Shown in pieces: positions 1 through 64,000 of a stretch of 64,000 bases of DNA (positions within the stretch are counted from its first letter, which is position 1; every line of letters begins with the position of its first letter). Source of the stretch: Agrobacterium salinitolerans (GTDB lineage: Bacteria; Pseudomonadota; Alphaproteobacteria; Rhizobiales; Rhizobiaceae); NCBI RefSeq assembly GCF_002008225.1, contig NZ_MRDH01000016.1, positions 62,240-126,239 of the forward strand, given 5' to 3'. Below the pieces are notes generated by a model. That model was not told the DNA's origin. It made no database searches and saw only the letters and a program-made list of their open reading frames with translations. A program made the translations under genes and the position numbers.

Positions 1-783
1 GTCGGTCTCGGCCATGACAGCAGGCTTGCAAGCGATGGGATCACGCACCACGCCAAAACCGGATTTGGTGCCGACGACGAAAGTGAAGAAACCATCGAGA
101 TCATCGAGCGCGCTTGTCAGTGCTTCGCCCAGATCCTTGCCCTTGGCCATTTCCGCCGTGAGATAGGCGGCGGCGACTTCCGAGTCGTTCTGGGTTTCGA
201 ACGTCATGCCTTCGCGCACCAGTTCACGGCGCAGATTATTGTGGTTGGAAAGCGAACCATTATGCACCAGGCACTGGTCGGCACCGGTGGAAAAGGGGTG
301 CGCGCCAAGCGTCGTCACTGCCGATTCCGTTGCCATGCGGGTATGGCCGATGCCATGGCTGCCGGCCATGGAACGCACGTCGAAACGGGCGACGACATCT
401 TTCGGCAGGCCGGTTTCCTTATAGATTTCGACACTGTCGCCGGAACCCATCACCCGCACATTCGGCCGGATGGCGGCGAGAACCGCACGAATACCATCCA
501 GCTTCCCGGCGGGAATATCGAGAACCGCATGGGTGCTTTTTACCGTGACCACGGCGTCAACGCTGTTTTCCGTGAGCGCCTCGGCAAGGCCGGAGAAATC
601 GGCGGTCGGCTCGGCCGACTGGATCGTCACTTTCGCACGGCCATCGGCCGCACTTCCATAGATCGCGATGCCGGCCGAATCCGGCCCGCGATCGGTCATG
701 GTGACGAGCATGTCCGAGAGCAGCTGACCCAGCTGCGGCTCAAGGCTTTTGTCTTTCAGGAATAGTCCAACAATGCCGCACAT
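1..783 (-). CDS. mgsA: Class II glutamine amidotransferase, GlxB/MgsA type (partial, C-terminus outside window)
   Basis: The frame stays open from an ATG at 783 to the left edge (261 codons). The protein begins Met-Cys-Gly-Ile-Val-Gly, so Cys2 is in place as the N-terminal nucleophile of class II glutamine amidotransferases. Later TRMATES and VHNGSLSNHNN segments match the glutamine pocket of the PurF/GltB fold. Family knowledge: this stand-alone domain is GlxB in rhizobia and MgsA, the ammonia-releasing subunit of N-methylglutamate synthase, in methylamine users. The linked soxBDAG set favours the second role. I infer that mgsB, mgsC and a glutamine-synthetase-like gene follow beyond the left edge. 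A general GltS-like role remains possible. Confidence 0.85.
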   Translation of the reverse strand, partial: MCGIVGLFLKDKSLEPQLGQLLSDMLVTMTDRGPDSAGIAIYGSAADGRAKVTIQSAEPTADFSGLAEALTENSVDAVVTVKSTHAVLDIPAGKLDGIRAVLAAIRPNVRVMGSGDSVEIYKETGLPKDVVARFDVRSMAGSHGIGHTRMATESAVTTLGAHPFSTGADQCLVHNGSLSNHNNLRRELVREGMTFETQNDSEVAAAYLTAEMAKGKDLGEALTSALDDLDGFFTFVVGTKSGFGVVRDPIACKPAVMAETD

Positions 784-826
784 CGATAGGCGCCTCCATT
801 CGTTTCCGAATGAAGGGCTAACATAT

Positions 827-855
827 GGAATTCTATTCCGTCAACTATGAGGAAT
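827..855. promoter_or_regulatory. Candidate operator: GGAAT/ATTCC palindromes upstream of the amidotransferase
   Basis: GGAAT-TCT-ATTCC is a perfect inverted repeat at 827-839. The second arm pairs again with a GGAAT at 851-855. The site lies 44-72 bp upstream of the amidotransferase start, in the only gap between it and the XRE-cupin gene. Binding by the neighbouring XRE-cupin or GlxA regulator is an inference from position. Confidence 0.35.
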
Positions 856-879
856 ATTTTTTTCTTCTAAGGCAAATTA

Positions 880-1545
880 TCAATCGTTGCCTAGCCGCCT
901 TTGCGGATAGGAAATGATCGACAAATAACGGGCGGGAAGCTTCACCAATTCCTCCGGCCCGTGCGGTGCATCGGCGTCGAAAAACAAGCTATCGCCGGCC
1001 TGCATGGTGAAAAGCTGCTCGCCGTGGCGGTAAACCACCTCGCCTTCCAGCATGTAGAGAAACTCCATTCCCTCATGCTGGAAGGTTGGGAACACATCCG
1101 AGTCCTTGGTCAGCGTGATGAGATAGGGCTCGACGGTGACGCCGCTGGTATTGTTGTCGATATGGCCAAGCAGGCTGTATTGATGACCGGCGCGCGTACC
1201 CCTGCGCTCGATATTCACGCCCTGCCCCGCCTTGACGAAAGTGGCGCTGCGCGGTTCCTCGAAACCGCGGAAGAAAGCCGTGATCGGCACGCCGAGCGCC
1301 TTTGAAAGCGTCTGCAGGGTGGTAAGCGATGGGGAGATATTGCCGTTTTCGATCTTGGAAAGCATGCCCACGGAGACGCCGGTGGCCGATGCCAGATCGG
1401 TGACCGTGATGCCGAGTTTCTTGCGATAGGCGCGCACCTCATGGCCAATCGCCATTTCCAGATTGTTGACCCTCGGCTCGCGAACGGCATGCGGATCCTG
1501 TGACAGGAACTGCGCAGCTTCGCTCTGGGTGGCATCCTTGGCCAT
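880..1545 (-). CDS. XRE-family transcriptional regulator with C-terminal cupin domain
   Basis: The protein has 221 residues. A Cro/C1-type helix-turn-helix spans about residues 30-85 (LGITVTDLASATGVSVGMLS, then a KIENG turn). A cupin domain spans about 140-215, with the FQHEGMEFLYMLEGEV strip and a later HGPEEL segment. Family knowledge: these two-domain regulators control amine, polyamine or amino-acid genes, using the cupin as sensor. The start at 1545 has a strong GGAGG five bases upstream. The gene lies between GlxA and the amidotransferase on the same strand, so it probably controls the amine operon in response to a small nitrogen metabolite (inference). Confidence 0.85.
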   Translation of the reverse strand: MAKDATQSEAAQFLSQDPHAVREPRVNNLEMAIGHEVRAYRKKLGITVTDLASATGVSVGMLSKIENGNISPSLTTLQTLSKALGVPITAFFRGFEEPRSATFVKAGQGVNIERRGTRAGHQYSLLGHIDNNTSGVTVEPYLITLTKDSDVFPTFQHEGMEFLYMLEGEVVYRHGEQLFTMQAGDSLFFDADAPHGPEELVKLPARYLSIISYPQRRLGND

Positions 1546-1566
1546 GGTATCCTCCGGTATCGTCGT

Positions 1567-1590
1567 GTTTTCCCTTCCTTACAGGAAAAC
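1567..1590. promoter_or_regulatory. Inverted repeat upstream of the XRE-cupin gene
   Basis: GTTTTCC (1567-1573) and GGAAAAC (1584-1590) are perfect 7-bp arms separated by 10 bases. They fall in the 49-bp gap between the GlxA stop and the XRE-cupin start, a place suited to autoregulation. No poly-T follows on either strand, so a terminator is less likely. The arm sequence resembles the GGAAT palindromes upstream of the amidotransferase only loosely. Confidence 0.35.
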
Positions 1591-1594
1591 TATT

Positions 1595-2569
1595 TTAATT
1601 CGGAGGAAATCTTTGCCGCATGATATTCGGCGTATGGCCAAAGCGGGCCTTGAAGCTCCCTGAAAAATGTCCGGCGCTGGAAAAGCCGGTGGCGAAGGCA
1701 ACTTCCGCGATGGAGAGCGGGCTTTGCTCGAGCAATCGCCGGGCGTGATCGAGGCGGATCGCGCGGTATGTTCCCAAAAACGTCGTTTTCAGATGGGTTG
1801 CGAAAAGCCGGTCGAGGTGGCGCGCGCTGGTTCCCGCCAATTTCGCCATGGTCTGCCGATCAAGCGGGCTTTCAATGGTCGTTGCCATTTTTTCCAGCAC
1901 GGTCAACAGGGCCGGATGGTTGGTGCCATGACGTTCCGCCGAGGAACCGCGCTGCGGTGCGCCGGGTTCGGCGACCGCCGTGTGCAGGTACCAGTCACTG
2001 ACACGCCTTGCGAAGTTAGCGCCCATTCTCTGCGAAATCATCGCATGCATCATGTCGAGGGGGGCAACGCCGCCAGCGCAGGTGATGCGGTCCCCATCGA
2101 AAACAAACCGCGCCTGCCGGGGCGTCAGATGGCCGAAGGCCTCTTTCAGCACCGGCGCATGCTCCCAATGGATGGTGAAATCGCGGTTTTCCAGCAATCC
2201 CGCCGCCGCCAACACATAAGCGCCGCTGGAAATGCCCCCGATCCGGACACCCTGCCGCGCCAGCCGCCTTAACGTCCCATAGGAATTTTCCGCAACGGTC
2301 CAGTCCTGCGGCCCGCCCCCCGCGCAGACGAAGATCGTGTGGCATTTCTCGCCGGCAGCGGCGAGCGCCTCGCAGCCGACAATGATACCGGAAGAACTTC
2401 TGACGGCCTCGCTATCGAAAGAAAGCGGAACCACATCGTAAAGATCGGTTCCGGCGATCAGATTGGCGGCCCGCAGCGGCTCTGCCGCGGAGGCGTAAGA
2501 CATCAGCGCGAAATTCGGAACTAGGATGAAACCAATGCGCTGGACATTCTTCTGCTCAATGATCGTCAT
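1595..2569 (-). CDS. glxA: GlxA-type transcriptional regulator (DJ-1/PfpI-like domain plus AraC HTH)
   Basis: The protein has 324 residues. The N-terminal DJ-1/PfpI-like domain (about 10-190) contains HTIFVCAGG and a GISSGAYVLAAAGLL elbow. The C-terminal AraC/XylS DNA-binding domain (about 225-320) carries LAGTSARHLDRLF and the typical LSIAEVAFATGFSSAGHFSG. In enzymes of the fold the elbow carries a nucleophilic cysteine. Here the position reads Ser-Ser, so it should be a sensor and not a protease (inference). GlxA regulators are known beside glxBCD/sox amine genes and in the arginine/choline/carnitine regulator group. It is divergent from soxB, and its start has an AAGAGA Shine-Dalgarno. Confidence 0.88.
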   Translation of the reverse strand: MTIIEQKNVQRIGFILVPNFALMSYASAAEPLRAANLIAGTDLYDVVPLSFDSEAVRSSSGIIVGCEALAAAGEKCHTIFVCAGGGPQDWTVAENSYGTLRRLARQGVRIGGISSGAYVLAAAGLLENRDFTIHWEHAPVLKEAFGHLTPRQARFVFDGDRITCAGGVAPLDMMHAMISQRMGANFARRVSDWYLHTAVAEPGAPQRGSSAERHGTNHPALLTVLEKMATTIESPLDRQTMAKLAGTSARHLDRLFATHLKTTFLGTYRAIRLDHARRLLEQSPLSIAEVAFATGFSSAGHFSGSFKARFGHTPNIMRQRFPPN

Positions 2570-2612
2570 GTCTCTTTTTTAAATCATTATGTCCTTTATT
2601 TGCAATTCCCTT

Positions 2613-2649
2613 TCGAACGACGCCGATAAGCTTGCGCCATATCGTTCGA
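2613..2649. promoter_or_regulatory. Long-spaced inverted repeat in the glxA-soxB divergent promoter region
   Basis: TCGAACGA (2613-2620) and TCGTTCGA (2642-2649) are perfect 8-bp complementary arms with a 21-base spacer. They sit in the 89-bp gap between glxA and soxB, and the right arm abuts the soxB ribosome binding site. The centre-to-centre distance is 29 bp, close to three helical turns. Its use by GlxA or the XRE-cupin protein is inferred. Confidence 0.35.
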
Positions 2650-2658
2650 GGTACGCAG

Positions 2659-3909
2659 ATGCGCTATTCCGCCTTTTCCATTTTCAAGAATGGTCTCTTC
2701 GACAACAAATCCTGGAAACCCGCCTGGCGGGACGTTTCTCCGAAACCGCATTATGATGTCATCATCGTTGGCGGCGGTGGGCATGGGCTGGCGACAGCCT
2801 ATTATCTCGCCAAGGAATTCGGCATCACCAATGTCGCGGTGTTGGAGAAAAACTACATCGGCTCCGGCAATGTCGGCCGTAACACCACGATCATCCGCTC
2901 CAATTATCTGCTGCCGGGCAACAACCCGTTTTACGAGCTTTCGATGAAACTGTGGGAAGGGCTGGAGCAGGATTTCAATTTCAACGCCATGGTTTCCCAG
3001 CGCGGTGTGCTAAACCTCTATCATTCGGATGCCCAGCGCGACGCCTATACAAGGCGCGGCAATGCCATGCGACTGCACGGCGTCGATGCCGATTTGCTGG
3101 ACCGCGCCGCAGTCAAGGCCATGCTGCCGTTTCTCGATTTCGACAATGCCCGCTTTCCGGTGCAGGGTGGCCTGCTGCAAAGACGCGGCGGTACCGTGCG
3201 TCACGATGCCGTGGCCTGGGGTTATGCGCGCGGCGCAGACAGCCGCGGCGTCGATATTATTCAGGGCTGCGAGGTAACAGGCATTCGCCGCGAAAACGGC
3301 GCGGTCGTGGGCGTCGCAACGAGCCGCGGCTTCATTGGCTGCGGCAAGCTGGCTTTGGCGGCGGCGGGCAATTCTTCGCAGGTCGCCGCCATGGCCGGAC
3401 TGAAGCTGCCGATCGAAAGCCATGTCTTGCAGGCTTTCGTGTCGGAAGGGCTGAAACCCTTTATCGATGGCGTCGTCACTTTCGGGGCGGGCCATTTTTA
3501 CGTCTCGCAATCGGACAAGGGCGGCCTCGTCTTCGGCGGCGACATAGACGGCTATAATTCCTACGCCCAGCGCGGCAATCTGGCGACGGTCGAGCATGTG
3601 GCGGAAGCCGGCAAGGCGATGATACCGGCGCTCTCCCGCGTCCGGGTGTTACGCTCCTGGGGCGGCATCATGGATATGTCGATGGATGGTTCGCCAATCA
3701 TCGACCAGACCCCTATCGACAATCTCTATCTCAATGCCGGCTGGTGTTACGGCGGCTTCAAGGCGACGCCCGCCTCCGGTTTCTGCTTCGCCCATCTTCT
3801 CGCTCGCGGCACACCGCAGGAGACGGCGACGGCCTTCCGGCTGGACCGCTTCCGGCGCGGTTATCTCATCGATGAAAAGGGTCAGGGCGCCCAGCCCAAC
3901 CTTCACTGA
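2659..3909 (+). CDS. soxB: Sarcosine oxidase beta subunit / N-methylglutamate dehydrogenase subunit A
   Basis: The protein has 416 residues, the usual length of SoxB. A dinucleotide-binding motif VIIVGGGGHGLATAYYLAKE lies at about residues 34-53 and belongs to the DAO/FAD-dependent oxidoreductase fold. Family knowledge: the beta subunit oxidises the N-methyl group of sarcosine, or of N-methylglutamate in MgdA homologues, through FAD and covalent FMN. The ATG at 2659 was chosen over an in-frame TTG at 2632 because GAGG lies nine bases upstream and the length then fits the family. It is the first gene of soxBDAG. Neighbours favour N-methylglutamate as substrate, but sarcosine cannot be excluded. 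Confidence 0.9.
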   Translation: MRYSAFSIFKNGLFDNKSWKPAWRDVSPKPHYDVIIVGGGGHGLATAYYLAKEFGITNVAVLEKNYIGSGNVGRNTTIIRSNYLLPGNNPFYELSMKLWEGLEQDFNFNAMVSQRGVLNLYHSDAQRDAYTRRGNAMRLHGVDADLLDRAAVKAMLPFLDFDNARFPVQGGLLQRRGGTVRHDAVAWGYARGADSRGVDIIQGCEVTGIRRENGAVVGVATSRGFIGCGKLALAAAGNSSQVAAMAGLKLPIESHVLQAFVSEGLKPFIDGVVTFGAGHFYVSQSDKGGLVFGGDIDGYNSYAQRGNLATVEHVAEAGKAMIPALSRVRVLRSWGGIMDMSMDGSPIIDQTPIDNLYLNAGWCYGGFKATPASGFCFAHLLARGTPQETATAFRLDRFRRGYLIDEKGQGAQPNLH

Positions 3910-3933
3910 TTTTGCGCAGCAAGGACATCCGAA

Positions 3934-4209
3934 ATGGCAAGTCTCGTGCCCTGCCCGCATTGCGGGCCAAGACCCAAGGAAGAATTCACCATCAAGGGTG
4001 CTGCCCTCCAAAGGCCCGCCGCCGATGTCGGCACCGAGGAATGGTTCGACTATGTCTATCTGCGCGACAATCCGCGCGGCTCTTATGAGGAATATTGGCA
4101 CCACACCTCCGGTTGCCGCCGCTGGCTGGTCGTGGCCCGCGATACCGTGACCCACGAAATATCCGCCTGCCGCGACGCTGCCGACAAGACGAAAGTGACA
4201 AGCGCATGA
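3934..4209 (+). CDS. soxD: Sarcosine oxidase delta subunit / N-methylglutamate dehydrogenase subunit B
   Basis: The protein has 91 residues. An N-terminal CPHCG and a later HHTSGCRRW supply the cysteine and histidine ligands of the structural zinc site of SoxD. YVYLRDNPRGSYEEYWHH is the characteristic family core. It forms the small subunit of the heterotetrameric oxidase or dehydrogenase. It begins 24 bases after soxB, and its stop overlaps the soxA start (ATGA, 4206-4209), which indicates translational coupling. Confidence 0.92.
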   Translation: MASLVPCPHCGPRPKEEFTIKGAALQRPAADVGTEEWFDYVYLRDNPRGSYEEYWHHTSGCRRWLVVARDTVTHEISACRDAADKTKVTSA

Positions 4210-7169
4210 GTTTCCACCGCCTCAAGACCGGCGGTCTGATCGACCGCTCCAAACCGCTTTCCTTCACCTTCGACGGCAGGCCGATGTCAGGCTTTGCGGG
4301 TGACAGCGTCGCCTCCGCCCTGCTCGCCAATGGCCAGCAGCTCGTCGGCCGCAGTTTCAAATATCACCGCCCGCGCGGCATATTGACGGCAGGCGCCGCC
4401 GAGCCGAATGCGCTAATGACCATTGGCAGCGGTGGCCGCACCGAGCCGAACACACGCGCCACCATGCAGGAGCTTTATGCCGGGCTGGAAGCGAAAAGCC
4501 AGAACCGCTGGCCCTCGCTCGACGTTGATATCGGCGCGTTGACCGGCCTGCTTTCACCCTTCGTCGGGGCGGGGTTCTACTACAAGACCTTCATGTGGCC
4601 CGCCGCCTTCTGGGAAAAAATCTACGAGCCTTTCATCCGCAAGGCCGCCGGTCTCGGCAAGGCGAGCCACGAGGCGGACCCGGATATCTATGACAAATGC
4701 TGGGCGCATTGCGACCTGCTGGTGATCGGCTCTGGTGCGGCAGGACTCGCCGCTGCTCTTGCAGCCGGCCGCGCAGGGGCACGCGTTATCATTGTCGATG
4801 AGCATTCTGTGGCAGGCGGCGGACTTTTGTCCGAAACCGCAATCATCGGCGGCAGGAGCGCTCCCGACTTTGCCGCGCACTGTGTCGCCGAACTCGAAGC
4901 CCTGCCTGATGTGACGGTGCTGACGCGAACCACGGCTTTCGGTTGGTATGACGGCAATGTCTTCGGCGCAGTGGAGCGGGTGCAGAAACACCTGGCAAGC
5001 CCGAAAGCGCATGTGCCAGTCGAGCGCCTGTGGCGCATCGTGGCCAAGCGCGCACTGCTTGCCACCGGCACGGAAGAGCGGCCGCTGGTCTTTGGCGGCA
5101 ACGACATTCCCGGCGTGATGATGGCCGGCGCGATGCGCAGCTATCTCAACCGCTATGCCATAAGCCCTGGCACGGCGACGGCAATTTTTACCACCAACGA
5201 CAGCGGGTATGCGCTCGCCCAAGATCTGGAGGCACGGGGTATTCCTCTTGCCGCCATCATCGATAGCCGCGAACAGGGTCACTCGGGCTATGACGGCAAG
5301 GCACGCGTCATCAGGGGTGGCGTCGTATCCAATGCCAAGGGCGGCAAGGCGCTTTCCGCCATCGAGATTTATGCGAATGGCCGCTCGGAAAACCTCAATG
5401 TAGATGCGCTGGCCATGTCGGGCGGCTTCAGCCCCATCATCCATCTCGCCTGCCATCGCGGCGGCAAGCCGGTCTGGTCGGAAGACCAAGCCGCTTTTCT
5501 GGCACCCGGCAATCTCAAGGGGCTGGAGCTCGCCGGCGCAGTTTCCGCAACAAACGGTATCGCCACCTGCCTTGAGGATGGTGCGCGGAAGGGCGCGGCA
5601 CTTGCGCAGGATCTCGGTTTTACGGCAACAACACCGACATTCGGCGGCGTGGAAAATGATGTCGTTGCCTCGCCTACGAAGGCACTCTGGTCCATCCCCG
5701 GCATCAAGGCCAAAGCCTTTGTCGATTACCAGAATGATGTTCATCGCAAAGATCTCGGTCTTGCCGTCAGCGAAGGTTATGGCCATGTCGAACTGGCCAA
5801 GCGTTATACGACAAACGGCATGGCGACCGATCAGGGCAAGCTTTCCAATGTCAATGCCATCGGGTTGCTGGCCGAAGCGCGTGGCGTTTCCCCGGCGGAG
5901 GTCGGCACCACCACCTTTCGGCCTTTTTATACGCCCGTCTCCTTTGGTGCGCTCACCGGCGCTTATCACGGCCATCATTTCCAACCGGTACGCAAATCGC
6001 CGCTGCACGGTTGGGCCGAAAAAAATGGAGCCATCTTCGTTGAAACCGGTCTCTGGTATCGCTCCTCCTGGTTTCCCCGCGAGGGTGAAAACGGCTGGCG
6101 GGAAAGCGTCGACCGTGAGGTTTTGAATGTTCGCAAGAATGCCGGGCTCTGCGATGTGTCAATGCTCGGCAAGATCGAAATCTGTGGCAAGGACGCCGCC
6201 GAATTTCTCAACCGGGTCTATTGCAACGCTTTCCTAAAGCTGCCGGTCGGCAAGGCGCGATATGGCCTGATGCTGCGTGAAGACGGCATGATCTATGATG
6301 ACGGCACCACCAGCCGGCTGGAAGAAAACCGCTTTTTCATGACGACCACCACTGCCTACGCGGCGGGCGTCATGAACCATCTGGAATTCTGCGCCCAGGC
6401 GCTCTGGCCGCACCTCGACGTGCGACTTGCCTCCGTCACAGACCAGTGGGCGCAGATGGCGATTGCCGGACCAGAGGCGCGCACCATTCTTCAGAAAATC
6501 GTCGATGAAGATATTTCCGACGAGGCCTTTCCCTTCCTTGCAGCCCGGGAAGTCTCTCTGTTTGGCGGGCAACTGCATGGACGCCTGTTCCGGATCTCCT
6601 TTTCCGGTGAACTGGCCTACGAGCTTGCCGTCCCGGCCGGTTACGGTGAAAGCGTTGCCGACGCGCTGCTGGAAGCTGGCAGGCCGGAGAATATCATGCC
6701 CTATGGCGTAGAGGCGCTCGGTGTGTTGCGTATCGAAAAGGGCCATGTCACCCACAATGAAATCAACGGCACGGTGGTGCCTGCCGATCTCGGCTTCGGC
6801 AAAATGGTCTCCGCCACGAAGGCCGATTTCATTGGCCGACGGATGCTGGAACGCGAGGGGCTTTCCGCCACCGACCGTCCGAGCCTCGTCGGCGTCGTGC
6901 CGCTTGATCCAAAACAGTCTTTCCGCACCGGCTCGCATATTCTTGCGAAGGATGCCGCGGCAACGCTGGAGAACGATCAGGGTTATGTGACCTCCAGCGC
7001 GTTCTCACCGCATTTAGGTTCAACGATCGGTCTCGCCCTGGTCAAGAATGGCCCTGCGCGGCATGGCGAGGAAATCATAGTCTGGAACGGCCTGCGTAGC
7101 GAATTTACTCAAGCCCACCTTTGCAACCCGGTTTTTGTCGATCCTCAAAACGAGAAACTCCATGTCTGA
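4206..7169 (+). CDS. soxA: Sarcosine oxidase alpha subunit / N-methylglutamate dehydrogenase subunit C
   Basis: The protein has 987 residues, a standard SoxA length. An N-terminal ferredoxin-like domain (about 15-95) has no cluster cysteines. A nucleotide-binding pyridine-nucleotide-disulphide-oxidoreductase-like domain starts near LLVIGSGAAGLAAALAAG (about 172-189). The C-terminal 380 residues are a GcvT-like aminomethyltransferase domain (MPYGVEALGVLRIEKGH). The known role is electron transfer through bound nucleotide and capture of the one-carbon unit on tetrahydrofolate. The ATG at 4206 overlaps the soxD stop and gives the expected N-terminus; an upstream in-frame start at 4095 would read through soxD. 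Confidence 0.92.
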   Translation: MSFHRLKTGGLIDRSKPLSFTFDGRPMSGFAGDSVASALLANGQQLVGRSFKYHRPRGILTAGAAEPNALMTIGSGGRTEPNTRATMQELYAGLEAKSQNRWPSLDVDIGALTGLLSPFVGAGFYYKTFMWPAAFWEKIYEPFIRKAAGLGKASHEADPDIYDKCWAHCDLLVIGSGAAGLAAALAAGRAGARVIIVDEHSVAGGGLLSETAIIGGRSAPDFAAHCVAELEALPDVTVLTRTTAFGWYDGNVFGAVERVQKHLASPKAHVPVERLWRIVAKRALLATGTEERPLVFGGNDIPGVMMAGAMRSYLNRYAISPGTATAIFTTNDSGYALAQDLEARGIPLAAIIDSREQGHSGYDGKARVIRGGVVSNAKGGKALSAIEIYANGRSENLNVDALAMSGGFSPIIHLACHRGGKPVWSEDQAAFLAPGNLKGLELAGAVSATNGIATCLEDGARKGAALAQDLGFTATTPTFGGVENDVVASPTKALWSIPGIKAKAFVDYQNDVHRKDLGLAVSEGYGHVELAKRYTTNGMATDQGKLSNVNAIGLLAEARGVSPAEVGTTTFRPFYTPVSFGALTGAYHGHHFQPVRKSPLHGWAEKNGAIFVETGLWYRSSWFPREGENGWRESVDREVLNVRKNAGLCDVSMLGKIEICGKDAAEFLNRVYCNAFLKLPVGKARYGLMLREDGMIYDDGTTSRLEENRFFMTTTTAYAAGVMNHLEFCAQALWPHLDVRLASVTDQWAQMAIAGPEARTILQKIVDEDISDEAFPFLAAREVSLFGGQLHGRLFRISFSGELAYELAVPAGYGESVADALLEAGRPENIMPYGVEALGVLRIEKGHVTHNEINGTVVPADLGFGKMVSATKADFIGRRMLEREGLSATDRPSLVGVVPLDPKQSFRTGSHILAKDAAATLENDQGYVTSSAFSPHLGSTIGLALVKNGPARHGEEIIVWNGLRSEFTQAHLCNPVFVDPQNEKLHV

Positions 7170-7698
7170 TTTCAAGTCTGGCTTCCGGCCGGCGCTGCGC
7201 CCGGTGCTGGGCGCGAAGCGGGCAATTGCCTCCACCGCCATCAAGCTCTCTCCCCTGCCGGAAGGCGCGATCATCCATGTTCTGGCCGCACCCGACGCAA
7301 CGGATTTGGAAGCCCGCCTTCGCCACCTTGCCAAAGGCGATATACGCGCGGTCTCACCGGGCCAATGGTTTATCGTCGGTGAACAACCTCTGCCTCACGC
7401 TGATGTGAAGGCGCTTCTTACGGCGCTCGAACCTCAGGCAACGGGTGTCGACCAGAGCCAGGGACGCGTTCGCATTCGCATCGAAGGCAAGATGGCCGAG
7501 CGGGTTCTGGCCAAAGGCACGGCGGTCGACCTGTCTCTAGTAGCCTTCCCGGTAGGACATTCCGTCGCGACGCTGATCGGCCACATCGCCGCCCACCTCA
7601 CCCGGCTTGACGGGCGGGTCTTCGAAGTCATCGTGCTGCGCGGTTTTGCCGAAAGCCTGTGGGACGACCTTGCCCGGATGAGCCTCGAATTCCAGTGA
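7162..7698 (+). CDS. soxG: Sarcosine oxidase gamma subunit / N-methylglutamate dehydrogenase subunit D
   Basis: The protein has 178 residues and begins MSDFKSGF. The C-terminal half carries the SoxG pattern GTAVDLSLVAFPVGHSVATL, followed by FEVIVLRGFAESLWDDL. It is the fourth and last subunit gene. The ATG at 7162 overlaps the soxA stop (TGA 7167-7169) and was preferred over an in-frame TTG at 7135. The family is structural, lies at the folate-domain side of the complex, and has no catalytic motif of its own. It ends nine bases before the convergent LacI regulator. Confidence 0.9.
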   Translation: MSDFKSGFRPALRPVLGAKRAIASTAIKLSPLPEGAIIHVLAAPDATDLEARLRHLAKGDIRAVSPGQWFIVGEQPLPHADVKALLTALEPQATGVDQSQGRVRIRIEGKMAERVLAKGTAVDLSLVAFPVGHSVATLIGHIAAHLTRLDGRVFEVIVLRGFAESLWDDLARMSLEFQ

Positions 7699-7707
7699 TC
7701 GTGCCGG

Positions 7708-8748
7708 TCAGGTCCAGATGCTTTCGGGCGTCAGGATTTCGAAAGGAACGATCCGCTGTTCAACGGAGGACGAATCTCCGTTCTCGATGCGCCGCAACAT
7801 CACGTCGATCAACTGCTGCGGCATCCTGTCGAGAGGAAGCGGCAGCGAGGCGGTGATCAGCCCTTCGTTGAGGCCTTTTCTTGTTTCCGGTCCGATGTCG
7901 TTGCAGATGATTTTTATGTCGCGCTGCCGCTCGGCAGGCAATTCCCTGAGTGCACGCAGAACACCCGATATGCCGCCGCCATTGACATAAATCCCCCTGA
8001 GCCCCGGTTCGGCAGCAATCATATCCCGCACGATGACATAGGCATTTTCCGGTTCCTCGTGGGTCAGCAGGGTTTCCACGACCTGAAGTTCGGGTGTGTT
8101 TTCGCGCATATAGGAGCGGAAGCTTGCGTCCGAAACATCCTGGCACTGATACCGATTGCTACCGATCAGCGGCACGACCACGCCCTCGCCCTTAACCGTC
8201 TGGCTGAGGAACCATGCCGCCGTGCGGCCGCGTTTCCAGCTGTCGGTGCCGACAAAGCCCGCGCGGCTCGCCGCCGACAGATCGGATACGTAAGTCACCA
8301 CGGGAACGCCCTTGCCTCGCAGCTCGTCGATCGCCTGGCTGACGAGCGGATGATCGGCCGTCACCACCGCGATTGCGCCGCAGGATTGTCCCATTTTCAA
8401 GAGATCGGAGGACACAGCTTCCGGTGAAAGATCATCCTCGAAAACTATATCCGGCTCGATGATGCTATCCGGCCGCTGGCGTGCGGCAGCGACAATCCCT
8501 TCCGCCCAAAGCCGGTAAAGCGACCGGTGGGATTGCTGTAACAGAAAACCGAGCCGGTGATGAGGCATGGCCTCGCGGCGACGGTCCCTGATGGTGCCGA
8601 GACCATAAAAACCGATCTCCTCCGCCGCCTTGAATATCTGGTCGATCGTATCCTGACGTACGGCAGTCGAGCCGTGCAGCAACCGGTTGACCGTGGAGAT
8701 GCTTACACCGGCGGCTTTCGCAAGATCGGCAATGGTCGGTCGATTCAT
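7708..8748 (-). CDS. LacI-family transcriptional regulator
   Basis: The protein has 346 residues. The N-terminal LacI helix-turn-helix reads TIADLAKAAGVSISTVNRLL (residues 4-23). A periplasmic-binding-protein-like sensor domain covers about 65-340. Family knowledge: such proteins repress sugar or polyol operons until the inducer binds. It is divergent from the truncated sugar-binding protein gene across a 148-bp AT-rich gap, so its target was presumably the operon at 8.9-12.5 kb. That operon has partly decayed, so this regulator may have lost much of its purpose (inference). Confidence 0.9.
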   Translation of the reverse strand: MNRPTIADLAKAAGVSISTVNRLLHGSTAVRQDTIDQIFKAAEEIGFYGLGTIRDRRREAMPHHRLGFLLQQSHRSLYRLWAEGIVAAARQRPDSIIEPDIVFEDDLSPEAVSSDLLKMGQSCGAIAVVTADHPLVSQAIDELRGKGVPVVTYVSDLSAASRAGFVGTDSWKRGRTAAWFLSQTVKGEGVVVPLIGSNRYQCQDVSDASFRSYMRENTPELQVVETLLTHEEPENAYVIVRDMIAAEPGLRGIYVNGGGISGVLRALRELPAERQRDIKIICNDIGPETRKGLNEGLITASLPLPLDRMPQQLIDVMLRRIENGDSSSVEQRIVPFEILTPESIWT

Positions 8749-8896
8749 GACGCCTCACAATTGTATCATCCATGAATGACATAAAATGATATTTATTGCA
8801 ACATTAAATGAAATATAAATTCCATTTCCACGAGGATGGAAGATATAAACCCTCCTGTCGTTAAGGCCCGTCGGGAGAATGGGCAGGGAGGAAGCA
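8749..8896. promoter_or_regulatory. AT-rich divergent promoter region with candidate LacI operator
   Basis: The gap between the LacI gene and the truncated binding-protein gene is far more AT-rich than its surroundings. It holds ATTTA (8791-8795) and TAAAT (8805-8809) around TTGCAACAT. Two similar runs, AAATGATATTTATT and AAATGAAATATAAATT, are repeated about 24 bp apart. A strong GGGAGGAAGCA ribosome site precedes the ATG at 8897. Operator function is inferred from location. Confidence 0.4.
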
Positions 8897-9199
8897 ATGG
8901 CATTTCTCAGGAAATTTCTCGCAACGGGCGCGGTGGCGCTCGCGGTGGCGTCCGGCGCGGTTGCAGCCACTATAGCCCTTGTCGGCGACAAGAATGACGA
9001 TGCGGTCTGGAACCTCATCCAAAAGGATGTCAACAACGCACGCCTCGCGGCCGAGGCGAATGGCGCCAAGGTCAACTACCTGCGTTTGCAGACCTATGAC
9101 AATTTCGCGCCAGATGTGGTGCAGCTGATCCAGGCCGCCATCGGCCAGAAGGTCGCGGTGAGGCGCTCGCCGATCTCGGCGCCGAGGTGGAAAATTTAA
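8897..9199 (+). pseudogene. Truncated sugar ABC transporter substrate-binding protein (N-terminal remnant)
   Basis: The ORF has 100 residues and a good GGGAGGAAG ribosome site. The first ~27 residues form a signal peptide (FLRKFLATGAVALAVASGAV). Then IALVGDKNDDAVWNLIQKDV and the run to QLIQAAIGQK match the first lobe of RbsB-type sugar-binding proteins, which are normally 310-340 residues long. After GQK near 9151 homology stops and 16 unrelated residues follow. In another frame, the DNA from 9158 encodes a different C-terminus ending in a stop near 9242. This indicates a deletion that removed the rest of this gene and probably the ATPase and permease genes. It is very unlikely to encode a working transporter part. 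Confidence 0.75.
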
Positions 9200-9323
9200 T
9201 GGCCAACCATGACGGCCATCCGCCGCAGCCGCCATCGAATTAAAGCATTTTGAGTAAGAGCGATTGCGCTTTTACGTCCGGAAAATTTGTAAAAACAAAA
9301 ACACAAAGCAAGGATCAGGACCG

Positions 9324-10204
9324 TTGAAAATCGCCCTAGACCCCCATATGCACCGCCATCTCAGCCTTGAAGTCCTTCCCGCCAAGGTGAAGGAACTTGT
9401 CCGCGCGCCGATTTCCTCGAATGGTTCAAGGCACCGCGCGCCTTTCCCGAGCGGATCAAGTCTTTCAAGAAGGCGCTGAGGGACGCTGATGTCGGCATCG
9501 CCTCGCTGCTGCCGATGTATCGCTGGGCCTCCAATGACGAAACCGAGCGGCAGGCGGCGGTCAAACACTGGAAACGCGCCATCGAGATCGCCATCGAACT
9601 CGAAGTCGACACGATGAACTCCGAATTCGGCCGCGGACCGCATCCCGACAAGGGTTCATGTTATTGCTGCCACACCGGCTCGATGATCGAGGCCTGCGAG
9701 GATGCCTGGTGGCGCTCGATGGAAGAACTGGTGCCGATATTCGAGCGCGAAAACATCAACCTGCATGTCGAGCCGCATCCGGAAGACTGGTGCGAAACGC
9801 TGCAGCCGGCGCTGGACATCATCCGCACCGTCAATTCGAAGAACGTCAAGTTCCTCTATTGCGCACCGCATACCTTTTATTTCGGCGACGACACCAAGGC
9901 GATGCTGCGCGAAGCCAAGGACGTGCTCGCCCATGTGCATGTGGGCGATACCTTCAACCACAAGGCCAGCTCCGGGTTGCGCTATATCCTCAACCCGCCG
10001 GGCACGCAGGCGCGAGTGCACCAGCACCTGAATATCGGCCAGGGCGAAGTGCCATGGGACGACTTCTTCGCCACGCTTTCCGAAATCGGCTTTGACGGCA
10101 TCATGACCTCCTGCGTCTTCGCCTGGGAGGACAGGGCGGATGAATCAGGCCGGTTCATGCGCACCAAGATGCAGGACTATATCGACCTTTATTTCAGAAA
10201 ATAA
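9324..10204 (+). pseudogene. Sugar-phosphate isomerase/epimerase (IolH-like TIM barrel), broken by a small frameshifting deletion
   Basis: A TTG start at 9324 after AGGATCAGGA begins LKIALDPHMHRHLSLEVL and AKVKELV. The frame then goes wrong near 9400. From about 9403 a different frame reads PRADFLEWFKAPRAFPERIK and runs open to the stop at 10204, with VEPHPEDWCETL, HVHVGDTFNHKA and DGIMTSCVFAWEDRA as typical xylose-isomerase-like TIM-barrel segments. Joining the two frames gives a normal protein lacking only about 7-8 residues, so a deletion of roughly 20-25 bases (not a multiple of three) is inferred. The downstream part could be translated from the ATG at 9515, but it would lack the first barrel strands. 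A sequencing error must be excluded. Confidence 0.7.
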
Positions 10205-10283
10205 CGAGGCAGCCGGGCGCTGCGGCCGAGACGGCCCTTGGGGAACACCGTCATTCGAACGATCAAATGGAAAGACGATTGAC

Positions 10284-11456
10284 ATGATCAATGGAGAAAG
10301 ACTGATTTCGCGTCCGTTGCGCTGGGCCATGGTGGGCGGCGGTCGCACAGGACAGGTGGGCTACAAACATCGCACAGGCGCTCTGCGCGACGGCGGCTAC
10401 CAACTCGTCGCCGGCGCCTTCGATCTCGATGCAGAAATGGGCCGCGATTTCGGCGTCAACATCGGCGTGGCAGCGGAACGCTGCTATCAGGATTACAAGG
10501 CGCTGATTGCCGGCGAAACCGCGCGCGAAGACGGCGTTGACGTCGTCTCCATCGCCACCCCCAATTTCACCCACTACGAAATCACTAAAGCCTGTCTTCA
10601 GGCGGGACTGCATGTCATCTGCGAAAAACCGCTATTCTTCACGGTGGCCGAATGCGATGAGGTGGCGCGGCTGGCCGAACAGAAGGGGCTGATTGTCGGC
10701 GTTACCTATGGCTATACCGGGCATCCGCTCGTCCACCAGATGGCGGCCATGGTCAAAAAGGGAATGCTGGGCGACATCCGTATCGTCGACCTGCAATATA
10801 CCCACGGCTTCAATGCCGGTGACGACGTGGGCGCGGGCGAAGCCGTCAAGTGGCGCACCAATCCCCGCACTGCCGGCCCAACCTTCGTGCTCGGCGATAT
10901 CGGCACGCATCTCTATTATCTCTCGCAAATCGTGCTCCCTCACATGAAGGTGGAACGGCTGCTCTGCGACCGCAAGGCCTTCATCCCCACGCGCGCGCCG
11001 CTGGAAGACCACGCCACAGTCTTGATGCATTATGACAATGGCGCACGCGGCCGTCTCTGGGTCTCTTCGGTGAATGCCGGCAATATGGGGTCGCAGCGTT
11101 ACCGTTTCGTCGGCTCCAAGGCCTCACTCGAATGGTCCGATTCCCACCCCGACCAGCTGATCTACGAGGTTCAGGGCGAACCCGGACGCATCTTGCATCA
11201 CGGCATGCCTTATCTGGAACAGGAAAGCCTCGCCATAGACCGCATGGGCGCGCTGCATACCGAAGGTCTTGGGGATAGCTGGTCGAATATCTATCTCTGG
11301 ATCGCCCAGGCGATCGACGCGGCAAACCGCGGTGACAGGGCTTTCCTGAAAACCCACCATTATCCCGGCATCGCGGCCGGCACCGAAGGCGTTCGCTGGC
11401 TGGAGAACTGCGTCCGCTCGGCCGACGCCGGCGCCGCCTGGATCGACTTCGCATAA
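10284..11456 (+). CDS. Gfo/Idh/MocA-family NAD(P)-dependent oxidoreductase
   Basis: The protein has 390 residues. The N-terminal Rossmann segment reads WAMVGGGRTGQVGYKHRTGA. The family signature CEKPLFF near residues 115-121 carries the catalytic lysine of the EKP motif. VSIATPNFTHYEITKACLQA is typical of the fold. The C-terminal alpha/beta domain (about 140-390) binds the polyol or sugar. The ATG at 10284 was chosen because the glycine-rich motif then starts at the usual distance. It lies between two isomerases, a common arrangement for inositol-like or rare-sugar catabolism. The substrate is not predictable from sequence. Confidence 0.88.
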   Translation: MINGERLISRPLRWAMVGGGRTGQVGYKHRTGALRDGGYQLVAGAFDLDAEMGRDFGVNIGVAAERCYQDYKALIAGETAREDGVDVVSIATPNFTHYEITKACLQAGLHVICEKPLFFTVAECDEVARLAEQKGLIVGVTYGYTGHPLVHQMAAMVKKGMLGDIRIVDLQYTHGFNAGDDVGAGEAVKWRTNPRTAGPTFVLGDIGTHLYYLSQIVLPHMKVERLLCDRKAFIPTRAPLEDHATVLMHYDNGARGRLWVSSVNAGNMGSQRYRFVGSKASLEWSDSHPDQLIYEVQGEPGRILHHGMPYLEQESLAIDRMGALHTEGLGDSWSNIYLWIAQAIDAANRGDRAFLKTHHYPGIAAGTEGVRWLENCVRSADAGAAWIDFA

Positions 11457-11552
11457 TCAGATTGGCTACACGCCCTTCAAGCCACTATCAGCCGCCGAGA
11501 CCTGCTTCGGGCCGCAGAACGCGGCCAGCATCAATTGCGCCCCGAGGATGCC

Positions 11553-12482
11553 ATGACCAACCAGATCACCATCACCACCGCTCCCTGCTGCTGGGGCGTC
11601 GACGACGTCAAAAACCCCCATCTGCCCCATTGGGAAAAGGTGTTGGACGAGACAAAGGCCGCCGGTTTCGGCGGCCTGGAACTCGGCCCCTACGGTTATC
11701 TGCCGCTCGACCTTGAGCGCGTTTCGCAGGCGCTCAATGGGCGCGACTTGAAGATCGTCGCCGGCACGATCTTCGACGATCTGGTCTCACCTCAGAACCG
11801 CGACAATCTGCTGCGCCAGACTGATGAAATCTGCGCGCTGATCACCCGCCTGCCGAAACCGGAAACCCATGCCGGCCAACGCTTTTCCGCCCCCTATTTG
11901 ACGGTGATGGACTGGGGCCATGACGAGCGGGACTATGCCGCCGGCCATTCCGATCGTGCGCCGCGCCTCGATGGCGGCGCATGGAGCGGCGTGGTCGAAA
12001 ACATCCGCGCCATCGCAACCCTCGCCCGTGACAAATATGACGTGCGCGCCACCATCCACCCCCATGCCGGCGGTTACATCGAATTTGCCGATGAGTTGCA
12101 GCAGATCGTCGACGACATTCCCGCCGATCTGGCTGGCTTGTGCCTCGATACCGGCCATATGGCCTATTCGGGCATGGACCCCGTCACCACGCTTCGTCGC
12201 TATTGGGATCGCGTCGATTATATTCATTTCAAGGACATCGACGCCACGGTTTTTGAAAAGGTGATGGCAGAACGCATCCGCTTCTTCGACGCCTGCGCCA
12301 AGGGCGTCATGTGCCCTATCGGTCGCGGCTCAATCGATTATCCGGCCATCCGCCGCCTTCTGACGGAACTTGGCTATGGCGGTTATATCACCATCGAACA
12401 GGAGCGCGACCCGCGCAATGCCGGCGGCATTCTGGACGATCTGGCGGCCAGCAGAGCATTTCTCGCCGAGTGCGGGTTCTAA
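11553..12482 (+). CDS. Sugar-phosphate isomerase/epimerase, IolE-like TIM barrel
   Basis: The protein has 309 residues and starts from the ATG at 11553 after GAGGAT. It belongs to the AP-endonuclease-2/xylose-isomerase-like fold. Conserved acid and histidine metal-ligand strands are visible: TIHPHAGGYIEF, LCLDTGHMAYSG, YIHFKD and the terminal GYITIEQERDP. Inosose dehydratase (IolE) and related epimerases share this pattern. It is the last gene of the LacI-linked cluster and is intact, unlike the first two genes. A ketose-3-epimerase role is an equally good guess. Confidence 0.85.
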   Translation: MTNQITITTAPCCWGVDDVKNPHLPHWEKVLDETKAAGFGGLELGPYGYLPLDLERVSQALNGRDLKIVAGTIFDDLVSPQNRDNLLRQTDEICALITRLPKPETHAGQRFSAPYLTVMDWGHDERDYAAGHSDRAPRLDGGAWSGVVENIRAIATLARDKYDVRATIHPHAGGYIEFADELQQIVDDIPADLAGLCLDTGHMAYSGMDPVTTLRRYWDRVDYIHFKDIDATVFEKVMAERIRFFDACAKGVMCPIGRGSIDYPAIRRLLTELGYGGYITIEQERDPRNAGGILDDLAASRAFLAECGF

Positions 12483-12680
12483 GCGTTGACCTGAGCCACT
12501 GAACTTCTTCCGAATTTTGGTCGCGGAGCAAGAAATCGAAGACTCTCCGAAATTCCGGAGGAAACTTGGGTCTCAGGGCCTTGGGAGGCCTCGTCCTGCT
12601 GGTCGGTCTTGAGATAAAGCGGGACATCCCATCCGCGCTGCGGGGATGGGCGATACCAATAGCGACCGATATCCCGTCAA

Positions 12681-12708
12681 GACCGTTGCCGTCAGAACGG
12701 CAACGGTC
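12681..12708. terminator. Perfect hairpin between convergent operons
   Basis: GACCGTTGCCG (12681-12691) and CGGCAACGGTC (12698-12708) form a perfect 11-bp stem with a 6-base loop. The hairpin sits 11 bases beyond the tctA stop on the minus strand. It could serve both tctA and the plus-strand isomerase operon, although neither side has a long T-run. The remaining 12483-12680 sequence holds no convincing gene. Confidence 0.6.
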
Positions 12709-12719
12709 GTTATCACGCC

Positions 12720-14231
12720 TTACTCTTTGGCAAGAGCCATGGCCTTGATCCTGCGCGCGCGGCGGGCCAGCACCAATGGGAGGATGGCAACACCTGCCGC
12801 CATGCACCACAAGACGATGGAGATGGTGCTGCTGAAGAGGATGGAGACGTCTCCCCCGGAGATCGCGAGGGCATTGCGCAAGTTCACCTCCATGACGCGT
12901 CCCAGCACGAAACCAAGGATGATCGGCGCCATATCGAAACCGACCTTGCGCAACAACCAGCCCAGGAAGCCGATAGCCAGCATGAGCACGATCGAGAAGA
13001 CCGAGGCGTGCGTGGAATAGACGCCGACGATCGACAGGACGAGGATGCCTGGAACAAGCAACCAGTTCGGCACCGTCAGCACGCGAGCGAATATGTTAAC
13101 GAGCGGCAGGTTGAGTGCGAGCAGGATAAAGTTGCCCACAAAAAGCGAGGCGATGAGGCCGCCGACGACTTCGGGGCGCTCTGCAAGCAACATTGGGCCT
13201 GGCTGTATGTTGTAAAGCATCAGCGCACCCAGCATCACGGCGGTGGTGCCCGATCCGGGAACACCGAGTGTGAGCATGGGAACGAAGGCGCCGGCGGCTG
13301 TCGCATTATTCGCCGCCTCGGGCGCCGCCAATCCTCGCACATCGCCCTTGCCGAAGGTGCCTTCCGAGTCCGAGATGCGTTTTTCAGTGGTATAGGATAC
13401 AGCGGAAGATACCGACGCGCCGGTCCCTGGCAAGACGCCGACGACAAAGCCGATAAGCGACCCGCGCACCGTCGCACCGGCGCTTTTGACGACATCCGCC
13501 CAGCGAGCGGTCGTGCGCCCGAGTTCGCGGATCACCGTGACGCCCCTGCCCTGGTGCTCCAGAATGAGCATTGCTTCGGAAATCGAGAACAGACCGATGA
13601 CGAGCACGACGAATTCGATACCGTCGCCCAGTTCCGGTTCGTTGAAGGTGAACCGATAAGCGCCGGAGGTGGCGTCAAGGCCAACGGTTGCCAGCATCAA
13701 ACCGAGCATACAGCCGATCAGCGTTTTGGCGGGCTGGGAGCCGACCATGGATCCGAGCGTTGCAAAGGCGAAGACCATAAGCACAAAATATTCGGCGGGA
13801 CCGAAACCGATGGCAAGCCCGGATAGCACGGGCGCAAACAGCGCCAAACCGATAGAGCCAATGATACCTCCGACAAAGGATGAAATTCCGGAAAGCGCCA
13901 GCGCTTCGCCAGCGCGTCCCTGCCGGGCCATCGGATAGCCGTCCATCGCCGTCATGACGGCGCCGGCATCACCTGGAACATTGAGCAGAATTGAGGAAAT
14001 ACGTCCGCCATATTCTGCGCCACAATAAACCGCGGCCAACAGGATCATGGTGCTTTCCGCCGGCAGCCCCATCGAATACGCGATCGGCATCAGCAGCGCG
14101 ATCCCGTTGATCGGGCCAATGGCTGGCAGTGCCCCAACCATTGTGCCGATGAAGCAGCCAATGAAACCGATAAGAAGATTCTGCCCGGTGAGAGCAACGG
14201 CAAAGCCGTGCCAGAGATAGTCGAAATTCAT
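12720..14231 (-). CDS. tctA: Tripartite tricarboxylate transporter, large permease TctA
   Basis: The protein has 503 residues, as expected for TctA, and about 11-12 hydrophobic segments throughout. IGCFIGTMVGALPAIGPING near the N-terminus and VGVLPGTGASVSSAVSYTTE in the second half are the two repeated, glycine-rich substrate-path motifs of the family. It moves citrate-like or other carboxylate anions across the inner membrane using an ion gradient, with TctB and the binding protein TctC. It follows tctB after 30 bases. The substrate cannot be read from sequence. Confidence 0.93.
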   Translation of the reverse strand: MNFDYLWHGFAVALTGQNLLIGFIGCFIGTMVGALPAIGPINGIALLMPIAYSMGLPAESTMILLAAVYCGAEYGGRISSILLNVPGDAGAVMTAMDGYPMARQGRAGEALALSGISSFVGGIIGSIGLALFAPVLSGLAIGFGPAEYFVLMVFAFATLGSMVGSQPAKTLIGCMLGLMLATVGLDATSGAYRFTFNEPELGDGIEFVVLVIGLFSISEAMLILEHQGRGVTVIRELGRTTARWADVVKSAGATVRGSLIGFVVGVLPGTGASVSSAVSYTTEKRISDSEGTFGKGDVRGLAAPEAANNATAAGAFVPMLTLGVPGSGTTAVMLGALMLYNIQPGPMLLAERPEVVGGLIASLFVGNFILLALNLPLVNIFARVLTVPNWLLVPGILVLSIVGVYSTHASVFSIVLMLAIGFLGWLLRKVGFDMAPIILGFVLGRVMEVNLRNALAISGGDVSILFSSTISIVLWCMAAGVAILPLVLARRARRIKAMALAKE

Positions 14232-14261
14232 GATAAGAACCTTTCGGGATTGCGACTTGGC

Positions 14262-14735
14262 TCAGCCACCAAACATGGAACCGACCGGCAGATAGACTTC
14301 GAGCAAGAAGTCGAAGACGAACCACCAAAGCAGCGCATGTCCCACAGCACCAGCCAGAGCCGTTTTGAGCGGCGCACCGAAGAGGAGACCGGAGCCGAAG
14401 GTCAGCACGAGAATGGAGACGAAAAAGCCGGCGGGTTCAAAAAGCAGCGCAGCGATCAAGACCAAAGCCGGTATGGCGAGCACCCTGATGAGAAGCGGCC
14501 CGTCTGGAAACCCTTCCACCGAACCGGGCGAAAGGTAATAGACGATTGCGAGCGCACCGAGGATGAAGGCAAGGGCCACCGGGAAAACGCGGGGGCCGAG
14601 CGGATCGGAGGCGAAAGCGTAGTCGATGACGCTTCCGCCAAAGCCATAGGCAATCGCAAGCAGCAGGAGAATGACAGCCGAGACGCGACCAATCAGCCGG
14701 GCGTTGCGCGGCTCGGTGTTACGGGCTTCTGACAT
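14262..14735 (-). CDS. tctB: Tripartite tricarboxylate transporter, small permease TctB
   Basis: The protein has 157 residues with four predicted membrane segments (LIGRVSAVILLLLAIAYGF first, and a final VGHALLWWFVFDFLLEVYL). This is the typical length and layout of TctB. The ATG at 14733-14735 with GTGAGG upstream was chosen; a longer in-frame extension has no family counterpart. It is the middle gene of tctC-tctB-tctA. The 161-base gap to tctC has no gene. Confidence 0.88.
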   Translation of the reverse strand: MSEARNTEPRNARLIGRVSAVILLLLAIAYGFGGSVIDYAFASDPLGPRVFPVALAFILGALAIVYYLSPGSVEGFPDGPLLIRVLAIPALVLIAALLFEPAGFFVSILVLTFGSGLLFGAPLKTALAGAVGHALLWWFVFDFLLEVYLPVGSMFGG

Positions 14736-14896
14736 TATAGCCTCACAAAAGGGGATGATAGGCGAGGCTGATTTCAGCCCTCGCCATGTGTAAAAAGCTG
14801 GACGGATTTCGAAGCTCTCGCACCAATCCCGTGGTCCGGAGATCGCTCCAGATCGAAACTTGCCGGGCGAAAGCATCGAGCCCGGCAAGGGTTGCC

Positions 14897-15871
14897 TCAC
14901 ATGCCGGATTCCTTGGCAAGAACCTTGAAGCGCGCCACATCTTCCTTGACGCGGTTCTCGAAATCTTGACCGAGAAGGGTGAACTCGAAGAGACCGCGCG
15001 CTTCGCGCTCCTTTGCAAATTCAGGGGTGGCGGCCATTTTCTTGAGGGCGTCGACCCACCAGTTGTAGTCCTCGTCGGAAACATCCTTGCCGACATAGTA
15101 GCCACGCCAGATAGGCCAATCGATATCGAATCCCTGCTCCTTGGCCGTGGGCACACTCGCCAGCTCACCCGGCAGACGCTCCGGCGCCATCACGGCCAGG
15201 ATGCGAACCTTGCCGGCAACGTGATGCTTGACCATTTCAGCTGCATCACCGGAACCGACCTTCACGTGGCCGCCTTCGAGTGCAGTCAGCACCGCTCCGC
15301 CGCCTTCAAGAGCCACATAGCGCATTTTCTTGGCGTCCTGGCCGGCTGCCTTTGCGAGCAGCGACCCCTTCATCCAATCCTGCGAGCCAACGGCGCCACC
15401 ACCGGCAATAGGAAAATCGTTCGGGCTTGCCTTGTATGCATCAACAAGTTCGCCGAGCGTCTTGTATGGCGAATCGGCGGCCACGACGAGAACACCGTAA
15501 TCGGCGCCGAGCGCCCCGAGCCAGCGCACACCCGTTTCGTCATATTTGCCGAATTTCCCTTGGGCGATCAGCAAGGCGGAACCGGACGAAGCAGCCGTGA
15601 TCAGATTGCCGTCCTTGCCCCGTTTGCCAATCACATGGTTGAAGGCCACCGCCCCGACGCCCCCTTCCATGTACGTCACAACCATGGGTCTGGAGATCTG
15701 TTTGGTCTCCAAAAGAGCATTGCCGGCCAATCGGCACGTCAGGTCGAAGCCGCCGCCGGGTTTTGCACCAGCGAGGCATTCAGGCTTCGATGGTTCGGCG
15801 GATGCGGCCATGGTCATGCAGAGCGTACCGAAAGCGGCAGCGGCGATTGTCTTCATCGTCATACGGATCAT
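14897..15871 (-). CDS. tctC: Tripartite tricarboxylate transporter substrate-binding protein TctC (Bug family)
   Basis: The protein has 324 residues with a Sec signal peptide of about 25 residues (MKTIAAAAFGTLCMTMAASA). After it comes KPGGGFDLTCRLAGNAL, the loop that contacts the carboxylate in Bug/TctC proteins. The ATG at 15869-15871 has GGGAGAGATCA upstream, and a longer in-frame start would spoil the signal peptide. The periplasmic protein delivers the carboxylate to TctAB. It is the first gene of its operon and divergent from tctD. Confidence 0.92.
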   Translation of the reverse strand: MIRMTMKTIAAAAFGTLCMTMAASAEPSKPECLAGAKPGGGFDLTCRLAGNALLETKQISRPMVVTYMEGGVGAVAFNHVIGKRGKDGNLITAASSGSALLIAQGKFGKYDETGVRWLGALGADYGVLVVAADSPYKTLGELVDAYKASPNDFPIAGGGAVGSQDWMKGSLLAKAAGQDAKKMRYVALEGGGAVLTALEGGHVKVGSGDAAEMVKHHVAGKVRILAVMAPERLPGELASVPTAKEQGFDIDWPIWRGYYVGKDVSDEDYNWWVDALKKMAATPEFAKEREARGLFEFTLLGQDFENRVKEDVARFKVLAKESGM

Positions 15872-15980
15872 TGATCTCTCCCATTCATCCCTGAGACCGG
15901 GAGGACCGCAATGCTCGCATTGGTCCAGCACAACCGGAACAGTGGTTGGCTATCGGCGACGGTGCAGAATTCCTCCTCGG

Positions 15981-16009
15981 GTCGACTTGTTCTCTCCCTT
16001 GAAGTCGAC
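15981..16009. promoter_or_regulatory. Inverted repeat in the tctC-tctD divergent region
   Basis: GTCGACTT (15981-15988) and AAGTCGAC (16002-16009) are perfect arms with a 13-base spacer, about 110 bp upstream of tctC. Some regulator dimer may use it. The other known candidate, TctD, should prefer direct repeats, which are found separately at 16030-16048. Confidence 0.35.
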
Positions 16010-16029
16010 GCGCAGAAAATAAAGCCTGT

Positions 16030-16048
16030 TCCTGTCACGATCCTGTCA
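16030..16048 (+). promoter_or_regulatory. Candidate TctD box: direct repeat TCCTGTCA with 11-bp period
   Basis: TCCTGTCA occurs at 16030-16037 and 16041-16048. Two identical octamers one helical turn apart, on the same strand, are the usual target form of OmpR/PhoB-type regulators. The site lies between tctC and tctD, suited to control of both. Binding by TctD is an inference. Confidence 0.5.
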
Positions 16049-16124
16049 AGCCGTTAGCGACCGCCTTGACCCTCTGGATCGGGCCGATCTTGATCTGCAC
16101 AGAGTGCTATGCGATGGTTTTCAG

Positions 16125-16802
16125 GTGCGGGTATTTCTGGTCGAAGATACACAAGATGTTGGAGAGGCAATTTGCCGCCGATTTCAGCAGACGGGGCATT
16201 CCGTCGACTGGATTTCGGATGGGCTTTCTGCGTCCAACGTCCTTTCCTACACCGACTACGACCTCATCATTCTCGACGTGATGCTGCCGGGCATGGATGG
16301 CTTTGCCATACTGAAGGCGTTGCGAAAATCTGGCAGCACCGCGCCTGTCCTCGTATTGACTGCTCGTTCCGAGATCGACGATCGGGTCAGCGCATTGGAT
16401 CTTGGCGCCGACGATTACCTGATAAAGCCGTTCGATTTCCGTGAGCTGGAGGCGCGCGCGCGGGTGCTGCTGCGACGACGTAGCGGCGGCGACGCCACGA
16501 ACATACTCGTCTGCGGCGATGTCAGTCTCGACAGGACCAATCGCAGCGTTCGGGTCGGCAAACGGGAGGTGCAGTTGAAGCGGAGGGAGATGACGCTGCT
16601 CGAAGTGCTGGCTTCGCGCCCCGGCAAAGTGTTCAGCAAGGAGGAACTGCTGGACCGCCTGTTTGGCTTCGACGAGGCGGCAGGCCCGAATGCGATCGAG
16701 CTTTATGTGGGCAGGTTGCGTAAAAAGCTCGAAGGCGCCCAGACCCGCATCGTGACAGTGCGTGGCATGGGCTACCAACTGGTTTCCGATGCTGGCGCAT
16801 AG
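16125..16802 (+). CDS. tctD: OmpR-family response regulator TctD
   Basis: With the GTG at 16125 the protein has 225 residues, the normal TctD length. An alternative GTG at 16104 adds seven residues, and neither has a strong ribosome site. The receiver domain has the acidic pair E7-D8, the phosphoacceptor D51 in IILDVMLPGMDG and K101 in DYLIKPFDF. The C-terminal winged helix (about 130-220) has LLDRLFGFDEAAGPNAIELY and the ending TVRGMGYQLV. It should activate tctCBA when phosphorylated by TctE. Confidence 0.92.
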   Translation: MRVFLVEDTQDVGEAICRRFQQTGHSVDWISDGLSASNVLSYTDYDLIILDVMLPGMDGFAILKALRKSGSTAPVLVLTARSEIDDRVSALDLGADDYLIKPFDFRELEARARVLLRRRSGGDATNILVCGDVSLDRTNRSVRVGKREVQLKRREMTLLEVLASRPGKVFSKEELLDRLFGFDEAAGPNAIELYVGRLRKKLEGAQTRIVTVRGMGYQLVSDAGA

Positions 16803-18180
16803 AGGCTCCCTCTTCTCTCGCCTGATGCGCCGCGTCGGCATCGTGCTGGCCCTGGGCGCAGCAGCCATGATCACAGCTGCGTTGTATTATGCGCGCGCTG
16901 CCGCCGACGAAGCGTATGACCGGCTTCTGCTGGGTGCTGCGTTTCAGATGAGCGAAGGGCTCGTCGTCTCCGATGACAAACTCACTTTTCAACTTCCAAC
17001 CTCTGCGTTTGAACTTCTGGGGCTCGCGCAACGCGACCGCATCTTCTATCGCGTCCTTGATACTGAAGGGGAGACGCTGACAGGTTATCGCGATCTTGGA
17101 GCTCCCCTGGAGATTTCGCACAGCCGCCCCGCTCCGCTCATTGAAAACGCCGTCTATCGCGGCGTCGATGTTCGCATGGTCACGCTATCCCACGCGATCA
17201 CGATCAATGAGGAAACGAAATGGGCCTATATGATGGTCGCCCAAACGACGGAGGCACGCCGTGCGCTCATCTCGGAACTGATGACGAGGGCGATTTTCAT
17301 CGTGAGCCTGATGAGCCTGCTTGCGCTCGTCGGCACTGCCTTTGCAATCCGCTATTCGCTGCGACCGGTCGAGACGCTTGGCGAGGCTTTGGCAAGCCGC
17401 GAACCGCAAGACCTAACACCCTTGTCCGTGTCGGTCCCCGGCGAACTTTGGCCCTTCGTTGCCTCTATAAACCACTTCATCCGAAGGCTCGATGAACGCG
17501 TGCGTTTGATGCAGCGTTACGTCGCAGACAGCGCGCATCAGATACGAACGCCCCTTACAGCGTTATCGGCGCAGGTTAGTCTCATCAATGAGGAAAGGCT
17601 TGCACCGGAGGATCGGCGCCATCTGGAGCGTGTCCGCAACAGAACGTCGGAGCTTTCACGCTTGACCAACCAACTCCTCAATCATGCCATGGTGATCCAT
17701 CGGGTCGATTCTGCGCAACTTGCACCCCTGTTCCTGAACGAGGTCACCCGTGCAGCCTTTCGCCAGGCAATACCGATCACGATCGATCCGGATATGGTGG
17801 TGTCCTTCGAGCCGGATGAACAAGAGCTTCAAGTGATGGGCGACACGTTAAGCCTTCGAGAGGCCGTGGCCAACATTATCGACAATGCATTGCGGCACGG
17901 AGCCGAGACACAGCTGGCAGTGCGCGTGGAAAATTGTGGCGACTTCGGGTTGATCGTCATCGAGGATGACGGTCCTGGCATTCCTCAAGCCGATTGGGAG
18001 AGCGTCACCGAACGTTTCTTCTCGACGCGCAGCCAGGGACCGGCGTCTGGTTTGGGATTTGCAATTGCTGCGGAAGTAGCGCGCGCGCTGGGGGGGAGGC
18101 TTGGGTTTCGCGAGAAGACAGAAACGGATTTGTTTGCCGTCTATTTGGAACTGCCGCTGATCAAGCAGGAACGGCCATGA
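16789..18180 (+). CDS. tctE: Sensor histidine kinase TctE
   Basis: The protein has 463 residues. Membrane segments at about 15-33 and 168-187 enclose a periplasmic sensor domain of the TctE N-terminal type. The H-box VADSAHQIRTPLTAL places the phosphorylated histidine at H250. N-box NIIDNALRHG and G-boxes IEDDGPGIP and SGLGFAIAAEVARALGG complete the HATPase domain. The ATG at 16789 overlaps the tctD 3' end by 14 bases, and the stop overlaps the next start (ATGA). It senses the transported carboxylate directly or through the binding protein encoded next (inference). Confidence 0.92.
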   Translation: MLAHRGSLFSRLMRRVGIVLALGAAAMITAALYYARAAADEAYDRLLLGAAFQMSEGLVVSDDKLTFQLPTSAFELLGLAQRDRIFYRVLDTEGETLTGYRDLGAPLEISHSRPAPLIENAVYRGVDVRMVTLSHAITINEETKWAYMMVAQTTEARRALISELMTRAIFIVSLMSLLALVGTAFAIRYSLRPVETLGEALASREPQDLTPLSVSVPGELWPFVASINHFIRRLDERVRLMQRYVADSAHQIRTPLTALSAQVSLINEERLAPEDRRHLERVRNRTSELSRLTNQLLNHAMVIHRVDSAQLAPLFLNEVTRAAFRQAIPITIDPDMVVSFEPDEQELQVMGDTLSLREAVANIIDNALRHGAETQLAVRVENCGDFGLIVIEDDGPGIPQADWESVTERFFSTRSQGPASGLGFAIAAEVARALGGRLGFREKTETDLFAVYLELPLIKQERP

Positions 18181-19289
18181 AAAACGTTTACTCCGCCATC
18201 GCAGCCATTTCATGTTTCTGCCTCATCACCAACGCCCATGCAGTGGAAGGGGATAGGGAGTTGTTCCCGGCGAAGGGAATTGAGGAAACGGGGCGCCTTC
18301 TCATTCATGCGGCCACGGATCTTGAAGCCATGCGTCCAATCGTTTTGGATTTCCAGGAGACCGCGCCGGGGGTCGCTGTCGAGATCCTCGACTTTGTGAC
18401 CAATGATTTGTTTCGTGAGGTTGCTGCTGCCTGCGCGGACGGAAGGCAAAATGCCGACATCATCCTGTCTTCCTCCGTTGATCAACTCGTTCGCTTGGCA
18501 AATGACGGCTGCGCACAACCGCACCAGTCCAGTGAAACCGCCAAGGTTGCCAACTGGGCCAACTGGCGTGACGAAGTGTTTGGCTTTACCTTCGAACCTG
18601 TCGTATTTGCCTATGACAAGCGTGCGATTCCACCAGAAGACGTTCCGACCAGCCACGTGGCGCTGGTCGATCTTTTGCGCCGCAAGCCGGATGAATATCG
18701 CGGACGCATCGGCACCTATGATATCAGCGCCTCTGGAATTGGTTATCTTCTGGCCTTCTACGACTCGCGCCAGGCGCCAACGACCTATGGTCGCCTGCTC
18801 GAGAGCATCAGCCGCGTGGAGCCCGTGATCCGTTGCTGCAACAATGAGGTGCTCGGCTCCTTGTCGACGGGCGAGATTCGTATTGCCTACAACGTCCTTG
18901 GGTCCTACGCCTATTTCGCGATGCGATCCAACCCGGCGCTGGGTATCGTTATTCCCCAGGATTACACTCTGGTGCTGTCTCGCGGCGCGATGATACCTTC
19001 GACAGCACGAGACGCTGTATTGGGGCGCCACTTTCTCGACTATCTCCTCTCTGATCGCAGCCGAGACATCGCGTCGCGCTCGTCTTTCTTTTTCGCCGAG
19101 AATGCGCCACTTCCCGAGGGTGTAGAAGGACCTGAAGATCTGATCGAATCCGGAGTGGGGAGGCCCATCCGCATTGGACCCACACTGCTGGCGGCCCAGG
19201 ACGAGATTCAACGGCGCACCTTTATCGATAGCTGGTACCGACTGATCCGGCCATACAGCTTGCCAAATCTGGATTTATTCAAGCGCTGA
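18177..19289 (+). CDS. Periplasmic solute-binding protein coupled to the TctDE two-component system
   Basis: The protein has 370 residues. A Sec signal (AIAAISCFCLITNAHA) is followed by a family-1/ferric-iron-type binding fold: LLIHAATDLEAMRPIVLDF, VEILDFVTNDLFREV, and later IGIVIPQDYTLVLSRGA-like strands (actual LGIVIPQDYTLVLSRGA). It overlaps the tctE stop by 4 bp, so it is made with the sensor. No ABC permease or ATPase lies near. It is therefore more likely a periplasmic sensor partner that presents ligand to TctE than a transport subunit (inference). Loss of transporter genes is the alternative. Confidence 0.8.
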   Translation: MKNVYSAIAAISCFCLITNAHAVEGDRELFPAKGIEETGRLLIHAATDLEAMRPIVLDFQETAPGVAVEILDFVTNDLFREVAAACADGRQNADIILSSSVDQLVRLANDGCAQPHQSSETAKVANWANWRDEVFGFTFEPVVFAYDKRAIPPEDVPTSHVALVDLLRRKPDEYRGRIGTYDISASGIGYLLAFYDSRQAPTTYGRLLESISRVEPVIRCCNNEVLGSLSTGEIRIAYNVLGSYAYFAMRSNPALGIVIPQDYTLVLSRGAMIPSTARDAVLGRHFLDYLLSDRSRDIASRSSFFFAENAPLPEGVEGPEDLIESGVGRPIRIGPTLLAAQDEIQRRTFIDSWYRLIRPYSLPNLDLFKR

Positions 19290-19329
19290 TCGCAAACGAT
19301 TATCCAATTCGGCTACACCGGCAAATCCG

Positions 19330-20091
19330 TCAATAACCACCCGTCAGGACGATGGTCTCGCCTGTCATAAAGCTACAGGCCTGCGACGACAGGAAGATCG
19401 CGGCACCCACCATTTCTTGCGGCTGCCCGGCACGGCCCATCCAGTTCAGCGTCCGGACGTATTCGGCCCAGCCTTCGGGATCCTCATCACGACGGTTGGC
19501 ATTGCGGTCGGTGTCAATGAGGCCGGGCGCGAGCGTGTTGAGCAGCACATTGTCGCGCGCGTAGTCCCGCGCCTGACTCTGGATCAGATTGTGTTGCGCC
19601 GCCTTAGTGGCGGCGTAAGCGGTAACGATGCCCTTCGGCCGCAGCTGATTGACCGAGCCGATGGAAACCACCCTGCCCCATTTGCGGGCCGCCATGCGCG
19701 GCAGAGCCGCCTGCAGCATATCCACCGTCGAGCCCAGATTGACCGCCAGCTGAAACGCCAGATCGTCAGGCGTCAGTTCCGACAGCACGGCGTTGATCTG
19801 GGCGCTGGCATTGATGACAAGAATATCGACCGATGCGACCGCCTCGGCCCGCTCGATGAGATCACGGCCGGCGCCCGGCTGGGAAAGATCGCCCGCCAGT
19901 TCCTGCGCCGTACCGCCGCCTGCGACAATCCGCTGTTGCACGGCTGCTGCGGCGCCCGGCTTCACGCCATGAAGAATGACATGGGCACCCGCGCCCGCCA
20001 GCCCCTCGGCAATGGCGGCGCCTATGCCGCGGCTGGAACCGGTGACGAGCGCCGTGCGGCCTTTCAGTCCAAACACGCTTTCGAGACGCAT
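19330..20091 (-). CDS. Short-chain dehydrogenase/reductase (classical SDR)
   Basis: The protein has 253 residues. The cofactor motif TGSSRGIG is at about 17-24, and NASA stands at the usual NNAG position. The catalytic pair is in AYAATKAAQ, with a serine in SIGSVNQL before it. The C-terminus ends in MTGETIVLTGGY, typical of sugar and sugar-acid dehydrogenases. It is the last gene of the sugar-acid operon, 3 bases after the IclR-SMP-30 fusion. It may oxidise an aldose or sugar acid to lactone or keto acid (inference). The substrate is unknown. Confidence 0.88.
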   Translation of the reverse strand: MRLESVFGLKGRTALVTGSSRGIGAAIAEGLAGAGAHVILHGVKPGAAAAVQQRIVAGGGTAQELAGDLSQPGAGRDLIERAEAVASVDILVINASAQINAVLSELTPDDLAFQLAVNLGSTVDMLQAALPRMAARKWGRVVSIGSVNQLRPKGIVTAYAATKAAQHNLIQSQARDYARDNVLLNTLAPGLIDTDRNANRRDEDPEGWAEYVRTLNWMGRAGQPQEMVGAAIFLSSQACSFMTGETIVLTGGY

Positions 20092-20094
20092 CCT

Positions 20095-21777
20095 TTATCC
20101 TTCAAACAGCGAGATGTGCGCGCCGGCGATTCCCGGGCGGCAGGAAAACAGGCCGCCGGAGAGCGGCGCGTCGGCGAGTGTCGACGCCGGCAGGCGCGTG
20201 CGGGCGCTGGTGATGAACAGCGTCGACAGGTCCGGCCCGCCGAAAGCGATGCTGGAAGGACGCGGCACCGGCATGTCGATCACCTGATCCAGCTTGCCGT
20301 TCGGAAGATAACGGCGCACGCACCAGCCATCCCAGATCGCGCACCAGACACCGCCTTCCGCATCCACGGCCAGCCCATCCGGCCGGCCGTCTGACACGGG
20401 AATGCGGGCGAACTCACGGCGCTGCGACAGGGCGCCCGTCGCCGGATCGCAATCATAGGCGTGGATAAGGCCGGGCACGGTGTCGACGAAATAGAAGGTC
20501 CTGCCATCGGGGCTCCAGCCGAGACCGTTGGAGACGATGATGCCCCCTTCCTTGCGCTCGGATGCGCCATTGGCATTGATCCGATAAAGCGCACCCGTGG
20601 GCTTGGAGGCGTCGATACGCATCGAGCCGACCCAGATCGCGCCATCCGGCCCGCATTTGGCGTCGTTCAGGCGGTTATCTGCAATGCCAGCCTCCGGGCT
20701 GACGAAGGGGGTTAGCCGGCTGGAGGCGAAATCCAGCCATTCGACGCCGTCCTGCGATGCCACCAGTAACCGTCCCTCGGTGACCGGAATGACCGCGCTG
20801 ACCAGCTTGCCGGTCTCGCAGGTTTCGTTGCGGCCAGTCACGGGATCGAAGCGGTGCACCGCCGGATGCAGGATATCCACCCAGTAGAGCGCGTTTTCCC
20901 CCTCGTGCCAGACCGGGCTTTCCCCCAACTGCGCACCCCATGGCAGAATGCAACTGAGTTCGGCGCTGGGGCGGCCCGTTGCCGAACGTGGGCGGGGCCG
21001 CGAGCTGATCGCCACGGCCCCGGCGGCGCCGGTAATGCGGCGGGCGGCGGCAATCAATTCACGCCCGGCGGGATGGATATTGGAGGAATCCAGTCGCGAG
21101 GACGGCCCGAGCGCAACGAGCACGCCCATCGGCGTATTGTCACGCCCCATCACAGGGGCGGCGACCGAATTCACCCCCGGCAGATGCTCCTCGTAGGAAA
21201 TCGAATAACCCCGCGCCCGGGTCAGCGTCAGATCGGCCTGCAGCGCATCGAGGGTGGTAATGGTTTTGGGTGTCTGCAGATCGAGCGTCAGGCGATCCAG
21301 CAGCGCACGACCAACGGCGGGGTCCTGAAAGGCGAGCAGCGCCTTGCCCGGTGCGGTGCAATGCAGGGGAACACGGCGTCCCACCTCGACGCGCACCGAA
21401 AGACCGTTCGGCGAACGTTCCGCCAGATATTGCGTCATGGTGCCGTCAAGCCGGCACAATGCAACCGTTTCCCCCAGCTCGGCCGCCAGCCGCTCGAGTT
21501 CCGGCGTCGCCGCCGAGACGAGATCGAAGCTCTCCCAGACCTTGTGGGACATTTCCAGAAAACGCTGGCCCAGGACATAAGTGCCACGGGCCTCATCCTG
21601 ACGGACGAGGCCATAGGCGATGAGAGTGCGCAGGATGCGCGCGAATGTCGGCTTCGGCAGACCGGAGGCACGCAACAGCTCGGCAAAACGCAGCGGTTCC
21701 GGCGCATCGGCGACCATGTCGAGCAGGGTCAGCCCCTTGGCCAGCGCCGCCGTGCCGCCCGGTGTCTCCGGTTTCAT
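20095..21777 (-). CDS. Fusion protein: IclR-type transcriptional regulator joined to SMP-30/gluconolactonase
   Basis: This is a single 560-residue frame from the ATG at 21777 (GAAGGAGCAGAGGCG upstream, ATGA overlap with the preceding gene). Residues about 12-75 are an IclR winged helix (FAELLRASGLPKPTFARILR). About 85-255 are the IclR effector domain (VPLHCTAPGKALLAF, GVNSVAAPVMGRDNTPMGVL). After a proline/arginine-rich linker, about 272-558 form an SMP-30 beta-propeller lactonase. Its metal and substrate residues are present: E286 in LGESPVW, N371-D372 in RLNDAKCGPDG, N417 in VSNGLGWSPDG and D467 in GRPDGLAVD. Both halves look intact, so the protein may both bind DNA and hydrolyse a sugar lactone. 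No frameshift is visible at the junction. Confidence 0.92.
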   Translation of the reverse strand: MKPETPGGTAALAKGLTLLDMVADAPEPLRFAELLRASGLPKPTFARILRTLIAYGLVRQDEARGTYVLGQRFLEMSHKVWESFDLVSAATPELERLAAELGETVALCRLDGTMTQYLAERSPNGLSVRVEVGRRVPLHCTAPGKALLAFQDPAVGRALLDRLTLDLQTPKTITTLDALQADLTLTRARGYSISYEEHLPGVNSVAAPVMGRDNTPMGVLVALGPSSRLDSSNIHPAGRELIAAARRITGAAGAVAISSRPRPRSATGRPSAELSCILPWGAQLGESPVWHEGENALYWVDILHPAVHRFDPVTGRNETCETGKLVSAVIPVTEGRLLVASQDGVEWLDFASSRLTPFVSPEAGIADNRLNDAKCGPDGAIWVGSMRIDASKPTGALYRINANGASERKEGGIIVSNGLGWSPDGRTFYFVDTVPGLIHAYDCDPATGALSQRREFARIPVSDGRPDGLAVDAEGGVWCAIWDGWCVRRYLPNGKLDQVIDMPVPRPSSIAFGGPDLSTLFITSARTRLPASTLADAPLSGGLFSCRPGIAGAHISLFEG

Positions 21778-22757
21778 CGCCTCTGCTCCTTCGCTAATCG
21801 CAGCCGCCTTGCGGCCGCCGCGTCGTCCAGCATCCGGTCCATCGTCCATTCAGCTTCAAACCCCAAAGTGTTTCTGATCCGCTCGTTGGACGTATGGTAA
21901 TAAACGCCGTCGCCGGGAAAATCGACTGTCACGATGGGCAGGCCGGTCAGCGCCGCTATCTTCGGCAAAATCACGGCGAAATCGGCCGGTTCATCGGCAC
22001 CGAGATTGAAGGTGCCGCCCGCCGCGTCGGGGTGATCGAGGGCAAGCAGAATGCCCGCCACCATATCGCGCGTATCCGTGATGTGAATGCGGAATGGACG
22101 GCCGTTTTCATTGCGCGCCAGAATGTGCGACGGCTCACCGATATCGCGGGACTGAAGCAATTCGGCGATGACAGTGTTTCCGAAATTCTGCTGCTGGCGA
22201 ATGCGCGGCCGCAGGAAAAACCGGGGACCGGAAAAGAAACTCTCCTCATCCAGCAGTTCCGCCGCATCCTGCGTATGCGAAAAACGCAGGATCACCGTTT
22301 CCATTGCGCCGCTTCGCTGGTGAAAGCGCACCAGTTCTTCGCCGAGAAGCTTGGTCAAGCCATAAGGTGAATTTGGACGAAGCGGATGGTCCTCGGTGAC
22401 GGGCAGGAATTCCGGCCGGTTTTCCGGATAGACCTCACCCGACGAAGCGAAAACGAACCGCCGCACGCCAGCCGCCGAAGCCACATCCAGAAGCCGGCGC
22501 GTGCCCTCGACATTGACGGCGAACATGCGGTCGCGATCCGCCGGGACCCATGACATGAAAGCTCCCAGATGCAGAACGGCGCTCACACCTTCGATGGCGT
22601 CGGACAGCGCCCGCGCATCTTCCAGCGAGCCGACAACCTCCTCGCCGCCGCTTCCCGATGGCCTGAGATCGAAACCGCGAACGGTGCGACCCTGCGCGCG
22701 CAAGGCGGCAACAACGGCACGGCCGACACGACCTGCCGATCCGGTGACGAGGATCAT
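21774..22757 (-). CDS. NAD-dependent epimerase/dehydratase family protein (extended SDR)
   Basis: The protein has 327 residues. The Rossmann motif VTGSAGRVGRAVVAAL is at the N-terminus, and FASSGEVYPENRPEF and SPYGLTKLLGE give the catalytic Ser/Tyr/Lys set. The C-terminal substrate domain includes GGTFNLGADEP. Its stop overlaps the start of the fusion gene and its start overlaps the upstream ATPase gene stop, so it is fully embedded in the operon. In this setting it could epimerise or oxidise the imported sugar or uronate; a uronate-dehydrogenase-like role is possible but unproven. Confidence 0.85.
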   Translation of the reverse strand: MILVTGSAGRVGRAVVAALRAQGRTVRGFDLRPSGSGGEEVVGSLEDARALSDAIEGVSAVLHLGAFMSWVPADRDRMFAVNVEGTRRLLDVASAAGVRRFVFASSGEVYPENRPEFLPVTEDHPLRPNSPYGLTKLLGEELVRFHQRSGAMETVILRFSHTQDAAELLDEESFFSGPRFFLRPRIRQQQNFGNTVIAELLQSRDIGEPSHILARNENGRPFRIHITDTRDMVAGILLALDHPDAAGGTFNLGADEPADFAVILPKIAALTGLPIVTVDFPGDGVYYHTSNERIRNTLGFEAEWTMDRMLDDAAAARRLRLAKEQRR

Positions 22758-23836
22758 AGCCGTGCTCCGGTCTTTGCATCGAAAAGATAAAGCTGCATTG
22801 GATCGAAACCGAGCCGGAGCGCCCCATTGCCGGGAAGGTTGCCGGTATGCGAGACACGCGCGATCAGCCCCTTTGACTTGCCTTCTTCGCCATCTGCGAC
22901 CCTTGCGCCTTCCGCATCGAAATACACGTATTTTTCCGATCCCAGGCTTTCCACCAGTGTCGGTCGGACATCGAAGGTAACAGGCGCATCGCCCAGAACG
23001 AGATGCTCCGGCCGCAGGCCCACGATCACGCCGCCCTGACGGTCGACGACCCCCGGCAGAGAGACCTGTTGCCCAAAGAGGGTCACTGTGCCGTCGTGCA
23101 GTTCCGCATTGAGGAAATTCATGCCCGGCGAGCCGATGAAACCGGCAACGAAAAGATTGGCCGGATTGTTGAAAAGCTCGTCGGGTGCGGCGATCTGCTG
23201 GATGATGCCGCCCTGCATGATGACGACGCGGTCCGCCATCGTCATCGCCTCGACCTGATCATGCGTCACATAAACGGTGGTGACGCCGATGCGCTTGTGC
23301 AACGCGCCGATTTCGGCACGCATGTGGACGCGCAGCTTGGCATCGAGGTTGGACAGCGGCTCGTCCATCAGGAAGGCCTGCGGCTGGCGCACGATGGCGC
23401 GGCCAAGCGCGACGCGCTGGCGCTGGCCGCCCGAGAGATCCTTGGGCTTGCGATCGAGATAGGGGGTCACTTCCAGAATGCGCGCCGCATCGTCAACCCG
23501 GCGATCGATCTCGGCCTTGTCCGTGCCGCGCATCTTCAGACCGAAGCCGATATTCTGGCGAACGGTCAGGTGCGGATAAAGCGCATAGTTCTGAAACACC
23601 ATGGCGATGTCGCGGTCACCCGGCGCCAGATCCGTCACTTCGTTGTCGCCGATGAAGATCTGGCCTTCGCTTGCCGGTTCGAGACCGGCGAGGATTTTCA
23701 GCATCGTCGACTTGCCGCAGCCGGAAGGCCCGACCAGCACCACGAACTCGCCGTTCTCGATTTCCAGCGAAAAGGGCCTGAGGACGTTTAGCGCGCCGTA
23801 GGACTTGCTGACGTTGCGAATGGAAATATTGGCCAT
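22754..23836 (-). CDS. Carbohydrate ABC transporter ATP-binding protein, UgpC/MalK type
   Basis: The protein has 360 residues. Walker A GPSGCGKST, signature LSGGQRQRVALGRAIV and Walker B FLMDEPLSNLD are complete, with the switch histidine in VYVTHDQ. The C-terminal MalK-type TOBE region (about 240-360) includes IVGLRPEHLVL. It energises the importer formed with the next two permeases and the binding protein. The neighbouring coding regions overlap or lie within 3 bases. Confidence 0.93.
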   Translation of the reverse strand: MANISIRNVSKSYGALNVLRPFSLEIENGEFVVLVGPSGCGKSTMLKILAGLEPASEGQIFIGDNEVTDLAPGDRDIAMVFQNYALYPHLTVRQNIGFGLKMRGTDKAEIDRRVDDAARILEVTPYLDRKPKDLSGGQRQRVALGRAIVRQPQAFLMDEPLSNLDAKLRVHMRAEIGALHKRIGVTTVYVTHDQVEAMTMADRVVIMQGGIIQQIAAPDELFNNPANLFVAGFIGSPGMNFLNAELHDGTVTLFGQQVSLPGVVDRQGGVIVGLRPEHLVLGDAPVTFDVRPTLVESLGSEKYVYFDAEGARVADGEEGKSKGLIARVSHTGNLPGNGALRLGFDPMQLYLFDAKTGARL

Positions 23837-23838
23837 GC

Positions 23839-24672
23839 TTATTTCTCCGCGCCAGCGGTGAGGCCGCCGACCAAATAACGTTCAAGGAACAGGTAGATTG
23901 CGATGATCGGCAGGGCGATGAACACGGATGCGGCAGAAATGTCGTTCCAGTAGGTGACATATTCGCCCTGCATCGTGGTGATGCCGAGATTGGCCGTCCA
24001 GTTGTCCGGCGAGTTGACGAGGAAGGTGCGCGCATAGGCATAGTCTGCCCAGCTGAGCACGAAGGCATAAAGTGCGGTAGCGGCAAGCCCCGGCGTGGCG
24101 ATCGGCAGCACAACACGCACCATCGCGCCGATGGGCGAGCAGCCGTCGACCATGGCAGCCTGTTCCAGTTCCTTCGGAATGGTGTCGAAATAGCCTTTCA
24201 GCATCCATGTGGCGAAAGGAATGATCATTGTCGAATGCGCCAGAACCAGCGTCCACAGGCTGCCGATCAGGCCGAAGCTGGAAAAAATCGAAAACAGCGG
24301 AATGACGAGCAGCGTCGCGGGCAGCATCTTCGCCGTCAGGACGAAGAGACCCATGGTCGCGCCGCCCCGCATGGAATAACGCGACAGCGCATAACCGGCG
24401 CTGACCGAGACCAACATCGACAGCGCCACCGAGCCGATGGCCGCCAGCATCGAATTCCAAAGCCACAGCAGGATCGGTTTTGCCGCCCAGACACGGGCGA
24501 AGATGTCCCACTGCGGATCGTCCGGCCAGAAGGTTGGCGGCAGGCGGTAGAGTTCATCGGTGGTGGAGAGCGCCGTGACCAGCAGCCAGTAGACCGGGAA
24601 CAGGATGATCACCAGCGTGAAGATCACAGTCGCGTAAAGGGCAAGGCTCTGTAAAAATGTCCGTTTCATCAA
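23839..24672 (-). CDS. Carbohydrate ABC transporter permease, MalG type
   Basis: The protein has 277 residues with six hydrophobic segments. The cytoplasmic EAA loop, which contacts the ATPase, reads ELEQAAMVDGCSPIGAMVRV. The C-terminus YLFLERYLVGGLTAGAEK is typical of MalG-like permeases (the usual ending is ...GLTAGAVKG). It is the inner-membrane partner of the MalF-type permease encoded 7 bases upstream. Confidence 0.93.
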   Translation of the reverse strand: MMKRTFLQSLALYATVIFTLVIILFPVYWLLVTALSTTDELYRLPPTFWPDDPQWDIFARVWAAKPILLWLWNSMLAAIGSVALSMLVSVSAGYALSRYSMRGGATMGLFVLTAKMLPATLLVIPLFSIFSSFGLIGSLWTLVLAHSTMIIPFATWMLKGYFDTIPKELEQAAMVDGCSPIGAMVRVVLPIATPGLAATALYAFVLSWADYAYARTFLVNSPDNWTANLGITTMQGEYVTYWNDISAASVFIALPIIAIYLFLERYLVGGLTAGAEK

Positions 24673-24679
24673 AGCCTCC

Positions 24680-25606
24680 TCAATAGATCGATTTCGAGCG
24701 CCGGCCGAGCATCAGGAGGCTCGCGACGATGCAGATCACCAGCGTCAGCACGCCGACGGCGGCGGCCCGGCCGAAATTGTGGTACTGGAAGGCCTGGTCA
24801 TAGGTCATGATCGAAAGCGTCTGGGTTGAACGCAGCGGCCCGCCGCCGGTCAGAACCTTGATGATCGAAAAGTCGCGGAACACCCACAGAAGCGTCAGCA
24901 CCAGCGTCACGCCCAGCACCGGCATCAGAAGCGGCATGGTGATCCAGCGAAAACGCTGCCAGACACTTGCGCCATCCACCTTGGCGGCGGCGTAATAATC
25001 GGCGGGAATGGACTGCAGGCCGGCCAGACACATGATCGACACGAAAGGAAAACCCTTCCACACCATGGTGATGGCAACAGCCCAGAAGGCCGCCGTGGAG
25101 CTGCTCACCCACGGGATCATCTGGTCGGTAAAACCGAGCTTGATCGCCAGCCAGCCGAAAAGGCCGAAGGAGGTGTCGAACATCCATGCAAAGATGACGA
25201 CCGCGATGATTTCCGGCACCGCCCAGGGCAGCGCCATCCCCAGCCGCGCGACGGTGCGGCCCTTGAAACGGTTATTGGCAAGAAGCGCCGTACTGAGGCC
25301 AACTGCGACGCTGCCGGCAGTAACGACGATGACCAGTTTTAGCGTGACCCAGCAGGCCAGCCAGAATTCCGGCGACGAAAACAGCCAGTTGTAATTCGTC
25401 AAGGAGAACGGGCGGCTGGCGCCGCCGAGCCTCGGTATCTTGACCTGCTGGAACGACAGGTCGATGGCCAAAACGAGCGGCCAGACGATGATGGCGGCAA
25501 CCATCAGGACCGCTGGCGCGATTAGAATATAGCCGAGGAGATGTTGCCGGCTGGGACGCGCAAGATCAAAGAACTTGCGACGCCCAGCCCGAACGGGTTC
25601 GGTCAT
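24680..25606 (-). CDS. Carbohydrate ABC transporter permease, MalF type
   Basis: The protein has 308 residues from the ATG at 25604-25606, which has AGGAGG upstream; a 29-residue in-frame extension was rejected. About six membrane segments are seen, the first being LLGYILIAPAVLMVAAIIVW. The EAA loop is DYYAAAKVDGASVWQRFRWI. It pairs with the MalG-type permease. The binding-protein gene ends 83 bases upstream. Confidence 0.92.
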   Translation of the reverse strand: MTEPVRAGRRKFFDLARPSRQHLLGYILIAPAVLMVAAIIVWPLVLAIDLSFQQVKIPRLGGASRPFSLTNYNWLFSSPEFWLACWVTLKLVIVVTAGSVAVGLSTALLANNRFKGRTVARLGMALPWAVPEIIAVVIFAWMFDTSFGLFGWLAIKLGFTDQMIPWVSSSTAAFWAVAITMVWKGFPFVSIMCLAGLQSIPADYYAAAKVDGASVWQRFRWITMPLLMPVLGVTLVLTLLWVFRDFSIIKVLTGGGPLRSTQTLSIMTYDQAFQYHNFGRAAAVGVLTLVICIVASLLMLGRRSKSIY

Positions 25607-25689
25607 GGATGGTCCTCCTGCCGGATGCGGATGATGGCCATGGCCCTTTGCGGGCCATGGCAAGACAACAAGATCAGGACAATGGGGGA

Positions 25690-26961
25690 TCAACCCTTGA
25701 TGGCTTCGGCCTTTGCCTGCATGGTTTTCGCCACCTCCGCCGGATCGAGATCCTGAATGATCATCCGCTGGCTTTCTTCCATCACCATCTTGCTGAACTC
25801 GTTGTAGAAAAGCTCAAGCCCGGTCGGAATGCGGTCGATACCGGCTTCAGACGCGGCCTTCATTGTCTCGATCAGCACCGGAAAATGCGGGATGGTCTTT
25901 TCGACGCCAGAGACATCCGCTTTCGGGCTAGGCGGGGTGTTGCCGCCGAGGATAGCGTAACTACGCTGGAATTCCGGCGTCATCGTCAGCTTGATGAAAT
26001 CCCAGACCAATGCCTTCTGGTCGTCGGGAATATCGGCCGGCATGGCAAGCACGTTGGAAGACCCGCCAAGCGGCGGATGAAGCGGCGGTACGGCATAAAC
26101 AATGTCACTCTTGGCCGAACCCTTTTCGGTTGTGCCATAAAGCCACGGCCCATCGAGCCGCATGGCCATCTTGCCATCGGCAAACAGCTTGCGCACGTCG
26201 CTGGCGCTCATGTCCACCGGGCTGATGCCGCTTTTCATCACGGTTTTCCATCGGGTCAAACCTTCCACCATCTGCGGCGTGTCGATGGTGATTTTGCCGT
26301 CCTTGTCGGTCCAGTAGGCGCCGGCGTCGAGGATATAGTTCAGCATTTCCGTCAGATATTGCCCCGGACCGCCCTTGGTTTCATGGCCTGTTCCGAACTG
26401 ATCGACAATACCGTCGCCGTTCAGATCCTTGGTCGTGGCTTTTGCAGCGGCCAGAAACTCGTCATAGGTCTTCGGAACTGCAACGCCCGCTTCTTCGAGA
26501 AGCTTCTTGTTGTAGGCCATCACGAAACCGAAATAGTTGGTCATGATGCAGACGGTTTCACCGTTCCATTCGCATTTCTGCTGGCCGGCCCAGCCCGTCA
26601 TGTCGATACCGTCCTTCTTCAGCCACGGGTCGAGCGGCTCCAGCCAACCGCTATCGGCAAACATCTGGAATTCGAAAGACGCCAGATGCACGATCTGCGG
26701 CGGCTGGTTGGCTGCAAAAAGCGTCGTCATCGTGTCGGCATAGGAACTGCGCTCCGCCTTGGTGAACTCGATCTTCACGCCCGGATGCTGTTTCTCGAAG
26801 GCGGCAATGGCGGAACGCCACCATTCGCCCGTGCCGGCATCATCGGTTTGCCAGGAAATGAACTTCAGCACGGTATCGGCCATGGCAGGGGCAACGGCCC
26901 CCATCGTTACCAAAACGGCGGCCGCGGTGCTGAGCGCCAGCTTTTTCATTCTTTTTGTCAT
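25690..26961 (-). CDS. Carbohydrate ABC transporter substrate-binding protein, family 1
   Basis: The protein has 423 residues. A Sec signal peptide (about 1-33, ending AVAPAMA-D) precedes a MalE-like fold: TVLKFISWQTDDAGTGEWW, FEKQHPGVKIEFTKAE and KLFADGKMAMRLDGPWLYG, all common in family-1 sugar-binding proteins. The ATG at 26959-26961 has GGAGGAGGAAACC upstream. It is probably the substrate-specific entry point of the pathway, so its ligand would define the whole cluster. Confidence 0.92.
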   Translation of the reverse strand: MTKRMKKLALSTAAAVLVTMGAVAPAMADTVLKFISWQTDDAGTGEWWRSAIAAFEKQHPGVKIEFTKAERSSYADTMTTLFAANQPPQIVHLASFEFQMFADSGWLEPLDPWLKKDGIDMTGWAGQQKCEWNGETVCIMTNYFGFVMAYNKKLLEEAGVAVPKTYDEFLAAAKATTKDLNGDGIVDQFGTGHETKGGPGQYLTEMLNYILDAGAYWTDKDGKITIDTPQMVEGLTRWKTVMKSGISPVDMSASDVRKLFADGKMAMRLDGPWLYGTTEKGSAKSDIVYAVPPLHPPLGGSSNVLAMPADIPDDQKALVWDFIKLTMTPEFQRSYAILGGNTPPSPKADVSGVEKTIPHFPVLIETMKAASEAGIDRIPTGLELFYNEFSKMVMEESQRMIIQDLDPAEVAKTMQAKAEAIKG

Positions 26962-26985
26962 GGTTTCCTCCTCCAAAAAACCAAA

Positions 26986-28152
26986 TCAGATGCGTTCAAT
27001 CAGACCGAGTGCCGCCTCCGACGGTCTTACCCCAAGTCCCGGTCCCGAAGGCAGGTGATATCTGCCTTCGCGGCAATCCATGTCGCCCTCCAGCAGGCGG
27101 CGGTTGGGTTCGAAGATCGAGTGCTGGAATTCGTGCCCCTTCAGCATCGACAATGTCGATGACGCCTGCAGGCTGGCGGCAAGGAAAATGCCGGCGCCGA
27201 CTGTTGCGTGCGGGATGACATCAATGCCATGCTCGGCGGCAAGAGCGCCGATGCGGATGAAATTGGTGATGCCCTTGTGTCCCATTTCCGGCTGCACAAT
27301 GGCGATACGGCAGCGCTCTATGCGGGCGCGCATATCCCAATGGGTGCGCCATTCCTCGCCGACGGCTATCGGAACATCGGTGTTCTTCGAAACCCTCTCA
27401 AGACCCGCAATGTCCTCCGTCCAGACCGGAGCCTCGGCGAACCAAGGATCGAAAGGTTTCATCTCGGCAATCAGCTCCAGCGCCCGTTCCGGCGTCTGAT
27501 TCCAGTGCATGTCGGCGGCGATCTTCGCCTGCGGACCAAGCACCTGCCGGAGATTGGCGATTTCCGCCGCCGGGCCGTCATCAGCCACCGGCGTTGCGAA
27601 TTTGAAGGCATCGAAACCACGATCCTGCCAGTATTTCGCCAACTCTCCACGAGCCTTCAGCGTTTTTTCAGGCAGGCCGGAAACATAGGCCGGAAACGTA
27701 TCTACCCCGCCGCCAAGAAGATCGCGGATGGATTTTCCGGCTTCCTGCCCAGCAATATCCCAGAGCGCGATATCAAGCGCGGCGAGCGCATCGACGTAAA
27801 AGCCGCCGGTATAACCGCGCACCCGCATCATGTCGTAGAGGTCGTCATAAACAGCCGAAGGATCGGACGCATCGCGGCCGATCACGAAACCGGCGAGAAG
27901 ATCATTGATGAGGGCGGCGACCGCGCCGGGGGCGACGATGCCATAGGTCTCGCCCCAGCCGACAGTGCCGGCCTCGGTCATCATGCGCACCAACACGCTG
28001 CGGTCGAAGGTGGGGTAGACCGTGCGATTGCCCTTGCGCACGATGTAGCCATTGAGATTGACCACCTCGCCTTCCCTGAGCGCGCCAAGATAGGGCACCT
28101 TGCGCGGCTGGGTCAGCGTGAAGACTTCGACTGTTGCAATGGGGCTATTCAT
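26986..28152 (-). CDS. Enolase-superfamily sugar-acid dehydratase/racemase (mandelate racemase/MLE family)
   Basis: The protein has 388 residues. Metal ligands of the barrel are D214 (ADMHWN), E240 (FAEAP) and E266 (VGEEW). H315 in IPHATVG matches the catalytic histidine of mandelate racemase. Two differences stand out: the KxK motif reads K184-F-A186, and the usual Asp of the His-Asp dyad appears to be E289 in VQPEMGHKG. The probable reaction is dehydration of an aldonate or aldarate to a 2-keto-3-deoxy acid, which fits the aldolase and kinase next door. The exact sugar acid is unknown. The start overlaps the aldolase stop (ATGA). Confidence 0.88.
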   Translation of the reverse strand: MNSPIATVEVFTLTQPRKVPYLGALREGEVVNLNGYIVRKGNRTVYPTFDRSVLVRMMTEAGTVGWGETYGIVAPGAVAALINDLLAGFVIGRDASDPSAVYDDLYDMMRVRGYTGGFYVDALAALDIALWDIAGQEAGKSIRDLLGGGVDTFPAYVSGLPEKTLKARGELAKYWQDRGFDAFKFATPVADDGPAAEIANLRQVLGPQAKIAADMHWNQTPERALELIAEMKPFDPWFAEAPVWTEDIAGLERVSKNTDVPIAVGEEWRTHWDMRARIERCRIAIVQPEMGHKGITNFIRIGALAAEHGIDVIPHATVGAGIFLAASLQASSTLSMLKGHEFQHSIFEPNRRLLEGDMDCREGRYHLPSGPGLGVRPSEAALGLIERI

Positions 28153-29060
28153 GCGGCCTCCGCGGCAACAAGGCCGAGTTCGACCAGATTGGCATCGATA
28201 TCGGCAAGCGCCGCCGCATCGAGCTCGGGTGTCGGCGCGCGCACGCCAATGCCGTCGATCACCCCTCGGCGGGCCAGCACATATTTGGTCAGCCGCATGC
28301 GATAAACAGCCTGCAACACCAGAAGCGGCAGGGTTCGGATATAGATTCTCCGAGCCTCCTCCTGCCGCCCCGCGACAAGCGCCCGGTCGATGGCCACATG
28401 TTCCTCGGCAATCTCCAGCGCCGGCATCGCCGCCGTAGCGCCTCGGGCATATTCGTCGAGAATGTACCGCGCACCGCCGCCGCCGATGACGCCCTTCAGC
28501 GTCGAAGGCGCGTGGGCGATGATGTGGCTGATGGCCGGACCGGCGGGAAGCGTTTCTTCCTTGACGTAGGCGACCTGCGGCAAGGCGCCCACGATCTCCA
28601 CAATCGCCTGTGGCGAAAGGTCGGAGCCGCGCGGCGCAGGCGCGTTCTGCAGGATGATTTCAACCTCGGGCAGTGCCTCGACTATTCGCCCGAGGAATTC
28701 GATCAGCGCCGGCGCATCCGTGCCGACGGATTTGGGCGGCTGCACCATCAGGTGGCGAATGCCAAGCGCCGATGCCGCCCGCCCGTGCTCGACCACCTCA
28801 CGCCAGTCGGCCGCACTGGCGCCGGCCACAACAGGCACCCGACCGGCCACCGCATCCACGACGATCTTCAAGAGCGTTGCACGCTCGGCGGCATTCAAAG
28901 TCTCCACCTCGCTGGCGAAACCGGGAAACACGACACCATCCACGCCCTTGTCGAGCGCAAAGACCACCAGCCGCTTCATACCCCCTTCGTCAATGCCGCC
29001 ATCCGCCAGAAAAGGCGTGGGCAGAACAGGCAAAATCCCCTTGAGGCCAGCCACCATCAT
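28149..29060 (-). CDS. Dihydrodipicolinate synthase-family aldolase (2-keto-3-deoxy sugar acid type)
   Basis: The protein has 303 residues of class I (beta/alpha)8 fold. Schiff-base lysine K167 lies in AYVKEETLPAG. The DHDPS catalytic tyrosine position reads Q138 in IILQNAPAPRGSDLS, so it is not a true DapA. In this setting it should cleave a 2-keto-3-deoxy acid (or its phosphate) to pyruvate and an aldehyde (inference). Two adjacent ATGs exist (29060 and 29057); the second has better spacing from GGGAGGAG. It is the first gene of the minus-strand operon. Confidence 0.86.
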   Translation of the reverse strand: MMVAGLKGILPVLPTPFLADGGIDEGGMKRLVVFALDKGVDGVVFPGFASEVETLNAAERATLLKIVVDAVAGRVPVVAGASAADWREVVEHGRAASALGIRHLMVQPPKSVGTDAPALIEFLGRIVEALPEVEIILQNAPAPRGSDLSPQAIVEIVGALPQVAYVKEETLPAGPAISHIIAHAPSTLKGVIGGGGARYILDEYARGATAAMPALEIAEEHVAIDRALVAGRQEEARRIYIRTLPLLVLQAVYRMRLTKYVLARRGVIDGIGVRAPTPELDAAALADIDANLVELGLVAAEAA

Positions 29061-29075
29061 TCTCCTCCCAATTAA

Positions 29076-29092
29076 GTATCATATATTGATAC
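29076..29092. promoter_or_regulatory. 17-bp palindromic candidate operator GTATCA-TATAT-TGATAC
   Basis: Perfect 6-bp arms flank TATAT in the 112-bp gap between the divergent aldolase and kinase genes. The site lies 16 bp upstream of the aldolase start and 80 bp upstream of the kinase start, so one bound dimer could control both directions. The only DNA-binding protein encoded in this cluster is the IclR-SMP-30 fusion, which makes it the prime candidate. This is inference. Confidence 0.6.
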
Positions 29093-29106
29093 CTTGAATT
29101 CACTAA

Positions 29107-29136
29107 TTGACACTACATAGACTCGCACCCTATGAC
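29107..29136 (+). promoter_or_regulatory. Candidate sigma-70 promoter for the kinase gene
   Basis: TTGACA (29107-29112) is separated by 18 bases from TATGAC (29131-29136). The -35 box matches the consensus fully and lies 14 bases downstream of the palindrome at 29076-29092. Transcription would start about 30 bases before the kinase ATG. Confidence 0.5.
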
Positions 29137-29172
29137 AAGCCCCAAGATGAAATGAACGAGGAGGTTCAAGAC

Positions 29173-30084
29173 ATGCCAGCACCGGCGACATCGATCATCG
29201 TTGATTGGGGAACGACATCACTGAGGGCGGCGCTCGTTGGTGAAGGCGGCGCAGAACTCGATCATCTCGAAACCGCCGACGGCATTACGAGCCTTGGCAA
29301 GGGTGAACACGAAGCTGCGCTGATGGCAGCACTCGCGCCCTGGTTTTCGCGTCACGGGGCCTTGCCCGTCGCAGCGCTCGGCATGATCACCAGCCGCAAC
29401 GGCTGGGTCGAAGTCGCTTATGTGCCGTGCCCGGCAGGCCCGGCGGAACTTGCCGCCGGAACGGTGCGCAAATCGCTGCCGAACGGCTCCAATCTCGTCT
29501 TCTTGCCGGGTCTCAATGACCCCGCCCGCCAGCCCTTTCCCGACGTGATGCGCGGCGAAGAAACCCAGATCGTCGGCCATGGCCTCGGCGAAGACGCCAC
29601 CCTCATCATCCCCGGAACGCACAGCAAATGGGCGCGGATAAAGGCGGGTCGGATCGACGGTTTCCAGACATTCGTGACCGGTGAAATCTTTAATCTGCTG
29701 ATCAATCACTCTTTCATCGCGCGCGGTTCCACGCAGCCGCCGGTCGATGATCCGCAGGCCTATCGCTGGGGTCTGAAAGAGGCAAAACGATCCGCCGCCA
29801 TGCTGTCGCTGCTGTTTTCGGCGCGAACTGGCGGGCTTGCCGGCCGGCTTTCGCCGGATCAGTTGCGCTCCTATGTGCGGGGACTGGTCATCGGGCAGGA
29901 GTTTCGGCAGGCCCGCGATGCCGGATGGTATGCGGAGGGAGACGAGGCAGCGATCGTCGGCAATGACGGGCTGAACGATCTCTATCTGGTTGCCGCAGAT
30001 GTTTTCGGGCTCAAGACATCCATGGGGGCGGACGATGCTCTCACGAAGGGTGCCCTGGCTGTCCTGCGCCAAGCTATTTCGTAA
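29173..30084 (+). CDS. dgoK: 2-dehydro-3-deoxygalactonokinase (DgoK family)
   Basis: The protein has 303 residues, a normal DgoK length. The N-terminal phosphate motif IIVDWGTTSLRAALV and the later MRGEETQIVG and LIIPGTHSKWARI are family signatures. It phosphorylates 2-keto-3-deoxygalactonate or a similar acid at the expense of ATP. The ATG at 29173 follows GAGGAGGTTCAAGAC; an upstream ATG at 29152 overlaps that ribosome site. It diverges from the aldolase/dehydratase operon and completes the dehydration-phosphorylation-aldol sequence expected of a De Ley-Doudoroff-like route. Confidence 0.9.
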   Translation: MPAPATSIIVDWGTTSLRAALVGEGGAELDHLETADGITSLGKGEHEAALMAALAPWFSRHGALPVAALGMITSRNGWVEVAYVPCPAGPAELAAGTVRKSLPNGSNLVFLPGLNDPARQPFPDVMRGEETQIVGHGLGEDATLIIPGTHSKWARIKAGRIDGFQTFVTGEIFNLLINHSFIARGSTQPPVDDPQAYRWGLKEAKRSAAMLSLLFSARTGGLAGRLSPDQLRSYVRGLVIGQEFRQARDAGWYAEGDEAAIVGNDGLNDLYLVAADVFGLKTSMGADDALTKGALAVLRQAIS

Positions 30085-30152
30085 CCTCTGCCGAGCGCCG
30101 GATGCCCAAATGGCGGCATCCTGCTTTCAAACCCCATGTTTTTAGGACCGTC

Positions 30153-30779
30153 ATGTACGACTTCCCAGCCAATATCGGCACCAGCCGTCACGAAAACGAT
30201 ATCATTACCGCTCTGGTCCGCCTTCAACGCATCGGCCTCCCAGACAATCCGATCGCCTTTTATGGCTCATCCTCGTTTCGAATCTGGGGTTCCATTGCCG
30301 AAGATCTCGGCTCGCTGGATATCGTCAATCTGGGATTTGGCGGCGGCACTTACCTCTCCGCCAGCCACTACATGCACCAGCTTCTGGTTCCTTTAAAACC
30401 AAACAGAGTGGTGCTTTATTTCGGCGAAAACGATATTGCCAGCGACGGCCTCAAGGCTCAGACGTCGCTCCGGCACCTGCACGATTTGCGGGATGGAATC
30501 TATCGTGCGCTACCGCAGGCGGACGTGTTTGTTGTGGCGATCAAGCACAGTCCGGCGCGCTGGATATACCGCCATGAATTCGATCTCTTCAACCAGATGG
30601 CGCGCGACTGGTGCAATAGCAGCGAACGCACAACATGGCTTAACCCGAACGCCGGCCTCATTGGTGAGAACGGCCTCCCGATGTTCCGTTATTATTTATC
30701 CGATCTGGTTCACCTGAATGCGGCAGGCTATGCCGTCTGGTCGGAAGCGCTCAGAAAAACGCTGGGCCTACACAACTGA
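30153..30779 (+). CDS. SGNH/GDSL-type hydrolase
   Basis: The protein has 208 residues with no signal peptide. Four blocks of the fold are visible: block I AFYGSSSFRIW (nucleophile serine), block II IVNLGFGGGTYL, block III LYFGENDIAS (Gly-x-Asn-Asp) and block V DLVHLNAAGYAVW (Asp and His). This is an esterase or lipase-type fold. It lies 68 bases after dgoK and could deacylate the incoming sugar (inference). The start at 30153 has TTTAGGA upstream. Confidence 0.82.
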   Translation: MYDFPANIGTSRHENDIITALVRLQRIGLPDNPIAFYGSSSFRIWGSIAEDLGSLDIVNLGFGGGTYLSASHYMHQLLVPLKPNRVVLYFGENDIASDGLKAQTSLRHLHDLRDGIYRALPQADVFVVAIKHSPARWIYRHEFDLFNQMARDWCNSSERTTWLNPNAGLIGENGLPMFRYYLSDLVHLNAAGYAVWSEALRKTLGLHN

Positions 30780-30904
30780 GGCGGGCGGCAACTTTATCTT
30801 CGCATCGAAGGAATCCGAATCCGCCGCGGGCCAACCAGGAGCATCGCCAATCGCACGCTTTTTTAGTGCCGGAAGCCCTTCAGCATGATCTCTCTTGCGC
30901 GCTT

Positions 30905-32263
30905 CTATCGCTTTAACCCTGTATCCGCGGGCTCTCCCGGCCGATCCCTCAGGCCGAGACGGGCGATTTTCTCATTGAGCGTGCGGTGGGGGATGCCGAG
31001 CCTCGCGGCCGCCTTAGCCGTATTGCCGTTACTGTCATCGATCGCGCGGCCGATGACGTCAGCCTCGAAGGCGACCAATTGCTCGGGCAAAGTCAGGGGA
31101 TCGCCGGGCTGCAGGACTTCCCCTCCGGATGCGGCGTCATCGAGCCCAAGAGCGAAGCGCTCGGCGTACGCCTTGAGCTCCCGGACGTTGCCTCGCCATT
31201 CCTGCTGCCGCAATCGCGCCAGGAGATCGGCGGATACGCTCCGCTCGGCCCGGCCGTAGCGATGGGCGGCGAGCGAAGCGAAATGACCAAAGAGTAGGCC
31301 GATATCCTGCCGGCGCTGCCTGAGCGGCGGGATGCGCACATCCACGGTCGCCAGCCGGTAGAACAGATCTTCGCGGAACCGCCCGGCGGCGATTTCGCCG
31401 GAAAGGTCGCTCTTGGCAGCGGCGATAACCCGTACATCGATCGGTCGCAGCCGGTTTTCGCCCAGTCGCTCGACCAAGCGCTCCTGCAGCACGCGCAGGA
31501 TTTTCGCCTGCAGTCCCAGGGGCATCGACTCGATTTCATCGAGAAAGATGGTTCCACCCGCGGCATGCTCGAACTTGCCTTGCCGGTCGGCGAGCGCGCC
31601 GGTGAAGGCCCCCTTCGCATGACCCAAAATTTCACTCTCGAAGATGCTTTCGGGCAGCGCTGCGCAATTGATCGCCACGAAGGGACCGCCCGCCCGGCGG
31701 CTTTGCTGGTGGAGCGCCTGGGCGACGAGCTCCTTGCCGGTTCCGGTTTCACCGACGACCAGCACGTCGATATCGACATTCGCCAGCATCTGGATGCGGC
31801 TGCGCAAGTCCCGGAGCGCCGGGCTGTCGCCGACGATCTCGACGCCGCCGCCCGTCTGGACCAACCCCTGAAGGCGGGCGATTTCTTGTTTCATCCGACG
31901 CTTCTCGACCGCCTTGTCGAGAATCGAAAGCAGATGCTCGGCATCATAGGGCTTTTCGATAAAGTCCTCCGCTCCCTGCTTCATCGCCTTGACCGCCAGG
32001 GTAACGTCGCCGTGACCAGTCATCAGAACGATAGGAACCTCGCTGCGGGCCTTGATCAGAGAGTTCAGAAGCGTCATGCCGTCTATGCTGGGCATGCGGA
32101 TATCGCTCAACACGACATCCGGCTCGTCGCGAAAGAATTGCTGGTACGCTTCTTCAGGCCGATGGAAAGCGGATACGGAAAACCCGCTGACCTCCAACCA
32201 GTCGGTTGCCGCCTTCAGGAGGTCGCGGTCGTCATCAACAAGAAGAATATGTCCGCGGGTCAT
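30905..32263 (-). CDS. Sigma-54-dependent response regulator, DctD type
   Basis: The protein has 452 residues. The receiver domain has D54 in VLSDIRMPSIDG and K in DFIEKPYD. The AAA+ domain (about 140-375) has Walker A GETGTGKE, the sigma-54 contact loop ESEILGHAKGAFTGA and Walker B GGTIFLDEIE. A Fis-type helix-turn-helix closes the protein (GNTAKAAARLGIPHRTLNEK). It partners the kinase encoded 4 bp upstream. A -24/-12 promoter ahead of the linked TRAP genes (37949-37965) fits its role as activator of that operon. Confidence 0.92.
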   Translation of the reverse strand: MTRGHILLVDDDRDLLKAATDWLEVSGFSVSAFHRPEEAYQQFFRDEPDVVLSDIRMPSIDGMTLLNSLIKARSEVPIVLMTGHGDVTLAVKAMKQGAEDFIEKPYDAEHLLSILDKAVEKRRMKQEIARLQGLVQTGGGVEIVGDSPALRDLRSRIQMLANVDIDVLVVGETGTGKELVAQALHQQSRRAGGPFVAINCAALPESIFESEILGHAKGAFTGALADRQGKFEHAAGGTIFLDEIESMPLGLQAKILRVLQERLVERLGENRLRPIDVRVIAAAKSDLSGEIAAGRFREDLFYRLATVDVRIPPLRQRRQDIGLLFGHFASLAAHRYGRAERSVSADLLARLRQQEWRGNVRELKAYAERFALGLDDAASGGEVLQPGDPLTLPEQLVAFEADVIGRAIDDSNGNTAKAAARLGIPHRTLNEKIARLGLRDRPGEPADTGLKR

Positions 32264-34074
32264 TGCGCCGCCTCGAGCGGATGTGCGGGCCGCTTGCCCA
32301 CCGGCATCGAAATCGTCGCCATTGTCCCGCCGCCTGGCGTTTCGGCATAAAGAATCTCACCGCCGAACTCCCGAACAATCGCGGTTGCAATGGACAGGCC
32401 AAGGCCAAGGCCCTCACCCGTGAGCTTGGTGGTGAAGAAGGGCTCGGCAATACGATCACGGTGCTCCGGTGCGATACCCGAACCGTTGTCGATCACCGCT
32501 ACGCTCACCCGCCCGGCATGCGCAGTCCGTTGTATGGTGACAGAAGGGTTCTGTATGCCTTCCACCGCATCGAGAGCGTTCAGGAGTAAATTGAGCGTCA
32601 CCTGTTCGAGCTTCACCGCCACGGCAACGACAACCGGCGACGGCCCCCTCGCCTCGAACGCCGGCGTGACACCAAGCGCCTTCGCCCGAGGAGCCGCAAG
32701 ATCGAGAGCGTTTCCTATGACCGCGTCGATGGTGACCGCTTCGAGGTCGGAAGCCCCCTTACGGCCAAATGTCTTGAGGTGCTTGACCGTTCGTTGCATC
32801 CGCTTGACCAGCGCGCGCGCATCGAGAAGCCGGTCGCCCACTTTCGCGGCGGCCTCTTTCTCCGCCAGAACACCGGCGGTCGCCAATGTGGCTTCAAGCG
32901 CCGCCAGCGGCTGGCTGACCTCATGCACGATCGCAGTCGACATCCGGCCGAGGGCAGCCATCTTTTCGGAATGGATGAGCCCTTCCTGCGCGCGGCGAAG
33001 CTCGTCCTCTGTCCGCTTGCGCATGTCGATCTCGCGGGCGAGGTCCTGCGTGCGTTCGGCCACCTTGCGTTCCAGGATTTCGCCCTGGCGCAGCCGCATC
33101 CGGATGATGAGCGCGCGCTGATGCAGGAAGTAGAGCGCGCCGGTGGATATGAGGCCGGCGATCAGCGCCGCGAGCGCCCAGAAGCCGGCGATCTTGCCGG
33201 CGTCACCCGTGCTCGTTGCCGCCAGCACCATCCAACCGTCCGGCTCGACGCGCGAGAATTTTGCCAGGAGCCGCTGCCCGCCCTCCTCCACATGGACCGC
33301 CCGCTCGTCCGTATTGTCCGCCGGCGGGGTTACGCCCGAAGGGAGGATAGGTTGTCTCGCCGCGAGATCGGCCCCCTCGTAGGTCCGTTCCTTGGCAAGT
33401 CGCTCGACGGCTTCATCGGAAAGTGCCGCCAACGGCCGGTATTTCCAATCCGGGTTGCCAGAGAGAAAGACGATGCCCCAGCGGTCGGCGATCGCAGTCT
33501 GGACACCCGCAGCCTCCCAGGTCAATTCGAGCGGCAGCAGATCCGCCTTAACGACGGCGACGATCGGCGGACGACCGGGCACGTCTATCCGCGACGTGAG
33601 AAAATAGCCAGGCTTGCGAGTGGTAACGCCGATCGCGTAATAACGTCCCTCGCCCGCACGCAGCGCATCCTGGAAATAAGGGCGGAAGCTGTAATCGTGG
33701 CCGACGAAGCTTTCACCAGTCGCGAAATTGCTCGCGGCAAGCGCGATCCCGCGGGCGTCGAGCACGTAGAGCTCGGCGGCGCCGGCTTGCCTTACGACTG
33801 TCTGAAGATAGCGGTTGGCGGCATCAAGAACAGCCGGGCTGGGTTCGCTTTCTGCAAGGGCGCGTATGCGGGCATCTTCGCCCATAACAAGTGGTAGATA
33901 ACGAAACCGTTCGATCTCCGTGGCAATCGCCCTGTTGGTCAGGAAAAGACTTCGCTGAATCTGCCCTTCCAGGGCGCCGGTCGCCGAACTGCTCGCAAGA
34001 TGGTAGGCGACAAAAGGCGCAATGCAGGTCACGACCAGCATCAGGACAGTCATTCTGCCGATGTTGCGCGCCAT
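32260..34074 (-). CDS. Sensor histidine kinase, DctB type
   Basis: With the ATG at 34072-34074 the protein has 604 residues. In-frame ATGs at 34200 and further upstream would lengthen it, so the start is uncertain. A first membrane segment (TVLMLVVTCIAPFVAYHLA) and a second near AGFWALAALIAGLISTGALYF enclose a double Cache-like domain (DYSFRPYFQDALRAGEGRYY). The H-box reads MSTAIVHEVSQPLAALEATL. The HATPase has VTLNLLLNALDAVEG and GEGLGLGLSIATAIVREFGG. Family knowledge: DctB senses C4-dicarboxylates. Here the ligand is probably the TRAP-TAXI substrate. Confidence 0.88.
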   Translation of the reverse strand: MARNIGRMTVLMLVVTCIAPFVAYHLASSSATGALEGQIQRSLFLTNRAIATEIERFRYLPLVMGEDARIRALAESEPSPAVLDAANRYLQTVVRQAGAAELYVLDARGIALAASNFATGESFVGHDYSFRPYFQDALRAGEGRYYAIGVTTRKPGYFLTSRIDVPGRPPIVAVVKADLLPLELTWEAAGVQTAIADRWGIVFLSGNPDWKYRPLAALSDEAVERLAKERTYEGADLAARQPILPSGVTPPADNTDERAVHVEEGGQRLLAKFSRVEPDGWMVLAATSTGDAGKIAGFWALAALIAGLISTGALYFLHQRALIIRMRLRQGEILERKVAERTQDLAREIDMRKRTEDELRRAQEGLIHSEKMAALGRMSTAIVHEVSQPLAALEATLATAGVLAEKEAAAKVGDRLLDARALVKRMQRTVKHLKTFGRKGASDLEAVTIDAVIGNALDLAAPRAKALGVTPAFEARGPSPVVVAVAVKLEQVTLNLLLNALDAVEGIQNPSVTIQRTAHAGRVSVAVIDNGSGIAPEHRDRIAEPFFTTKLTGEGLGLGLSIATAIVREFGGEILYAETPGGGTMATISMPVGKRPAHPLEAAQ

Positions 34075-34316
34075 TGCCGAGTCGACCTGCCTTCCGGATG
34101 TGTCCTTAGATCGAAAGCGACCCAAGGACGGATTGTAAGTGTTGCAGCGACCTTTGCGGATCTGAAAACCGTGTCGTGCCGCAAGAATTGTCCGATGCAT
34201 CAAGTGTAGCGCCTCTTTCTTGCAGAGAGAACAGCAGATCCGCAAGCGAGCGATCTGAACTGCTGCATCGTTCCCTCTTCAAATACCTTGCGATTTAAGG
34301 ACCCCTGCAGCAGGCC

Positions 34317-34694
34317 TCACGGCGGAGGGGCGTCACATGGCCGCAGGACGATCGGCTCCTGTTTCTCTCGCCCGAACTCGCGGCAACCACCGACATCGCA
34401 GAGCGTCCAGCCGGAGATTGTCGCCCCGGAAGCGGCCAGGACCAACTCGGGGATCGGCGGAAGGTCCGGCGTCCAGATTGACCAGCCGCCTTCGCGATGG
34501 GCATTTTCTCCCGGTTCCATACCGGCGCCCGAGCCCTGGACGCGCGCCTCCTCGAGAAGAAGGCCCTGCGATGTGGCAGCCCAGCGCTCCTGCCACTGGA
34601 TTTTCTCGACAGAATGCGTCCAGCCGAGCGTGAAGACGCTGGCGGCCAAGGCAACGGCCTTGCTGCCAGCAATGATGCAGACCAGCGTGCTCAC
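34317..34694 (-). CDS. DUF1850 protein, TRAP-TAXI accessory
   Basis: The protein has 125 residues. The core FTLGWTHSVEKIQWQERW, then RVQGSGAGM, GGWSIWTPDLPPIPELVLA and the ending WTLCDVGGCREF match the DUF1850 family, with two conserved cysteines. The N-terminal 20 residues are hydrophobic, so it is probably exported or membrane-anchored. The GTG start overlaps the TRAP permease stop (GTGA, 34691-34694), as commonly seen for this family beside fused TRAP permeases. Its function is unknown. It was recognised from pattern, not from a database search. Confidence 0.8.
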   Translation of the reverse strand: MSTLVCIIAGSKAVALAASVFTLGWTHSVEKIQWQERWAATSQGLLLEEARVQGSGAGMEPGENAHREGGWSIWTPDLPPIPELVLAASGATISGWTLCDVGGCREFGREKQEPIVLRPCDAPPP

Positions 34695-36802
34695 ACGGCC
34701 TCCGACGCCGGCTTGCCATTCGCCGTTCGCGCCCGCCGCCAGATCAGAAATACGAAGAGAGCGGCAAGCCCGAAGCCCACCTCATCGGTCAAAGGAAGGG
34801 CCGCAAGCAGGGTAAAAGCAGCCGCGGCCGCAAGCGCGCGCTCTGCAATCGACAGCCGGACGGCAACGAAGCCGATCACGGCCGTACCCCAGAGCCCGAT
34901 CGCAAGGCCGGTCTTGATGACGATATAGGCGACCGCGAGCGGATAGCCGACGGCCGCGGCCATCGCTCCGCCGTCTTGGAGCATCAGCGCCGGCGAATAG
35001 ACGGCCATGAACGGGATGACGAAACCCGCCGCCGCCACCTTGATCGCCTGCATCGCGATCTTCAGTCCACTTTCGCGCGCAATTGGTGCTGCCGCAAAGC
35101 AGGCGAGCGCGACCGGCGGCGTCAGGTCCGCCAGGATTCCGAAATAGAAGACGAACATGTGGCTGACGATGAGCGGCACGCCAAGTTCCAGCAACGCCGG
35201 GCCAGCGATCGACGAGGTGATGATGTAGTTAGGGATCGTCGGTATACCCATGCCGAGCACGAGGCAGGTCACCATGGTCAGGAGCAGCGACAGGAAGAGG
35301 CTCTGGCCGCCGACCGAGACGATGAACTGGCCGAAGGTGTTGGCCGCACCCGTCAGCGTCATCGTTCCGATGATCACACCGACAAGCGCGCAGGCGATTG
35401 CGACCGGCAAGGCCGTCTTCGCACCTTCTGCAAGGGCGTCGCGACAGGTCACCAGCGTCTCCCGGCCGCCCTTCGAGAACGCGTTGGCCCCGATGAGCAA
35501 TGCCAGCGCGGCGACGATCACGCCGATGCCGTACTGGAAGAAGGCGGCCGCCACGAGACCAAGGCCGATCCAGAAGATGATTCGGATTACGCCGGCGGGC
35601 AAACCCAAGACAACCGAACTGCCGAGGATCAGCAGGGTCGTGAAGGCAAGGCCGACCGTGCCTGCGAAGAGCGGCGTGTAGCCCGAGAACAGCAGCCAGA
35701 CCAGCGCGGCGAGCGGCAGGATCAGATACCATTGCTCGACGACCGCAGCCTTGGCCGAAGGCAAATCCGCCTTCGGCAGGCCGAGCAGCCCGCGCTTGCC
35801 GGCCTCGAGGTGCACCATCCAGAAGGCGGAAGCGAAATAAAGAATAGCCGGAATGATCGCCGCCTTGACGATCTCGTGATATTCGACGCCGAGCGTCTCT
35901 GCCATGATGAAGGCGACAGCGCCCATGACCGGCGGCATGATCTGCCCGCCCATCGAGGCCGTCGCTTCGACGCCGCCGGCAAAAGCCGGTCGATAACCGA
36001 ACTTCTTCATCAGGGGAATGGTGAATTGCCCGGTCGTCACCACATTCGCAACGCCGGAGCCGGATATCGTGCCCATCAGGCCGGAGGAAATGATTGCCAC
36101 CTTCGCCGCACCGCCGCGCTTGTGGCCGACGAAGCTTAGTGAGACATCGGTGAAGAGCCGGATCATACCGGCCTTTTCGAGGAAGGCGCCGAAGAGAATG
36201 AACAGGAAGATATAGGTCGACGACACAAAGGTCGGAATGCCGTAGATGCCCTCCGTACCATAGGCCATATGGTCTATCACCTGTGCGAAACCATAGCCGC
36301 GATGATCAAGCGGCGGCGGCAGATATTCACCGAACAGGCTGTAGGCGAGAAAGACGCCGGATATGATTGGCAAGGCCGGTCCCATGATCGCCCATGCGGC
36401 GGCGAAGACGATAGTAATCGCCAGGACGCCGACGGCAACATCGCGCGGAAGCGGATCGCCGGCACGAACGAGCAGTTCGGCATATTCGTAGCACTGGTAG
36501 AAGGCCACGGCCGCGCCAAGCAGGGCAAGGACCCAGGCAAACGTCTTTGCGGGCACGCCGCGCCCGGCGAATGTCGCCAGCAACGGGAATACGAGCACGG
36601 TGACGAAGCCGACGTGCACTGCCCTAACGATCTGACTCGGCAAGTCGAGCAGATGCGCAGCGGTCGAGATCTGGAAAATGGAGAAGGCAAGCGCGATCGC
36701 AAACAGGAGTCGTCCGTCCCAGGTCTTCGGAAAGGCCTGGGTCAGAGTCTCGTGCCCGTTAAGCTCCGCGGCATGATTTTGTTCATTTGTATTGTCGAGC
36801 AT
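34691..36802 (-). CDS. TRAP transporter fused permease (4TM-12TM, TAXI type)
   Basis: The protein has 703 residues, the expected size of fused DctQ-DctM permeases. An N-terminal block of four membrane helices (about 30-150) is followed by the large DctM-like part. FVSSTYIFLFILFGAFLEKA, GLMGTISGSGVANVVTTGQF and GVEATASMGGQIMPPVMGAV are the usual conserved segments of the family. It imports an organic acid with Na+ or H+ using the TAXI protein. The start has GGGAGGAATCC upstream. It follows the TAXI gene after 122 bases. Confidence 0.93.
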   Translation of the reverse strand: MLDNTNEQNHAAELNGHETLTQAFPKTWDGRLLFAIALAFSIFQISTAAHLLDLPSQIVRAVHVGFVTVLVFPLLATFAGRGVPAKTFAWVLALLGAAVAFYQCYEYAELLVRAGDPLPRDVAVGVLAITIVFAAAWAIMGPALPIISGVFLAYSLFGEYLPPPLDHRGYGFAQVIDHMAYGTEGIYGIPTFVSSTYIFLFILFGAFLEKAGMIRLFTDVSLSFVGHKRGGAAKVAIISSGLMGTISGSGVANVVTTGQFTIPLMKKFGYRPAFAGGVEATASMGGQIMPPVMGAVAFIMAETLGVEYHEIVKAAIIPAILYFASAFWMVHLEAGKRGLLGLPKADLPSAKAAVVEQWYLILPLAALVWLLFSGYTPLFAGTVGLAFTTLLILGSSVVLGLPAGVIRIIFWIGLGLVAAAFFQYGIGVIVAALALLIGANAFSKGGRETLVTCRDALAEGAKTALPVAIACALVGVIIGTMTLTGAANTFGQFIVSVGGQSLFLSLLLTMVTCLVLGMGIPTIPNYIITSSIAGPALLELGVPLIVSHMFVFYFGILADLTPPVALACFAAAPIARESGLKIAMQAIKVAAAGFVIPFMAVYSPALMLQDGGAMAAAVGYPLAVAYIVIKTGLAIGLWGTAVIGFVAVRLSIAERALAAAAAFTLLAALPLTDEVGFGLAALFVFLIWRRARTANGKPASEAV

Positions 36803-36924
36803 GGATTCCTCCCGAAAATCCGAGCAAATGTGGGCGGCGCTGGCCCGCTGGAGGGCCGTGCTTCCAGAGGCCGACGCGCAATGGCCGCAGCAGCAACCTC
36901 GGCGCCGGACGCCGCCCGTCGCCG

Positions 36925-37881
36925 TTAAAGCAGACCTTTTTCCTTATAGAAGCGCTCAGCTCCTGGATGGAGTGGAACAGGCATGCCTTTGAGCGCGTCC
37001 TCGATGCGGATATTCGCTGCCGCCTTGTGCGCCGCCTCGAGCGCCGGCAGGTTCTCGAACAACTGCTTGGTCATCTGGTAGGCGGTTTCGTCGGAAACCT
37101 CGGAATGTGTGATGAGGAAATTGACGACCGCAACCGTCTTCACATCGCTAGTCTGGCCCTGATATGTGCCGGCTGGAACAGTTGCGCTGATGTAGGGCGC
37201 GCCGAGTTTCGTGGCGATTTCCTCGGGTATCGTGACCATCTGTACCTCGACGGAGGTTGCCAGATCTTTGAAAGAGGAGACGCCGAGACCGGCAGACTGC
37301 AGCGTCGCATCGAGTTGCCGGTTCTTCATCAACTCGACGGATTCGGCAAAGGGCAGATATTCCGTTTTGCCGAGGTCTGCATAGCTCATGCCGGCAGCGG
37401 CAAGAATCGCTCGGGCATTCAACTCCGTGCCGGATTTCGGCGCGCCGACGGAAAGGCTCTTGCCTTTGAAATCGGCAAGGGTGGCGATACCGGATTCTTT
37501 CGACGCCATGATCTGGATATAGTTCGGATAGATGGCCGCGATCCCGCGCAGCTTATCGAGCGGGGCCTTGAATCCGGCATCCGTGTTACCCTCCCAGGCC
37601 AGCTTGACCGAATCCCCCAGTGCAAAGGCGATTTCACCGCGACCCTGCTGCAGCAGGTTGAGGTTCTCGACCGAGGCCTTCGTCGCCTGAACCTGGGTGC
37701 GAGCACCTTCAATCTTCTCGCCGTAGATCTTGGAGAGCGCAACGCCGAGCGGGTAATAAACGCCCGATGTGCCGCCGGTCAGGATGTTGATGAAATCCGC
37801 CGCCTTTGCCGCTGTCCCGGAAAAGGTGATGGACGTGCTTGCGATTGCCAAAATGATGGCGCGTTTCAATATGCTGTTCAC
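36925..37881 (-). CDS. TAXI-family TRAP transporter solute-binding protein
   Basis: The protein has 318 residues. A Sec signal peptide (about 1-27) precedes FINILTGGTSGVYYPLGVAL, the standard start of TAXI proteins. VQATKASVENLNLLQQGRGE and LSVGAPKSGTELNARAIL are typical. The GTG at 37879-37881 was chosen because GGGAGGAACCCA lies just upstream; an ATG six codons earlier overlaps that ribosome site. It delivers a substrate, glutamate-like or dicarboxylate in known cases, to the fused permease. It is the first gene of the operon, behind the sigma-54 promoter. Confidence 0.92.
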   Translation of the reverse strand: MNSILKRAIILAIASTSITFSGTAAKAADFINILTGGTSGVYYPLGVALSKIYGEKIEGARTQVQATKASVENLNLLQQGRGEIAFALGDSVKLAWEGNTDAGFKAPLDKLRGIAAIYPNYIQIMASKESGIATLADFKGKSLSVGAPKSGTELNARAILAAAGMSYADLGKTEYLPFAESVELMKNRQLDATLQSAGLGVSSFKDLATSVEVQMVTIPEEIATKLGAPYISATVPAGTYQGQTSDVKTVAVVNFLITHSEVSDETAYQMTKQLFENLPALEAAHKAAANIRIEDALKGMPVPLHPGAERFYKEKGLL

Positions 37882-37948
37882 TGGGTTCCTCCCACTCATT
37901 TGTGATCGACGCGACCGTTACCGGAACGGAACCGCGTGACGCCGAAGC

Positions 37949-37965
37949 AGCAAAAGACGGGCCAA
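37949..37965 (-). promoter_or_regulatory. Sigma-54 (-24/-12) promoter of the TRAP-TAXI operon
   Basis: On the minus strand the sequence reads TTGGCCCG-TCTT-TTGCT. It fits the TGGCACG-N4-TTGCT consensus with one mismatch, and the invariant GG and GC are exactly 10 bases apart. The promoter lies about 70 bp upstream of the TAXI start, in the right orientation. A sigma-54 activator of the DctD type is encoded at the end of the same gene series. Confidence 0.75.
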
Positions 37966-38014
37966 CTCTAACTAATTGAATTTGCGGTGAAGAAAAAGAG
38001 TCCCGAACGACAGC

Positions 38015-38063
38015 GGGCGAAATTCCGCCTGTCGCGCGCGGATGACTGGCAAGATTCCGCCTG
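38015..38063. promoter_or_regulatory. Paired upstream activator sites for the TRAP-TAXI promoter
   Basis: Two related 17-mers, GGGCGAAATTCCGCCTG (38015-38031) and TGGCAAGATTCCGCCTG (38047-38063), share ATTCCGCCTG and a partial GGC-GCC dyad. They are 32 bp apart, about three helical turns, and lie 50-115 bp upstream of the -24/-12 promoter. This is the usual enhancer arrangement for NtrC/DctD-type activators. The assignment is inferred. Confidence 0.55.
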
Positions 38064-38197
38064 AATTCTGCTACAATCCGCTTCATTCGATGATCGTGCG
38101 CTCTCGGCGTGGATACCGATGAATTAGCCGTTGAAGCCGCGTTTCGTGGATACGGAGCCGACCACTTTGATCCGCTTTATTGACGGCGAGATACAGT

Positions 38198-38293
38198 CCG
38201 GTCGATTGGTGCGGCATCGGCGTAACGCTGCTGGTGAACTGGGCGGTCAAGCCGTTCTCGATGGCACTGTTGGGTTGGCTGTTCATCGGATGA
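38198..38293 (+). pseudogene. Fragment of an ACR3-type arsenite efflux pump gene
   Basis: One frame reads [20 protein letters not shown] followed by GWLFI and a stop at 38291-38293. This matches a transmembrane segment near the N-terminal third of ACR3/ArsB efflux pumps. Only about 30 codons survive and nothing recognisable continues on either side, so the gene is a remnant. It shows that the locus once encoded an ACR3 pump. Confidence 0.7.
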
Positions 38294-38316
38294 CCTTCCG
38301 ACCATTGCTGCCGATA

Positions 38317-38547
38317 GCGCAGATCGACTGGATTCCGCTGTCTGTCGACTCAGTCCGGCCGACGCAGGGCAAGACGCTTGCGCTCATACAGGTGTTGAGC
38401 GGATCGCAGTCGTTCAACGCCATCAACCAGCTCCGGGTTCTCAGCCGCTGGATGCGCATGATCACCGTTCCCAACCAGTCGTCGGTCGCCGAGGCATTTC
38501 AGGAATTCGACGCCGACGGGCGCATGAAGCCATCCTCCTGCTACGAT
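38317..38547 (+). pseudogene. arsH: Fragment of arsH (NADPH-dependent FMN reductase of arsenic operons)
   Basis: The frame from AQIDWIPL through [53 protein letters not shown] and PSSCYD matches about 77 residues of the C-terminal third of ArsH. The last ~25 residues of the family and all of the N-terminal flavodoxin core are absent. An ORF covering the fragment (38131-38586) has unrelated ends and should not be taken as a real protein. ArsH normally oxidises trivalent organoarsenicals. Confidence 0.8.
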
Positions 38548-38554
38548 CTGACCG

Positions 38555-38594
38555 CGTCAAGGCTATTTCCACATCTGTCGAAATAGCCTTGACG
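38555..38594. promoter_or_regulatory. 14-bp inverted repeat upstream of arsR (candidate ArsR operator or old terminator)
   Basis: CGTCAAGGCTATTT (38555-38568) and AAATAGCCTTGACG (38581-38594) are perfectly complementary around a 12-base centre. The right arm contains a TTGACG -35-like element, and the arsR start is 30 bases downstream. The layout suits autorepression. There is no poly-T tract after the stem. ArsR binding is inferred. Confidence 0.6.
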
Positions 38595-38623
38595 TCGTGG
38601 TGAATGCGAGTCATTTTATTTCC

Positions 38624-38944
38624 ATGAAAATCGAAGTAGCAGCCGCCCAGCTTGAAGCCCTCGGGAATATCACCCGCCTCCAACTCTACCGGACGCTTGT
38701 TCGCGCCGGAGAGGATGGATTGCCCGTAGGCCGCATTCAGGAAAAGCTGGATATCGCGGCGTCGACGCTCTCCCATCATCTGAAGCGCCTGGTCGATACC
38801 GGCCTTGTGACCCAGGAACGGCAGGTGACGACGCTGATCTGCCGCGCCAACTATCCGGAGATGCAGGCACTAGTCGGCTATCTCGTTGACGAATGCTGTG
38901 CCGATGCCAACTGTTCATCGAAGACCGTGGAGGCCGCGGAATGA
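38624..38944 (+). CDS. arsR: ArsR-family arsenic-responsive repressor
   Basis: The protein has 106 residues. The winged helix includes LDIAASTLSHHLKRLVDTGL (about 42-61). The family's helix-3 CxC arsenite site is absent. A cysteine cluster C91, C92, C97 at the C-terminus may bind As(III), as in ArsR types with displaced thiol sites (inference). The ATG at 38624 gives the normal MKIEVAAAQLEALGNITRLQ start. It heads the arsR-arsO-arsK series, 54 bases before arsO. Confidence 0.88.
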   Translation: MKIEVAAAQLEALGNITRLQLYRTLVRAGEDGLPVGRIQEKLDIAASTLSHHLKRLVDTGLVTQERQVTTLICRANYPEMQALVGYLVDECCADANCSSKTVEAAE

Positions 38945-38998
38945 TCCCTTTTTTTGCCCATATAATTCTAAATTACTAGAAATATCGAAGGAACTGTC

Positions 38999-40426
38999 AT
39001 GTTGAATGCTGGTGAACTTCCCGTGGCCGTCATTGGTGCCGGACCGGTCGGTCTCGCCGCCGCAGCGCATCTCGCCATCCGTGGCATCCCGTTAATTGTT
39101 TTCGAGCGCGGCGACACGGTTGGCGCTTCGCTGATCGAGTGGGGACATGTCCGCATGTTCTCTCCATGGAGATACAATATTGACGCAGCCGCCCGCTCCC
39201 TTCTTGAGAACGCTGGATGGCAAGGCCCTGATGAAGATGCTCTGCCAACCGGGTCCGACATTGTTGGCGCATATCTGCAGCCGCTCGCCTCACTCCCGCA
39301 GATCGCGCGGAACCTCAAGCTGGGCGTCACCGTCACCGCGATCACCCGCGAGGGTCTGGACAAAGTCTCGTCCGCCGGCCGCGACGTTTCGGCCTTCCTC
39401 GTCAGATACAGGGACCAAGATGGCGAGGAAGCTCGGGTTCGGGCCCGCGCTGTGATCGACGCCTCCGGCACTTGGACGCAACCGAACCCGATCGGCGTCG
39501 ACGGCCTACCCGTCCCCGGCGAGACGGCGGCTTCCGATTCCATCTCGTATGGCATTCCCGATGTCGCTGGCGTAGAGAGGGGTAAGTTTGCGGGCAAGCG
39601 CGTCCTCGTGATTGGCGGCGGCCATTCCGCGATCAATGCGGCGCTGGCGCTGATGGAGGTTCAGGAGGCAGAACCGGGCACGGAGATATTCTGGGCGCTT
39701 CGTCGTGGTGGCCTCGACCGCCTGCTAGGCGGCGGATTGAACGATCAGTTGCCGGAGCGCGGCGCGCTCGGCCTTGCCGCCAAGAGCGCCATGGAGGATG
39801 GTCGCCTGAATATGTTGACACCGTTCGCGGTGAACAGGATTCAGAAGGAAGGTTACAGTCTGCGCGTGGAGGCAATGCTCGCTGGTGCGCGATACTCGAT
39901 CGTCGTCGATCGGATCATTGTGACCACGGGATTCCGGCCGGATCACTCGTTCCTGCGCGAACTGCGTATCGCACTCGATCCTACCGTCGAGGCGCCGCCG
40001 GCGCTTGCGCCGCTGATCGATCCCAATCTCCACTCCTGTGGCGACGTGCCTCCGCATGGCATCGTCGAACTCGCGCATCCGGAACCTGGCTTTACGATCG
40101 TCGGGTCGAAGTCCTACGGGCGCGCGCCCACCTTCCTGATGGCGACCGGATACGAGCAGGTGCGCTCCGTGGCGGCGGAGATCGCCGGCGATCACAAGGC
40201 GGCGCGCGAGGTCCATTTGGTATTGCCGAAGACAGGCGTTTGCAGTGTCGATCTCGGCGTAAGCCTGACGGAAGGAGCGGGGTCTGGGCAATGCTGCGGC
40301 GGTCCGGCGCCAGCGAATGTTGATGCCTGCTGCGTGGCCGACGCGGCGGCGAAGGCGGCCCAGCAGACGGGATGCGGATGCAACGGTGCTGCCCGTGCCG
40401 ACAACACGTTGGTACAGGTTCGATGA
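38999..40426 (+). CDS. arsO: ArsO-like flavin-dependent monooxygenase of the ars operon
   Basis: The protein has 475 residues. An FAD motif VAVIGAGPVGLAAAAHLA is at about 9-26 and a second NAD(P)H motif VLVIGGGHSAINAALAL is near 202-218, as in flavin monooxygenases. The tail is cysteine-rich: C415, C432-C433, C444-C445, C459 and C461. The protein type is widespread in ars operons under the name ArsO, but its reaction is not settled. The ribosome site GAAGGAACTGTC precedes the ATG. The stop overlaps the next start (ATGA). Confidence 0.82.
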   Translation: MLNAGELPVAVIGAGPVGLAAAAHLAIRGIPLIVFERGDTVGASLIEWGHVRMFSPWRYNIDAAARSLLENAGWQGPDEDALPTGSDIVGAYLQPLASLPQIARNLKLGVTVTAITREGLDKVSSAGRDVSAFLVRYRDQDGEEARVRARAVIDASGTWTQPNPIGVDGLPVPGETAASDSISYGIPDVAGVERGKFAGKRVLVIGGGHSAINAALALMEVQEAEPGTEIFWALRRGGLDRLLGGGLNDQLPERGALGLAAKSAMEDGRLNMLTPFAVNRIQKEGYSLRVEAMLAGARYSIVVDRIIVTTGFRPDHSFLRELRIALDPTVEAPPALAPLIDPNLHSCGDVPPHGIVELAHPEPGFTIVGSKSYGRAPTFLMATGYEQVRSVAAEIAGDHKAAREVHLVLPKTGVCSVDLGVSLTEGAGSGQCCGGPAPANVDACCVADAAAKAAQQTGCGCNGAARADNTLVQVR

Positions 40427-41640
40427 GCGATAACAAGGTTCCTGCCGCCGCGATCCTTGCCCTCGGTCTGACCCAGATCATTGGCTATGGAAGTCTCTAT
40501 TACAGCTTCAGCATTCTCGCGCCCGCCATGGCGCGAGATTTGGACTGGTCGTTGGAATGGATTTTCGGCGCACTATCCGCCGCTCTCCTGATCGGGGGCC
40601 TCGCCGCGCCCACGATGGGGAAATGGATCGATCGGTTCGGCGCCGGCCGTGTCATGACGGGCGGCTCGGCAATCGCCGCCGCGGCGCTGGTGGCCTGCGC
40701 CCTCTCTTCCGGCAAGGTGGCATTCGTTCTCTCACTGATCGCGATCGAGACGGCATCCAACCTGGTGCAGTACGGAGCGGCCTTCGCATTGCTCGTCCAG
40801 ATCAAGCCGCAGGTCGCGCAGCGCAGCATCACCTACCTGACACTGATCGCCGGCTTCGCTTCAACGATCTTCTGGCCGATTACGACAGCGCTACAGGCTC
40901 ACATGTCGTGGCAGCAGGTCTATATGGTCTTCGCTACGCTCAATCTCTCGGTCTGCTTGCCACTTCAGGCGTGGCTGTCGTTCAAGGTTACAAGAAACCA
41001 CAAGGGCGCGAGCGGAGAACCGGCCAGGCAAGTGGCTCCCGGTCTGCAACCTTCGATACGACCAGCTGCGTTCGTCCTGATGGTGACGGGCTTTGCGCTT
41101 GAGAGTTTCGTCAACGCCGCGCTGCTCGTACACATGGTTCCCGTTCTCTCCGGACTCGGGCTTGGAGCCATGGCCGTCATGGTCGGCACACTGTTTGGTC
41201 CATCTCAAGTTCTGAGCCGCTTCGTTAATATGGTTTTCGGGAGCGGTCTGTCTCAATTGACCTTGGCACTCATTTCCGCCGTTCTGTTGCCAGCGGCGCT
41301 CATTATTCTGATCGCCACCGCTCCATCTGTTCCAGGTGCTCTGGTGTTTGCGGTGGTTTTCGGCCTGGGTTCAGGCCTCAGCAGCATTGTGCAAGGCACT
41401 CTTCCGCTAGTCCTCTTCGGAAGCCAAGGTTACGGAAAACGTCAAGGCCAAATCCTTTCGATCCGTTTGGTCATCTCGTCGACTGCACCGTTTGTCTTGG
41501 CTTTCATGATGAACGAGGTCGGCGTCGCATGGGCCTTGTCGGTCGCCGCCTTGCTCGGTTCAGCTGCAGTCGCAGCTTTCATCGGCATCCTGCGCTTAAT
41601 GTCGCGAAACCACACGGCCCAGCTTGAACAACCTGCCTAA
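40423..41640 (+). CDS. arsK: MFS exporter, ArsK-like (probable trivalent arsenical efflux)
   Basis: The protein has 405 residues with about 12 membrane segments. It opens with LALGLTQIIGYGSLYYSFSI, and the MFS loop 2-3 motif is GKWIDRFGAGR. Family knowledge: ArsK from Agrobacterium exports As(III), Sb(III) and methylarsenite. The assignment here rests on pattern and on position directly after arsR and arsO. It probably replaces the lost ACR3 pump (inference). The ATG at 40423 overlaps the arsO stop. The 155 bases after it hold no convincing gene. Confidence 0.78.
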   Translation: MSDNKVPAAAILALGLTQIIGYGSLYYSFSILAPAMARDLDWSLEWIFGALSAALLIGGLAAPTMGKWIDRFGAGRVMTGGSAIAAAALVACALSSGKVAFVLSLIAIETASNLVQYGAAFALLVQIKPQVAQRSITYLTLIAGFASTIFWPITTALQAHMSWQQVYMVFATLNLSVCLPLQAWLSFKVTRNHKGASGEPARQVAPGLQPSIRPAAFVLMVTGFALESFVNAALLVHMVPVLSGLGLGAMAVMVGTLFGPSQVLSRFVNMVFGSGLSQLTLALISAVLLPAALIILIATAPSVPGALVFAVVFGLGSGLSSIVQGTLPLVLFGSQGYGKRQGQILSIRLVISSTAPFVLAFMMNEVGVAWALSVAALLGSAAVAAFIGILRLMSRNHTAQLEQPA

Positions 41641-41795
41641 ATCAGGCAGCTCATCCTTGATGTGGAAACCCGCCTTATGCAGCACCTCCGCACCCCATGA
41701 AGGTCCAGGTTCACCAGCCAAATTTCTCCAAATAAAGTCAGCTTCCTGAGTTGTGAATACAGCACAGCATCGCGACATCCCGTGCCCTGCATCGT

Positions 41796-42782
41796 TCATG
41801 CGCGATAAACGGCCGCTCCACCCGTCATACCGGCGCCGGCGGCGGTCAAAAGCAGGATTTCGCCTTCCGCGAGAGGCCTTTCGGCATTGGTGACGGAGAG
41901 CGAAAGCGGAATGGTTGCGGCGGAAGAATTGCCGAAGCTTTCTATGGTGCGGACCGTCTTTTGCCTGTCAATGCCGAGATTGCCGCAGACGGCGTCGAAC
42001 ATACGGGCATTGGCCTGATGCGGCACGAAACGGTCGATATCGACTGCCGTCATTCCGACTTCATGCAACACCCTTTGCGCGGTCTCGGTCATCAGCGTCA
42101 CGGCACGGGAGAAAACCTCGCGGCCGTCACGCATTGTCATCAGCGCCTCCTCAGTGGATGTATCGGCTGAGAAGGGCTGGCTACTGCCCCCCGCCGCTAT
42201 CTGGATCAGATCGTAACCGCCGCCATCCGCAACGAGATCGGCCGACAAAAGCCCACGCTGCGCCTGGCGGCAGGGCTTGAGTACGACAGCGCCGGCGGCA
42301 TCGGCGAACAGGACAGCGCTTGCCCTTTCCGCCGGATTGATACGACGGCTCAATATATTGGCGGCAACGACGAGCACGGCGCGGCCGTGGGTGCGGACAA
42401 AGCCATCCGCAAGCGTGAGCGCATAAAGAAAGCCGGAACAGGCCCCGGCAAGATCGATCGTGCCGGATCGGGTAAGGCCCAGCCTGTGTGCGAGCAGCGG
42501 CGCCGAGGGCGGCAGAAGATGATCCGGCGTGGAAGTCGCAAGCAGCGTCAATGCGATGTCATCGGAGGCGATTTCGGCGTCTTCCAGCGCCATGCGACCG
42601 GCTCTCGCCGCAAGGCCGCTCAGCGTGTCGCCCTCTTGCGCCCAATAACGCGTGCGGATGCCGGTGCGCCGCTCGATCCAGCCGGCTTCCAGCCCGAGAC
42701 TGGTCTCAATCTCGGCATTTTCAACACATCTTGACGGAACGGCATGACCAAAACCGGCCATGCGGGAAGAACGGGTCTGCAT
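41796..42782 (-). CDS. bioZ: BioZ, beta-ketoacyl-ACP synthase III-like enzyme of biotin synthesis
   Basis: The protein has 328 residues with the FabH fold. The catalytic triad is present: C115 (AGACSGF), H255 (VPHQANAR) and N285 (SFGNSSAAT). In Agrobacterium, Brucella and Mesorhizobium the last gene of bioBFDAZ makes the pimeloyl precursor by condensing a glutaryl thioester with malonyl-ACP. The operon position supports this over housekeeping FabH. The ATG at 42780-42782 was chosen; a 55-residue in-frame extension runs into bioA. It begins 56 bases after the bioA stop. Confidence 0.9.
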
Positions 42783-42838
42783 TGTCAGGACTTTCGGAGA
42801 CAGTTCTGGAACAGGCTGAAAATGGCCGCACCCTGTTT

Positions 42839-44134
42839 TCACGCGATGCCGAGCGCGCGCGATTTTAGCGGAGCGGTTTCGGTGACGATCCCGGCCACCT
42901 CGTCGATGGCGCCAAAGACGCTGCTTAAATCTTCCGCCGTCGAACAATAGGGCGGCATCAGGTAAAGCACATTGCCGAGGGGCCGGATAACGAACCCGCG
43001 CTTACGGAACAATTGCCGCATGCGCGGCCCCGCCTCGGCGAGATACCCGCCGGCGGGCGTCACGAGATCGAGGGCCGCGATGGTCCCCATTTGCCGAATA
43101 CCGGTAAAACGCCGGTCATCTGCAAATCGCTGGAGATTGTCGTGCAGAACCTGTTGCAATTGCCCCATGCGTTGAAGCACGGGCTCATCCCGCCAGACCT
43201 GAAGATTGGCGACAGCCGCAGCACAGGCGATCGGATTAGCCGTATAGGAACTGGAATGGAAGAAGGTCTTGCGGCGATCCGTCGAAAAATGCGCATCGAA
43301 AATCTCCGCACTGCACAACGTTGCCGCCAGCGGCAAGGAGCCGCCGGTCAGGCCCTTGGAGGTACACAGAATATCCGGGGCAATGCCGGCCTGTTCGCAG
43401 GCGAACATGGTTCCGGTTCTGCCCCAGCCCGTCATCACCTCGTCTGCAATGACGAGGCAGCCATGGCGTTCGGCGATCTGTTTCAGCCCGGCCAGAACAT
43501 CCGCGCCGTAAATCTTCATGCCGCCCGCCCCGAGCACCAGCGGCTCGACCAACAGGGCGGCGATACGGCCTGAACGGCAGAAGTTTTCGAACATGTCCAG
43601 CGTGTGCTGTTCGTTGCCCGCTTCCGGAAAAGCCAGCCGGTCGACGCCGAAGAGCAGCGGTTCGTAAGCGACATTGAAGACACCGCGCTCACCGGTCGAC
43701 ATGGTGCCGATAGTGTCGCCGTGATAGCCGTGTTCCATTACCACGATACGGTCGCGCTTTTCTCCGCGATTATGGAAATATCCCAGCGCCATTTTCAGCG
43801 CTACCTCAACCGCAGTCGAGCCGCTATCGGAATAAAACACATGGTTTAGCCCGGCGGGCGCAAGCTCGATCAGCCCGCGCGCCAGCGTTTCGGCGGGTTC
43901 ATGGGAGAACTCGGCGAAAATGACCTGATCGAAGGCCTCTGTCGCAGCGCGGATGGCCGCCATGATCGCCGGGTGCCGGTGCCCGTGGGTGATGACCCAC
44001 CAGGAGGAAATGGCGTCGAACAGGCGATTGCCGTCCTCATCGACGAGAAATGCGCCTTCCGCAGAAACCACGCGTTTCATTGGCGGTTCCAGCCCATGCT
44101 GGGTGAAGGGATGCCAGATCGGGGAACGGCTCAT
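42839..44134 (-). CDS. bioA: Adenosylmethionine-8-amino-7-oxononanoate aminotransferase (DAPA synthase)
   Basis: The protein has 431 residues, the standard BioA length. It starts with [20 protein letters not shown]. The class III aminotransferase motif [19 protein letters not shown] and the PLP lysine in [14 protein letters not shown] are in place. It converts KAPA to DAPA with S-adenosylmethionine as amino donor. The start overlaps the bioD stop (ATGA, 44131-44134). Confidence 0.96.
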
Positions 44135-44769
44135 GCCGGCGTCTCCAGAAAATCAGCGAGATTGAAGTGTCGCGCAAAGGCCCGATGCAGCGCCTCCGAT
44201 GTCATCTCCGGCAGGCGCGGCAGACGTCCAAGCGGGCGAACGGCGCCTATATTGGCGATGACGCGCTCATTTTCCCGGTTCTCGTCTCCGATGAAAACCA
44301 CGCCCTGCACGGGAATGGCACGGTGCCGCAACGCCTCGAGCGAGAGCAGCGTGTGGTTGATGGTGCCCAACGACGTCCTTGCGCATAACACAAGCGGAAT
44401 TTGCCAGCGGGCGAAGATATCGGCGAAGAGCACCGTGTCCGTCAGCGGCACCAGAAGCCCGCCCGCCCCCTCGATCACCAGCGGTCCATCCGTTTGCGGC
44501 GGCAGCAGCAGCGCGGGATCGATCGTTATATTCTCGCCGCGTGCCGACAGATGCGGCGAAGCCGGCATTTTGAGGCGATAGGCCTCCGGTAGAATACGCC
44601 CGCGCGGCACGCCACCCAGCCGTTCCACCGTCTCGCTGTCTGTTTCTTCCTCCAGCCCGGATTGCACGGGTTTCCAGTAATATGCCTGCAGGGCCTGGGT
44701 CAGCGCTGCGGAAAAAACCGTCTTGCCGATGCCCGTGTCGGTGCCGGAGATGACGAAACGAGGGCTCAT
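44131..44769 (-). CDS. bioD: Dethiobiotin synthetase
   Basis: The protein has 212 residues. The P-loop [20 protein letters not shown] is at the N-terminus, with [12 protein letters not shown] in the middle and [20 protein letters not shown] later. It closes the ureido ring of dethiobiotin using ATP and CO2. Both ends overlap neighbouring genes by 4 bp within bioBFDA. Confidence 0.95.
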
Positions 44770-45911
44770 CTCCGCTCCTCCGCAAGCGAAAGGGCGAGCA
44801 GCCCGATCATATTGGCGATCTGGCTTTCATCCACATTGAGCGTGATGGCGATGCGCAGGCGCGCCGTGCCCTCCGGCACCGTCGGCGGGCGGATCGCCCG
44901 CACATCGAAACCACCCTCCCGCAAATGCGCGGCGATACGCAGCGAACGGGCATTGTCGCCTATCATCACCGGTAATATCTGCGAGCCGCTGGGCGCAACG
45001 CCGAGCCGGGAGCGAAGCTCCTCGCCGGCAAAGTTTACCAGTTCCGCCAGCCGCAAGCGCCGCCATGGTTCATCGTCGACGATGCGCAGGGCTTCCCGAA
45101 CCGCAGCAGCCATCAGCGGCGAAGGTGCGGTCGAATAGATGAAACCGCGGGCGCGGTTGACGAGATAATCGGCGAGAACCGCCGGCAGGCTCAAAAGCGC
45201 ACCGGAAAGACCGAGCGCCTTGCCGCAGGTGTGCAACGCCACCAAATTGTCCCGGCCTTCCAGCTCCGCGGCAAGGCCACGCCCGCCGGGGCCGAAAACA
45301 CCGGTGGCATGAGCCTCGTCGACGACAAGGAAGCCCTCATATTTCCCGGCAAGATCAGCCAGGGCCGAAAGCGGCGCACGGTCGCCATCCATGGAATAAA
45401 GGCTTTCGACGGCGATCCACGGTCGGCCCCGGCCACCCTCTTGCCGCCAGCGGATTATTTCCCGTTCGAATGCCTCGACCTGATTATGCGGCACCGCGAT
45501 CGCCTTCGCCTTGCCGGCCACGATACCGTCATGGACGCTGGCATGGATCAGGGCGTCGTGAAGAACGAGGTCTTCCCGCAGCGGCAATGTGGAGAACAGT
45601 GCGACATTAGCGGTAAAACCGCTGCCGAAATAGATCGCTTTTTCCGCCCCGAAAAGCACCGCCGCTTCCGCTTCCAGCGCCTCATGTTCGGGATGGTTGC
45701 CGCGCAGCAGCCGCGAGCCGCCGGCCCCCACCGGCACGCCCCTTCCGATGGCGTCGGCGATTGCCGCCTTCAGCCGGGGTGAATCGGCAAGCCCCAGATA
45801 GTCGTTGGAGGTGAAGTCGACCCCCTGTTGAGGAGCAAGCGCGCGCAGCCGCGATTTGCGCTCCAGGCCGGCAAGCTTCGCCTCGTAGGGGGAGAACGCC
45901 GCAAGGTTCAC
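44766..45911 (-). CDS. bioF: 8-amino-7-oxononanoate synthase (KAPA synthase)
   Basis: The protein has 381 residues. The alpha-oxoamine synthase landmarks are [34 protein letters not shown] and the PLP-lysine segment [15 protein letters not shown]. It condenses pimeloyl-thioester with alanine. The GTG at 45911 was preferred because it overlaps the bioB stop (GTGA) and stands six bases from GGGAGG; the GTG at 45917 touches that ribosome site. Confidence 0.94.
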
Positions 45912-46942
45912 CGGCACCCTCCCGCCTCCCCAGACTGCAATTCCGTGGACTGCAATTCCATCGGCCTCAGGCCCAGACGGCGGAAAAGCGCCGTGTCGTG
46001 GTCCTCACCCGGATTATCCGCCGTCAGCAGCGTCTCGCCGATGAAGATGGAGTTGGCGCCGGCCAGGAAACAGAGCGCCTGTGTCTCATCGCTCATCTCC
46101 GTGCGCCCGGCCGAAAGCCGCACATGCGAATGCGGCATGAGGATACGCGCCAGCGCGATGGTGCGGACGAAATCGATGGGATCGACGGGATCGGCATTGG
46201 CAAGCTTCGATCCGGGGATCGGGATCAGCATGTTGATCGGCACGCTTTCCGGCGGAACCGGTAGATTGGCGAGCGTCACCAGCATCGAGATCCGGTCTTC
46301 CACCGTTTCCCCCATGCCGAGAATGCCGCCGGCGCAGACCTTGATGCCGGCATCGCGGACATTGGCCAGCGTTTCCAGCCGGTCCTCGAAGGTGCGGGTG
46401 GTGATGATCTCAGAATAAAACCGCTCGGAAGTGTCGACGTTGTGGTTGTAGTAGTCGAGACCGGCATCGGCTAGCCGTTCGGATTGCTCCGGCGTCAGCA
46501 TGCCGAGCGTCATGCAGGTTTCCATGCCGAGCGCCTTCACGCCCTCGACCATGGCCACCACGGCCTCCATGTCGCGCTCCTTGGGATTGCGCCAGGCAGC
46601 ACCCATGCAATAACGCGTCGCGCCGCCTTCCTTCGCCTTGCGCGCCTCAGCCAGCACCCGCTCCACTTCCATGAGTTTGGAGGCCTTGAGGCCTGTCGGG
46701 TTGCGGGCGGACTGGCTGCAATAGCTGCAATCCTCCGGGCAGCCGCCGGTCTTGATGGATAAAAGCCGGCTCATCTGGATGGCGTTCGGATCGAAATGAC
46801 AGCGATGCACCTGCTGGGCGCGGAACAGAAGATCGTTAAACGGCAAATTATAGATAATTATGGCTTCCTCAAGCGACGAACGATCTCCAGGACTCGCAAT
46901 TGGAGCTAGATTTCTGTCAATTTGCGTCACGATCTGGCCCAT
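45908..46942 (-). CDS. bioB: Biotin synthase (radical SAM)
   Basis: The protein has 344 residues. The radical-SAM motif [13 protein letters not shown] is followed by [13 protein letters not shown] and [12 protein letters not shown], the usual BioB landmarks with ligands for both iron-sulphur clusters. It inserts sulphur into dethiobiotin. The ATG at 46940-46942 has GAGGGAAAGATC upstream. A BioR-type box lies inside the first 35 codons. A short glycine-cysteine tail follows the conserved domain. It is the first gene of bioBFDAZ. Confidence 0.95.
46848..46857. promoter_or_regulatory. BioR-type box TTATAGATAA within the bioB reading frame
   Basis: This is an exact match to the known alphaproteobacterial BioR (GntR family) recognition sequence TTATAGATAA/TTATCTATAA. 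It lies 86-95 bases downstream of the assigned bioB start. It is therefore an intragenic operator candidate, unless bioB actually starts later, which the protein alignment pattern does not support. Confidence 0.6.
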
Positions 46943-46965
46943 CTGTCGATCTTTCCCTCAAAATA

Positions 46966-46992
46966 AATAGATAGAAGTTCGTTTTATCTATT
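46966..46992. promoter_or_regulatory. BioR-like inverted repeat in the bioB promoter
   Basis: AATAGATA (46966-46973) and TATCTATT (46985-46992) are perfect arms (9 bp if extended one base on each side) with TATCTAT cores like the BioR box. The distal arm overlaps the proposed -10 hexamer of bioB. Repression by biotin-loaded BioR would be expected; no bioR gene is in the window. Confidence 0.55.
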
Positions 46993-47014
46993 TTTCTCGA
47001 ACCCCGTTTTGCAA
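46985..47014 (-). promoter_or_regulatory. Candidate sigma-70 promoter of bioBFDAZ
   Basis: On the minus strand TTGCAA (47009-47014) is separated by 18 bases from TAGATA (46985-46990). Transcription would start about 35 bases before the bioB ATG. Confidence 0.45.
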
Positions 47015-47040
47015 GCACTTTTTTCGGGAAAGATTTTTTG

Positions 47041-47317
47041 ACAGGAGAGATGGGCGGCAGATGCGGGAGCAGGATCGTTGGGGCCATGGGGTTATCGCCG
47101 GCTGGGATTCGAACAGACGGGACGCTCCGCCCTCGGCGGACAGGGGCGACCCTATCCGCTCGATCCTCTTCAATGTCGCGCAACGGGAGAATAGGCCGCA
47201 AGCTACGCCAGTACGCTTGCCACCCGCGCTGCGCGGGAATGCGACATGACGGCTTTCGTCAATGGTTATGAGGTATATCCATTGACAAATCACAGGAGTG
47301 CAGCTTTTCTATCCCGC
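47041..47317. other. Intergenic region between bioB and the copper operon
   Basis: No gene is supported here. ORFs on both strands have no family pattern. A GGGATTCGAAC run near 47103 resembles a tRNA T-loop on the minus strand, but the flanking bases do not pair into a stem. TTGACA at 47282-47287 could be the -35 box of the copper operon; the matching -10 (TTTTCT) is weak. Confidence 0.5.
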
Positions 47318-47731
47318 ATGCGTGAGATGTTGCGAGCATCGAAATTAATGGCCCTGTTGTTCAGACTGGTGATGATCCTGTCACTGGCGGGCTATAGCGT
47401 TTCCACTGTCGATGCCGCAATGCATCCTGCCGAAGCCGGTGGAATGCAGCACGATCAGTCCGCCATGATCGACCACGGCGCGATGATGGACCATGGCGGT
47501 TCAACCATGATGTCCGATAGTCATGATCACAACGACATGACCGCCGAGCATGATAGCGGCGCCCAAAAAACCGCAAAGCCCCAATGCTGCGGCGATTTCT
47601 GTCTCGGCATGGCGGTCCTGATCAGCCACGACACCACTGGCAGACCCGTCGTCAACAGCATCCGCTCGTTCCTCGATGACAGCAAGGCGCTGGGCCAGAC
47701 TCCGCTGCTTCACCGTCCCCCGAATATCTGA
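47318..47731 (+). CDS. Small exported Met/His-rich protein heading the copper operon
   Basis: The protein has 137 residues from the ATG at 47318; an ATG at 47327 is an alternative. A hydrophobic signal segment (LMALLFRLVMILSLAGYSV) is followed by a stretch rich in Met and His (GGMQHDQSAMIDHGAMMDHG, SDSHDHNDM) and then QCCGDFCLGMAVL. Such spacing suits Cu(I)/Cu(II) binding. I do not recognise the family. Position ahead of TolC-like, multicopper oxidase and CusF genes suggests a periplasmic copper-binding role (inference). Confidence 0.65.
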   Translation: MREMLRASKLMALLFRLVMILSLAGYSVSTVDAAMHPAEAGGMQHDQSAMIDHGAMMDHGGSTMMSDSHDHNDMTAEHDSGAQKTAKPQCCGDFCLGMAVLISHDTTGRPVVNSIRSFLDDSKALGQTPLLHRPPNI

Positions 47732-47818
47732 ACAGGCAAAGCCCGCCTTTGGGCAATGACCGTGCGTGAGCGGCTTTAGCGCCGTCGCGCCGTTGAATCT
47801 CCTGTTCGGAAAATAACC

Positions 47819-48049
47819 ATGAACCCAATTTACATTGTGGTTGCAGTGCCCCTGCTTTTGGGCGGCTGCACAGCCACATCCCTGATGAACGAGACCGCCT
47901 CCTATGACGACGCGGCAAACCCGTCGCTCGGCGCCGCCCCTATCCGCTATCAGACCCCGGTCGCGGGTTACGCGCACCGCACGCCGGTGGATCCGAAGCC
48001 CTGGCGGAACCAGAACGATGCGCAGGCTCCGAAAGGAGACGCATCATGA
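47819..48049 (+). CDS. Small predicted lipoprotein of the copper operon
   Basis: The protein has 76 residues. The lipobox LLLGGC places the lipidated cysteine at residue 17. The rest is short and proline-rich, with no domain. The stop overlaps the start of the TolC-like gene (ATGA, 48046-48049), so the two are translated together. Its function is unknown. It may assist the outer-membrane protein. Confidence 0.7.
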   Translation: MNPIYIVVAVPLLLGGCTATSLMNETASYDDAANPSLGAAPIRYQTPVAGYAHRTPVDPKPWRNQNDAQAPKGDAS

Positions 48050-49521
48050 CGATACTTACCTTCAAACTGGGCGCGAAACTCGCGGCCACCCTTTGCCTGC
48101 CGTTTCTTCTTGGCAGCTGTGTCACGGCCGCCCAGTATGCGTCGCGCGACGCCGGTTTCACCAATGTTTCGGCCAGGACATCCGAGGCGACGGGAAAACA
48201 GGCGGTCTGGGTGCAGAACCGGACCGAGGCGCAGGCGACGCAGGCCCGCGTTAAATCGCTGATGGCAGAGAGCAAGACCCTTGATGTCGAGACGGCGGTG
48301 CAGGTTGCGCTGCTGAACAACAAAGGCCTTCAGGCGGCCTATGCCGATCTCGGCGAATCCGCCGCCACCGCATGGCAATCGACCATGCTGATCAATCCGC
48401 GGATCGGCATCGGGCTGACGGGGATCGGCACCCCAGGTCTCAGGGCCTACAAGGCGATCGAAGGTGTCGTCGTCACCAATATTCTGGCGCTCGCCACCCT
48501 CAAGAAAAATGTCGAGATCGCCGATACCGGTTTCCGTAAGGCGCAGCTTGGCGCCGCGCTGAAGACGCTGCAACTGGCGTCTGATACCCGCCGCGCCTGG
48601 ATCACCGCAGTGGCGGCATGGGAAAATGTCGGCCAGCTGGCGCAGGCACAGACCGCGGCGGATGCCGCCTCGGAACTTGCCGTCAAGCTTGGGGAAGCGG
48701 GTTCGCTCAACAAGGAAGGCCAAGCCCGCGAGCAGGTCTTTTACGCCGAACTGACGGGCCAGATCGCCAAGGCGCGGCTTGAGGCCCGCCTTGCCAAGGA
48801 GGAACTGACGCGGCTGATGGGACTGTGGGGCGCCGACATCGAATACACCATTCCCAACCGCCTGCCCCCGCTTCCGAAGGCGCTTGCCAAACGGGACATG
48901 ATCGAGGCCGAGGCGCTGCAGCGCCGCGTGGACCTGCAGATGACCAGGCTCGATTTGGAGGCAACCGCCCGATCGTTCAAGCTCACCGAAGCCACCCGAT
49001 ATGTGACCGATCTCGAAATCCGCTCCGGCTTCGAGACCGAACGCGAGCTGGAGGATGGCGAAAAACACAAGCAGACAACCGGCAATGCAGAGCTGGAATT
49101 CGTCATTCCGATCTTCGATTCCGGTCAGGCACGCATGCGGGAATCCGAACTCGCCTATATGCGTGCGGCGAACCTGCTGGCGGAAAAGGCGGTCAATGTC
49201 CGCTCGGAAGCCCGCTCCGCCTATCAGGCCTATCGCTCAAATTACGACATCGCCCGACACTACCGCAACAGCGTGGTGCCGCTGCGCACCAAAATCGAGG
49301 AGCAGTCGCTGCTGACCTATAATGGCATGATCACCAACACCTTCGAGCTTCTGGCCGACAGCCGGGAAAAGGTCAGTTCCAACCTGCTGGCCATCAATGC
49401 CAAACGCGACTTCTGGCTCGCGGAGGCCGGCCTCGCTCCCGCCATCTACGGGGGAGGTACGGGTGCTGCGGCAGGTGCGGAGACCGAGGTTGCCGCCGCT
49501 GGCGGCGGTGGCGGACACTGA
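48046..49521 (+). CDS. TolC-family outer-membrane efflux protein
   Basis: The protein has 491 residues. A signal with possible lipobox (LCLPFLLGSC) precedes two OEP repeats rich in coiled-coil helices: KTLDVETAVQVALLNNKGLQ, LEARLAKEELTRLMGLWGAD, and ELEFVIPIFDSGQARMRESE in the second repeat. It forms a channel through the outer membrane. No RND pump or membrane-fusion protein gene is beside it, which is unusual. The C-terminus is glycine/alanine-rich. Confidence 0.88.
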   Translation: MTILTFKLGAKLAATLCLPFLLGSCVTAAQYASRDAGFTNVSARTSEATGKQAVWVQNRTEAQATQARVKSLMAESKTLDVETAVQVALLNNKGLQAAYADLGESAATAWQSTMLINPRIGIGLTGIGTPGLRAYKAIEGVVVTNILALATLKKNVEIADTGFRKAQLGAALKTLQLASDTRRAWITAVAAWENVGQLAQAQTAADAASELAVKLGEAGSLNKEGQAREQVFYAELTGQIAKARLEARLAKEELTRLMGLWGADIEYTIPNRLPPLPKALAKRDMIEAEALQRRVDLQMTRLDLEATARSFKLTEATRYVTDLEIRSGFETERELEDGEKHKQTTGNAELEFVIPIFDSGQARMRESELAYMRAANLLAEKAVNVRSEARSAYQAYRSNYDIARHYRNSVVPLRTKIEEQSLLTYNGMITNTFELLADSREKVSSNLLAINAKRDFWLAEAGLAPAIYGGGTGAAAGAETEVAAAGGGGGH

Positions 49522-49535
49522 GAAAGGAAATCACC

Positions 49536-50885
49536 ATGTTCAATAGAAGAAACTTTCTGGGTGTCGGCGCCGCCATGGTCTCCTCGGCGGCCTGGGCGAA
49601 AACATCCAACACCAGCCTGCCGGAAGCGGCCGTGATGGAAACGGCCGCGACCCAGGCCCCGGTCAAGCCCACTACCGGCCCCGATTACAACCCTGTGGTC
49701 ACGTTGAACGGCTGGACCCTGCCCTTCCGGATGAACAACGGCGTCAAGGAATTCCACCTTGTCGCCGAGCCGGTGGAGCGCGAAATGGCGGAGGGCATGA
49801 CCGCCCGTCTCTGGGGTTATAACGGTCAGTCGCCCGGCCCGACCATCGAGGCCGTCGAAGGCGACCGGGTGCGTATTTTCGTCACCAACAAGCTGCCGGA
49901 ACATACGACGATCCACTGGCACGGCATGATCCTGCCGTCCGGCATGGATGGGGTGGGCGGCCTGTCGCAGCCGCATATTCCTGTCGGCAAGACCTTCGTC
50001 TACGAGTTCGACCTCGTGAAATCGGGCACCTTCATGTACCACCCGCATTCGGACGAGATGGTGCAGATGGCGATGGGCATGATGGGTTTCTTCGTTGTCC
50101 ATCCGAAGGACCCCACCTTCATGCCGGTAGACCGCGATTTCGTGTTCCTCCTCAACGCCTTCGACATCAACCCCGGCGCCTCCGTTCCCAAGATCATGAC
50201 GATGACGGATTTCAACCTGTGGGCATGGAACAGCAGGGTGTTTCCGGGCATCGATCCGCTGGTGGTTTCCAAGGACGACCGGGTGCGCGTGCGCGTCGGC
50301 AACCTGACCATGACCAACCATCCGATCCACATGCATGGTTACGATTTCGAGGTGACCTGCACGGATGGCGGCTGGGTGCGGCCCGAGGCGCGCTGGCCGG
50401 AGGTTAGCATCGACATTCCCGTCGGCGCCATGCGCGCCTACGAATTCGACGCCAAATATGTCGGCGACTGGGCGATCCATTGCCACAAGTCGCACCATAC
50501 GATGAACGCCATGGGACATGACGTCCCGACCTTCATCGGCGTCGACAAGAAGGCTGTCGCAGAGAAAATCCGCAAGGTGCGGCCGGAATATATGCCGATG
50601 GGCACCGCCGGCATGGCCGATATGGGCGCGATGGAAATGGAAATCCCTGAAAATACCGTACCCATGATGACGGGTTGGGGGCCGCACGGCCCGATCGAAA
50701 TGGGCGGCATGTTCTCCGTGGTGAAGGTCCGCGAAGGCATCTCCGCGGGCGATTACTCAGATCCCGGCTGGTACGAAAATCCGCCCGGAACCCAGGCCTG
50801 GGAATGGACCGGCACGTTGCCGGATACGACCAAGACCAATGACCCCAAAACGCAGATCACGCCGAAACCGATGAAACACGGCTGA
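49536..50885 (+). CDS. Multicopper oxidase (CopA/CueO-like laccase fold)
   Basis: The protein has 449 residues. A Tat signal is seen at the start (NRRNFLGVGAAMVSSAAWA). Copper ligand motifs are complete: HWHGMI, MYHPHSDEM, HPIHMHGYDFEV and the C-terminal WAIHCHKSHHTMNAMGH that holds the T1 Cys-His pair and T2/T3 histidines. It should oxidise Cu(I) in the periplasm. Methionine-rich runs lie after the last motif (MPMGTAGMADMGAMEMEI). It follows the TolC-like gene after 14 bases with GAAAGGAAATC. Confidence 0.93.
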   Translation: MFNRRNFLGVGAAMVSSAAWAKTSNTSLPEAAVMETAATQAPVKPTTGPDYNPVVTLNGWTLPFRMNNGVKEFHLVAEPVEREMAEGMTARLWGYNGQSPGPTIEAVEGDRVRIFVTNKLPEHTTIHWHGMILPSGMDGVGGLSQPHIPVGKTFVYEFDLVKSGTFMYHPHSDEMVQMAMGMMGFFVVHPKDPTFMPVDRDFVFLLNAFDINPGASVPKIMTMTDFNLWAWNSRVFPGIDPLVVSKDDRVRVRVGNLTMTNHPIHMHGYDFEVTCTDGGWVRPEARWPEVSIDIPVGAMRAYEFDAKYVGDWAIHCHKSHHTMNAMGHDVPTFIGVDKKAVAEKIRKVRPEYMPMGTAGMADMGAMEMEIPENTVPMMTGWGPHGPIEMGGMFSVVKVREGISAGDYSDPGWYENPPGTQAWEWTGTLPDTTKTNDPKTQITPKPMKHG

Positions 50886-50939
50886 TCGCGCAGCCACACA
50901 CACCCACAAGATCCCTCACCAAAATCAAGGAAATATGGA

Positions 50940-51416
50940 ATGACCAAACTGAAAATTGCACTGCTTCTTGCCGCTCTCGCCACGCCCGCCCTTGCATCGG
51001 GCACTCATGGCGGCGGCCATGAAGCGATGGCGATCGGTGAACCGGGCGACAAGGCCAAGGTGACCCAGACCATTCAGGTGACGATGAAGGAAACGCCTGA
51101 TGGAAAGATGGTGTTCACGCCCACCAAATTCGAATTCAAAAAGGGCAAAACGGTTCGCTTCGCCGTGAAGAATGTCGGCGAACTGGACCATGAATTCATT
51201 CTCGACGAACAGAAGGCCAATCTGGAGCACAAGGCCGCCATGGAGAAGGCTCCGGAAATGGAGCACGACAATCCGAATGCGATCAGCCTCGCGCCCGGCG
51301 AAAGCGGCGAAATCATCTGGAAATTCACCAATGACGGCATGTTCGAATTCGCCTGCCTGAAGCCCGGACATTACGAGGCCGGCATGCGCGGCGATCTCAA
51401 AGTTTCTGCAAAGTAA
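50940..51416 (+). CDS. Periplasmic cupredoxin-domain copper protein
   Basis: The protein has 158 residues. A signal peptide (LKIALLLAALATPALA) precedes a cupredoxin domain. Type 1 copper ligands can be assigned as His in GELDHEFIL and Cys, His and Met in FACLKPGHYEAGM. HGGGHEAMAIGE near the mature N-terminus may add a metal site. It may carry electrons or copper for the oxidase encoded before it. The ribosome site AAGGAAATATGGA precedes the ATG. Confidence 0.9.
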   Translation: MTKLKIALLLAALATPALASGTHGGGHEAMAIGEPGDKAKVTQTIQVTMKETPDGKMVFTPTKFEFKKGKTVRFAVKNVGELDHEFILDEQKANLEHKAAMEKAPEMEHDNPNAISLAPGESGEIIWKFTNDGMFEFACLKPGHYEAGMRGDLKVSAK

Positions 51417-51439
51417 CCCGGCAACAAAGGAATCTGACC

Positions 51440-51724
51440 ATGAAGACCCTCGTAAAAATCGCCGTTGCAACGGCACTCCTGCTCACCGCTCCCCTCAGTG
51501 CATTCGCGGAAGAATTCACCAAGGGAACGGTCAAAAAGGTCGATACCGCAGCCAAGAAGGTCACCATCATCCATGAAGAACTGAAGAACCTCGACATGCC
51601 GGCCATGACGATGGTGTTTCGCGTCAAGGACGATGCGATCCTCGCCAAGCTCAAGGAAGGCGCCAATATCGAGTTCGTCGCCGAACGCGAAAACGGCAAG
51701 CTGGTCGTCGCCCAGGTGAAATAA
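51440..51724 (+). CDS. CusF-like periplasmic copper chaperone
   Basis: The protein has 94 residues with a 23-residue signal peptide. The OB-fold keeps H45, M56 and M58 of the CusF metal site (IIHEELKNLDMPAMTMVF). M53 stands where E. coli CusF has the Trp that stacks on Cu(I). It binds Cu(I)/Ag(I) in the periplasm. It is the last gene of the copper operon, 23 bases after the cupredoxin gene. Confidence 0.88.
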   Translation: MKTLVKIAVATALLLTAPLSAFAEEFTKGTVKKVDTAAKKVTIIHEELKNLDMPAMTMVFRVKDDAILAKLKEGANIEFVAERENGKLVVAQVK

Positions 51725-51737
51725 GACATCGGCAGTT

Positions 51738-51772
51738 GCACACGCCTGTGAGAGATCCGCACAGGCGTGTGC
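51738..51772 (+). terminator. Strong hairpin after the copper operon
   Basis: GCACACGCCTGTG (51738-51750) and CACAGGCGTGTGC (51760-51772) form a perfect 13-bp stem with a 9-base loop, 14 bases after the CusF-like stop. No T-run follows, so it may act with Rho or as an mRNA 3' stabiliser. Confidence 0.55.
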
Positions 51773-51935
51773 GATACGATGGTAAAGAAGCCACGGGATC
51801 GCAGATTTTCCCGAGCTGGCATCATCCCTAAAGCTGATCCATTCCAGCATGCTGCGGCCCTGTTTCCGCGCTTCCAGGCGCAACGCTGCTAATGACGAGG
51901 CGAAGAAAACAGCTTTCCCTCTTGCAGCCGTCGCC

Positions 51936-53456
51936 CTAACCTCGGGCGGGTTTTCGCGCCGGACCGAAGATCATGAAACTGATGGCGGCAAGGAACCAGA
52001 CGCTGATGCCGGCATAGAGCATGACCAGCCCGAACCCGTCCGCAAGCGCGCGATGGACGAGTTCTTCCAAAATCCCCTGCGCCGAGGCGCCGGCAGTTCC
52101 TGCCGCGATCTTTTCCGCCAGCGACTGCACTTCATGCACATCCGCACCGGAAGGCAGGTTTGCCCAAAGCGAAGCCTGGACGCCCTCGACCAGAATAAAG
52201 CCCATGATCGGGATGTTGATGGCGAGCGAAATCATCCGTGCGCTCATGTCGATGCCCGAGGCCATGCCGGAACGGGCGGGAGAAACCGCACCCGTGGTGG
52301 TGTTGGTGACGGGCGTATTGGTCAGCCCCAGCCCGATACCGGCGAGGATGCAGCCGGGCAGCATGGTGAGCCAGCTCGCATTTTCGATGCCGCTTCCCAA
52401 TTTCATCAGCATAAAACCGAGGCCGATGGTGAATAATCCGGCCGGAACGACGAGGAGCGGCTGGTAGCGCAACGACAGGCGCTCCGCCAAGGGCGGCATC
52501 ACCAGCGCTGGCAGCGTATAGGCAAGCAGGCCGAGGCCGGCGGTGACGCTGTCATAACCGAGGCCAGCCTGAAACCAGATCGGCAGATAGATCATGAATG
52601 GCCAGAAGCTGATATTCATCGCCGCAGAGCCGATGATCGCCCCCGAAAAAGGCCTGATGCGGAAGACGGAGAAATCGAACATCGGTCTTGAACTAAGCTT
52701 TTCAGCAATCACGAAGGCGATGAAGCTTGCCAGAGAAATGCCAAGGATCAGAAGCGCCGTCGGGCTCACAAAACCGAGCGCGGGTCCCTGGGTGATGAAA
52801 AAGGCAAGGCAAAAAACGGCGACCGAAAGCGTGACCATGCCGGCAAGATCGAGACGCGCCGCCTCCGGATCACGCGATTCCCCAACGCTGCCGGCGGCAA
52901 GCAGCCATGTTCCCGCGCCGAGCAGGACGTGAACGAGGAAAACCCATTCCCAGCTCCAAAGCGCAACGATGACGCCGCCTACGATTGGGCCGAAGCCCAG
53001 CCCCATGCCCGAGACGACACCCCACCACCCGAACGCCATGCCGCGTTCACGTGCCGTGCGGAACTGATGCGACAGGATGGCGATCTGGCACACCAGCATC
53101 GCTCCGCCGCTCAGCCCCTGAAGGAAACGGGCGCCGATCAGCACCGAGACGTTTTCCGTCATTCCGCAGGCCAGAGAGGAGAGTGCAAAAGCGGCGATGC
53201 TGGCGATGAAGACACGTTTGCGACCGAAGCGATCTGCCAGCGCCCCCGTCGCCATCAGCACCATCGTCACGCCGATCGTGTAGGCGTTCATGATCCACTG
53301 AAGCTGGCGGAAATCCGCATGCAGCACCTGTTCGAGTGTTGGCAGGATCGCCGGAACGCTGGAAATTTCCAGCCCGAACATCAGGGCGGAGAGGCAAACG
53401 GCAGCGAGCGCCATGGCGCTTCTGCTGTTTGCTGGTGCGGTAACGGCAAGGGTCAT
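51936..53456 (-). CDS. MFS drug exporter, DHA2 (14-TM EmrB/QacA-like)
   Basis: The protein has 506 residues with about 14 hydrophobic segments. LQWIMNAYTIGVTMVLMATG and ALADRFGRKRVF are the DHA2 signatures of helices 1-3. An efflux role against hydrophobic or quinone-like compounds is expected; the substrate is unknown. It is divergent from the LysR gene at 53587, its likely regulator. Confidence 0.9.
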   Translation of the reverse strand: MTLAVTAPANSRSAMALAAVCLSALMFGLEISSVPAILPTLEQVLHADFRQLQWIMNAYTIGVTMVLMATGALADRFGRKRVFIASIAAFALSSLACGMTENVSVLIGARFLQGLSGGAMLVCQIAILSHQFRTARERGMAFGWWGVVSGMGLGFGPIVGGVIVALWSWEWVFLVHVLLGAGTWLLAAGSVGESRDPEAARLDLAGMVTLSVAVFCLAFFITQGPALGFVSPTALLILGISLASFIAFVIAEKLSSRPMFDFSVFRIRPFSGAIIGSAAMNISFWPFMIYLPIWFQAGLGYDSVTAGLGLLAYTLPALVMPPLAERLSLRYQPLLVVPAGLFTIGLGFMLMKLGSGIENASWLTMLPGCILAGIGLGLTNTPVTNTTTGAVSPARSGMASGIDMSARMISLAINIPIMGFILVEGVQASLWANLPSGADVHEVQSLAEKIAAGTAGASAQGILEELVHRALADGFGLVMLYAGISVWFLAAISFMIFGPARKPARG

Positions 53457-53586
53457 TCTTCAGCCTTTCATGGGTCGGTCCGCCACTGCGAAAACCGGTC
53501 TGTGGAGGAGGTACGCTAGACAAAGCTTGACCATAACTGAATTGGATGATTGGCTATTTCAGAGACAACAAATTGGAATGATCGAT

Positions 53587-54438
53587 ATGAGCACGCTGGA
53601 TGTTGAGGCCGTCGAGGCCTTCGTTGCCATCGCCGATATGCAGAGCTTCACCCGTGCTGCCGAAGCGCTCGGTACCACCCAGGGCGCCATCAGCGTCAAG
53701 CTCAAGCGGCTGGAAGATAGGCTCGGCCAGCGGCTGCTCGAACGCACGCCGCGCTCCGTGCGGCTTTCAGCGCAGGGCGCGGTGTTTCTGGCCCCCGCCC
53801 GCGAGTTTCTCGCCGCGCATGATCGGGCGCTGGCGGGTCTTTCCTCGCCGCGCCGCCGCTTCAGCCTTGGCATTGCCGCCCACGTTGCGGGACCGGAGGT
53901 TCCGACCCTGCTTGCACGTCTCAACGACCACGACCCCGGGCTCACGATTGAAGTGCGCATGGATCATTCCCGATCCTTGCTGGACGCCTTCGACCGTGGG
54001 GAGATCGATGCCGCGATCATCCGGCGTGAGGATGACCGGCGCGACGGCGAAGTGCTCGGACCGGAACATTTCGGCTGGTATGCGACCCCGCAATTCGAAT
54101 ATCGTCGGGGTGAACCGCTGCGGCTGGCGGCGCTCTCACCCGCCTGTGGCGTGCGTGACATCGCCACCCGCGCCCTGGATGCGGCTGCGATTGCGTGGAC
54201 GGAAGTGTTTCTCGGCGGCACATCGTCGATGGTGACCGCCGCCGTCTCGGCGGGCCTTGCGGTTTCCGCCTTCTCCTGCCGTCTTGCGCCACCCGGCACC
54301 GTGGAGGTCAGCCAGCGTTTTGGCCTGCCGCCACTGCCTTCCACGGAAATCATCATGTTCTCGACCCTGACGGACGGCAGATCTCGGGAAGCGTTACGCA
54401 CACTCGCCGCGGCATTTCGCGAGCACCGCCCAGCATAA
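53587..54438 (+). CDS. LysR-family transcriptional regulator
   Basis: The protein has 283 residues. The N-terminal helix-turn-helix reads FTRAAEALGTTQGAISVKLK, followed by LEDRLGQRLLERTPRSVRLS. The effector domain is at about 90-283. The ATG at 53587 stands nine bases after GGA; an ATG at 53578 adds three residues. The 130-bp gap to the divergent DHA2 exporter suggests it controls that gene. Confidence 0.9.
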   Translation: MSTLDVEAVEAFVAIADMQSFTRAAEALGTTQGAISVKLKRLEDRLGQRLLERTPRSVRLSAQGAVFLAPAREFLAAHDRALAGLSSPRRRFSLGIAAHVAGPEVPTLLARLNDHDPGLTIEVRMDHSRSLLDAFDRGEIDAAIIRREDDRRDGEVLGPEHFGWYATPQFEYRRGEPLRLAALSPACGVRDIATRALDAAAIAWTEVFLGGTSSMVTAAVSAGLAVSAFSCRLAPPGTVEVSQRFGLPPLPSTEIIMFSTLTDGRSREALRTLAAAFREHRPA

Positions 54439-54561
54439 TCACTATGGTCCCGCAGATTGGCGTCGCCTGCTTGTCGACAATTCCCGGCAGAAAATTTAGC
54501 ATCGGACGAAAAATGAAACGGCCGATGCTTCTCTCGGTCCAATCGCCGCAGCGGAGACTTC

Positions 54562-55344
54562 ATGTCACTTCCCCAGAAAATCGGCTTTATCGGAACCGGC
54601 GCCATCACCGACGCGATGGTGCGTGGCCTGCTCGCGAAGCCCGCCGCCGTTCCACATGTGATGGTGTCACAACGCAGTGCCGATATTTCCGCCAGGCTTG
54701 CCGCCGATTTCCCACAGGTGATCGTCTCTGGCGATAATCAGGCAATCGTCGATGGCTGCGATACCGTCATGCTGGCTATCCGGCCGCAGATAGCCGAGGA
54801 AGTCATTCGGCCTCTCCGGTTCCAGGACGCGCAGAAAGTCATCAGCGTCGTTGCCGCAACCGGCCGCGAGACGCTTGTGGACTGGATCGGCGCGGATGTG
54901 CGTCTCGCCCAGGCGATCCCGCTGCCCTTCGTCGCCCGGCGCAAGGGCGTCACCGCCATTTATCCCGCCGATACGGATACGGCTGCAATCTTCAACGTGC
55001 TTGGTAATGCGGTGGAATGCGAGACGAAAGCGGAATACGATCTTCTGGCCGCCGCCAGCGCGCTGATGGCCACCTATTTCGGCATCATGCAGACAACGAC
55101 CGAATGGTTGGCTGAAAACGGTCTGCCAGAAGAAAAGGCCCGTTCCTATATTACTCCCCTCTTCGCCGGTCTCTCCGAGGTGGCGGTATTGGCCGGAAGC
55201 AAGGCTGATTTTAGCGAGACCAGCCGCGAATTCGCCACCAAAGGCGGCCTCAACGAGCAAGTGCTGCTGGACTTTAACGGCAAGGGAGGTTCAAGGACTC
55301 TGAAAGAAGCATTGAGCCGCGTGCTGGAGCGGATTACGCAATAG
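54562..55344 (+). CDS. Pyrroline-5-carboxylate reductase-family oxidoreductase
   Basis: The protein has 260 residues. The nucleotide-binding start is KIGFIGTGAITDAMVRGLLA. The dimerisation domain includes KARSYITPLFAGL and FATKGGLNEQVLLDF, which resemble but do not fully match the ProC signature. It could reduce pyrroline-5-carboxylate or a related imine. It is a lone gene with GGAGACTTC upstream of the ATG. Confidence 0.8.
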   Translation: MSLPQKIGFIGTGAITDAMVRGLLAKPAAVPHVMVSQRSADISARLAADFPQVIVSGDNQAIVDGCDTVMLAIRPQIAEEVIRPLRFQDAQKVISVVAATGRETLVDWIGADVRLAQAIPLPFVARRKGVTAIYPADTDTAAIFNVLGNAVECETKAEYDLLAAASALMATYFGIMQTTTEWLAENGLPEEKARSYITPLFAGLSEVAVLAGSKADFSETSREFATKGGLNEQVLLDFNGKGGSRTLKEALSRVLERITQ

Positions 55345-55370
55345 CCGGATAGTTGCAGCGGCAATAACAA

Positions 55371-55397
55371 AAAAGGGACCTTTCGGCCCCTTTCTGT
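55371..55397. terminator. Rho-independent terminator shared by convergent genes
   Basis: AAAAGGGACC-TTTC-GGCCCCTTTCT forms a stem with one mismatch, 27 bases after the proC-family stop. T-rich sequence on both sides suits termination of this gene and of the convergent MFS gene ending at 55399. Confidence 0.6.
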
Positions 55398-55398
55398 C

Positions 55399-56997
55399 TT
55401 ATGCCTTCCCCGGACGATTGATTGTGAGGAAGTGCCGCACGACAGGCTTTTCCAGCCCGGAATGATAAGCCAGCACCTTGCCCTGCAAATCCGCATCAGC
55501 GTGGGAAACCCGCTTGTGCTGGCGCAGATGCTCGGCCCAGGATTCCACCATGAACCATTCAACGATCTTTTGGGGATCGGCGGAGTCTTCCGTCACACCC
55601 CAACCATAGGCGCCATCGCGGCGACGTTCCTGGGAAAGTTCGTCCAGCGCATGCAGGAAAGCCGAGCGGTGATGCTTTTCGACATTATATTCGATCAGGA
55701 TCAGAACCGGGCCGCGATCATGGGCGACCGGCTCGGCAACGAGCGGTTCAGGCCAATGGTTGGACGGCACCATATCCGCATCGCCCGCAGGCAATTTCAG
55801 GCGGTGCATGACGACGCCCGCAATCAGCAATCCCGCAGCGCCAATCAGCAACGCACCCGGAACGCCTGTCGCTTCACCAACAGCGCCCCAGCCAAGGCTG
55901 CCGACCGTCATCGCGCCATTGAAGACGGTGAGGTAAACGGCAAGGCCACGGCCGCGCACCCAGTTCGGCAGAACCGCCTGGGCGGCACCATTCAGCGTGG
56001 TCAGCGCCGTGATCCATGCGCCACCGAGGAAGAGCAGGATGATGATGGCAAGCCACTTTGGCGGTGCGAAGGACAACCCCGCCATGACGAGCGCAGTGGT
56101 GAGAGCCGCACCCAGCAGCAGGGCATCGGCATCGAAACGGCCGCGCAGCTTCGGCATGATCAGCGCGCCGCCAATGGCGCCGGCGCCGACGGCACCGAGC
56201 AGGATGCCATAGAAGCTCGCATCGCCGCCGAGCAATTGCCGGGCGACCAAAGGCAACAGCGCCCACACAGCACTGGCAAATGCAAAGAAGATCGCAGCCC
56301 GCAGCAGGACGACATGCAGTGGCCGGCTGGCGCGGGTGTAACGAAGGCCTGCCCGGAAAGCGCCGAGGAAACCTTCGGCCAGCGCATCGTCGGCGTTCTT
56401 CACCCGCGGCCACCACAATAGGGCGGCGATGACAATGAAATAGCTGGCAACGTCGGCGCCATAGGTAACGGCCGCACCGAAGGCCGCAAGCAGAATGCCG
56501 CCGGCGGCAGGACCGATGGAGCGGGCGATGTTGATGCCGAGCGAGTTCAGCGCCACGGCGCTCTTGATATCCTCACGCTTCACCAGTTCCGGCACGATGG
56601 CCTGCCACGTCGGGCCCATCAGCGCCGCACCGATACCGCCGAGGAAGGTGAGCCCGATCAGGGCGCTGACGGATAGAAGTCCGGTGTGAGCAAGAACCAT
56701 GAGGGTGACGCTGACCGAGGCCAGCAGAAGCTGCACCGCGATCAGGAATTTGCGGCGGTCGAGAATATCCGTCAGCACGCCGGCCGGGATTGCCAAGAGA
56801 AAGATCGGCAGCGTCCCTGCCGCCTGAACCATGGCGACGGCCGCCGGCGAGGCTGAAAGATCGGTCATCAGCCATGAACTGGCGACATCGCGCATGAAGC
56901 TGCCGGTATTGCCAAGCACCGTCGCCGCCCAGAGGACGGCGAAAACCGGTTGAGCAAGGGGAGCAAAGCTGCTCGCGGAGGATTTTGCGGCACTCAT
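55399..56997 (-). CDS. MFS transporter, EntS-like (MFS_3) with C-terminal ABM-like domain
   Basis: The protein has 532 residues. The N-terminal ~400 residues hold the MFS core with about 11-12 helices (QPVFAVLWAATVLGNTGSFM first). The C-terminal ~110 residues (VLILIEYNVEKHHRSAFLHA onward) form a soluble antibiotic-monooxygenase-like alpha/beta domain, which is known in this MFS subgroup. Export of a small organic compound is likely. The start overlaps the DoxX stop (ATGA). Confidence 0.85.
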   Translation of the reverse strand: MSAAKSSASSFAPLAQPVFAVLWAATVLGNTGSFMRDVASSWLMTDLSASPAAVAMVQAAGTLPIFLLAIPAGVLTDILDRRKFLIAVQLLLASVSVTLMVLAHTGLLSVSALIGLTFLGGIGAALMGPTWQAIVPELVKREDIKSAVALNSLGINIARSIGPAAGGILLAAFGAAVTYGADVASYFIVIAALLWWPRVKNADDALAEGFLGAFRAGLRYTRASRPLHVVLLRAAIFFAFASAVWALLPLVARQLLGGDASFYGILLGAVGAGAIGGALIMPKLRGRFDADALLLGAALTTALVMAGLSFAPPKWLAIIILLFLGGAWITALTTLNGAAQAVLPNWVRGRGLAVYLTVFNGAMTVGSLGWGAVGEATGVPGALLIGAAGLLIAGVVMHRLKLPAGDADMVPSNHWPEPLVAEPVAHDRGPVLILIEYNVEKHHRSAFLHALDELSQERRRDGAYGWGVTEDSADPQKIVEWFMVESWAEHLRQHKRVSHADADLQGKVLAYHSGLEKPVVRHFLTINRPGKA

Positions 56998-57434
56998 TTG
57001 CCTGTTCCTTTCGTGAGATCGATTGCGGCGACGATGATGAAGGCACCGGCAAGGCCAAGATGCTCGAAGAAGGCGTTGGTGGCCATCATGCGGTCCATGC
57101 CAGGCGCCATTTCCCAGAAGCGCAAAGCGATGAAGGTGGCCAGAAGCGTGAAACCTGCAAGCGCCAGCGCACCGGCCCAGCGCAGGAAGCCCGACACGAC
57201 CAGAGTGGAGGCGGTAAGCTCAAACAGGATGACGACGACAGCGAATGCGGCCGCCGGCTGAAGGCCAAAATGGTTCATTTCGGCGATCGCGCCGGGAAAG
57301 TCGAAGATCTTGGTCAGCGGCCCCTGAATATAGGCAGAGCAAAGCGCCAGAAGCGCAAGGGTCTTTGTGGTGGGGGCGGCAACGACATTTGCTAGGAAGC
57401 CGCGAAGTCGAAGGGTTGAAGATGGCTCGGTCAT
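56994..57434 (-). CDS. DoxX-family membrane protein
   Basis: The protein has 146 residues with four hydrophobic helices. YIQGPLTKIFDFPGAIAEMN, FGLQPAAAFAVVVILFELTA and GAFFEHLG-type endings (here TNAFFEHLGLAGAFIIVAAI) fit DoxX/DoxD proteins, which are linked to redox stress or quinone metabolism. It is translationally coupled to the MFS gene after it. Confidence 0.85.
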   Translation of the reverse strand: MTEPSSTLRLRGFLANVVAAPTTKTLALLALCSAYIQGPLTKIFDFPGAIAEMNHFGLQPAAAFAVVVILFELTASTLVVSGFLRWAGALALAGFTLLATFIALRFWEMAPGMDRMMATNAFFEHLGLAGAFIIVAAIDLTKGTGK

Positions 57435-57587
57435 TTTTTGCTCCTGCGATCTGGCCGGTCGGTTCGAGCGGCGCTGCGTTCATCTGATGGAGCGATATTG
57501 GCGCAAAGGATTACCGCCAACAATTGCATCAATAGTTTCGATATAATTGTTATTTTCGCAATATTGAGTTTGCGGTCGATTTTCATG

Positions 57588-57618
57588 CCAACGGGCGGCG
57601 GCATGTGCCGCCCGTTGG
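57588..57618 (-). terminator. Hairpin after the amidohydrolase operon
   Basis: CCAACGGGCGGC (57588-57599) and GCCGCCCGTTGG (57607-57618) form a perfect 12-bp stem 15 bases beyond the amidohydrolase stop. The minus strand lacks a T-run after it, so termination strength is uncertain. The rest of 57435-57587 is AT-rich and probably carries the DoxX promoter. Confidence 0.5.
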
Positions 57619-57633
57619 GTCTTTAAGATCGGC

Positions 57634-59616
57634 TCAGACTGCCCAGCAGGAGCAGCCCAACGCGCCGAAGAACCCCTTGAGGTCAGCAATCGGCAGTTTC
57701 GACGTCCAGGCACCGGCATGGTCATGACCATGGACGCCGCAATCGCTGGCACAGCCGCAAGAGGTGATGGCTGCGCGTCTGAGCGAGTTCTTTCCAGCAC
57801 CCTGCGGCTCTCCCCAGGCGGCATAACCTCCAAAGGTTCGCACAGGCGACCAATCGGGCATGGCCGGCGGAATATTGCTTTCATCGAGTGTCCTGAAGTC
57901 GCCGGCGCCATAGACGATCTTGCCGCCGACCATGGTCAGTTCGGAGGTAAGGAAGGAGATTTCATCCTCCGCGCAGGAGAAATAATCCTTGTCCGGCACC
58001 ACGAGATCGGCGAACTGGCCTTTTTCGATGCGGCCCTTCTTGCCTTCCTCGTTGGAAAACCAGGTGACTTTTTCGGTCCACATGCGCAACGCCGTCTCAC
58101 GGTCGAGGCAGTTGGCGCGCGGATAAAGCTGCATGCCGCCCACCGTCTTGCCCGTCACCATCCAGAACAGCGATACCCACGGATTATAGGAGGCGACGCG
58201 CGTTGCATCCGTACCGGCCGAAACATTCACGCCCTTTTCCAGCATCCGGGCAATAGGCGGTGTGGCTTCCGCCACGCCCTGGCCGTAACGCTCGACGAAA
58301 TATTCGCCCTGATACGCCATCCGGTGCTGGGTCGCGATACCGCCGCCAAGCGCGGCAATACGATCGATGGAGCGTTCCGAGATGGTTTCCGCGTGATCGA
58401 AGAACCAGTTCAGTCCTTCCAGCGGAATGTCCTTGTTGACCTTCTCGAACACATCCAGCGAGCGCGAAATCGTCTCGTCATAGGTGGCGTGCAGACGCCA
58501 GGGCCAGCGGTTTTCCGCCAGTATCCGGACGACGTCTTCGAGTTCGCCTTCCATTTCCGGCGGCATGTCCGGTCTCGGCTGACGGAAATCCTCGAAATCG
58601 GCTGCGGAAAAGACCAGCATTTCGCCTGCACCATTGTGCCGGAAATAGTCGTTACCCTGCTTGTATTTGACCGATGACGTCCAGTTGAGGAAATCCTCCT
58701 TCTCCTGTTTCGGCTTCTGGGTGAAGAGATTATAGGCCAGCCGAACCGTCATCTGGTTCTCATCCGACAGTTTCTGAATCACCTCGTAGTCGTCGGGATA
58801 GTTCTGGAAGCCGCCCCCGGCGTCGATCACACCGGTCACACCCAGCCGGTTCAGCTCACGCATGAAATGGCGGGTGGAATTGACCTGATAATCGAGCGGC
58901 AGTTTCGGTCCCTTTGCGAGCGTCGAATAGAGAATGCCTGCATTCGGCTTGGCGAGCAGCAGGCCGGTCGGATTACCGTTCGCATCGCGGGTGATCTCGC
59001 CGCCGGGCGGGTTCGGCGTATCCTTGGTGTAGCCGACGGCGCGAAGGGCGGCGCCGTTCAGCAGCGCCCGGTCGTAAAGATGCAGCAGGAAGACCGGCGT
59101 GTCCGGCGCCGCCGCATTGATCTCCTCAATGGTCGGCAGGCGCTTTTCGACGAATTGATGTTCAGTGAAACCACCGACGACGCGCACCCATTGCGGGGCC
59201 GGCGTGATTGCCACCTGGCGCTTCAGCATGTCCATGGCATCTGCAAGCGAGCGCACGCCATCCCAGCGCAGTTCCATGTTGAAGTTGAGGCCGCCGCGCA
59301 CGACGTGGGTGTGGTTGTCGATCAGGCCGGGCAGAACCCGCTTTCCCTTCAGGTCGATGATCTTCGTGTCCGGCCCGGCAAGGGCCATGACCTCGGTGTC
59401 GCTTCCCACCTCCAGGAACAGTCCGTCCTTGATGGCGACCGCCGTTGCATTCGGATTGCCGCGATCGAGCGTCGTGACGCGGCCGTTGTGAAGGATCGTA
59501 TCTGGATGCATGGAAGAACCTCCGCTCTTGATGGGATCAGCGGCTTTAGCCGGTGAAAACAGATTCGGAAAGGCAAGGCTCGAGGCCGCGCCAAGAAAGG
59601 TGCGACGTGTCGTCAT
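57634..59616 (-). CDS. Tat-exported amidohydrolase, YtcJ/AmhX-like amidohydrolase-3 family
   Basis: The protein has 660 residues. The Tat motif TTRRTFLGAASSLAF is at the N-terminus. The amidohydrolase fold follows: GKRVLPGLIDNHTHVVRGGL gives the first metal histidines, with FDHAETISERSIDRI and NVSAGTDATRVASYNPW later. The C-terminus carries a cysteine/histidine tail (C620, C622, C626, H629, H631, H633, C655, C657) beyond the normal fold. Substrate unknown. The start overlaps the XapX stop by one base. Confidence 0.88.
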   Translation of the reverse strand: MTTRRTFLGAASSLAFPNLFSPAKAADPIKSGGSSMHPDTILHNGRVTTLDRGNPNATAVAIKDGLFLEVGSDTEVMALAGPDTKIIDLKGKRVLPGLIDNHTHVVRGGLNFNMELRWDGVRSLADAMDMLKRQVAITPAPQWVRVVGGFTEHQFVEKRLPTIEEINAAAPDTPVFLLHLYDRALLNGAALRAVGYTKDTPNPPGGEITRDANGNPTGLLLAKPNAGILYSTLAKGPKLPLDYQVNSTRHFMRELNRLGVTGVIDAGGGFQNYPDDYEVIQKLSDENQMTVRLAYNLFTQKPKQEKEDFLNWTSSVKYKQGNDYFRHNGAGEMLVFSAADFEDFRQPRPDMPPEMEGELEDVVRILAENRWPWRLHATYDETISRSLDVFEKVNKDIPLEGLNWFFDHAETISERSIDRIAALGGGIATQHRMAYQGEYFVERYGQGVAEATPPIARMLEKGVNVSAGTDATRVASYNPWVSLFWMVTGKTVGGMQLYPRANCLDRETALRMWTEKVTWFSNEEGKKGRIEKGQFADLVVPDKDYFSCAEDEISFLTSELTMVGGKIVYGAGDFRTLDESNIPPAMPDWSPVRTFGGYAAWGEPQGAGKNSLRRAAITSCGCASDCGVHGHDHAGAWTSKLPIADLKGFFGALGCSCWAV

Positions 59617-59906
59617 CAGCTTCTCTCCCGCTCGGTCGGCTGCTTGACTTCGGCAAGGCCAGTTGTTTCAGCGCCGCCCTTCGGCATATGGCCGAACATG
59701 TGCGGCTTGATCTGGTTGAACCACGAAACGGCGGCCGGTTCCTTGCCGGCGATCGTCTTCGCGAAGGGGATGATCTGCTCTCCGACCAATATGCCGAGCA
59801 GACCGACGAGAGCGATGACGGGCGGTGCGGGAGAGCGCACATTGAGCAGGCTGTAAACGATGCCGACCAGCAGACCGGCGCCAAGGGACAGAAGATAGAC
59901 TTTCAT
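59616..59906 (-). CDS. XapX domain membrane protein
   Basis: The protein has 96 residues. MKVYLLSLGAGLLVGIVYSL and VRSPAPPVIALVGLLGILVG are two short hydrophobic segments that define the XapX family. The C-terminal third is polar. The ATG at 59904-59906 with TCGAGGAGG upstream was chosen over a longer frame. It is a small inner-membrane protein of unknown function often found with hydrolases like its neighbour. Confidence 0.85.
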   Translation of the reverse strand: MKVYLLSLGAGLLVGIVYSLLNVRSPAPPVIALVGLLGILVGEQIIPFAKTIAGKEPAAVSWFNQIKPHMFGHMPKGGAETTGLAEVKQPTERERS

Positions 59907-59978
59907 GGGAACCTCCTCGACGGGTGAAAGCCGCACCGGGCTGGATGGCGATCCTGCCGGCGCGGCGCGGGTGAAAGC

Positions 59979-60671
59979 TTATTTCTTGGCCGGGTTCGGG
60001 CCGATGCGCTTGCCGTGCTTGACGCGTTCTTCACCACCATGGACATGGGTGACGGCATAATCGATACCCATGCCGTAGGCGCCGGAATGTTCCTTCACCA
60101 GCGAGGTGACGGCGTCGTAGGTTTCCTTGCGTGCCCAGTCGCGCTGCCATTCAAGCAGCACCTGCTGCCAGGTGACGGGAATGACACCGGCCTGCACCAT
60201 GCGGTCCATGGCATATTTGTGCGCATCGGCGGAGGTGCCGCCAGACGCATCCGCCACCATGTAGATTTCGTAATCCGTGACATCATGGAGCGCCGAGAGC
60301 GCGAATGTGGTGTTGCAGACTTCCGTCCACAGGCCCGAGACGACGATCTTCTTGCGACCGTTGGCGGCATTCTTCGCCAGGGCATCGCGGACATTCTGGT
60401 CATCCCAGGAATTCATCGAAGTACGTTCCAGAATGTCGTTTTCCGGGAAGACCGCGAGCAGTTCAGGGAAGGTGTTGCCGGAGAAGCTTTCCGTTTCGAC
60501 CGTGGTAATGGTCGTCGGGATATTGAAAATCTTTGCCGCCTTGGCGAGGCCGACGACATTGTTTTTTAGGGTCTGCCGGTCGATCGACTGCACACCGAAA
60601 GCCATTTGCGGCTGCTGGTCGATGAAGATGAGCTGGCTGTTGGCGGGGGTAAGGACTTCGAGCTTGGACAT
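59979..60671 (-). CDS. Isochorismatase-family hydrolase (YcaC-like)
   Basis: The protein has 230 residues. LIFIDQQPQMAFG provides catalytic D18, and VSGLWTEVCNTTFALSAL provides nucleophile C119. The fold is that of cysteine hydrolases acting on amides. A cytoplasmic location is expected. It lies 72 bases upstream of the XapX gene on the same strand, in the presumed four-gene operon. Confidence 0.9.
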   Translation of the reverse strand: MSKLEVLTPANSQLIFIDQQPQMAFGVQSIDRQTLKNNVVGLAKAAKIFNIPTTITTVETESFSGNTFPELLAVFPENDILERTSMNSWDDQNVRDALAKNAANGRKKIVVSGLWTEVCNTTFALSALHDVTDYEIYMVADASGGTSADAHKYAMDRMVQAGVIPVTWQQVLLEWQRDWARKETYDAVTSLVKEHSGAYGMGIDYAVTHVHGGEERVKHGKRIGPNPAKK

Positions 60672-60738
60672 TTTCAGTTCTCCGTTCAGGTGGTTGTTGC
60701 CGGTCTGCGGCTATGGAAATTGAGAAGGCTTGGCCGGT

Positions 60739-60759
60739 CGGCTGCCAGCGGGGCAGCCG
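60739..60759. repeat. Short hairpin between the VOC dioxygenase and the hydrolase gene
   Basis: CGGCTGCC (60739-60746) and GGCAGCCG (60752-60759) form an 8-bp stem in the 141-bp gap between two same-strand genes. It may attenuate or stabilise mRNA. The rest of the gap shows no gene. Confidence 0.35.
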
Positions 60760-60812
60760 TCTTGAATGGCTTGGATATGCTTCAGTCAGTCGATGCGGAG
60801 CAAAAGCCCGCC

Positions 60813-61745
60813 TTATGCCGCAAGCGGAGCGAGGTTCGCCTCGATCTGATTGCGGAAAGGTTCGTAGCGGTTCGGCAGCTTGAGCGCTTCGCCCAGATGC
60901 GCGGTATCCTCGTCGCGGTCGAAACCGGGTTCATTGGTGGCGATCTCGAACAGGATGCCGCCCGGCGTGCGGAAATAGATCGCCCAGAAATAATCGCGGT
61001 CGATGACGGGGGTGACCTGATAGCCCGTATCCATCAGCGCCTTGCGCACTTCCAGCTGCTTCTCGCGGTTTTCGACCGCGAAGGCGATATGGTGGACAGA
61101 ACCTGCTCCCGGACGGGCAAAGGGCGTCTTGGGCAGGGCGGCAAGATCGATCGTATCTGCCCCGTTGCCGCCGGGAATGACGAAACGTGTCACATTGCCT
61201 TCAACTTCAGTCCGATCATAACCCATGAAACGCAGCAGTTCTTCGGTTGCGGCAGTGTCATGCAAATTAAAGCGTGCGCCGGTGAAACCGCGTATGGCGT
61301 TATCTTCGGAAATTCCCTCGGCCAGCCAGGCGGCACGGGCGTCATCGCCGGTTTCGATCAGTGCAAGGCCATCGCCATCGGGACCAGTGAAGCGCAGGCG
61401 ATTGGCGCCAAAGACCGTGTCGGTCTGAATGCCGGCGGCGCCTTTGGCAATGAGACGCTCTTTCCAGAAGCCCAGCGAACCCTTCGGGATGGAAAACTGC
61501 GTCTCGCCCACCTCGCCGACACCGGGACGACCGGTCATCATGTTGGCGAAGGGAAAATAGGTCATGACCGTACCCGGTGTTCCCTTCTCGTCACCGTAAT
61601 AGAGGTGATAGACGCTGGGTTCGTCAAAGTTGACGGTTTTCTTGACCCGGCGCAGGCCGAGCGTATCGGTGAAGAAACTGTTGTTCTGCCGCGCATCCGA
61701 CGCCATGGAGGTGACGTGGTGCAGGCCCTTGATATCCTTGATCAT
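60813..61745 (-). CDS. VOC-superfamily ring-cleaving dioxygenase (MhqO/LinE-like)
   Basis: The protein has 310 residues with two vicinal-oxygen-chelate modules. KGLHHVTSMASDARQNNSFF and GSVHHIAFAVENREKQLEVR supply metal histidines, and RTPGGILFEIATNEPGF supplies the glutamate. Family knowledge: MhqO and LinE act on hydroquinones. It is the first gene of a minus-strand operon and is divergent from a LysR regulator. Confidence 0.88.
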   Translation of the reverse strand: MIKDIKGLHHVTSMASDARQNNSFFTDTLGLRRVKKTVNFDEPSVYHLYYGDEKGTPGTVMTYFPFANMMTGRPGVGEVGETQFSIPKGSLGFWKERLIAKGAAGIQTDTVFGANRLRFTGPDGDGLALIETGDDARAAWLAEGISEDNAIRGFTGARFNLHDTAATEELLRFMGYDRTEVEGNVTRFVIPGGNGADTIDLAALPKTPFARPGAGSVHHIAFAVENREKQLEVRKALMDTGYQVTPVIDRDYFWAIYFRTPGGILFEIATNEPGFDRDEDTAHLGEALKLPNRYEPFRNQIEANLAPLAA

Positions 61746-61814
61746 CGTCGGCGCCTTTCATCTTTGGTGTGTCCGTTTCGATGGATAAAGATGTAACCTG
61801 CTTGATTGCCTCGC

Positions 61815-61830
61815 GGAATTGCAATATTCC
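61815..61830. promoter_or_regulatory. Candidate LysR box between the VOC operon and its divergent regulator
   Basis: GGAATTGCAATATTCC has complementary GGAAT and ATTCC ends around a TTGCAA core, in a 119-bp divergent promoter. It fits the loose T-N11-A rule for LysR regulators. Function is inferred from position. Confidence 0.45.
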
Positions 61831-61864
61831 TCTCGAATGAATTGCGATTTTTGAAATAATAGCG

Positions 61865-62764
61865 ATGAACGATTATAAAGCTCTCAAAACCTTCCTGATG
61901 GCGGCCGAAAAGCGCAACTTCGCGCAGGTCGCCCGCGAACTGGGCATGACGGCGGCTGCCGTCACCCGTGCAATTGCCGCGCTTGAAGACGATCTCGGTG
62001 TGCAATTATTCGTCCGCACCACCCGCCAGGTGTCGTTGACGACCAACGGCGCCGTCTTCGCCGCACAGATCCAGCCGGCGGTCGAGGCGCTGGAGAATGC
62101 CCGGCGCGATGTCCGCAACGCGCACAAGGCCGATGAGGGGCGCCTGAGGATCAGCGCGCCGACATGGCTCGGCAAGACGGTCCTTCCGCCGATCCTGTCC
62201 GGCTTCCGGGAACTCTATCCGAAAATGTGCTTCGAGATTTCGCTCTCGGACGGCCTGATCAATATCGTGGATGACGACTACGATCTGGCAATCCGCATTT
62301 CGTCGGCCCCATCGGACAAATTCACCATCTGGCGCAAGATCAGGGCCGTGCCGAGAATATTGGTGGCGGCCCCGGGCAGCCGGTTCACGCAGATGGAACA
62401 TCCGGGCGAACTGACCCCTGACGATTGCCTTGCCTATAGCGGCGAAAGCCGGCGGGAGAACTGGGTCCTGTCGGACGGCGGATCGAGCATCGCCATCTCG
62501 GCCGGCCGCGCATTCAGCGCCAATAATGGCGAGGTTCTGGCCGATATGGCGGCGGAAGGCGCCGGTGTGGCCATGCTGCCGGGATTTCACATTGCCGAAC
62601 ATATCCGCAGCGGCCGGCTCGTTCATGTCCTGCCTGACTGGGCTCCGCCGGAACTTTGGCTGACGCTTTATTATCCGCCCTATCAGGCACTGCCGCCCCG
62701 CATCGCGACTTTCTCGAAATTCTTCGAAGAGCAATTACCCGCGCATATGGTGATGCTGGGCTAG
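61865..62764 (+). CDS. LysR-family transcriptional regulator
   Basis: The protein has 299 residues. The helix-turn-helix reads FAQVARELGMTAAAVTRAIA, followed by LEDDLGVQLFVRTTRQVSLT. The effector domain is at about 90-299 (LRISAPTWLGKTVLPPILSG). The CrgA-like subgroup often controls divergent detoxification genes. The VOC dioxygenase operon is the likely target. Confidence 0.92.
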   Translation: MNDYKALKTFLMAAEKRNFAQVARELGMTAAAVTRAIAALEDDLGVQLFVRTTRQVSLTTNGAVFAAQIQPAVEALENARRDVRNAHKADEGRLRISAPTWLGKTVLPPILSGFRELYPKMCFEISLSDGLINIVDDDYDLAIRISSAPSDKFTIWRKIRAVPRILVAAPGSRFTQMEHPGELTPDDCLAYSGESRRENWVLSDGGSSIAISAGRAFSANNGEVLADMAAEGAGVAMLPGFHIAEHIRSGRLVHVLPDWAPPELWLTLYYPPYQALPPRIATFSKFFEEQLPAHMVMLG

Positions 62765-62844
62765 GGTCGCACCGCTGTTTTCTCCGGTCGGGACGGCCAC
62801 AATTCCTGCTCCGCGACGGGCCGGCTGACATTGCCCAAAAGCAA

Positions 62845-62893
62845 GGTCCCGGTGATCGGAGTCCGAAACCTCCGATCACCGGGACCAATTTTT
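62845..62893 (+). terminator. Rho-independent terminator after the LysR gene
   Basis: GGTCCCGGTGATCGGAG (62845-62861) and CTCCGATCACCGGGACC (62870-62886) form a perfect 17-bp stem with an 8-base loop, followed by AATTTTT. It lies 81 bases after the LysR stop. It could also limit read-through into the convergent chemoreceptor gene. Confidence 0.88.
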
Positions 62894-62946
62894 AGAGCCA
62901 CGCTTTCAGCGCCTCAGCTAAAGACGCCGTAAAGACAGGGCAAGGA

Positions 62947-64000
62947 TCAAAACTCCTCCCAATTGTCGGGGGCGGTATTCAACGCGGCATTGCCTGAAAA
63001 AGCAGCCCTTATCCTGCCGCCAAGCGCACGCGCGGGAGACGCTGTGGGCCTGTCGGCAACCGACGCCGTGCGCACGGGGGCGGAGGTCTCGCCATAACCG
63101 CCTTCGGACAGTTTGAACTGGGCGATCAGCCCGTTGAGCGAAGAGGCCTCGCGTGCAAGCCCGTGGCTGGCGGCGGTGCTTTCCTCCACCATGGCGGCGT
63201 TCTTCTGGGTGTCCTGATCCATCTGGTTCACGGCCGTATTGATCTGCTGAAGACCGGAGGATTGCTCCTGCGCCGATTCCGCGATGGCGGCGACGTGCCG
63301 GTTGATTTCCTGCACCTCCGTCACGATCAGTTCCAGCGCCTTGCCGGTTTCACCAACCAGCTGCACGCCTTGCTGAACCTGACCATTGGATGTCGTGATC
63401 AGGTTCTTGATCTCCTTGGCGGCGCCGGCGGATCGTTGCGCCAATTCGCGAACCTCCTGCGCGACAACGGCAAAACCCTTGCCCGCCTCACCGGCACGGG
63501 CAGCTTCCACGCCCGCATTCAGCGCCAGAAGGTTGGTCTGGAAGGCGATCTCGTCGATCACGCCGATGATGTTGGAAATCTCATTGGCGGATGTTGCGAT
63601 CTGCTCCATTGCGGCGACGGCCTGCTGCACCACCTCTCCGGATTTTTCAGCGCCGACTTTGGCGCGGCCGACGAGGAGACCCGCTTCCTGCGCCCGTTTC
63701 GTGGCGTCCTTCACCGTCGTGGTGATCTCTTCCAGCGCAGCCGCAGTCTCTTCAACGGCAGCCGCCTGCTGCTCCGTGCGCTTGGCCAGATCGTCCGCCG
63801 CAGACCTGATCTCATTGGCGCCGGCGTCGATACCGCGGGCGTTCTGCGCCACCTGGCTTAAGGTCGACTGCAACTGTTCCGCAGCCCGGTTGAAATCACC
63901 ACGTATACCGTCGAGACCGGAGACGAACGGCTGAACGATCCGGTAAGTAACGTCGCCCTGTGCTATTTTAGAAAGGGCCGTGGCAAGATTGTCGACGGCA
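62947..64000 (-). CDS. Methyl-accepting chemotaxis protein, C-terminal part (N-terminus outside window)
   Basis: The frame is open from the right edge to the stop at 62947, about 351 codons. A HAMP-like end (ATALSKIAQGDVTYRI) leads into the signalling domain. The hairpin tip EIAFQTNLLALNAGVEAARA and the flanking GKGFAVVAQEVRELAQRSAG are typical. The last residues are DNWEEF, which resembles the NWETF pentapeptide that tethers CheR and CheB. The sensor domain and membrane segments are outside the window. Confidence 0.92.
   Translation of the reverse strand, partial: AVDNLATALSKIAQGDVTYRIVQPFVSGLDGIRGDFNRAAEQLQSTLSQVAQNARGIDAGANEIRSAADDLAKRTEQQAAAVEETAAALEEITTTVKDATKRAQEAGLLVGRAKVGAEKSGEVVQQAVAAMEQIATSANEISNIIGVIDEIAFQTNLLALNAGVEAARAGEAGKGFAVVAQEVRELAQRSAGAAKEIKNLITTSNGQVQQGVQLVGETGKALELIVTEVQEINRHVAAIAESAQEQSSGLQQINTAVNQMDQDTQKNAAMVEESTAASHGLAREASSLNGLIAQFKLSEGGYGETSAPVRTASVADRPTASPARALGGRIRAAFSGNAALNTAPDNWEEF

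Follow-up and report, generated by a model that had tools for sequence, protein, structure and literature searches.

The window (the whole 64,000-nucleotide stretch of Agrobacterium salinitolerans DNA analysed here) carries on its minus strand a bioBFDAZ-like operon whose first gene, bioB, has its ATG at 46942-46940 (Table 1). The true start of the bioZ-like gene probably lies inside the listed ORF. Upstream of bioB, on the plus strand, the ORFs at 47246-51724 read as a cluster of copper-handling genes, with outer-membrane efflux, multicopper oxidase, cupredoxin and CusF-like members.

Table 1. Features of the biotin operon in the window; gene names ending in -like come from reading the translations.
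Feature	Position	Strand	Basis
Putative -35 element, TTGCAA	47009..47014	-	CTTGCAAAA, conserved across the genus profile
O1a, degenerate operator at the promoter, AAATAGATAA, with 8 of 10 consensus letters	46984..46993	-	identical in 21/21 genus orthologs
O1b, the other degenerate operator at the promoter, CTATCTATTT	46965..46974	-	identical in 21/21 genus orthologs
Putative ribosome-binding site GAGGGAAAG, 8 nt upstream of the bioB ATG	46951..46959	-	read from the sequence
bioB, biotin synthase, 344 aa	45908..46942	-	ORF; phmmer to E. coli BioB 1r30, E=1.5e-135
O2, intragenic BioR box TTATCTATAA	46848..46857	-	exact match to the published consensus TTATMKATAA
bioF-like ORF, next gene after bioB	44766..45917	-	ORF list
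bioD-like ORF	44131..44769	-	ORF list
bioA-like ORF	42839..44134	-	ORF list
bioZ-like (ketoacyl-ACP synthase III-like) ORF	41796..42947	-	ORF list

The consensus of the biotin repressor BioR is quoted as TTATMKATAA (PMC4494728). The first-pass annotation had placed an exact BioR box within bioB, and pattern searches of the window and of the whole genome bear this out. The box, here called O2, spans nt 86-95 of bioB in the codon frame nTT-ATC-TAT-AAn, reads TTATCTATAA on the coding strand and TTATAGATAA on the plus strand, and forms the core of a 14-bp palindrome, AATTATAGATAATT, at 46846-46859. O2 is the only exact match in the window, where four sites with at most one mismatch were found against 0.84 expected (at least four in 2 of 100 shuffles). 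It is also the single copy of TTATAGATAA/TTATCTATAA in the 4,986,140-base (4.99 Mb) genome; the six remaining TTATMKATAA places are TTATCGATAA (five) and TTATATATAA (one). The gene that hosts O2 is itself a biotin gene. The Ile-Ile-Ile-Tyr run to which the annotation also drew attention is present at residues 28-31, but its first Ile is peculiar to this strain: codon 28 (46859-46861) is ATA here versus AAA (Lys) in 20 of 21 genus orthologs. By this codon comparison, the Ile-Ile-Ile run is half operator-driven and half a strain-specific Lys-to-Ile difference. The ATA codon also shortens, in the window strain, the longer palindrome of the genus.

BioR itself has one match in the genome, on another contig (G000:C37:1046675-1047331, E=7.4e-104), with GntR and FCD domains. 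In Paracoccus and Brucella, bioR is reported to be autoregulated; in the window genome, by contrast, a scan of 600 nt ahead of the bioR helix-turn-helix codons found no BioR box with two or fewer mismatches. Several other Rhizobiaceae loci have a GntR gene directly upstream of bioB. The presence of BioR was of no use as a predictor within the genus, as it was found in 39 of 39 genomes.

The BioR/TTATMKATAA biotin regulon of Agrobacterium tumefaciens was reportedly described by Rodionov & Gelfand in 2006 and Feng et al. in 2013; the window genome shares with it the box, the operon and an orthologous regulator. An A. tumefaciens gel-shift oligonucleotide, bioB_at, is listed in the accessible part of PMC4554459. 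All 50 letters of this probe occur exactly in another locus of the genus (L022), in the bioB frame, where they encode 16 residues equivalent to codons 23-38 of the window's bioB. By this match the published probe is the segment homologous to O2 and is intragenic, and O2 is not new as a binding site. The first-pass annotation had missed this published status of the A. tumefaciens equivalent, as well as the promoter operators at 46965-46993. For the window strain, BioR binding to O2 is a prediction; the binding in print concerns the homologous A. tumefaciens probe.

The accessible part of PMC4554459 reports that Paracoccus BioR2 and BioR1 both shift the A. tumefaciens bioB probe, recalls that the A. 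tumefaciens and Brucella BioR proteins also bind it, describes two tandem BioR sites in the Brucella and Paracoccus bio operons, and states that the search for a BioR ligand met with no success. The same part labels bioB_at as bioBFDAZ promoter DNA and gives A. tumefaciens one palindrome there. The A. tumefaciens site is therefore treated as a promoter, whereas its equivalent in the window lies within the bioB coding sequence. The terms intragenic, loop and coding region are absent from PMC4554459, and its accessible part mentions neither a coding position, nor O1a/O1b, nor a spacing, a statement that covers this paper alone.

Among the 39 genomes of the genus, 26 have a bioB match, comprising 21 close orthologs (89-100% identical) and five genes about 55% identical; O2 is exact in 21/21 of the close orthologs. 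We then counted 250 unique bioB loci by their O2 mismatches: 96 were exact, 13 had one mismatch, 29 had two and 112 had three or more. This set consists of 226 loci plus 24 added later; loci with an identical 330 nt upstream of the motif were counted once, four were dropped (L063, L283 and L305, with no usable motif or too short, and L313, short), and the five divergent bioB loci of the genus (L039-L043) stand outside it.

O2 is accompanied by boxes at the promoter. O1a and O1b, the latter 19 bp downstream of the former, depart from the consensus at 2-3 positions in the genus. The distance from O1a to O2, start to start, is 136 bp in the window and 135-137 bp in 21/21 close genus orthologs. 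The -10 of the bioB promoter, at the position that we infer for it, would overlap O1a; a sigma-70 scan found no consensus match in the bioB upstream region. Other Rhizobiaceae loci often have TTATAGATAA, or a variant differing from it at one base, at the place of O1a and a CTATCTATAA-like box 19 or 20 bp further downstream. In 99 of the 107 loci that have O2 at no more than one mismatch and an assignable O1, O1a is followed after 19 or 20 bp by a box with at most three mismatches to TTATCTATAA, although O1 was partly chosen by that same score.

Classically, whole-turn spacing at 60-180 bp points to a repressor that bridges two operators on the same face of the helix. There were 109 unique loci whose O2 had no more than one mismatch, and O1 was assignable under 200 bp in 107 of them; the other two, L235 and L330, carry an exact O2 with no assignable O1 in that range and stand outside the distance counts. 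The start-to-start O1-O2 distances were 104 (4 loci), 105 (1), 115 (1), 125 (1), 126 (2), 133 (1), 134 (23), 135 (16), 136 (20), 137 (1), 139 (1), 143 (1), 144 (2), 146 (6), 147 (7), 153 (2), 154 (1), 155 (15), 156 (1) and 177 bp (1), with O1 taken as the best-scoring element; this choice leaves room for misassignment and could bias O1 towards consistent positions, though it would not create a comb with 10.4-bp teeth. At 10.4 bp per turn, 102 of these 107 distances, which are not independent, fall within 0.2 turn of a whole number. On a bioB gene tree the distances resolve into a root state and 13 changes, and the 14 states gave phase zero with a best repeat of 10.40 bp and P=0.00055 (0.00034 in a repetition); the tree is a quick one on which parsimony breaks ties arbitrarily, the distances share ancestry, the repeat was scanned over 10.2-10.7 bp, and the null of uniform distances is a simple model. 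These distance counts and tests include the locus L156. With one value per distance class, including 139 bp and the four held-out classes described below, P was 0.00016.

By sequence, two operators lie at one promoter, with a spacing of integral turns apart from several exceptions: (i) one locus with an intact O2 (L250) has a distance of 139 bp; (ii) the states at 143-144 bp are 0.2-0.3 turn off phase; and (iii) the bioR-bioY pair described below lies at 150-152 bp. As a control, 28 loci with a two-mismatch O2 gave 14 states and P=0.07, with off-phase values of 121, 131, 138 and 142 bp; 20 of the 28 also lie within 0.2 turn, perhaps through ancestry, so that the control is graded rather than clean. 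A pattern search for O1-gap-O2, whose gap was too short for the 134-bp classes, hit 7 of 394 genomes, mostly at 114-bp pairs with both boxes upstream.

How might a box inside bioB act? The first-pass annotation had suggested a roadblock within the gene. On such a reading, BioR at O2 alone would halt elongating RNA polymerase within bioB and the upstream elements would serve as promoter only. Consistent with this, O2 is the only TTATAGATAA/TTATCTATAA copy in the genome and lies downstream of the putative promoter, and L235 and L330 have O2 without an assignable O1. However, a roadblock does not predict conserved tandem O1 boxes, nor does it require whole-turn O1-O2 spacing. A roadblock is therefore possible but unlikely, and it is not the best-supported reading, since O2 is paired with O1 at a mostly whole-turn spacing.

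Two of the loci without an assignable O1 have unusual settings. L330 is a plasmid bioB of Methylobacteriaceae (Microvirga sp. VF16 pMVF16-1) with an exact O2, 89.6% identical to the query and perhaps transferred from Rhizobiaceae. L334 (Rhizobium gallicum pRgalIE4872a) is a bioB copy behind methylmalonyl-CoA mutase/epimerase genes; it has five mismatches at O2, and its protein reads ATYN there.

Does whole-turn spacing extend to biotin promoters that have both boxes upstream? Among the fetched loci without O2 at two or fewer mismatches, we collected exact boxes paired at distances of 30-200 bp, counting identical stretches once and setting aside re-fetched O1-O2 bioB copies (115, 139, 147 and 153-155 bp). 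Five classes emerged: 62-63 bp (2 loci, upstream of a bioY-like ORF and of bioB; 6.0 turns), 72-73 bp (8 loci, before bioB; 7.0 turns), 83 bp (5 loci, the one inspected having a bioY-like ORF and bioB downstream; 8.0 turns), 114 bp (7 loci, before bioB where seen, with L190 outside this check; 11.0 turns) and 150-152 bp (12 loci, beside bioR; 14.5 turns), bioY being named from its translation. The first four classes, all outside the fit, gave P=0.0003 (n=4), and all five together P=0.11 with the repeat fitted or 0.034 with the repeat fixed at 10.4. When all bioB-associated states were pooled, the observed value was reached in 0 of 50,000 simulations; with the 151-bp class added, P was 2e-5.

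The 150-152 bp class, at 14.5 turns, contradicts a universal phase rule. The 13 of 39 genus genomes that lack a bioB match (G008, G009, G018-G024, G028, G030, G036 and G038; loci such as L349, L361, L362, L365, L187 and L188) are the same 13 that have two exact boxes 150-152 bp apart. One of these boxes directly follows the bioR stop, and in the 6 genomes inspected, out of 13, the other immediately precedes a bioY-like gene. The spacing of this pair is nearly fixed though the intervening sequence differs, half a turn out of the bioB phase. The comparison thus gives the phase rule good support at the promoters of bioB and bioY-bioB, and the rule fails at bioR-bioY. An idea tying off-phase spacing to the opposite biotin response of Paracoccus bioYB was dropped, as the bioY-bioB pairs (62-63 and 83 bp) are in phase. 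In the five genus genomes whose bioB is about 55% identical (L039-L043), two exact boxes lie 83 bp apart upstream, with a bioY-like ORF between the boxes and bioB in the one inspected (L039); this pattern suggests that their biotin operon has been replaced and is controlled by the same repressor.

The phasing could also be incidental. O1 and O2 could be two independent operators with no bridging between them, their spacing a by-product of ancestry and of a stable N-terminus of 27-28 codons. Indeed, 66 of 92 loci have 27-28 codons before the box (with start codons picked by rule), and PMC4554459, in which the word loop is absent, reports two tandem BioR sites in bio operons of Brucella and Paracoccus. 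Against this, the larger changes in O1-O2 distance are mostly of about 10, 20 or 30 bp, and some lineages carry them in the leader, while the 104-105 bp class has an N-terminus shortened by 10 codons to 18 before the box (rule-chosen starts again). The promoters with both boxes upstream, bioR-bioY excepted, add further whole-turn values. Independent operators are thus an improbable explanation, more so than a roadblock. We also compared leader length with N-terminal length for compensation, and rejected the comparison because the start-codon picks make their sum constant by construction.

In the genus orthologs, AAA-ATT-ATC-TAT-AAT shows no synonymous change (20/20 of those with Lys; 21/21 for the other four codons), and no other stretch of bioB has three or more near-invariant codons in a row (284 columns, 45 of them singly invariant). 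The comparison of codons in relatives that the first-pass annotation had proposed thus finds the box codons invariant in the genus while neighbouring codons drift. Synonymous conservation in a set picked for exact O2 would be circular and was left out of the evidence. When loci were instead chosen by their protein, [FILV]IY[NK], the box was exact in 96 of 98, and the other two differed at one base. The first O2 codon in 81 exact loci was ATT (69), TTT (9), GTT (2) or CTT (1), so that TT is fixed although the residue before Ile-Tyr may be Ile, Phe, Val or Leu. In xIYN loci without the box, x was K (27), T (9), A (5), N (2), R (2) or I (2).

Codon usage thus indicates that O2 is under selection as DNA, beyond the peptide that it encodes. 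Because the [FILV]IYN residue changes with TT fixed, and non-box residues occupy its place elsewhere, the operator has constrained the BioB protein; selection on both the DNA site and the protein, as the annotation had surmised, is supported. That the protein constrains the sequence by itself, with the box a by-product of a conserved IIYN peptide, is very improbable: Ile-Tyr and Pro-Phe-Asn-Asp around O2 are well conserved in BioB, but the sole long synonymous-invariant run of the gene sits at the box, TT is kept across I/F/V/L, the 96/98 count contradicts it, and loci without the box mostly have K, A, E, R or T before IY. An internal -10 promoter element or an RNA hairpin is barely credible, for although ATTATCTATAATTT contains TATAAT, no -35 is conserved upstream of O2 (profile of 75 O2-exact loci outside the genus), a scan that also missed the putative bioB promoter found no sigma-70-like site, and two such segments fold with a negligible -0.5 and -0.9 kcal/mol.

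We favour a mechanism in which BioR represses bioB through a short DNA loop between the promoter operator O1 and the coding-sequence operator O2, with a probability of about 0.65. O2, which matches the consensus, would be the strong half of a two-part switch by which BioR controls the bioBFDAZ operon. This GntR-family repressor, whose gene lies on another contig, would bind O2 about 125 bp downstream of the putative transcription start, predicted near 46978 on the minus strand, and would also occupy the weaker, degenerate tandem O1a/O1b, which overlap the putative promoter. Kept about 13 helical turns apart, O1 and O2 would lie on the same helix face, where an oligomeric BioR assembly could bridge them, loop the DNA and shut the promoter. 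Bridging of two sites by BioR is predicted by analogy with Atu1419 (see below), and it is the whole-turn spacing together with this precedent that favours O1-O2 looping over its rivals.

We lean slightly towards a broader reading, in which biotin synthesis in Rhizobiaceae and relatives would be controlled by BioR via helically phased looping. In a large group, the strong operator would have been built into bioB at a distance of 10 to 17 whole turns from its promoter partner, dictating four codons, and the protein would have yielded, with xIYN held to [I/F/V/L]IYN. The DNA-level selection on O2 and the O1-O2 pairing go beyond the accessible part of PMC4554459, in which the Agrobacterium site is treated like any other promoter box. 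Should the paired-operator model hold, a reporter construct that omits the bioB coding region would lack half of the switch, and biotin control could be tested as a loop that depends on spacing. If true, the bioB loci would also offer a natural series for reading helical phasing by comparative genomics, and a case of a protein sequence reshaped by an operator.

An auxiliary operator inside a structural gene has a classical counterpart. In the lac operon, the auxiliary operator O2 lies inside lacZ and acts with the promoter operator at a spacing of about 400 bp. The two systems are alike in having an operator within the first structural gene in addition to a promoter operator; they differ in that the lac repressor belongs to an unrelated family, the bioB spacing is 104-177 bp, and the BioB protein visibly yields to its operator.

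A closer relative of BioR is Atu1419 of A. fabrum, whose structure (6z74) is the third-best PDB sequence match of the genome's BioR (E=1.2e-11). According to the accessible part of PMC7797058, GntR regulators were held to be dimers before Atu1419, which is a tetrameric GntR/FCD (VanR) repressor of 10-bp palindromes. The same part reports electron micrographs of a DNA loop joining sites 190 bp apart, and another target with a perfect palindrome and, 109 bp from it, a degenerate one inside an ORF. Atu1419 and BioR are thus alike as FCD-type GntR regulators with 10-bp palindromes, a perfect and a degenerate site, and one site intragenic. They are unlike in pathway and box, and the tetramer and the loop have been seen for Atu1419, whereas BioR is known here from sequence. 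At bioB the strong operator is found within the gene and the weak operator at the promoter, which sets this operon apart from the Atu1419 arrangement.
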